In this document: positions 1-24,367 of the stretch, piece after piece | Position numbering within the stretch: the first letter of the stretch is position 1 | How the letters are laid out: the number at the start of each line of letters is the position of its first letter | IMG/VR virus record: IMGVR_UViG_3300037502_002605 | Coordinates: 1-24,367 of that record | Length of the DNA stretch: 24,367 bases | DNA from: a virus | Direction: 5' to 3' (one strand) | The notes under the pieces: model-generated | Told to the model about the DNA's origin: nothing | Databases searched by the model: none | Seen by the model: only the letters and a program-made list of their open reading frames with translations | Made by a program: the position numbers and the translations under genes

Positions 1-2
1 AA

Positions 3-2681
3 AACGGTAGTGGTATGAGTGACAGTCCGACAGGTAAACGCTACTTAGGTCTAGCTTGGAATAAAACCACCGCCACGGAAAGTAATACAGCGAGTGATTA
101 TAATTGGTCACCGTTGTATGATAATGTTGAGGTTGGTGGAAGGAATTTATTGCCCATAGGTGAGTTTGCCGAATGGGGCGGTGGTTATACTAGAAATGAC
201 TATGTTTTTTCAGTATCACAACTTGCAGTAAATGGTGGCTCAGGAATTAAACTACCAAATAGTAAAATTAAACCGTCCACTGAATATACTTTATCTTTTA
301 AAACAAAGAAAGTAAGTGGTGATGTAAACACTATTGGAGGACATACAGGACCAATAAATTCATCAACTACAAAATTTTATATGGATGGTAATTTTCTTAG
401 GGATATTTATTTAGCAACCTACCCAAATGATACAGAGGAACATTATTTTGTTTTACATTTTAAATCTAGTAGTAGTGTTTCAGATTGGATATATATTCAA
501 CCAAATAGGTCAGCATATGACAAAGATTATGAGATGGAAATTTGGGATATTCAACTTGAAAAGGGCAACGTAGCCACAGACTGGACACCTGCACCAGAAG
601 ACGTAGACGACAAAATCAATCAAGTAGAGTCAAGAGTTTCGACTGCTGAACAAAAGATAACAGACAGTGCAATCGTTAGCACAGTCACACAATCAACAAC
701 TTATGTAAATGATTTAGGTCAAAAGGTTGGAACTGATGAGATTATTTCTAGGATAAACCAAACGGCTGAAAGTATCAGAATTCAAGCCAATAAAATACAC
801 ATTGATGGAAATACAACTTTCTCAAGTGGTTATAATCCATCAGAAAAAGAAACACCAAGTGGTGCGCAAGCTAAGGTTGATGCTATTGAGATTGGTGGAC
901 GGAACTATTTTAGTGATTATAATGGAGAAGAAAACAGTGTTTCAAATAACACTTCAACTGAAAGATATGTTTACCCTTCTAATAACAACTCTAGGAGAGA
1001 CATTGAATTAGAGCCGAATACAACTTATACAATGAGTGCTTGGTTTAGAACAAATGTCCAAACTTCGAGAACTCTAGATATGTTCTTTGTGCATGCACCT
1101 GTTAGTGGGACAATCCAACATAGGCACAGAACTAGCATCTCATTAACAACAGAATATCGCAAACATACCTTTACTTTTACAACAGGAGATAATCCTAGCC
1201 AAATAGGGCACGCAAGGTTCGATTTAAATGGTAATAGCGAAACGAACACTGTTACTATGTTTATGAAACTTGCGAAACTAGAAAAAGGCAACAAAGCCAC
1301 CGACTGGACACCTGCACCAGAAGATCAACAAGCCTATGCGGACGAAGCACCGCTCAAATTATGGGCTTACCCTGACACTACTGAAATTGATGGGGGAAAT
1401 ATCCGCACAAACACCATCACAGCTAATGAGATTAATGTAAGTTCATTAAGTGCACTAAGTGCGAACCTTGGTACAGTTACAGCAGGTACGATTAATGGGG
1501 TGACAATAAATGGGTCAACCTTCAATGCAACAGATGGTAATGGTAATGGCATAACTATAAGTGGCTCAACATTCTCAAGAACATACAGCGAAGTCTTTAA
1601 TGAAACTCAGGGCTACACAAGTATTATGACAATAACAGATGGAATAGAAGTAGATGAATCTTGGCATTCAAATGCGGTAACTGGCTCTTACAATAGAGGA
1701 TTTCTTAGACTAGATAGAAGCCATTTAATGATGATCGACTATGCTTCAGGAGGAATGGAAACAGCCGAACTGAGGATGGGAGGGATGGGCTATAGCTCGC
1801 AAAGTGGTACTTTTGAAATAACTTCATTTGATGACAATACTGATCAAATTTACTCAAGCGCAAACGAAACCAAAACAACAATGAAGTTAACCCCACTTCA
1901 CACAAACCATAGGTCTGTTGGTATGTATGGTATTTATGATTCGACCAAAATTGGTCATGTATGGAGTATAGGTACTGCCTATAAAATACCAGATAATGGA
2001 TCTGACTTTGGTAATCTTTATGGTATAGCCTATAAGCACACAAATAATCGTGTAGGCGGAACGATGGCGGGCGGACATCAAATCGTCTTCGCAAATAATG
2101 GCTTACCAGGGACGGCAATCGGATTAGCTGGAGGTATTTGGACAAACGGAAGCATTATTACTCATGGTAATGTAAGGTTGGAGAACACAGGAAATTTATA
2201 TTTAACAAGTTCAGTAGGAGGAAATGCTATTGTCGGAAAATCGTCGTTAAGTGGTAGAGACTTCATGTTATTGGGGTCAAACTCTGCAGGTTATGAAAGT
2301 GGTGCTCAAATAAACTTATATGGAAAAGATGACCCATCATTTCCAAATTATGCGATAATATATTCTGGCGGTAACCCATCCTTAACATTGAGAGATAATA
2401 ACACATATGAGTTTCACGGAAGACTAGACACGGGGAATGAGGCAAGTGGGTACAGTATTATTTCTCCCACAGCAAATTCACCAAGCTCATTGGTAATAAG
2501 CATAGGAAAAACACTTCCTGGAAACGCTAGAGTCTCTGTAACAGCCAACTCAACAGTACCTGGAAGCGTGGTTAAAGAAGTAAGTGTTAACAGTTCCACA
2601 CAAACAGGTTTCACGGCAGTTATGTATAGAAGCGATTCTACAAATACAGGTATGCAGTGGATAGCAGTTCACTATGGATAA
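3..2681 (+). CDS. Phage tail fibre / receptor-binding minor tail protein, 5' partial
   Basis: The reading frame is open to the left window edge and the first ATG (base 15) has no ribosome binding site, so this is the C-terminal part of a longer protein. Numbering from that ATG, two modules begin with GGRN (about residues 41 and 297) and end with ATDWTPAPED (about 187 and 429). This is the jelly-roll/carbohydrate-binding type module common in tail proteins of Gram-positive phages. A coiled stretch with heptad-like spacing lies between them (about 200-265). Near residues 455-530 is a low-complexity run rich in TIT, GTV and NGST, typical of tail-tip proteins leading into a trimeric fibre. The last 350 residues, rich in Gly, Asn and Ser, look like a beta-structured receptor-binding tip. 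Inferred role: host recognition at the tail tip. The two downstream genes fit a tail operon. The family is clear; the receptor is not. Confidence 0.8.
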   Translation, partial: NGSGMSDSPTGKRYLGLAWNKTTATESNTASDYNWSPLYDNVEVGGRNLLPIGEFAEWGGGYTRNDYVFSVSQLAVNGGSGIKLPNSKIKPSTEYTLSFKTKKVSGDVNTIGGHTGPINSSTTKFYMDGNFLRDIYLATYPNDTEEHYFVLHFKSSSSVSDWIYIQPNRSAYDKDYEMEIWDIQLEKGNVATDWTPAPEDVDDKINQVESRVSTAEQKITDSAIVSTVTQSTTYVNDLGQKVGTDEIISRINQTAESIRIQANKIHIDGNTTFSSGYNPSEKETPSGAQAKVDAIEIGGRNYFSDYNGEENSVSNNTSTERYVYPSNNNSRRDIELEPNTTYTMSAWFRTNVQTSRTLDMFFVHAPVSGTIQHRHRTSISLTTEYRKHTFTFTTGDNPSQIGHARFDLNGNSETNTVTMFMKLAKLEKGNKATDWTPAPEDQQAYADEAPLKLWAYPDTTEIDGGNIRTNTITANEINVSSLSALSANLGTVTAGTINGVTINGSTFNATDGNGNGITISGSTFSRTYSEVFNETQGYTSIMTITDGIEVDESWHSNAVTGSYNRGFLRLDRSHLMMIDYASGGMETAELRMGGMGYSSQSGTFEITSFDDNTDQIYSSANETKTTMKLTPLHTNHRSVGMYGIYDSTKIGHVWSIGTAYKIPDNGSDFGNLYGIAYKHTNNRVGGTMAGGHQIVFANNGLPGTAIGLAGGIWTNGSIITHGNVRLENTGNLYLTSSVGGNAIVGKSSLSGRDFMLLGSNSAGYESGAQINLYGKDDPSFPNYAIIYSGGNPSLTLRDNNTYEFHGRLDTGNEASGYSIISPTANSPSSLVISIGKTLPGNARVSVTANSTVPGSVVKEVSVNSSTQTGFTAVMYRSDSTNTGMQWIAVHYG
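558..1324 (+). repeat. Pair of 44-bp imperfect direct repeats inside the tail gene
   Basis: Bases 558-601 and 1281-1324 are nearly identical and encode EKGN(V/K)ATDWTPAPED. They mark the ends of two homologous binding modules. DNA-level identity above what the protein requires suggests recent duplication or recombinational exchange of modules in the tail gene. Confidence 0.75.
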
Positions 2682-2695
2682 AAAAGGAGGTAAAA

Positions 2696-3241
2696 ATGAA
2701 ATACACATTAATGCTAGATAAATATAACGTTATATATGCATTGTCACCTTGTTATGAAAAAGAATATGATGGGAGAAAAATTTTCCTCCCATCTCTATCT
2801 CTAACAAGTAGTGATAAAGAAAAAGGAGCATCATTAATGATTGTCGATGCAAAAGAATTGCCAATAGAAAAAAACTTGGATGATCTATTCACCTTTTTCT
2901 ATAATGAAAGAACAAAAAAATTTGAAATAAATATAGCTAATAGAAAATGGCGAGCAAGAGAAAATCTTCGCTCTTTAAGAGAAAAAGAACTATTGAAAAC
3001 AGACTACCTTGCCTTGTATGAAATGGAAAACGAAAAAAAACAAGAGTATCTATTGTGGAAAGAAGAGTGGCTAAAAGCAACAGAAACTTTCATCTATCCA
3101 AAAAAAACAGTAGAGTGGATAGAAAAAATCATAACAAATAATTTTGACCAATCAAAAATAGAAGAAAGAAATTACTTTATAAAAATAATAGATGAATCAA
3201 TAGAAAGACTAAAACGAGGAATAGGGGAGGAAGAAATATGA
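2696..3241 (+). CDS. Putative tail assembly chaperone-like / tail-associated protein
   Basis: 181 aa. The start is ATG 2696, directly after the perfect site AAAAGGAGG; an upstream in-frame ATG at 2657 lies inside the tail gene and has no such site. The N-terminal half is a small beta-rich region. The second half has the sequence LRSLREKELLKTDYLAL followed by a Trp-rich helix (WKEEWLKATE). The pattern of Arg/Lys helix, 'TD', then a hydrophobic helix resembles the small phage tail assembly chaperone-like domains found downstream of tail fibres (Pfam Phage_tail_APC type). That likeness is by eye only. It overlaps the next gene by 4 nt (ATGA), which indicates translational coupling. A tail-related role is an inference from pattern and position. 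Confidence 0.6.
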   Translation: MKYTLMLDKYNVIYALSPCYEKEYDGRKIFLPSLSLTSSDKEKGASLMIVDAKELPIEKNLDDLFTFFYNERTKKFEINIANRKWRARENLRSLREKELLKTDYLALYEMENEKKQEYLLWKEEWLKATETFIYPKKTVEWIEKIITNNFDQSKIEERNYFIKIIDESIERLKRGIGEEEI

Positions 3242-3774
3242 TTTTTTATTCATTTTTAGAACTGGACCTTTTAAAAAAGGGCTATCACAATTTTGAGGAC
3301 CATGAAAAACAAGCTTTAATGAATGAAATTCACAATAAAACGGGAGAGGACATAGTAAAAATCACAGATGAGTTCCTATTTGATTATACAAAAGATCTGA
3401 AAAAACAGTTTTTGAAAGACAAATGTGAAGAAAGCATAGAAAAAGGCTTTACAGCTACAAATGGATATTTATATCGAACCAATCGTGATGATCAAATCAA
3501 TATGGTTGGGCAACGTGATGAGCTGTTAGAAGACGAAAGTATCTCAGAAGTCTTGTGGAAAACAGAAGATGCGGGCTATATCCAGCATACACGGGAAGAG
3601 TGGCTATCTATCTACAAGCAAGGTTTTGCTCATAAAAAAGAGCAACTGTTTAAATATGACATGTTAAAACAACAAGTTAACAATGCACTCACACATGAAG
3701 AAATTACTTCAATTGTGTGGGATAAGCCAGAGGCGACAGAAGAAACTAATACAACTACAGAACCAACAGCTTAA
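3238..3774 (+). CDS. Small phage tail-region protein, unknown function
   Basis: 178 aa, starting at ATG 3238 with AGGGGAGG upstream and overlapping the previous stop by 4 nt. It has an acidic, helical N-terminal half. The C-terminal part (about residues 125-165: EWLSIYKQGFAHKKEQLFKY, then LKQQVNNAxTHEEI and a Trp) has the look of the helical-bundle domains annotated as DUF4376 that often end tail-fibre-associated proteins. It ends in a Thr/Glu-rich tail. Position suggests a tail fibre accessory or assembly protein. No catalytic motif is visible, and function is not assigned. Confidence 0.55.
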   Translation: MIFYSFLELDLLKKGYHNFEDHEKQALMNEIHNKTGEDIVKITDEFLFDYTKDLKKQFLKDKCEESIEKGFTATNGYLYRTNRDDQINMVGQRDELLEDESISEVLWKTEDAGYIQHTREEWLSIYKQGFAHKKEQLFKYDMLKQQVNNALTHEEITSIVWDKPEATEETNTTTEPTA

Positions 3775-3817
3775 ATAAAATGTTGATTTTACATATGGGT
3801 TAAAGGAGATATTTAAT

Positions 3818-4165
3818 ATGCAAAAAATTAAAATTGGAATTTTTGGTCTTACGCAAGAAATTTCAGATAAAAAGTTGAAAGAGGTTGCCAGCGAGTTTGA
3901 CGATGACTTGATAAAATCAAGTAAAAAAGATAGGGTTATTTTTAAAGATGGTGGAGAAATTACATCGTACGGAATTAGTACTAATATCAGAGGAGTAAGA
4001 AGAAATTTAATTTATGTAGATAAACGTCTAAAAGATACAGATATCTTTAAAGAGGTTATAGCACCAACAATAAGTTCAAAAAAATATTACGACAAACAAG
4101 GTAAAATTATCTTCGATGTTATGAATTCAGAGTGGGATTGCAGATATTGCATTAGATGGTTTTGA
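3818..4165 (+). CDS. 115-aa protein resembling the Walker B segment of a terminase-type ATPase
   Basis: It starts at ATG 3818 with AAAGGAG upstream. Residues 40-85 read VIFKDGGEI, then a Gly-Ser-type loop, RGVRRN, the hydrophobic strand LIYVD and an acidic helix. That order (F-x-[ND]-G-x-E-I, RG-x-R, hhhhD, acidic helix, 'P..S') is the one around Walker B in large terminases and related phage ATPases. Here the catalytic Glu after the Asp is Lys (VDK), and there is no Walker A anywhere in the protein. It is therefore either a remnant or a small non-catalytic relative. The C-terminus has WDCRYC. The gene stands alone between the tail genes and the endolysin, with a terminator after it. The family likeness is by eye and uncertain. 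Confidence 0.45.
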   Translation: MQKIKIGIFGLTQEISDKKLKEVASEFDDDLIKSSKKDRVIFKDGGEITSYGISTNIRGVRRNLIYVDKRLKDTDIFKEVIAPTISSKKYYDKQGKIIFDVMNSEWDCRYCIRWF

Positions 4166-4179
4166 TTTAAATATTTTAT

Positions 4180-4208
4180 AACTAGGTTAATAAAACTTAG
4201 TTTTTATT
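4180..4208 (+). terminator. Probable rho-independent terminator after the tail-region genes
   Basis: The 7-bp stem AACTAGG (4180-4186) pairs with CTTAGTT (4196-4202), with one G-T pair, and runs into TTTATT. The stem is weak (AT-rich), so termination may be partial. It lies 14 nt after the stop of the 115-aa gene. Confidence 0.5.
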
Positions 4209-4211
4209 AAG

Positions 4212-4251
4212 AAATAAGTACTCTATAAACCTAATTATGGGGTACTTATTT
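4212..4251 (+). other. Stem-loop in the leader of the endolysin gene
   Basis: Bases 4212-4223 (AAATAAGTACTC) pair with 4240-4251 over 12 bp with one G-T, leaving a 16-nt loop. A short T run follows. It lies between the terminator at 4180 and the endolysin ribosome binding site (AAAGGGAG, 4267-4274). It could be a second terminator or a leader structure; no convincing promoter is seen here. Confidence 0.45.
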
Positions 4252-4282
4252 TAGATAAATTTTAGTAAAGGGAGTGATTTTA

Positions 4283-6346
4283 TTGGCAAAAAGAATAGGT
4301 TTAGATGACGGTCACGGAATCTATACAGCAGGAAAAAGAACGCCAATATTTACAGATGGTACAAAAAGTGAATTAGGTAAAAACTATATGAATGAAAACC
4401 TTTTTAATAGGGCTGTAGTTAAGTATTTAGACAAACACCTAAAAGCTAGTGGGTTTGAAACGGTTTTAACAGCGCCAACAGATAGTGATGTTTCTCTTAA
4501 AAACCGTGTTGCAAAAGCAAATAGTTCTAACTTAGATTTATTTGTTTCTGTACACGCCAATGCAAATGCTGGTAGATGGGGAACTTGGGGAGGAACAGAA
4601 ACATATGTTTACCCAACTGGTGAATCAAAAAGAATTGGCTCAATTATACATAAACATTTAATGAAAGGTACGTCAATGAGAGACCGTGGTGTAAAAGATG
4701 GTTCTTGGCTTTATGTAATCAAAAATACAAGAATGCCATCGGTTCTTATTGAGGCTGGGTTTATGGATAACTTACGTGAGGCAAAACTTTTATTATCTGA
4801 CAGTTTTAGAAAAGAATGTGCTCTAGAGATTGCTATGGGCATATGTGAGGCTTACAATGTAAAGTTTGTTAATGGTGTGGACAAACAAGAGAAAATTGAG
4901 TATTACAGAGTTAGAACAAGTTGGTCTGATTCTAAATCTCAAAAAGGAGCTTTTAAACAATTAATAGGAGCTAAGGAACTGGCAGATTCTTTAAAATCTC
5001 AAGGATACAAAGTTTTTGATGACAAAGGTCAAACGGTTTACGACCCATCACCAAAAGTAGTAGAAAAAGAAAAATGGTTTAGAGTTAGAAAAACATGGTC
5101 TGATGAAAAATCACAGATTGGAGCTTTCCAAAGCTTAGATGGTGCAAAAGATTTAGCCAATACAAATGCCAAAGAGGGATATAAAGTATTTGATGATAAT
5201 GGTAAGATTGTATATACACCAAATATTGTAAAAGAAAATGAGTTTTATAGGGTTAGAGTTAGTTGGGGTGAACCTAAAACACAAATTGGTGCATTCAAAC
5301 AATTAGAGGGTGCTAAAGAGTTGTCTGACAGCAGAGCTGACGAAGGCTTTAAAGTTTTTGATGACAACGGAAAAATTGTTTACACCCCAAAGATTGTTGA
5401 AAAGAAACCAGAACCAACAAAACCTAAGCCAGAACCAGAGAAACCTGTAGTTGAAACTTTGTATCGTGTGAGAACATCTTGGGGAAATCCAAAATCTCAG
5501 ATTGGTGCGTTTAAAAACTTAGATAGTGCCAAATCTCTTGCTGACTCAAAAGCAAAAGACGGTTATAGAGTATTTGATGAAGATGGCAAGGTCGTTTATA
5601 CTCCAAAGGATTACAAAGAAGAAATCGTGGTTGATAAGCCAGCTTGTACAAATGAAAAACATACAGATATTTTAGGTAAACCAGAAACTACAGATTATGT
5701 TGCTATGGCTAAGTTTGTAAAAGAAAAGAATCCTAAAGCCGTTGATATTGATGAAATAGCAAAATCATTTGTAGAACAGGGTAAAAAGTATGGCATTCGT
5801 GGTGATATTGCATTTTGTCAATCAATAATTGAAACTGGTTGGTTTAAGTTTGATGGCGGAACGGCAGTTACACCAGACCAACATAATTATTGTGGTATGG
5901 GAGTTACTCAAAAAGGTATGAAAGGTGCATCTTTTGATACTGTTGTAGATGGTGTTAAAGGTCAGTTACATCACTTATGGGCTTATTCAAATAAAAATGA
6001 GCTACCGAACGATGAGAAGCCTTTGAGTCCTAGATATCATCTTGTTACTAGAGGTGTTGCACCACACTGGGAAGACCTTTCTATGAAGTGGGCTATGAAT
6101 GAGAATTATGGAACACATATCTTATCTTTATATAGCCAGCTAAAAGATTTTGTAGACAACTACGAGCACGAAAAAGAAGAAGACAATATTATTGAAACAC
6201 CAAGCGAACCAGAAGCTCCAGAAGATGTTATTGATAATGACGTTGAAAATTCAGAAAATTCTGATAATTATGACGAAGACGTTAATTTCTTTGCAAAAAT
6301 AATTATGATGATTATTAATAAAGTTAAAGAGATTTTGTCTAGGTAG
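4283..6346 (+). CDS. Bifunctional endolysin: N-acetylmuramoyl-L-alanine amidase, four repeats, glucosaminidase
   Basis: 687 aa. The start is TTG 4283, giving MAKRIGLDDGHG with AAAGGGAG 9 nt before it; a GTG at 4274 lies inside that site. Residues 1-200 are a zinc amidase of the Amidase_3 type: ligand region LDDGHG, the Glu of NEN, SVHANA, and the catalytic IEAGF. Four repeats of about 55 aa follow (near residues 205, 263, 319 and 391). Each runs from YRVR.SW through GAFK.L to GYKVFDD.G..VY, a SPOR-like or cell-wall-binding pattern. A Lys/Pro/Glu linker lies between repeats 3 and 4. Residues about 473-626 are a Glucosaminidase (lysozyme-fold) domain with the putative catalytic Glu in SIIETGWF and the NYCGMG segment. 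A tail rich in Asp/Glu and a short hydrophobic end follow. There is no signal peptide, so export needs the holin genes downstream. Confidence 0.92.
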   Translation: MAKRIGLDDGHGIYTAGKRTPIFTDGTKSELGKNYMNENLFNRAVVKYLDKHLKASGFETVLTAPTDSDVSLKNRVAKANSSNLDLFVSVHANANAGRWGTWGGTETYVYPTGESKRIGSIIHKHLMKGTSMRDRGVKDGSWLYVIKNTRMPSVLIEAGFMDNLREAKLLLSDSFRKECALEIAMGICEAYNVKFVNGVDKQEKIEYYRVRTSWSDSKSQKGAFKQLIGAKELADSLKSQGYKVFDDKGQTVYDPSPKVVEKEKWFRVRKTWSDEKSQIGAFQSLDGAKDLANTNAKEGYKVFDDNGKIVYTPNIVKENEFYRVRVSWGEPKTQIGAFKQLEGAKELSDSRADEGFKVFDDNGKIVYTPKIVEKKPEPTKPKPEPEKPVVETLYRVRTSWGNPKSQIGAFKNLDSAKSLADSKAKDGYRVFDEDGKVVYTPKDYKEEIVVDKPACTNEKHTDILGKPETTDYVAMAKFVKEKNPKAVDIDEIAKSFVEQGKKYGIRGDIAFCQSIIETGWFKFDGGTAVTPDQHNYCGMGVTQKGMKGASFDTVVDGVKGQLHHLWAYSNKNELPNDEKPLSPRYHLVTRGVAPHWEDLSMKWAMNENYGTHILSLYSQLKDFVDNYEHEKEEDNIIETPSEPEAPEDVIDNDVENSENSDNYDEDVNFFAKIIMMIINKVKEILSR
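4895..5620 (+). repeat. Four tandem coding repeats in the endolysin
   Basis: Units begin near 4897, 5071, 5240 and 5455. Each encodes the pattern Y/F-RVR-x-SW, QIGAFK-L, A-K-L-A, G-Y/F-KVFDD-GK-VYTP. Units 2-4 share more DNA identity with each other than unit 1 does. The spacer before unit 4 is expanded by a Lys/Pro/Glu linker. They are likely substrate- or wall-binding modules. Confidence 0.8.
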
Positions 6347-6350
6347 AAAC

Positions 6351-6385
6351 AAGGCTTTTACTGTTGAGCCTTTAATCAACAGTAA
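6351..6385 (+). other. Two mutually exclusive stem-loops between endolysin and holin genes
   Basis: TTACTGTTGA (6358-6367) pairs perfectly with TCAACAGTAA (6376-6385). AAGGCT (6351-6356) can instead pair perfectly with AGCCTT (6367-6372), which lies in the loop and at the edge of the first stem. No T run follows, so this is not a terminator. Possible roles are an mRNA-stabilising or processing structure, or a switch in lysis gene expression. Confidence 0.4.
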
Positions 6386-6444
6386 GGATATATATAGAGA
6401 AATCGGTGAAAAAGGAGATAATTATTAGGGAGGATGCCTATAAA

Positions 6445-6783
6445 ATGCAGTGGTTATACGATATGATTTCAGATTCAAACTGGATAACCGCTATCGCAAC
6501 TTTGTTTGGTGCTATAACAACATACTTAATCACAAAAAACAAAAATAAAAAAGAGTTAGCAATTAGTGACAGAATGCAACTGTCAAAAGAACAGTACAGA
6601 TTGATTGCCGAACTTAGACAGATGATGGTGGAACAAAAAGAAGAAATTGAAGTTCTTAGAGATGAGATAAGAGAGCTTCAAGCTGTAAACATGAACTTAA
6701 CAATTGAGAACCGTGACTTACAAATTGAGATAAGAAAGTTGAATGAAAAATTGAAGGATATGCAGAATTTTAAAAATAATTAG
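6445..6783 (+). CDS. Small membrane protein with one helix and a coiled coil (holin-associated, XhlA-like)
   Basis: 112 aa from ATG 6445, with AGGGAGG 11 nt upstream; an in-frame GTG at 6406 would put the site AAAAAGGAG inside the gene, so it is less likely. Residues about 11-28 form a single transmembrane helix (WITAIATLFGAITTYLI) followed by KNKNKK, which predicts a cytoplasmic C-terminus. Residues about 45-108 are a long charged coiled coil of Glu/Leu/Arg heptads. One helix plus a cytoplasmic coiled coil, set between endolysin and holin, fits the helper proteins of Gram-positive phage lysis cassettes. No specific family motif is recognised. Confidence 0.6.
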   Translation: MQWLYDMISDSNWITAIATLFGAITTYLITKNKNKKELAISDRMQLSKEQYRLIAELRQMMVEQKEEIEVLRDEIRELQAVNMNLTIENRDLQIEIRKLNEKLKDMQNFKNN

Positions 6784-6798
6784 AAAAAGGTGATAATT

Positions 6799-7131
6799 GT
6801 GGATGCAATTTATACAGAAGTTGTAAATCTTATTATAGTAGCTGTTGTTGCTATGATTGGTTTTGCTACACAAAAGTTTGTCAAGTTTTTAAAGTCAAAA
6901 GGTGTATTGGCAAGCCTAGAAACCAACAAAGAATTAGTCAAGATAGTTGTACAATCAGTAGAACAGGCATATAAGCATTTAGATGGTAAAGAAAAACTTA
7001 ATGTTGCTAAGCTAGAATTGGTAAAATTAATGAATGAAAAACATATTAAAATTTCAGAAAAGGAAATTGACACGTTCATTGAATCTGCTGTAAAAGAGAT
7101 GAATGATGTTATTAAAAAAGAAATTAAATAA
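6799..7131 (+). CDS. Holin, phage LLH type
   Basis: 110 aa. The start is GTG 6799, preceded by AAAAAGGTGAT; the GTG at 6790 lies within that site. An N-terminal transmembrane helix (VVNLIIVAVVAMIGFATQ) is followed by a Lys-rich amphipathic domain. Its pattern, V..VEQAY..L.G.EK......L...., matches the LL-H holin family (Phage_holin_6_1), as does the length of about 110 aa. It acts in the membrane to time lysis by releasing the endolysin. It begins 15 nt after the previous stop and is the last gene of the + strand region. Confidence 0.85.
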   Translation: MDAIYTEVVNLIIVAVVAMIGFATQKFVKFLKSKGVLASLETNKELVKIVVQSVEQAYKHLDGKEKLNVAKLELVKLMNEKHIKISEKEIDTFIESAVKEMNDVIKKEIK

Positions 7132-7182
7132 CTTTACTTCTCTTAATAATATTGACCTTTAAAACCGAATATAAAAATATTA

Positions 7183-7212
7183 AAACCCCTCTATTGAGGG
7201 GTTTATTTTTGT
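7183..7212. terminator. Bidirectional rho-independent terminator between converging transcription units
   Basis: A perfect 9-bp stem AAACCCCTC / GAGGGGTTT (7183-7191, 7196-7204) with loop TATT is followed by ATTTTTGTTT on the + strand. On the - strand it is followed by TTAATATTTTTAT. It therefore serves both the rightward lysis genes and the leftward resolvase gene ending at 7258. Confidence 0.85.
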
Positions 7213-7257
7213 TTAATTATTAAAATATTCAAAATATTCTGAAAATTTATTATATAA

Positions 7258-7806
7258 TTATTTTTTATTCTTGCGTAATGTTTTGATGCTTTCAAATTTA
7301 GGTTTTTTCCATTTTAGAATCTCGTGGTCAATTAAAAAAGTCAAAGCTACAGCGATTGCATCACTCTCGTCATCATTTTTAACCTCTATGTTTGGATACT
7401 TGATTAGTACAGAATTAAATAAATCTTCTTTTGTTGCGCTACCATGTACTATGTATGATTTTACTTTTTTAGGCGGATAAAGGAAGTGAGGTATATTCCA
7501 TATGCATTCCTGTATTACACCAGTCATTTTTGCTATTGTTTGTGTTTCATTATTAAACCTACTGAACATGCGCTCTATAGATGCTATATTAGGCGGGTAT
7601 TCATCAACATATTTCATAAACCATTCCTTAGCCTCTTTAAGTTTTATTGCACTTAAATTTAAACCTTTATATTTTTTTGTTGCATATATCTTTTCTGTAT
7701 TGAAGCTATCTATAACAACAAATTCTTTTTTGTCTAGGTCGTATATTGCAAGACCTGTTTGTTTCATTGATATATCTAAACCATATAAATATCTTTTTTC
7801 TTCCAA
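7258..7806 (-). CDS. RuvC-like Holliday junction resolvase
   Basis: 182 aa from TTG 7806, with AAAGAGTGAT just upstream; a GTG at 7815 lies within that site. It has the RNase H-fold resolvase pattern: YGLDISMKQTGLAIYD (catalytic Asp 11, then the TG turn), a Glu in IASIERMF (Glu 78), the K..V-HGSATKED segment, and the acidic DDESDAIAVAL end (Asp 145, 146 and 149). Length is close to the usual RuvC (about 170 aa). Role: cutting branched DNA from replication or recombination before packaging. It follows the 56-aa zinc-finger gene by 5 nt, so the two are co-transcribed from the promoter at 8037. It is the last gene of the leftward region. Confidence 0.88.
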   Translation of the reverse strand: MEEKRYLYGLDISMKQTGLAIYDLDKKEFVVIDSFNTEKIYATKKYKGLNLSAIKLKEAKEWFMKYVDEYPPNIASIERMFSRFNNETQTIAKMTGVIQECIWNIPHFLYPPKKVKSYIVHGSATKEDLFNSVLIKYPNIEVKNDDESDAIAVALTFLIDHEILKWKKPKFESIKTLRKNKK

Positions 7807-7811
7807 ATAAA

Positions 7812-7982
7812 TCACTCTTTCTTATTTTTCTGTTCAATGCTTTTTTTATAATATATATAATAATTCTCACACACCAAGTGTGAATATTCAAACTCATATG
7901 AATCTTCATTAAACTGGACAACATAAAGTTCTCTTTTCTTGTTTATACTATCACCGCAATGTCTACATGTTTTTTTATCCAA
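7812..7982 (-). CDS. 56-aa putative zinc-finger protein
   Basis: Start at TTG 7982, preceded by GAGAGGTGG with about 9 nt spacing; GTG 7994 lies inside that site. Cys6-x2-Cys9 and His35-x2-Cys38 form a plausible C2HC zinc knuckle around a short beta region (ELYVVQFNED). A basic tail, KKSIEQKNKKE, follows. It is the first gene after the promoter at 8037 and is followed by the resolvase. Small zinc proteins next to replication genes are often DNA-binding accessories; function here is unknown. Confidence 0.6.
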   Translation of the reverse strand: MDKKTCRHCGDSINKKRELYVVQFNEDSYEFEYSHLVCENYYIYYKKSIEQKNKKE

Positions 7983-8000
7983 TTTAATTTCCACCTCTCA

Positions 8001-8035
8001 AATAAAAAGAATAGGCTCAATAAAGAACCTATTCT
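8001..8035 (-). terminator. Rho-independent terminator after the DNA polymerase gene
   Basis: Read on the - strand, AGAATAGG (8035-8028) pairs with CCTATTCT (8015-8008), with two more pairs across one mismatch and a 6-nt loop. It is followed by TTTTTATTT. It lies 36 nt past the polymerase stop. Its 5' arm straddles the predicted start point of the promoter at 8037-8065. Confidence 0.75.
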
Positions 8036-8036
8036 A

Positions 8037-8065
8037 ATTATATCATAACTATATGTATTTGTCAA
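8037..8065 (-). promoter_or_regulatory. Sigma-A-type promoter for the zinc-finger/resolvase operon
   Basis: TTGACA (8065-8060), 17-bp spacer, TATAAT (8042-8037), with TG one base before the -10 (extended -10). It is a full consensus match. The predicted start is near 8030, giving a leader of about 48 nt before the TTG at 7982. It sits immediately after the polymerase stop codon. Confidence 0.85.
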
Positions 8066-8070
8066 AATCT

Positions 8071-10173
8071 CTAAGGTTTACGCTTTTTGCTAGGTCGAAT
8101 AATTCTGCAATTGCCTAGGAATTTATCAATTTTGTTTTCATCTCTTACAAATTTACCATCAAGATGTCTCCAACCAGCTTCCTCAAATTCATTCTTTATT
8201 TGTACAACATCACCAACGAATAGTTTATCAATGTCGTCAGACCAAAAATCTTTCTTTTTGACTTTTAATAGTTTTTCATCACCATTATTAAGAATATAAA
8301 AAGTAACAAGAGGTGTAAACTTTTTGTTAACCTCAGTTACAAGAGCCACATTGTCTGGTAACTCTGGGAATGTAGAAACGGCATAACCTAGATTGTCTTT
8401 TTCAAATTGAATCTGTTCATACAGTTCAATTTTTGTTGGTGGATTATTTCTTACCGCTTCTTCGTATTCCTTAGCATTCTTTAAACGTTTTTCTTTTGTT
8501 TTGTCAACAAGGTTATTTTTATAAGCTACTGGTTTTTTAATTGTTTTTAAAACAAGTTTTTCTTCACCAGTACGCTTATTTATTTTCACGTTTTTTTGTA
8601 CAACATCTTTAAAGTTTTCATATTTTAAAGTATTAGGCTTCTTTTTATCTGTCATTGTAAGGTAAATTTCTAGAAGAATCTCTTTTTTGCCAAACCTTTT
8701 GAAAAAGTCTAGACGAATTAATATCTCAGCTTGTCTAGTGTTTAAAGATGTTTTTTCAATTAAATCTCTGACAAGCAAGTGGAATTCATTTTGGTTATAT
8801 GACGTTGTTTTTTCTAAGTCTAGCAACTCTTTTGCCACATTAGAGTTTAAATATTTTATAGATGCAATACCTTTATAGATGGCATTTTCATCTTTATTGT
8901 ATCTATAACTGGCACCAGACTTTCCAAATTCTACTGGTTTAATAGTAATTTTTTTGCTTTTAGCATAATTAATTATTTTACCAGTTTGTTCTTTATCGTC
9001 ATCCTGTAGATTGAGAGCTGTTGTCAAAAATTCTAAAGGATAATGATATCTTAGATATGCACCTATGTAACCAGTGTAGCTGTATGGTTTAGAGTGATTA
9101 TCCGAGAAACCATATCCACTTGCATCAGAGATAATTTTTAAAAATGGTTCAATAATCTCATCTATAGTTTCTTGTTTTTCATTGTATTCTGATTTCATGA
9201 ATTCTGAGAAACCTTGTCGTATCTTGTCAAGATATTGTTGAGTACCTTTTTTCTTAGAAAGTCCACGTCTAACAGTGTCAGATTCACTACCAGTGTGATT
9301 AGCAAATTTGGTAAGGAATTTCATAATTTGTTCTTGGAAAATCAAGAACCCTAACGTTGGTTTAAGAAAATCATTTAAAGCATCATGACCATTATCTTTC
9401 ATAATACCTTGAGAAAGCTCATATCTATAACTGTTACCACTAGGTCTAATTGCCCCATTTGCCATAGATAGTAAGTCAATATAGCTTGCATTAGGGTTCA
9501 TCTTGTGTATATTATCAAGTGTCTCTTGACTAAACAACTGTTTAACATATCTTTGTGCAGAATCACTTTCCATTTGAAATACACCTAGTGTTGATTCTGA
9601 CATAGATTTCCAAACATTAATATCATTTATATCAACATTATCTGGTGTTAATCTTTCTATATTGGCTATTTTACATGTTTCATTTATTAACTCAATGTTC
9701 ATAAGACCTAATACATCAAGCTTAACAAAGTTTTTACTGTCAAGTTCACCCATATCAACAGCAGAAACTTTATATTTGCTATCTTTAGTATAAAGTGTTG
9801 AAACTGTTTCATCAAGGTTTACTGGTGAGACAACGAAGCCACTTGGGTGACTACCCATGGCAAAAATAACACCAACCATTAAGTCAACATATTTAAACAA
9901 CTCTGGGTATCTCTTTTTGTATGATTCATCTATATGGTCTTTACCATTGTATTTTTCTACAGATTTAGATATCATATCTACCTCTTGTAGTGACATATCT
10001 AAAAACCTGCCAACCTCTCTTATTGCCCCCTTTAAAGCAAAAGTATTAAACGTTATGATTTCAGAGAAGTCAACACCGTCTATCGTTGCGATAAAATCAA
10101 TGACTTCTTGCCTGCGATTTGGAGGGAAATCTACATCAATATCTGGTAGTGAAACTCTATCTGGATTTAAAAA
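8071..10173 (-). CDS. dnaE: DNA polymerase III alpha subunit (DnaE type), exon 2 (C-terminal 700 aa)
   Basis: This exon continues exon 1 (12475-11267) after intron removal, giving 1,103 aa in total. It opens FLNPDRVSLPDIDVDF, with the two catalytic Asp of the polymerase (PDIDVDF). It then shows HPSGFVVSP, the third catalytic Asp in KLDVLGL, GVFQMES, IRPSGN, FQEQIM, RRGLSKKK and GYGFSDNHSKPYSY, all in the usual C-family polymerase order. A C-terminal region with a likely OB fold follows. The TTG at 10176 is not a start: its final G is the last base of the intron. Role: replicative chain elongation of phage DNA. No PolC-type exonuclease domain is present. Confidence 0.93.
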   Translation of the reverse strand, partial: FLNPDRVSLPDIDVDFPPNRRQEVIDFIATIDGVDFSEIITFNTFALKGAIREVGRFLDMSLQEVDMISKSVEKYNGKDHIDESYKKRYPELFKYVDLMVGVIFAMGSHPSGFVVSPVNLDETVSTLYTKDSKYKVSAVDMGELDSKNFVKLDVLGLMNIELINETCKIANIERLTPDNVDINDINVWKSMSESTLGVFQMESDSAQRYVKQLFSQETLDNIHKMNPNASYIDLLSMANGAIRPSGNSYRYELSQGIMKDNGHDALNDFLKPTLGFLIFQEQIMKFLTKFANHTGSESDTVRRGLSKKKGTQQYLDKIRQGFSEFMKSEYNEKQETIDEIIEPFLKIISDASGYGFSDNHSKPYSYTGYIGAYLRYHYPLEFLTTALNLQDDDKEQTGKIINYAKSKKITIKPVEFGKSGASYRYNKDENAIYKGIASIKYLNSNVAKELLDLEKTTSYNQNEFHLLVRDLIEKTSLNTRQAEILIRLDFFKRFGKKEILLEIYLTMTDKKKPNTLKYENFKDVVQKNVKINKRTGEEKLVLKTIKKPVAYKNNLVDKTKEKRLKNAKEYEEAVRNNPPTKIELYEQIQFEKDNLGYAVSTFPELPDNVALVTEVNKKFTPLVTFYILNNGDEKLLKVKKKDFWSDDIDKLFVGDVVQIKNEFEEAGWRHLDGKFVRDENKIDKFLGNCRIIRPSKKRKP

Positions 10174-11266
10174 CAATTTGTTATCGTAAGGCTCTTTATC
10201 CTTACTTCTTACACTTTCATGTAAGTTCAGACTATATCATTACTTATGGGGAATTTACTTTATTTATATATAAATTTATCTTTTTTTCTTTTTAGATAAA
10301 ACTCTCCTGTGTCATCATTATATATCATTTTATAAAACTTAGATATGTTGTCTGTTCTACTAATCTTTATGTATTTAGTATTACTTCCAATCCTCTTTTT
10401 ACTTTCATTGTATATGTTTGAAGAAAATCCCATATCTCTAAAATAACTATTTAAACCATTTATGAAATTAACACTTGCACAGGTTATGCTTATTTGTTGG
10501 TAATCTCCATATTTTGTACGATTGGTAGAAATGCTTCCATCACCATCAAAATATCCTCTAATAAAATGTGGCATAAATTCTTCTCCCAAACTATGAAATT
10601 CAGAAATTAATGATTTCCTTTCTTTTAATCCATATTGTGACAAGAAATCAATAGCTTCTTGTGATATATAAATTAAAGTATAACCATTTTTATTTTTATA
10701 TATCTTCCTATTTATACCACAATATTCTTTTATACTTTCTAATATATGTAAATCATTGGAGGATATTGCTATTCTATATCTCCTAGAATGTGAATCATAA
10801 TACAGGCATCCGTCTGACATTATGAATCCGAATATGTATGAATTTATATAATTAAATCCATCTTCATATATATTTTTATCATATTTAAATACAACATTTC
10901 TATACCCAGTAGACCTACATTCTTTACTACAATAAACCCTATTATAGCTTTTTGATTTAAAAAATATATTACAATTTTTACAATTCTTATTATACATTTT
11001 CCAATATTCATCCTTATACTTATCCCCATAAGTATTTTGTACTCTTGGATATTTCACCATATCGCAAGACTTAGGTTACTTTATCTAGTCGTTGAACCTT
11101 CTACTTATTTCTAAGTAGCTTGGATGCGGATTTCCCAATCCTAAATATTTTTACTATATCTTAGCTAGTTAAGCTAAGCCCTTATCTATGTCACCATGAT
11201 AAGTTAGTAATCTAGGCTCTAAGGGGTTCCCCGCAATTCACAAAATTTAATTCCGCTTTTAAGTTA
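10174..11266 (-). other. Group I intron in dnaE with endonuclease ORF
   Basis: 1,093 nt. P1: exon bases TTCCGT (11272-11267) pair with GCGGAA (11256-11251), leaving the required U-G at the splice site. The core GAATTGCGGGGAACCCC lies at 11239-11223 and CCGCATCCAAGC at 11129-11118. P7 is TTCAACGACTA (11096-11086) with TAGTCTGAA (10234-10226). P9 is CTTACA/TGTAAG (10225-10208) and P9.1 is GTAAGG/CCTTAC (10205-10186). The intron ends in G (10174). The 3' exon start TTTTA can pair with TAAAA just before the internal guide (P10). Splicing joins ...HELNFFR to FLNPDRV..., the normal polymerase sequence. The ORF lies between the P7 strands, probably in the P8 loop. Confidence 0.93.
10260..11060 (-). 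CDS. Intron-encoded LAGLIDADG homing endonuclease with N-terminal zinc finger
   Basis: 266 aa. Two LAGLIDADG motifs are visible: YIFGFIMSDG (residues 75-84) and HFIRGYFDGD (165-174). Both end in the catalytic acidic residue, and about 90 residues separate them, as in single-chain enzymes. Residues 27-48 hold Cys27-x2-Cys30 and Cys44-x3-Cys48, a small zinc finger probably aiding DNA recognition. Expected role: cutting intron-less dnaE alleles to spread the intron. ATG 11060 has no recognisable ribosome binding site and lies close to the P7/P3 elements, so translation is probably weak or structure-controlled. The ORF is complete and looks intact. Confidence 0.9.
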   Translation of the reverse strand: MVKYPRVQNTYGDKYKDEYWKMYNKNCKNCNIFFKSKSYNRVYCSKECRSTGYRNVVFKYDKNIYEDGFNYINSYIFGFIMSDGCLYYDSHSRRYRIAISSNDLHILESIKEYCGINRKIYKNKNGYTLIYISQEAIDFLSQYGLKERKSLISEFHSLGEEFMPHFIRGYFDGDGSISTNRTKYGDYQQISITCASVNFINGLNSYFRDMGFSSNIYNESKKRIGSNTKYIKISRTDNISKFYKMIYNDDTGEFYLKRKKDKFIYK

Positions 11267-12475
11267 ACGGAAAAAGTTAAGTTCATGTTTAACAGAGTCC
11301 ATCTCTGTAATACCAAGCAGGTAGGCTATTAAACTCCCACAACAACTCCCTCTTCCATAGCCATGTTTAATCCCGTTTTCATTAGACCAGTCAATTATAT
11401 GTTTCTGCAACAACATGTAATCAACCGCTTCTAGTTTTTCATATGTTTTAAACTCTTCTTTGATTCTGTCAAAATAAACTTTTTTCTCATCTTTTGGAAG
11501 TTTATTTATACCACGTTCAATAGTACCTTCATTTATTTTTTCTTTAAATACTTCAATTGGTTTGTCATATAGTTTAGGATACTTAGGCGAATCATCAAGA
11601 GTAAATGGCTCTACCATATCAGCCATAACGTTTGTATTGTGGATAGCTTCAAGGTATATATTTCTTGGTAGCGCATTTTGTTCTTCAAACATCTTTACAA
11701 ACTCTTCGTATGATTTAAACGTTAAATCAAAGCTATCTTCATCTCCATAGTCAATACCTTTTGATTTAATAAATAGGCTTCTTGCCTCGGCATGTTCCTT
11801 GTTTAAAGCGTGTGTATCAGTACCTCCAATTAACGGTATATCCAAATCTCTAGATAGTCTAAGCAACAATTGATTAAACTCTATCTGTTTAGGGTGATTG
11901 TGCGCTTGAATTTCAAAAAACATTCTATGCTTGTTGTCTCCCATAAAGTTTAATAAATCATCTAACTCTCTTTCTGAGTTTTTATTGCCATTTAATGATT
12001 CTTGGTATAGACGATAGATTGGTGATGCAATACACGCAGAAGTCATGAGAATATTATCTGACGTGTTTTTTAGCTCATCAAAAGTGATACGTGGATTGAA
12101 ATAAAAGTGACCATCCTCTTTTTTAAAAGATTGAGATGTAAGTTTGTTAAGTTCTAAGTATCCATCATAATTTTTTGCCATCAACATGTAGTGATAGTTA
12201 TCTCTCTCACGCAACGGCTCACCGTTAACATCGACTATACCTTTGGTTAAATAGATTTCATTTGCGTGAATGTACTTCATACCACGCTCTTCTATATCAC
12301 GCTTTTTATTCACATGATTTAATACACTCCCATGTTCAGAGAATGCGATTGCACCCATACCTAGCTGTTCTGCCTTGTCTAGATATTGACTATATTTAGT
12401 TATAGAATCAGCTCCAGAAGAAACGGTTAGGTTCGATAAATCAGAATGTATATGGTAAACAGTATAATTATCCAA
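11267..12475 (-). CDS. dnaE: DNA polymerase III alpha subunit (DnaE type), exon 1 (N-terminal 403 aa)
   Basis: Start at TTG 12475 after AAAGGAGAT. The N-terminal PHP domain shows HIHSDLSN, the metal-site segments FSEHGS and ANEIYL, SACIASP, and GGTDTHAL, so its metal ligands look kept. The exon ends with the polymerase segment GYGRGSCCGSLIAYLLGIT, the phosphate-contacting region of C-family polymerases. The last exon codon is CGT (11269-11267); the TAA that follows is intron sequence and is not a true end of the protein. Without splicing the product would lack all catalytic Asp residues. It lies 17 nt after the 220-aa gene and shares its promoter at 13196. Confidence 0.93.
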
Positions 12476-12492
12476 TATTTTTATCTCCTTTC

Positions 12493-13155
12493 TTACAATA
12501 TAAAGTATTCTAGCTCAACTAATTTAGCTCTAACTTTTTTAAGAGAATCTTTGTTGAACTTAATTGCTTTTGAATCATTTTCATTGATTGCTTTGTTAAG
12601 TAATCCTAAATGTGTATCCATTCTATGTAGGTATTCTTTCATCTGTTCTTCACCATGATTGCTCATGAGAATATCTTTGTATATATCAACATCAGTATTC
12701 ATTAGATTTTGATTGTGCATTTCTGTCTTATCTGTATAGACACTTCTGTCAACCATATCAAACATCTCGCCCAATGTTTTATCTGTTTCGATTAACCTGT
12801 AACCATTTTCTCTCATCTCTTTGTCTGCTATACTTTTTAAATATTTTTCTGTCTCTTCAACGTATTCTGGAAGTGGGTTTGACAGTTTCATATAATGCCT
12901 GTTTGATTTTACGGCATTTATAATTACGTTAAAATCTTTTGTTCCATGTTTAGCAATAAGAACCAATTCTTTTTCATCAACATATTCTAACTCATAATCT
13001 TCTTCTTCGTGCTTAGCTGTAGGAAACAGCAAAATCATTTCCACTATTTTGTCGTATGAAATATCTTCATCATCTTCAATAGCTGTAATGTAATAACAAT
13101 GCTCATCTTGTTCTAATAGTTTTAGTTTAACTAGGTCGCCAAGTGCAAAATTCAT
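12493..13155 (-). CDS. 220-aa phage protein of unknown function upstream of dnaE
   Basis: ATG 13155 is preceded by AAGGAGAG. It begins NFALGDLVKLKLLEQDEHCYY, a small beta-barrel-like start, and continues with an acidic middle. From residue about 95 it is mostly charged helix, including a likely coiled coil at 170-215. No catalytic motif is recognised. It is the first gene of a two-gene operon with the DNA polymerase, under the promoter at 13196-13224, so a replication-accessory role is possible but only inferred from position. Confidence 0.65.
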   Translation of the reverse strand: MNFALGDLVKLKLLEQDEHCYYITAIEDDEDISYDKIVEMILLFPTAKHEEEDYELEYVDEKELVLIAKHGTKDFNVIINAVKSNRHYMKLSNPLPEYVEETEKYLKSIADKEMRENGYRLIETDKTLGEMFDMVDRSVYTDKTEMHNQNLMNTDVDIYKDILMSNHGEEQMKEYLHRMDTHLGLLNKAINENDSKAIKFNKDSLKKVRAKLVELEYFIL

Positions 13156-13170
13156 ATATCTACTCTCCTT

Positions 13171-13211
13171 ATAATAAAAAATCTGCTATACATATAGTAT
13201 AACAGATTTTT
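13171..13211 (-). terminator. Strong terminator after thymidine kinase, interleaved with the next promoter
   Basis: On the - strand, 13211-13197 pairs with 13191-13177 over 15 bp (one G-T) with loop TATAT, then TTTTTTATTA. It terminates transcripts from the nucleotide operon. Its 5' arm covers the -10 box and spacer of the promoter at 13196-13224, so it is also an inverted repeat that could act as an operator. Confidence 0.85.
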
Positions 13212-13224
13212 AGAATTAAGTCAA
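13196..13224 (-). promoter_or_regulatory. Sigma-A-type promoter for the 220-aa gene and dnaE
   Basis: TTGACT (13224-13219), 17-bp spacer, TATACT (13201-13196). The predicted start is near 13189. Directly upstream (13231-13226) lies a second TATAAT preceded by AATAATGA, the spacer shared by other promoters in this window. Its -35 position is only TTTTTA, overlapping the thymidine kinase stop, so it looks like a decayed or weak tandem promoter. Confidence 0.78.
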
Positions 13225-13247
13225 CATTATATCATTATTTTTTACTT

Positions 13248-13868
13248 TTAAAAAATAGCATCATAGAAACAATCGTCGCAAACACTTTTATATTCTGAAT
13301 CACCAACAATAAATTGAGCACCATGTTTTACAACCTCGCCATCATTGTATAACAGATGGTGAGTAGCCAGTTTATCATTGCATGTATCACAAACTTTCTT
13401 TACGTAAATTGTGTTATCGGAAAGCCCCAAAATGTTCTCTGTTGATGTAAAAGCTTTGCCTTTATAATCAAACATAAGACCGAAGATAACAAGTTTAACA
13501 TCATAACCTTGTATTGCACTTTTAAGCTCTAATAAATGTAGTTCACTAAAAAACTGCCACTCATCAATAAATATATAATCAGTTTTATTTAGGTCATATG
13601 ATTTTAAAATATCCCTAATATCATCTTCTTTAAAAACAGCTCGTGCCTTAATCTGTTTGCCATTTCTTGATTTAATGATGCCTGTACCACTTCTATTGTC
13701 TTTTCCACTAGTTAATAAAATAATACTTTTATTAAGCGATTTTAGCTCTATACACGCATTTAAAAGCAATGCAGATTTTCCAGAACCCATTGTGCCGTGA
13801 ATAAAGTTTATAGTGCCCTTATAAAGAGCCTTATAGTCTCTAAAATCGTCAACATTTTCAATCATCAT
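13248..13868 (-). CDS. tdk: Thymidine kinase
   Basis: 206 aa. Walker A is GTMGSGKS (25-32). The segment DNRSGTGIIKSRNG corresponds to the family's D.R.G...I.SR.G, and the catalytic acid is in FIDEWQFF (about 102). The zinc-binding cysteines occur in CDTC and CDDC near the C-terminus. The size is typical of type II Tdk. It phosphorylates thymidine to dTMP, feeding the same pool as ThyA upstream. Start ATG 13868 (or the adjacent 13865) follows GAGGTG. It is the last gene of the operon from promoter 16765 and is followed by the strong terminator at 13171. Confidence 0.95.
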   Translation of the reverse strand: MMIENVDDFRDYKALYKGTINFIHGTMGSGKSALLLNACIELKSLNKSIILLTSGKDNRSGTGIIKSRNGKQIKARAVFKEDDIRDILKSYDLNKTDYIFIDEWQFFSELHLLELKSAIQGYDVKLVIFGLMFDYKGKAFTSTENILGLSDNTIYVKKVCDTCNDKLATHHLLYNDGEVVKHGAQFIVGDSEYKSVCDDCFYDAIF

Positions 13869-13878
13869 TTTTTACACC

Positions 13879-14268
13879 TCAATATTCCACTATACTATTC
13901 TTAAAATTTCTAATACCGCCTTTTAATTCTGTAACAGGTACGTCACCACCAAAACGTGGAATTAGGTGGGCGTGACAATGAAAAATTGTTTGCCCAGCCC
14001 ACTCCCCTACATTATATCCAATATTATAACCATCTGGTGAAAGTGTTTTGTCAAGGTGTGTTTTGCAATTTCTTATTAGTATGTTCATATCTTCATGCTC
14101 TCTATATGATAGGCTGAAAAAATCTTTTTTATGTTCTTTTGGCAAGATAAGAATGTGACCATGATTAACTGGGAATTTGTCATATATTGCAAAGCAAGAT
14201 TCGTTCTCCATTAGTATAGACTCTTTATCTTTGTAACGTTCACAAAATACGCAGTGACTGTCGCACAT
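13879..14268 (-). CDS. HIT-family nucleotide hydrolase/transferase
   Basis: 129 aa. The histidine triad is His97-Cys-His99-Ala-His101 followed by LIPR. The upstream family segments FPVNHGHILILPKEH and NVGEWAGQTIFHCH are also present. The N-terminal CVFC pair is typical of the HINT/Ap4A-hydrolase-like branch. HIT proteins cleave nucleoside phosphoramidates or dinucleoside polyphosphates; the substrate here is unknown. The start ATG 14268 follows GGAGG, which overlaps the end of the clpP-like gene. It sits in a nucleotide-synthesis operon between the ClpP-like protease and thymidine kinase. Confidence 0.92.
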   Translation of the reverse strand: MCDSHCVFCERYKDKESILMENESCFAIYDKFPVNHGHILILPKEHKKDFFSLSYREHEDMNILIRNCKTHLDKTLSPDGYNIGYNVGEWAGQTIFHCHAHLIPRFGGDVPVTELKGGIRNFKNSIVEY

Positions 14269-14270
14269 AA

Positions 14271-14873
14271 TTAATCCTCCGTTTCTTGAGCATCTTCTTC
14301 TTGTTCAACAACCTTAATTTTTCGTTCTGGCTTTTTTGTTACAATATCGGCAATACCAAGCTCAACAGCTTCTTTGCCAGAAAAGATATGATTAATCTTT
14401 GTATTTTTAATTTCATCCATTAGCTCTGGTGCAAGTTTTGTTTCTTTAAACAAGTCGTTATACATACTTTGTAAAATTTGAACCTCTTTATGATAATCTT
14501 CATGGTCTTTGATATAACCATTGATACCATACGATACACTATGATAAAGGAATCGTGTGTATCGGTGTGCAACTCGCACGTCACCTTTAACAAAAATACC
14601 TAAAGCCATAGACCCAACCATACCCATACCATGTGTAATGATTGGTGTATCAGACATTTCCATAGCCCCAATGATAGCAAAGCCATCATAGACACTACCA
14701 CCAGGTGAATTAATATAGATTTCAATAGGTTCTGGTTCATAATCTTTTAGCGTTGCTGTCATTTGGTCATCAAAATAATTAATTTCATTAATTCGTGTAA
14801 TAACTTCTTTTGATAAATCTGATGTGATTTCTTCTGAAATGATAATCTCACGTACTACGTCTTGTTGTTGCAT
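14271..14873 (-). CDS. clpP: ClpP-like serine protease (S14)
   Basis: 200 aa, the usual ClpP length. It contains INSPGGSVYDGFAI (oxyanion and dimer region), nucleophile Ser88 in VGSMAL and His111 in FLYHSVS. The position of the catalytic Asp (normally in DRD.FMS..EA) is occupied by Asn161 in KINHIFSGKEA. The C-terminus is acidic and extended (EQEEDAQETED). Phage ClpP-like enzymes are usually head-maturation proteases next to portal genes. This one lies in an early nucleotide operon instead, so a cytoplasmic role with host Clp ATPases, or on host proteins, is more likely (inference). ATG 14873 follows AGAGGTG. Confidence 0.9.
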   Translation of the reverse strand: MQQQDVVREIIISEEITSDLSKEVITRINEINYFDDQMTATLKDYEPEPIEIYINSPGGSVYDGFAIIGAMEMSDTPIITHGMGMVGSMALGIFVKGDVRVAHRYTRFLYHSVSYGINGYIKDHEDYHKEVQILQSMYNDLFKETKLAPELMDEIKNTKINHIFSGKEAVELGIADIVTKKPERKIKVVEQEEDAQETED

Positions 14874-14895
14874 ATAAACACCTCTTCTTTTTATT

Positions 14896-15384
14896 TTATT
14901 TTCTAGCGTATTCTACAAAAGAGTAAGGCGGTGTATCGCCATCTTCTTCTACTTTTTTAACAATCTTTACATTCCAATCTTTGTATTCAAACTTAGGGAA
15001 AAACTTACGTGCATCAACATTGATACTATGTACATGAGTTAAAATCATTTTATCAGCGTGATTAATAAATTTTGAATAAATTTCTTCTCCACCGATAATC
15101 ATAACTTCTTCACTTTTTGACAGAAGCAAAACATCATTGATAGAGTTTAAGACTGTTGCCCCGTCTAGTTTTAAATCTTTTTCCCTAGATAGCACGATAT
15201 TTTTACGAAACGGTAAAGGTTTACTAGGTAATGAATCCCATGTCTTTCTGCCCATAACAACAGCTTTACCATTTGTTACCTCTTTAAATCTTTTTAAATC
15301 TTCTTTGATGTCGTATAATAGGTTATTATTACCGTCACCAATTCCATCTGCCATGTCTGTAATGGCTACAAGTGTAATTGACAT
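14896..15384 (-). CDS. folA: Dihydrofolate reductase
   Basis: 162 aa. Features of the family: SITLVAITDMADGIG at the N-terminus, the acidic substrate-binding residue region YDIKEDLKRF, VVMGRKTWDSLP (NADPH site), NIVLSR, and VMIIGGEEIYSKF. It regenerates tetrahydrofolate, the cofactor consumed by ThyA. ATG 15384 follows AGAGGAGAT, 15 nt after the thyA stop. The gene is intact. Confidence 0.95.
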   Translation of the reverse strand: MSITLVAITDMADGIGDGNNNLLYDIKEDLKRFKEVTNGKAVVMGRKTWDSLPSKPLPFRKNIVLSREKDLKLDGATVLNSINDVLLLSKSEEVMIIGGEEIYSKFINHADKMILTHVHSINVDARKFFPKFEYKDWNVKIVKKVEEDGDTPPYSFVEYARK

Positions 15385-15399
15385 ATATTAAATCTCCTC

Positions 15400-16254
15400 T
15401 CAAATACCTAAATCAAATTTTAGTTGTGGCTTGACTGGTTCATAGTCAATAAGTTCAAAATCGCTTTCATCTATCTCATAAAATGTTTTACCATTCGCAT
15501 TAAGTATTAGTTTTGGTTGTTTTTCTGAAGGGGTTCTACTTAGCAATTCATGTGCCTCTGCTATTTGTCTAGAGTATATATGTAGATTTTGTGTAAACCT
15601 TGCAAATTTACCAACCTCATACCCACAATGTTGTGCAATCATCATTTGAAGTGCTACATATTGCATCATGTTTATATGACCAGCAGTTAAGTAGTCTGAT
15701 GACCTTTGTGTTAAAGTCATATCAAGGTAATAAATTTCTTTATCTCCTACAAACTTATTACCTGGTCGCACACTTAACAAAATTTGAAAAGCACACGGAT
15801 AGAGACCGTCTGTTTCTGTTAAATCATTTTCTTGCAATAGGTTGATGATATGTCTTCTCCCAAAAGGATTCTCAGTGAGACCTTCTAAAAGTTTATTCAT
15901 TAAGTTATATCTAGCAACGGTAGCCCCATATCTTTGTCCGATAGTACCATCATCTAAACGCCATAATCCCCACCAGTTTACTTGGTATTTATCTTCAAGC
16001 ACAGACAAATCAGATGTTTGGTCTTGATAAATCCATTGCATCTCTCTAATTGCTTTTTTAATTGCAATCGGTCTTAAGGTTGTTATGGGAAACTCTCCTT
16101 TAGAAATATCATACTCTTCAAACACTTGTGTTATAAATAGTGAATGAGCGGGTTTACCATCACTCTCATAAATAGGTCTAGGGTCTTTATCCCAAGTACC
16201 CTCCCTTAAAATCCTCTGTATCAACTCTTTATGTATTAAATCAGCCTTATTCAA
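15400..16254 (-). CDS. thyA: Thymidylate synthase (ThyA type)
   Basis: 284 aa from TTG 16254, with TTAGGAGTG 8 nt before it; a longer frame to 16284 would overlap the upstream gene and contain this site. Hallmarks are GRRHII, the active-site Cys in LYPCAFQ (about residue 154), LTQRSSDYLTAGHINMMQY (the family has D rather than T or L at some sites) and LHIYSRQ. It makes dTMP from dUMP with methylene-THF and pairs with the DHFR gene directly downstream. Length is close to typical ThyA (264-316 aa). It follows the HTH/zinc-ribbon gene by 11 nt. Confidence 0.94.
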   Translation of the reverse strand: MNKADLIHKELIQRILREGTWDKDPRPIYESDGKPAHSLFITQVFEEYDISKGEFPITTLRPIAIKKAIREMQWIYQDQTSDLSVLEDKYQVNWWGLWRLDDGTIGQRYGATVARYNLMNKLLEGLTENPFGRRHIINLLQENDLTETDGLYPCAFQILLSVRPGNKFVGDKEIYYLDMTLTQRSSDYLTAGHINMMQYVALQMMIAQHCGYEVGKFARFTQNLHIYSRQIAEAHELLSRTPSEKQPKLILNANGKTFYEIDESDFELIDYEPVKPQLKFDLGI

Positions 16255-16265
16255 AAACTTCACTC

Positions 16266-16739
16266 CTAATCTATATATTCCCAATTAATCTTGTATAGAC
16301 CGTCTTTCTTTACAACAAACTCTTCACCACATTTTAAACAATAATGACAGTTGTCACCAAGGATGTTCACTTTACTGTCTCTGCACAGTGGACACTTATC
16401 AAAATCTGGCTTATCATCAGATATCTTTATAAACTTTTTATCATCATTAATTCTCTTACCGATAGCCCTACCAAATTTTTCACAAGACTTCTTTACAGTT
16501 GAGTTGCTGATGCCAAGCTCTTTTGATATTTTATATCTATCAACGCCATTCATGTCACGTTCTGCGATGATTTTTCTAAAATAATCATTAAACCTTCTGT
16601 TTACTTTATTTTCTTTTTTTAAAGACAAGAGTAGTAATGTAACTTGCTTATACGTTACATTGTTGTTATGAATTATCTCTTCTAATTCAAAGCCTTTCCT
16701 GTACATATTTATGATACTTTTTTCTTTATCTTTATCCAA
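16266..16739 (-). CDS. HTH / zinc-ribbon DNA-binding protein, putative regulator
   Basis: 157 aa from TTG 16739, which follows AAGGAGGTGG. Residues about 5-45 and 68-90 are helix-turn-helix-like; the second (YKISKELGISNSTVKKSCEKFG) is a clear example. Cys116-x2-Cys119 and Cys134-x2-Cys137 form a C-terminal zinc ribbon. A double HTH plus zinc ribbon suggests a transcription factor or a DNA-binding accessory. It is the leader gene of the thyA-DHFR-clpP-HIT-tdk operon, directly after promoter 16765, so it could control middle or late transcription. Its target is unknown. Confidence 0.75.
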   Translation of the reverse strand: MDKDKEKSIINMYRKGFELEEIIHNNNVTYKQVTLLLLSLKKENKVNRRFNDYFRKIIAERDMNGVDRYKISKELGISNSTVKKSCEKFGRAIGKRINDDKKFIKISDDKPDFDKCPLCRDSKVNILGDNCHYCLKCGEEFVVKKDGLYKINWEYID

Positions 16740-16764
16740 TAGCCCACCTCCTTATTATAATAAT

Positions 16765-16793
16765 ATTATACCATTATTTTTTACTTATGTCAA
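16765..16793 (-). promoter_or_regulatory. Sigma-A-type promoter for the nucleotide operon
   Basis: TTGACA (16793-16788), 17-bp spacer, TATAAT (16770-16765), with TGG before the -10. Spacer content is TAAGTAAAAAATAATGG, almost identical to the promoter at 19862. The predicted start is near 16758, a very short leader before AAGGAGGTGG. Confidence 0.9.
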
Positions 16794-16800
16794 CATATTA

Positions 16801-16830
16801 TAAAAATAAAAACCATCGTAAGATGGCTTT
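16801..16830 (-). terminator. Rho-independent terminator upstream of the nucleotide operon
   Basis: On the - strand AAAGCCATC (16830-16822) pairs with GATGGTTTT (16817-16809), with loop TTAC and one G-T pair, and continues into TTTATTTTTA. It closes the operon that ends at 16836. The next promoter begins only about 10 bp later. Confidence 0.88.
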
Positions 16831-16835
16831 ATAGT

Positions 16836-17078
16836 CTAAATTGTGTAATAGCCCACGATTTTTACATCTGGTGAAAATTTATGGGTTAAATCTTCATTAT
16901 AAGTTGATTTAATGTACTCTATTTTTTTCTCCATATTTTCTAATGGGTTAACAATGGTTTCTGGTTTCGGGTAACCTTTGATACTAACATAGATAAAAAA
17001 TAATTCTGCATCACTCTCATTGACTGTATTATCATATCTTTCTAATAATTCTGTTAGTGTACTAATCTTTTTATCCAA
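16836..17078 (-). CDS. Small phage protein, unknown function (80 aa)
   Basis: Candidate starts are TTG 17087 and TTG 17078. The second (MDKKISTLTELLERY) has GAAAGAG about 12 nt upstream and is preferred, though weakly supported. The coding region overlaps the end of the 52-aa gene before it. It has an N-terminal helix, an acidic centre, and the end KIEYIKSTYNEDLTHKF..DVKIVGYY, a pattern seen in small hypothetical genes of many Bacillota phages. It is the last gene before the terminator at 16801. No function is assigned. Confidence 0.6.
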   Translation of the reverse strand: MDKKISTLTELLERYDNTVNESDAELFFIYVSIKGYPKPETIVNPLENMEKKIEYIKSTYNEDLTHKFSPDVKIVGYYTI

Positions 17079-17229
17079 TATCTTCAACTCTTTCTATTTT
17101 TATTTTATAAATACCACGAATAGTCCAAAAATCAACAAACTTCTTAATATCTTTATCGTTAAGCTTATATTTTTTATAATTGTAATCGTTTTTGAAGAAT
17201 TTAATCTTAACAAGATATTGATGATTAAT
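17071..17229 (-). CDS. 52-aa gene with a probable ATT start codon, unknown function
   Basis: The frame runs from a TAG at 17244-17242 to a TAA at 17073-17071 and holds no in-frame ATG, GTG or TTG. A perfect AGGAGG (17243-17238) lies 8 nt before ATT 17229, and coding begins (M)NHQYLVKIKFFKNDYNYKKY. The later part reads FVDFWTIRGIYKIKIERVED. The mix of Lys and aromatic residues and a plausible beta-alpha-beta pattern look like real protein. The gene follows the previous stop by 15 nt and overlaps the start of the 80-aa gene, so it fills what would otherwise be the only sizeable gap in the operon. An ATT start is rare; codon content and the ribosome binding site support it. Confidence 0.65.
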   Translation of the reverse strand: MNHQYLVKIKFFKNDYNYKKYKLNDKDIKKFVDFWTIRGIYKIKIERVEDIG

Positions 17230-17244
17230 TTTAAAGACCTCCTA

Positions 17245-17787
17245 TTACTCTGATTTAAAAACTAAATACTTGCCAGACCCGTCAGTATAATCACTATTTT
17301 TTATAACAAAACCCTTTTCGTTGTCATATTTGCCTTCAATAGACTTTAAAACATTGTCTTTTGACTCTAAAATACCGTCATACAACAAACCAACACGTCT
17401 TACACCTAAGATATTACAGCATTTTTCAAAAGCTTTATAATCAAGCATTTGAGAGATATATGTATCATAGGTATCATAAAAAACCAATTCACCATTATAA
17501 TATTTGCAATAATAAACAATACCTTTTACCATATTTTCTTTATTAATGTTATCTTCAACCCATTTAAAAACCTCATCATTAATTTCTAAATTTTGGTTGC
17601 TAATTTCTGTATCTTCTGGGTAAGCATAGATAAAGTCTGTTTTCTCGTCGTTTTTCATTAATGTTAAAATGAAACTTTTCCCTTCGACATTATCAACAAC
17701 TTCAACAACACTACTTGGTTTAAAAAATTTATTTAGTTTATTTAATGAAAACTCTTTCACAAAATTGTTGTATCTTAATTTATTCAT
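17245..17787 (-). CDS. RNA ligase-like protein lacking the catalytic lysine (180 aa)
   Basis: Start ATG 17787 follows GGTGGTGAT; a longer frame to 17826 lies within the upstream gene. The layout resembles the nucleotidyltransferase domain of RNA ligases. The motif I position reads VVDNVEGKSF (residues 30-39; family EKxDG), with Asn33 where the adenylated Lys should be. NGELVFYDTYDTY follows in the place of motif III. Then comes the segment GVRRVGLLYDGIL, like the family's Vp.LydG. Motif IV reads EKGFVIK (family EGxVxK), and the end KYLVFK stands for motif V. This is a likely inactive relative of the RNA ligase encoded at 20886, inferred by eye. It overlaps the upstream gene by 8 nt. Confidence 0.5.
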   Translation of the reverse strand: MNKLRYNNFVKEFSLNKLNKFFKPSSVVEVVDNVEGKSFILTLMKNDEKTDFIYAYPEDTEISNQNLEINDEVFKWVEDNINKENMVKGIVYYCKYYNGELVFYDTYDTYISQMLDYKAFEKCCNILGVRRVGLLYDGILESKDNVLKSIEGKYDNEKGFVIKNSDYTDGSGKYLVFKSE

Positions 17788-18130
17788 ACTTGACATCACC
17801 ACCAAAATAGCTAACTGAATTATCAAACTTCAGTTGTTTGTCAGTTTTCAAAATAGTTTTAATAACCATGCTATTTAAAATACGTTTTTCTTCTAAACTA
17901 GATTCAACATATAAAAAATCAAATTGACCTAACTTCTGATTTAAATCACTTAGTGGTAACAACTCAATTGTATCGTCAGAAAACTGGGCTACATTATTTG
18001 TTTCGTACTGTAAATCATACCCTTTTTCAATACGTGATTCAACATTTTGGCTAAACATTTTATTTGCGTTAGATGTACTTTTTAGATTTTTATCGTCATA
18101 TACGATACCTACTCGACCTTTTCCAATCAT
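17780..18130 (-). CDS. 116-aa phage protein with a degenerate ATPase-like segment
   Basis: ATG 18130 follows AAAGGAG, 3 nt after the P-loop gene's stop. Residues about 50-95 (FSDDTIELLPLS, a short loop with LGQFDFLYVE, then an acidic and hydrophobic helix) resemble the strand and Walker B region of terminase-like ATPases, with VES in place of VDE. The same pattern is in the 115-aa protein at 3818. There is no P-loop. Immediately upstream is a gene with a P-loop (18134-18529), so the pair may be two parts of one ancestral ATPase or may form a complex. Uncertain. Confidence 0.5.
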   Translation of the reverse strand: MIGKGRVGIVYDDKNLKSTSNANKMFSQNVESRIEKGYDLQYETNNVAQFSDDTIELLPLSDLNQKLGQFDFLYVESSLEEKRILNSMVIKTILKTDKQLKFDNSVSYFGGDVKYE

Positions 18131-18133
18131 TAT

Positions 18134-18529
18134 TTATTCTCCTTTATAATTAAATCCACCACGGATTTTAATTCCTTCAAACTTTAAATATTCTACCTCT
18201 TCTTTATCGATTGACTCTTCTATTAAAACGCCATTAGGAAACTTTTTACCAATAATTTCTAGTGTATAACCTTTTTTAAACCTAATAACCTCTACTGGGT
18301 TGGCGTTCCTTTTAATATAGTTATATTCCATTTGAGTACCAACAACAATCGGTAAACACTCTTTTAGCGCCCTCTCGATTAATATATAAGTTTTTCCAAC
18401 ACCTCTATCTTTCTCTGTTGTAGGAATCACTACATTAAATTTTAATAATAATTTAAATAGTAACCTTTTTATAGGTCTTGTTGCTCTGTAATAAAAACTG
18501 TTATAAAAGTCATATGTAAACTTTTTCAT
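18134..18529 (-). CDS. 131-aa P-loop protein, terminase/helicase-like
   Basis: ATG 18529 follows AGGAGA. Residues 40-47 are KDRGVGKT, a Walker A of the GRGSGKS kind found in phage terminases but missing the first Gly. A helix (YILIERALKE) and strand (PIVVGT) follow. Residues 98-106 (PNGVLIEES) are Walker B-like, with Ile-Glu-Glu in place of Asp-Glu. The end KIRGGFNYKG resembles the RG loop of terminases. It lacks the nuclease and most of the motor domain, so it may be a small ATP-binding regulator. It lies between DNA ligase and the 116-aa gene in one operon. Confidence 0.6.
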   Translation of the reverse strand: MKKFTYDFYNSFYYRATRPIKRLLFKLLLKFNVVIPTTEKDRGVGKTYILIERALKECLPIVVGTQMEYNYIKRNANPVEVIRFKKGYTLEIIGKKFPNGVLIEESIDKEEVEYLKFEGIKIRGGFNYKGE

Positions 18530-18538
18530 TGTCTTCTC

Positions 18539-19831
18539 CTATTCATATCGAATGTCTTCGACAGTTTTATCGTCTCTAACGCATTTAAAGATAGGGAATC
18601 TTAAAGATTTTTTGTTTGTTTTTTCATCGGTACTCTCTTCAAAATACTGTACTTCGATTACGTGACCAATAATTTCTTTTGGGTTCTCCCAGAAATAATT
18701 TCGTTCACTATCTTTAAACCCAGAGCCTACTTTAACTAGATTATCTTTATATTTAACTTGTACAGCACCTAGTGTTCCCTCATACTTGCCAAAGCCTTCC
18801 TCAAGTGCAACAACCTGTAAATCAGCGCTGTTCATTTCTTTAACTTTTAACAAATCTTTCGTTCTCTTGTTTTTGTAAATACCATTAGCTGTATTAACCA
18901 TAATGCCTTCATATCCTTCTTTAATTGCATCGTTTGACATAGAAATAATCTTCTCTTTGTCTTCACCAGAATATAATAATGGTAAAAGTCTAACAAGTTT
19001 TGTTTCATATTTAACTTTGTTAAAAAGTAATTCAAGAGAGTTACGTCTCTGTTCATAATTTTTTAGAGATTGACCGTCTTTAAATTCTTTTAGTGGTAAC
19101 ATATCAAAAACAAAGTAGTTTAAACCTTTCTTCTCTCCGTCTTTTCGCACCTCTTTTTGTGTTGCACGAAAAAGCTCTTCCGTCGTTTCTTTCCCAACAG
19201 ACTCTTTGAGAATCTCTCCATCAAAAATGTAATTATTAGGCATAACAAAATTTAATTCATGTGCAAGTTCGGTTAAGCCTTCGATTTGCTGACCTGTACG
19301 TGTAAAAAATTCTACTTTGTCGTCTTGTTTTACTGCGACACATCGGTTACCATCAAGTTTAATTGTTAAATAAAATTTTCCATTAACAGTGTCTTTCTTT
19401 TTGTGAAAAGATTCTGCCAGCATAACAGAGAATTCTGGAATTGTGCCATTCCCATAAACTTTGTTAATTGTTTTACTTGTAATACCAATTTTTAAACTTT
19501 TTGTTACAAGTTTTTTAATAAAATCTTCGTGCCCAACATTTTTAGAAATAAAGTCTTTGACAACTAAAATATCAGAATCCTTACCTGTGTTATTTTCTTT
19601 TAGGTAGTTCATTAGTTCATCTAGGCTGTCAACGGCTTTAAACTTAATGTCACCAGAAACCTCTTTTTTCACTTTGCTTTTAGAGATACCAGTTACAATG
19701 TAGGGGTTGTAAAGAAATTTTAAACAATTTAAAAACTGTTCATTGTCTTTATTCTGTTTTAAAATGTTTTCTTTATCACCCCTACCTGTTGTTGCAGAAA
19801 TACTTTCAAAAATATTAACCAAATTCTCCAT
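18539..19831 (-). CDS. ATP-dependent DNA ligase
   Basis: 430 aa. Start ATG 19831 follows AGAGGTG; the ATG at 19846 is before that site and would add only MRGVL. The adenylation motif is KLDGNR (Lys158). Motif III is YIFDGEIL, motif IV YEGIMVN and motif V DLLKVKE, followed by a C-terminal OB domain ending in RFPIFKCVRDDK. It has an N-terminal helical extension of about 150 residues, as in bacteriophage and archaeal-type ATP ligases. Role: sealing nicks in phage DNA. It is the first gene after promoter 19862 and heads an operon of small P-loop and ligase-like genes. Confidence 0.93.
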   Translation of the reverse strand: MENLVNIFESISATTGRGDKENILKQNKDNEQFLNCLKFLYNPYIVTGISKSKVKKEVSGDIKFKAVDSLDELMNYLKENNTGKDSDILVVKDFISKNVGHEDFIKKLVTKSLKIGITSKTINKVYGNGTIPEFSVMLAESFHKKKDTVNGKFYLTIKLDGNRCVAVKQDDKVEFFTRTGQQIEGLTELAHELNFVMPNNYIFDGEILKESVGKETTEELFRATQKEVRKDGEKKGLNYFVFDMLPLKEFKDGQSLKNYEQRRNSLELLFNKVKYETKLVRLLPLLYSGEDKEKIISMSNDAIKEGYEGIMVNTANGIYKNKRTKDLLKVKEMNSADLQVVALEEGFGKYEGTLGAVQVKYKDNLVKVGSGFKDSERNYFWENPKEIIGHVIEVQYFEESTDEKTNKKSLRFPIFKCVRDDKTVEDIRYE

Positions 19832-19861
19832 TAAAACACCTCTCATTCTTCTAATAATATA

Positions 19862-19890
19862 ATTATATCATTATTTTTTATTTATGTCAA
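19862..19890 (-). promoter_or_regulatory. Sigma-A-type promoter for the DNA ligase operon
   Basis: TTGACA (19890-19885), 17-bp spacer, TATAAT (19867-19862), extended -10 TGA. The spacer AAAAAATAATGA is shared with promoters at 16765 and 24118. The predicted start is about 19855, giving a leader of roughly 24 nt. It lies 4 bp past the stop of the kinase-HD gene, and no terminator separates the two. Confidence 0.9.
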
Positions 19891-19894
19891 ACTT

Positions 19895-20896
19895 TTATTT
19901 TGCGCTTAAATCAGCTTTATGTAAAAATTCCACCATGTCAAAAATATCGTTACCTATTTTCTTTTTCATTTTTTCTTTATTAATTTTAGAATCATATAGC
20001 TTCATATGATTTTGAATTACTGTTGCCACCTTTAATCTAGAATCACTATCGAATCCTAACTTTCTTAAAAGTGTAACAGACATTTGTGCGCTCACATTCT
20101 CATGGTTTCTATAGCTTGCATATCTAGTTTCAACACCATTATGGTTTTTAAATGATTTCGTAAACTCTTTTCCAATATCGTGCAGTAATCCAGACCACAA
20201 CATGACTTCTTTATCATCATTATTGCCTTCATAATTTTCTAAAATATATTCATATGTATAGTATGAGTGTCTGCCAACAGAGAAGGAATGGTGTGAATTA
20301 TCTTGTGGCATATCATAAATTTTCAAAAACTCTTTAAATGTTGATGCTAAAAATCGAAAGATTTCATATTTTTCTCTTCCTAGCATTACAGTCATTCTAA
20401 TCATTTTTGCACCGTTGTCAAGTATTTCTTCGTGACTTTTAGATGGGTCGTCAACAACAACAATCTTGTCCCAACCTTCTTTTTTAGTTGGGATTTGCAT
20501 GTTTTTATACATACGTTCAATTACACGTTCTGGGACTTTTCGTTCACGTAAACTATTATAGTGCAAAACATCTTCATATTGTGTAGCCATATAACAAACA
20601 GTTTTTTGTGTGTCTTTTGGTAGTTTGGAGAGAATAGCTTTCCTATGTTTCTCTTTAATATTTGTTGCGTCATAAATAACATTAAAACCATTATTTAAGT
20701 TGTCTAAAGTCCGTTTGTGCATAATTTTAAATACATCTTGTGGCTCACCTTGGATTGACTTATCGCCAAAAAACTCTTCACGAATTGCATCACTACTAAC
20801 AATAATTGTGTTATCAGCATCTTCTAATAGTTCGTCAGCAAAAGTTGTTTTACCACTTGCTGGTAATCCAACTAGCATAATAAAATTACTCAACAT
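19895..20896 (-). CDS. 5' polynucleotide kinase fused to an HD phosphohydrolase domain
   Basis: 333 aa counting from ATG 20896; ATG 20899 and TTG 20893 are equally plausible after AAGAGGTGAT. N-terminal half: Walker A GLPASGKT (10-17), the kinase Asp region SSDAIREE, YDATN, and the Arg lid RERKVPERVIERM, as in T4-type Pnk and related end-healing kinases. C-terminal half: an HD domain with HHSFSVGRHSYYTYEYI, LLHDIGKE (His239-Asp240), YRNHENVSAQM, VIQNHM and HKADL. Bacterial HD-Pnk enzymes join the same two activities (5' kinase plus 2',3'-cyclic phosphate end healing) in the opposite order. It overlaps the RNA ligase gene by about 11 nt, which supports a joint RNA repair role. Confidence 0.88.
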   Translation of the reverse strand: MLSNFIMLVGLPASGKTTFADELLEDADNTIIVSSDAIREEFFGDKSIQGEPQDVFKIMHKRTLDNLNNGFNVIYDATNIKEKHRKAILSKLPKDTQKTVCYMATQYEDVLHYNSLRERKVPERVIERMYKNMQIPTKKEGWDKIVVVDDPSKSHEEILDNGAKMIRMTVMLGREKYEIFRFLASTFKEFLKIYDMPQDNSHHSFSVGRHSYYTYEYILENYEGNNDDKEVMLWSGLLHDIGKEFTKSFKNHNGVETRYASYRNHENVSAQMSVTLLRKLGFDSDSRLKVATVIQNHMKLYDSKINKEKMKKKIGNDIFDMVEFLHKADLSAK

Positions 20897-22151
20897 CATC
20901 ACCTCTTAAAGATTCTTGTTCTTCAATATCTAGTTTTTCACTAGTGTCTTTGATTATAGATTCTAAAACTTTGAATTCAAAACTTTTGTGCTTGTAAGCT
21001 TTAAAGCTATCCCGATTTTCAATTCTTACAACAACACCCTCTTTAATGTGTGTCATATCAATGGGGTCTAGACCCTCAGACATATCTTCAATATACTCTC
21101 TCAACCATTCACTATCACCATCATAAAAGAATTTAGATAATTCTGGTACGTGCTTAACTCCCCATTTTTCACAATAAATTTTTACCTGCTCCCATGGTAA
21201 GTCAACAACTACACCATCTTCATTTGTGAATGTAATTCTATAAACATAAATATCACTTTCACCATCTTTACATCCGTATGTAAATGTTGTTGTTTCCCCG
21301 TACTTTTTAATAAAGTTTTTATCGTTCATTTTTTTATTATTACATCTCGGCATGATAGGGGAACCTTCTTTTTGAAAGCCAACAACCTCGTAAAAAACGG
21401 AGAATCCTTTAGGTAGCTTACCAACAAAGAAGTTATGCCAAGGTTCTCTAAATTTGTTGTCACCGTAATAACCGCCCTCAAAATCTTCGAGAACAACACG
21501 TCTTGTGCCAGTCACATATTCATATTTTTGTTTAGGTTCAATTTTTAGTAGTCTTTGGATTAAGTTTGGTTTAACCTTCTTTAGAGCATGGCTTGTGCGT
21601 TGTGAGCTACCGTGCATTTTAAGTGTTACATAAAGTAAATCACCTAGTTTAAATTCATTTAAATTATATGCGAATTGACCAGTATCTTTGTGCTGTTCAA
21701 AGAATGGGTATAGATTTTCTTTTGGTTTAGACTTATTTTTATTAGTATTTGTGTTGGCACGTTGTCTAGATACGGGGAAATATTTCTTACAAATTAATTC
21801 TCCCTTTATAGTACCAACTGTATCCCCGACTTCAAAAGCGTCAATATTTGTCAAATAAGATAATGCTTCGATTGGCACATAAATACCATCTGACTTTTCG
21901 CCACGTAAACGAATTGTTTTAATATTTAGCTTTTTGTCATCAAGGTATCCACCGTTTTCACGATTAAGGTTGTTTTCTTTGGCAAAACGTTCACCCAGTT
22001 GTAAGTCTGACGGGAAATAAATACCGATATCTCCAATCTTGATATTCTTACCTACAATTACATCATTACCAAAAAATGTTGCTACGTTTAGTCTGTCAGC
22101 ATTTGTATGCTCTCTTAGTTTTTCTACTTTTACTACATAACCATTGTGCAT
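20886..22151 (-). CDS. RNA ligase with N-terminal OB/tRNA-binding-like domain (DRB0094/Rnl5-like)
   Basis: 421 aa. Adenylation motif Lys178 in LKMHGSS, motif III FYEVVGF (Glu255), motif IV KEGVVVRIE (Glu371) and motif V AYKHKSFEFK are all present, so it should be active. Residues 1-120 form a beta-rich domain (VEKLREHTNADRLNVATF, GDIGIYFPSD) like the tRNA-binding/OB region at the start of the Deinococcus DRB0094-type ligases. It acts on RNA nicks after end healing. ATG 22151 follows AAAGGAG. The stop overlaps the kinase-HD start, so the two are translated together. Likely role: restoring tRNA or other RNA cut by host nucleases. Confidence 0.88.
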   Translation of the reverse strand: MHNGYVVKVEKLREHTNADRLNVATFFGNDVIVGKNIKIGDIGIYFPSDLQLGERFAKENNLNRENGGYLDDKKLNIKTIRLRGEKSDGIYVPIEALSYLTNIDAFEVGDTVGTIKGELICKKYFPVSRQRANTNTNKNKSKPKENLYPFFEQHKDTGQFAYNLNEFKLGDLLYVTLKMHGSSQRTSHALKKVKPNLIQRLLKIEPKQKYEYVTGTRRVVLEDFEGGYYGDNKFREPWHNFFVGKLPKGFSVFYEVVGFQKEGSPIMPRCNNKKMNDKNFIKKYGETTTFTYGCKDGESDIYVYRITFTNEDGVVVDLPWEQVKIYCEKWGVKHVPELSKFFYDGDSEWLREYIEDMSEGLDPIDMTHIKEGVVVRIENRDSFKAYKHKSFEFKVLESIIKDTSEKLDIEEQESLRGDDVE

Positions 22152-22155
22152 GTTT

Positions 22156-22989
22156 TTATTCTCCTTTAAAGTTGTTTAAATTTGGTGTACCCCAAGCATG
22201 AAACCTGTCTTTTTTATCTTCTTTTGCAAACGAATATTCTCTATCACTGATATCTTTTAAGATATTGTAAATACTTTCAAACGAACTTCCTTTGTTATTT
22301 TTTTTGTTATAAGAAACAATTAAAGATACAATACCAACTAAAGCAGGTGTAGCCATAGAAGTTCCAGACATTTCAATATATGTATTGTTTAGGTGAGAGC
22401 TTACGATTTTTTCTGATGGCATCACAAAATCCATATCAAAGCCATAGTTTGAAGTTTTTGATAGCATAAGATTGTCGTCTGTTCCCCCAACAGCTATAGT
22501 AAAATCATATTTTGCCGGATAATCAATCCTTTGTTTACCACTATTACCCACTGCACAAACAATAATCATTCCGTCTTGACTAGCTTTTTTAAGTCTTTGT
22601 TCAACTATTTGTGGCAATTCATTTACTGAACCTAAGCTCAAACATAATATGTCGGCTTTTATGTTTTTCGCATAAGTAATGCCGTCAACAACTTCTGTCA
22701 TTGTGCTTAAGTTATTTTTCTGTATTGAATTAGCCACATAAATATTTGATTCTGGTGCAAAGCTAGTTATAATCCCTGCAACATGTGTGCCATGACCACT
22801 ATTGTCAAAAATCTCTTTTGAGTTTTTCTTGACATTATAAAATCCTTTTATTTTTTCTTTTAAAATCTCATGCTCTGGGTCAACACCACTATCGACAATA
22901 CAGATATTAACTCTCTCGCCTTTTATATCGTATTTTTCCCAAAAGGTTTTTGCACCTAAGATTTCAACCCATTTATTAAAATCATTCAC
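22156..22989 (-). CDS. Intracellular subtilisin-like serine protease (S8)
   Basis: 277 aa. The catalytic triad is complete: Asp33 in IVDSGVD, His66 in NSGHGTHVAGI, Ser211 in SGTSMATPALVG, with oxyanion Asn149 in AVGNSG. The first 28 residues lead straight into the core. There is no signal peptide and no propeptide, so it should act inside the cell. The start is GTG 22989, overlapping the upstream gene by 8 nt, with GGTGAT close by. It sits between a one-helix membrane protein and the RNA ligase. The target is unknown; a host protein, a defence factor or processing of a phage protein are all possible. Confidence 0.93.
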   Translation of the reverse strand: MNDFNKWVEILGAKTFWEKYDIKGERVNICIVDSGVDPEHEILKEKIKGFYNVKKNSKEIFDNSGHGTHVAGIITSFAPESNIYVANSIQKNNLSTMTEVVDGITYAKNIKADILCLSLGSVNELPQIVEQRLKKASQDGMIIVCAVGNSGKQRIDYPAKYDFTIAVGGTDDNLMLSKTSNYGFDMDFVMPSEKIVSSHLNNTYIEMSGTSMATPALVGIVSLIVSYNKKNNKGSSFESIYNILKDISDREYSFAKEDKKDRFHAWGTPNLNNFKGE

Positions 22990-23317
22990 TTAAATCACCA
23001 CTGTCTAACTTTTTGTTGTATTTTGGCTTAGAAAGTTCTTTATTTACTTTTTCTAAAAATTCACTATACTCAAATCTTTCGAGTGCAACACTCTGTATAG
23101 CAATGGATTTCATATCGCTTTTGTATAATTCTTCGATATACTCTACTGCTTGATTTGTCAAAATGTTCAACCTTTCCTTGTAAAAATCTTGAATAATAGC
23201 TTTCCTTTTTTCTGTTTTTCTTAAAGCAATTTCATACATGATAACAACAAGCAATATTGTTATGATACTTGCTATCGTTGCTGGTTCTGTTAAAGATTCA
23301 ATCATTGTTTTAATCAT
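22982..23317 (-). CDS. One-helix membrane protein, unknown function (111 aa)
   Basis: ATG 23317 follows AAGGAGG. Residues about 13-29 are a transmembrane helix (TIASIITILLVVIMYEI), followed by a basic patch RKTEKRK and a mainly helical, charged cytoplasmic tail. It overlaps the subtilisin start by 8 nt, so the two are translationally coupled. The tail has no recognised domain. It could tether the protease or act alone on the host envelope; this is inference from position. Confidence 0.65.
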   Translation of the reverse strand: MIKTMIESLTEPATIASIITILLVVIMYEIALRKTEKRKAIIQDFYKERLNILTNQAVEYIEELYKSDMKSIAIQSVALERFEYSEFLEKVNKELSKPKYNKKLDSGDLSE

Positions 23318-23328
23318 TTATTTCCTCC

Positions 23329-23790
23329 TTATCGTAACTCCCACCAGTAATCAAAAACCTTTTTATAATCACAGCTTTTGCCATTTAACCTACCATTGTA
23401 TTTTCTTACAGCTTTATTTGATATCTTTTTTAGCTTCTTTGAATGACTCTCCCTGTAGAATACTTTAGGATAGTTATGCTTACGTGTACTAACATTTGTC
23501 CAATGTTTATTAGACATAGATTTTAATTTTTCTTTGTGTTTTTTGTTGATAAAATATTTATTTTCTCTTGTTTTTTGTTTAAATGTTTGTTTGTTTTTTG
23601 TCTTATTTTCCTTTAAATAGGACAATTCATGAGAAAGTTCGTTAATTATTTGATTATAGTTCTCTATTTTTACACTAAAATCTCCATCGTTCTTAATCGA
23701 ACCATCACCAAAATCAAAGTTCTGATATTGTAGTGACTCGTAAGCTTTTAGTTCAATCAAGTCTAATTCTAGTTCGGTTTCTCTATTCAT
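23329..23790 (-). CDS. Basic phage protein, unknown function (153 aa)
   Basis: ATG 23790 overlaps the stop of the previous gene, so coupling is likely; ATG 23799 is an alternative three codons upstream, and neither has a strong ribosome binding site. Residues up to about 70 are acidic and helical. The remainder is strongly basic (Lys/Arg/His-rich) and ends KLKKISNKAVRKYNG...DYKKVFDYWWELR, an ending seen in small hypothetical proteins of other Bacillota phages. The basic half suggests nucleic acid binding. No function is assigned. Confidence 0.65.
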   Translation of the reverse strand: MNRETELELDLIELKAYESLQYQNFDFGDGSIKNDGDFSVKIENYNQIINELSHELSYLKENKTKNKQTFKQKTRENKYFINKKHKEKLKSMSNKHWTNVSTRKHNYPKVFYRESHSKKLKKISNKAVRKYNGRLNGKSCDYKKVFDYWWELR

Positions 23791-24052
23791 CAAAATCATC
23801 TAGAGGAAATTCTAGAATTTGTTTATAGTAAGGGTGAGAATTGTCTTTCAAGATAACTGTCTGTAACAATGAATCAGAACTATTCTTTTTCATAAAGTTA
23901 TAATAGTCTTCAAAAAACTTTTTAGTTTTTTCTGCACCAATTTCTGAAATTAAAATAACTTCACTTCTCACTTCATCAATTAAGGCAACTCTTTTATATT
24001 CATCGTTTACATATACTTTAAAAATTTTAAAAGTATTTAAATTAGGACGCAT
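23783..24052 (-). CDS. Small phage protein, unknown function (89 aa)
   Basis: ATG 24052 follows ATGAGGTGAT. The sequence begins with a beta-hairpin-like stretch (FKIFKVYVNDEYKRVALIDE), then EVILISEIGAEKTKKFFEDYYNF and an acidic end. No known motif is seen. It is the first gene of the operon from promoter 24118, with a 5' leader hairpin just upstream, and is coupled to the 153-aa gene (8-nt overlap). Confidence 0.65.
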   Translation of the reverse strand: MRPNLNTFKIFKVYVNDEYKRVALIDEVRSEVILISEIGAEKTKKFFEDYYNFMKKNSSDSLLQTVILKDNSHPYYKQILEFPLDDFDE

Positions 24053-24077
24053 GTTTTATCACCTCATAAATAAATTT

Positions 24078-24107
24078 AAAGGGCACTAATGGTTTATTAG
24101 TGCCCTT
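24078..24107 (-). other. 13-bp perfect hairpin at the 5' end of the 24118 transcript
   Basis: AAAGGGCACTAAT pairs perfectly with ATTAGTGCCCTTT around a 5-nt loop. The predicted start of the promoter at 24118 lies about 4 nt before it. The bases after the stem are TTTAAATTTATTT rather than a solid T run, so it is a weak terminator candidate. It is more likely a 5' stabilising stem, although it may do both for nrdG. Confidence 0.65.
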
Positions 24108-24117
24108 TAGTAACTAT

Positions 24118-24146
24118 ATTATATCATTATTTTTACTACTTGTCAA
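24118..24146 (-). promoter_or_regulatory. Sigma-A-type promoter inside the end of nrdG
   Basis: TTGACA (24146-24141), 17-bp spacer, TATAAT (24123-24118), extended -10 TGA. The spacer end AAAAATAATGA matches the promoters at 19862 and 16765. The -35 box overlaps the final codons of nrdG. The predicted start is about 24111. Confidence 0.9.
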
Positions 24147-24367
24147 TGACTATAACCTTTTTATTTTTAAAAGATTCTTTTATATCAATTACTCTCTGAT
24201 TGCTTGAGCCATACATCTTACCTTCAACATGTAGTTTTTTGATATATCTACCATCAATTAAAATATCAATCATTGGAAGAATTTTATCTGCCCATCCATG
24301 CTTAATTAAAGCTTCGTAAATGTATCCTGTCCAACATACAACTCTTGTCTGTGGTCGCTTTTCTAAT
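24136..24367 (-). CDS. nrdG: Anaerobic ribonucleotide reductase activating protein NrdG, C-terminal part (cut by window edge)
   Basis: The last 76 codons are visible. They read TRVVCWTGYIYEALI, then a short helix, MIDILIDGRYI, and finally MYGSSNQRVIDIKESF. This matches the C-terminus of NrdG (TGY..E, DvLvDG.f, GSsNQRvID). The radical-SAM CxxxCxxC part lies beyond the window. NrdG activates the class III reductase NrdD, so nrdD is expected close by to the right. A class III system suits a phage growing in oxygen-poor conditions and adds deoxyribonucleotide supply to the ThyA/DHFR/Tdk set. Confidence 0.9.
   Translation of the reverse strand, partial: LEKRPQTRVVCWTGYIYEALIKHGWADKILPMIDILIDGRYIKKLHVEGKMYGSSNQRVIDIKESFKNKKVIVIDK

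Follow-up and report, generated by a model that had tools for sequence, protein, structure and literature searches.

A group I intron with a LAGLIDADG endonuclease reading frame in the active-site DNA of a phage family-C DNA polymerase gene

Our analysis of a 24,367-base virus fragment (hereafter the window, meaning this whole stretch at its full length) indicates, on sequence grounds, that positions 10174 to 11266 are a group I intron in a phage gene for a family-C (DnaE/PolIII-alpha-like) DNA polymerase (Table 1). An initial annotation of this DNA had proposed that such an intron splits a DnaE-type polymerase gene ahead of the PDIDVDF motif, and matches to the Rfam model RF00028, blastn and covariation all agree with it; the predicted LAGLIDADG open reading frame (ORF) inside the intron is an addition to that earlier reading. 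The ribozyme core, both boundaries, the restored frame, the intact ORF and the empty sites of relatives come directly out of the computation, and splicing of the intron is strongly predicted. From these features we infer splicing in vivo, endonuclease activity, its target and homing. The element is very probably a mobile group I intron, which would splice itself out to restore the polymerase and whose LAGLIDADG enzyme would copy it into empty sites. Introns of this kind are well known; what is new is that DnaE active-site DNA has been occupied by them recurrently.

Table 1. Positions of the intron, its structural elements, its ORF and the flanking exons in the window (a slash marks a splice junction or insertion point here and in the text).
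Feature	Position	Strand	Basis
Group I intron, 1,093 nt	10174-11266	-	RF00028 half-matches, covariation, relatives' junctions, common 3' end
dnaE-like polymerase exon 1 (PHP, start of PolIII-alpha domain)	11267-12475	-	Pfam PF02811, PF07733
dnaE-like polymerase exon 2 (rest of palm, fingers, HHH)	8071-10173	-	PF07733 (93-260), PF17657, PF14579
Predicted LAGLIDADG homing endonuclease ORF, P8 region	10260-11060	-	PF14528 LAGLIDADG_3 (E 7e-20), PF14527, PHROG 4645 (E 1e-25)
P1, exon UUCCGU (11267-11272) with IGS GCGGAA (11251-11256)	11251-11272	-	direct reading
P10, IGS AAAA with exon-2 UUUU	11257-11260 (IGS)	-	
5' core	11034-11246	-	RF00028, covariation
P3, 5' strand AUUUUGU and 3' strand ACAAAAU	11240-11246 and 11034-11040	-	
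P4, then P5 with extension	11231-11235 and 11125-11129 (P4)	-	
P6/P6a	11101-11118	-	
P7, 5' strand GACUA and 3' strand UAGUC	11086-11090 and 10230-10234	-	
P7.2-like hairpin	11044-11068	-	
P8, 5' strand ACUUAUGGGG and 3' strand CCCCAUAAGU	11024-11033 and 10242-10251	-	
3' core (P8 3' strand, P7 3' strand, P9, terminal hairpin, omega-G)	10174-10251	-	RF00028
P9	10208-10225	-	
Terminal hairpin GUAAGG...CCUUAC	10186-10205	-	

The Rfam search suggested in the initial annotation gave two matches to RF00028 when confined to 10100-11330, at 11034-11248 (32.0 bits, E 4.8e-6) and at 10210-10242 (21.9 bits, profile positions 219-251), in the correct order and both on the minus strand; a scan of the whole window gave no intron match at E<=1. 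The ORF interrupts the core, which keeps each half under the 50-bit gathering score; fragmented Rfam matches have likewise been reported for introns of Bastillevirinae phages (PMC11878797). By blastn, the core is similar to introns in polA, lysin and terminase genes of Staphylococcus, Bacillus and Listeria phages, with E values down to 7e-29. In an alignment of the 5' core of 11 introns (the window intron and 10 related ones), compensatory changes on both sides were found for 27 of the 38 predicted pairs. P3, P4, P6, P7 and P8 all form in the window intron. Of these, P3, P7 and P8 pair perfectly, P8 through 10 pairs whose strands lie about 780 nt apart with the ORF between them, and the polA intron of Listeria phage LMLPA3 forms P3 and P8 with other letters, its P8 being a different 14-bp helix. 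As for subgroup IA, marked by P7.1/P7.2 between P7 and P3, a P7.2-like hairpin is present and P7.1 has no confident assignment; the subgrouping of phage group I introns has itself been judged insufficient (PMC11878797).

Both splice sites can be placed to the nucleotide, and they are those initially annotated. At the 5' end, the pairing of UUCCGU with GCGGAA can be read directly, with the U.G pair of P1 located at the splice site, at 11267. The guide AAAAGCGGAA is the complement of the joined UUCCGU/UUUU, and the P10 that had been put forward as a possibility can form, although it is small, with four A-U pairs only. The intron starts at 11266 with UAAC; because its first codon is an in-frame stop, ribosomes would be kept out of the core. 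At the 3' end, the intron terminates in an omega-G at 10174. The LMLPA3 polA intron and an ORF-less intron in an RNR-like gene of a huge phage (LR756504) agree with the window as far as ...GATAACAAAYTG and differ from the very next base on (10174/10173). Since introns in other genes share this end and diverge exactly there, the 3' splice site is fixed independently. The common end has the consensus ...AACAAAYTG and is preceded by the terminal hairpin. In LMLPA3, the exons AACCCU/AAUAUG are complementary to the guide UAUAUUGGGGUU, with AACCCU pairing to GGGGUU in P1 and AAUAUG to UAUAUU in P10; the LMLPA3 guide thus fits its own exons, and guide and target therefore change together. Joining 11267 to 10173 yields a polymerase of 1,103 amino acids (1,104 codons with the stop), which reads NFFR/FLNPDRVSLPDIDVDF across the junction, as had been predicted, and aligns there without a gap to three cultured relatives, FADO, BcoS-136 and 2S-4. 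Nearly all relatives in IMG/VR are uninterrupted through the junction, and those uninterrupted relatives that have a readable site, about 70 to 73, align through exactly this junction rather than with other boundaries.

The interrupted gene has the features of a family-C DNA polymerase, as seen with Pfam and by structure alignment: PHP, a palm with PDxDxD and KxD, fingers and HHH. Exon 1 comprises 403 codons with a TTG start, and exon 2 comprises 700 codons plus the stop and includes the catalytic PDIDVDF and KLD; the ORFs that contain them span 11264-12475 (PHP and the start of PolIII-alpha by Pfam) and 8071-10176 (the remainder of PolIII-alpha, fingers and HHH). Matches to PHROG 405 (phage DNA polymerase) cover profile positions 42-433 in exon 1 and 434-1067 in exon 2, abutting to the residue. 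Exon 2 can be aligned to the E. coli and Taq PolIII-alpha structures, and in E. coli PolIII-alpha (2hnh) the break corresponds by this alignment to R390/F391, eleven residues before D401, and the KLD of the window to D555. We take D401, D403 and D555 of E. coli DnaE to be the catalytic residues.

Both DNA similarity and gene neighbours place the window near the Bacillus siphoviruses FADO, PJN02, 2S-4 and vB_BcoS-136. The neighbours identified by Pfam are a thymidine kinase, a thymidylate synthase and a RuvC-like gene, and those recognized by eye from translations are ClpP-, DHFR- and ligase-like. Behind dnaE, positions 7997-8091 contain a hairpin with a T run that resembles an intrinsic terminator, and a sub-threshold Rfam match to L20_leader at the same place (25.9 bits, E 0.28) was discarded in its favour. 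The window also contains a subtilase gene (22156-22989; Peptidase_S8, E 1e-39) and an endolysin-like ORF (4274-6346) with an amidase-like N-terminal part, a glucosaminidase-like C-terminal part and four similar repeats of about 50 residues (YRVRTSW...GAFKQL..AKELAD...GYKVFDD.G.VVY). In Bacillus phage vB_BcoS-136 (L002), whose dnaE is intron-less, a free-standing HNH endonuclease gene immediately precedes dnaE, and the annotation gives the thymidine kinase as two overlapping pieces.

The ORF carried by the intron contains the motifs GFIMSDG and GYFDGDG, and its N-terminus has a Cys-x2-Cys...Cys-x3-Cys arrangement. Two start codons are candidates: ATG 11060, which lies in the P7.2-like hairpin and would give 266 amino acids, the first codons doubling as P3 and P8 strands, and ATG 10997, 13 nt after AAGGA, which would give 245 amino acids encoded wholly inside the P8 loop. 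The nearest relatives of the predicted protein are about 30% identical, and several of them occur in other phage polymerase genes, including a polA-like gene (L007) and the polymerase of Alicyclobacillus phage MMB025. The closest match of solved structure is I-MsoI (E 0.018, motif only), and an AlphaFold2 model, built without an alignment, was set aside at a pLDDT of 39.5. Among the relatives with the same ribozyme, LR756504 has no ORF and LMLPA3 encodes a NUMOD4/HNH enzyme. Because LMLPA3 is close in its ribozyme and yet has this other enzyme, ribozyme and endonuclease must have been combined independently.

We propose that the intron RNA would fold into the standard P3-P9 core, including a P7.2-type element like that of subgroup IA, and that pairing of UUCCGU with the internal guide through U.G would select the 5' splice site, where guanosine would be the attacking group. 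The end ...UUCCGU would then be ligated to UUUUUA... after the terminal G10174, giving one uninterrupted family-C polymerase. Splicing has been demonstrated for related introns of Bastillevirinae, for example those in the terminase and polymerase genes of SIOphi (PMC11878797). As for mobility, the LAGLIDADG enzyme would recognize the empty exon junction AACTTTTTCCGT/TTTTTAAATCC, about 22 bp encoding NFFRFLNP, in coinfecting related phages; repair of the cut junction would copy the intron in, and the recipient would become intron-plus. Near-invariant active-site DNA would be hard for relatives to lose as a target, which would favour persistence. In phage PhiPA3, an intron-encoded nuclease, associated with conserved Asp codons of an RNA polymerase, interferes with a competing phage (PMC11620839).

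The initial annotation had located the insertion in the most conserved part of the polymerase, and the comparison with relatives bears this out: among all 22-nt stretches of the gene, the one spanning the junction is in the top 0.18% for conservation across 72 intron-less relatives, which had been collected by motifs located in other parts of the gene. A search of IMG/VR for the intron end followed by FLNP codons matched 13 viral contigs, ten by chance, and three of the matches are real, revealing further introns at the same site (L104, L110 and L111). When 84,980 bacterial and archaeal genomes were scanned for the intron end with FLNP[ED]R, the sole match (L115) was intergenic and due to chance. 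The three viral introns share with ours the identical insertion point, a related terminal hairpin and the ...AACAAATTG end; they differ in having no ORF, in belonging to a separate ribozyme clade and in residing in polymerases only about 25% identical to that of the window over exon 1. A single clade uniting all four was rejected (AU p 0.011, from a small alignment and for a group named post hoc), which we regard as moderate evidence. Because these same-site introns form a separate ribozyme clade, introns have probably arrived on two or more occasions at a single nucleotide, R390/F391. Among relatives of another of these same-site introns, the R/F site is filled in L119 and L120 and empty in L121 and L123, the last two being near relatives of L110; L121 has the site 33 nt downstream filled, and L123 has both empty. 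In L110 and L111 both sites, R/F and the one 33 nt downstream, are filled.

Loss of mobility in an element whose ribozyme still splices, with an endonuclease that is inactive, serves as a maturase only or cuts another locus, is unlikely. The endonuclease ORF is intact and keeps both acidic motif residues, the DNA at the exon junction belongs to the best conserved of the polymerase gene, and filled and empty sites coexist in the relatives of the other same-site introns, all of which argues for mobility. An immobile element would nevertheless agree with the occurrence of the intron in a single phage among 64%-identical relatives, with no direct sign of recent spread, and with the loose bond between ORF and ribozyme seen in LMLPA3 and LR756504; a role for LAGLIDADG proteins as maturases is possible, as in the Thermotoga neapolitana case (PMC3984707). 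We found no intron-less close relative (>70%) of the window phage that would show recent homing directly.

Returning to the mobile, self-splicing intron, its splicing has to be weighed against a split polymerase, in which two polypeptides would assemble and a free-standing endonuclease gene would lie between their ORFs. The stop at the first intron codon would indeed terminate exon 1, and the dnaE genes of Krampus and Cuke are annotated as two adjacent coding sequences with little between them (having no intron-sized insert, they were rejected as intron cases). We regard this as very improbable here, given that the palm domain itself would be cut, 11 residues ahead of the catalytic Asp pair, that exon 2 lacks a convincing start codon (the TTG at 10176 lies at the junction, with no Shine-Dalgarno), and that the 27 covarying pairs and matching guides point to selection on the RNA. 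A dead polymerase gene with a degenerate ribozyme, in a phage relying on the host polymerase, is just as hard to credit, since the reading frame is open throughout both exons, which match relatives at about 60% identity from end to end, and the window copy has complete pairing in P3, P4, P7, P8 and P9.

The DnaE location of the self-splicing intron, pointed out in the initial annotation, is not unique to the window, as DnaE-type genes of other phages have group I introns at the same and nearby sites. At the second site, 33 nt downstream and immediately following the codon of the first catalytic Asp (PD/xDxD), group I introns occur in five sampled records: Lactobacillus phage ATCC 8014-B2 (GIY-YIG), Lysinibacillus phage LC76P1 (LAGLIDADG), L073, L110 and L111 (HNH). 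These too lie in phage dnaE active-site DNA, but at another site, and their ORFs, where present, are of other families and positions than that of the window. In the first two phages dnaE is annotated as two genes. In ATCC 8014-B2, the gap (L116, 1636-2669) is a group I intron by Rfam with a GIY-YIG-like ORF, and the gap in LC76P1 (L005, 3895-5069) resembles a group I intron with a LAGLIDADG ORF, an assignment made by reading the sequence, with no Rfam report there. Further downstream, L076 has a 253-nt intron, devoid of an ORF, immediately behind the codon equivalent to D555, and in L078 a GIY-YIG intron lies at, or 3 nt before, that Asp codon. In E. coli numbering, the fixed sites in dnaE are R390/F391, D401/F402 and a position at or within one codon of D555, in polymerases down to about 25% identical.

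Other interruptions of phage dnaE are of a different nature or position. Those at residues ~153-164 in L071, L074 and L082 and at residue ~704 in L080 were rejected as introns, being in-frame inteins instead; the dnaE inteins (L071, L082, L074, L080 and L104) end in HN before the next extein. The dnaE of L104 combines an intein at GRGS/GAGS and a group I intron in one gene, and two more interruptions at other positions were seen in L122 (residues ~659-666) and L126 (~619-659). In the literature searched, which included few subscription papers, we found no description of a phage dnaE gene with a group I intron, nor of recurrent introns at fixed points of dnaE active-site DNA.

How does this intron compare with known phage introns? 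Those in the SPO1 and Bastille polymerase genes encode what we take to be HNH-type nicking enzymes and lie in a family-A polymerase, whereas the window combines a family-C polymerase with LAGLIDADG. The likeness is that all are endonuclease-bearing group I introns in polymerase genes of phages of Gram-positive hosts, I-HmuI and I-BasI being the enzymes of the two known systems (PMC3984707, PMC11878797). The polA introns of Staphylococcus phage A5W (I-KsaII/I-KsaIII) and the lysin and terminase introns of Staphylococcus and Bacillus Herelleviridae are 72-79% identical to ours in the core over about 160 nt, and differ from it in host gene, endonuclease and a divergent 3' domain. The three nearest ribozymes in the tree are those of LR756504, L113 and the polA intron of LMLPA3 (Listeria, Pecentumvirus, L006). 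The last shares with the window intron the 5' core, the 3' terminal hairpin to the last base, an ORF in the P8 region and a DNA polymerase as host gene, but its polymerase is of family A, its enzyme is NUMOD4/HNH instead of LAGLIDADG, and its P3 and P8 sequences are different. The polA gene of LMLPA3 is annotated in at least four unjoined pieces, and one of the gaps is this closely related intron.

The phage introns known so far lie mostly in genes for family-A polymerase, ribonucleotide reductase, thymidylate synthase and terminase, to which the family-C polymerase can now be added as another repeatedly invaded host gene. Its active-site DNA may be a standing target of mobile introns across unrelated phages, reached at fixed nucleotides by unrelated combinations of ribozyme and endonuclease, a generalization whose chances we judge to be even. 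The occupant of a site and its presence or absence vary between relatives, as expected if the endonucleases are homing agents or cross-phage weapons; if this is true, they would aim at a sequence that is unable to mutate away. Some split dnaE annotations in phages would really be spliced genes. With two insertion points 33 nt apart, examples in which these are filled, empty or both filled, and no fewer than three endonuclease families, these phages offer a tractable set, in which it can now be tested how homing enzymes reach one base in very distant phages, and whether the endonucleases play a part when coinfecting phages compete, as has been shown for an RNA polymerase intron of PhiPA3 (PMC11620839).
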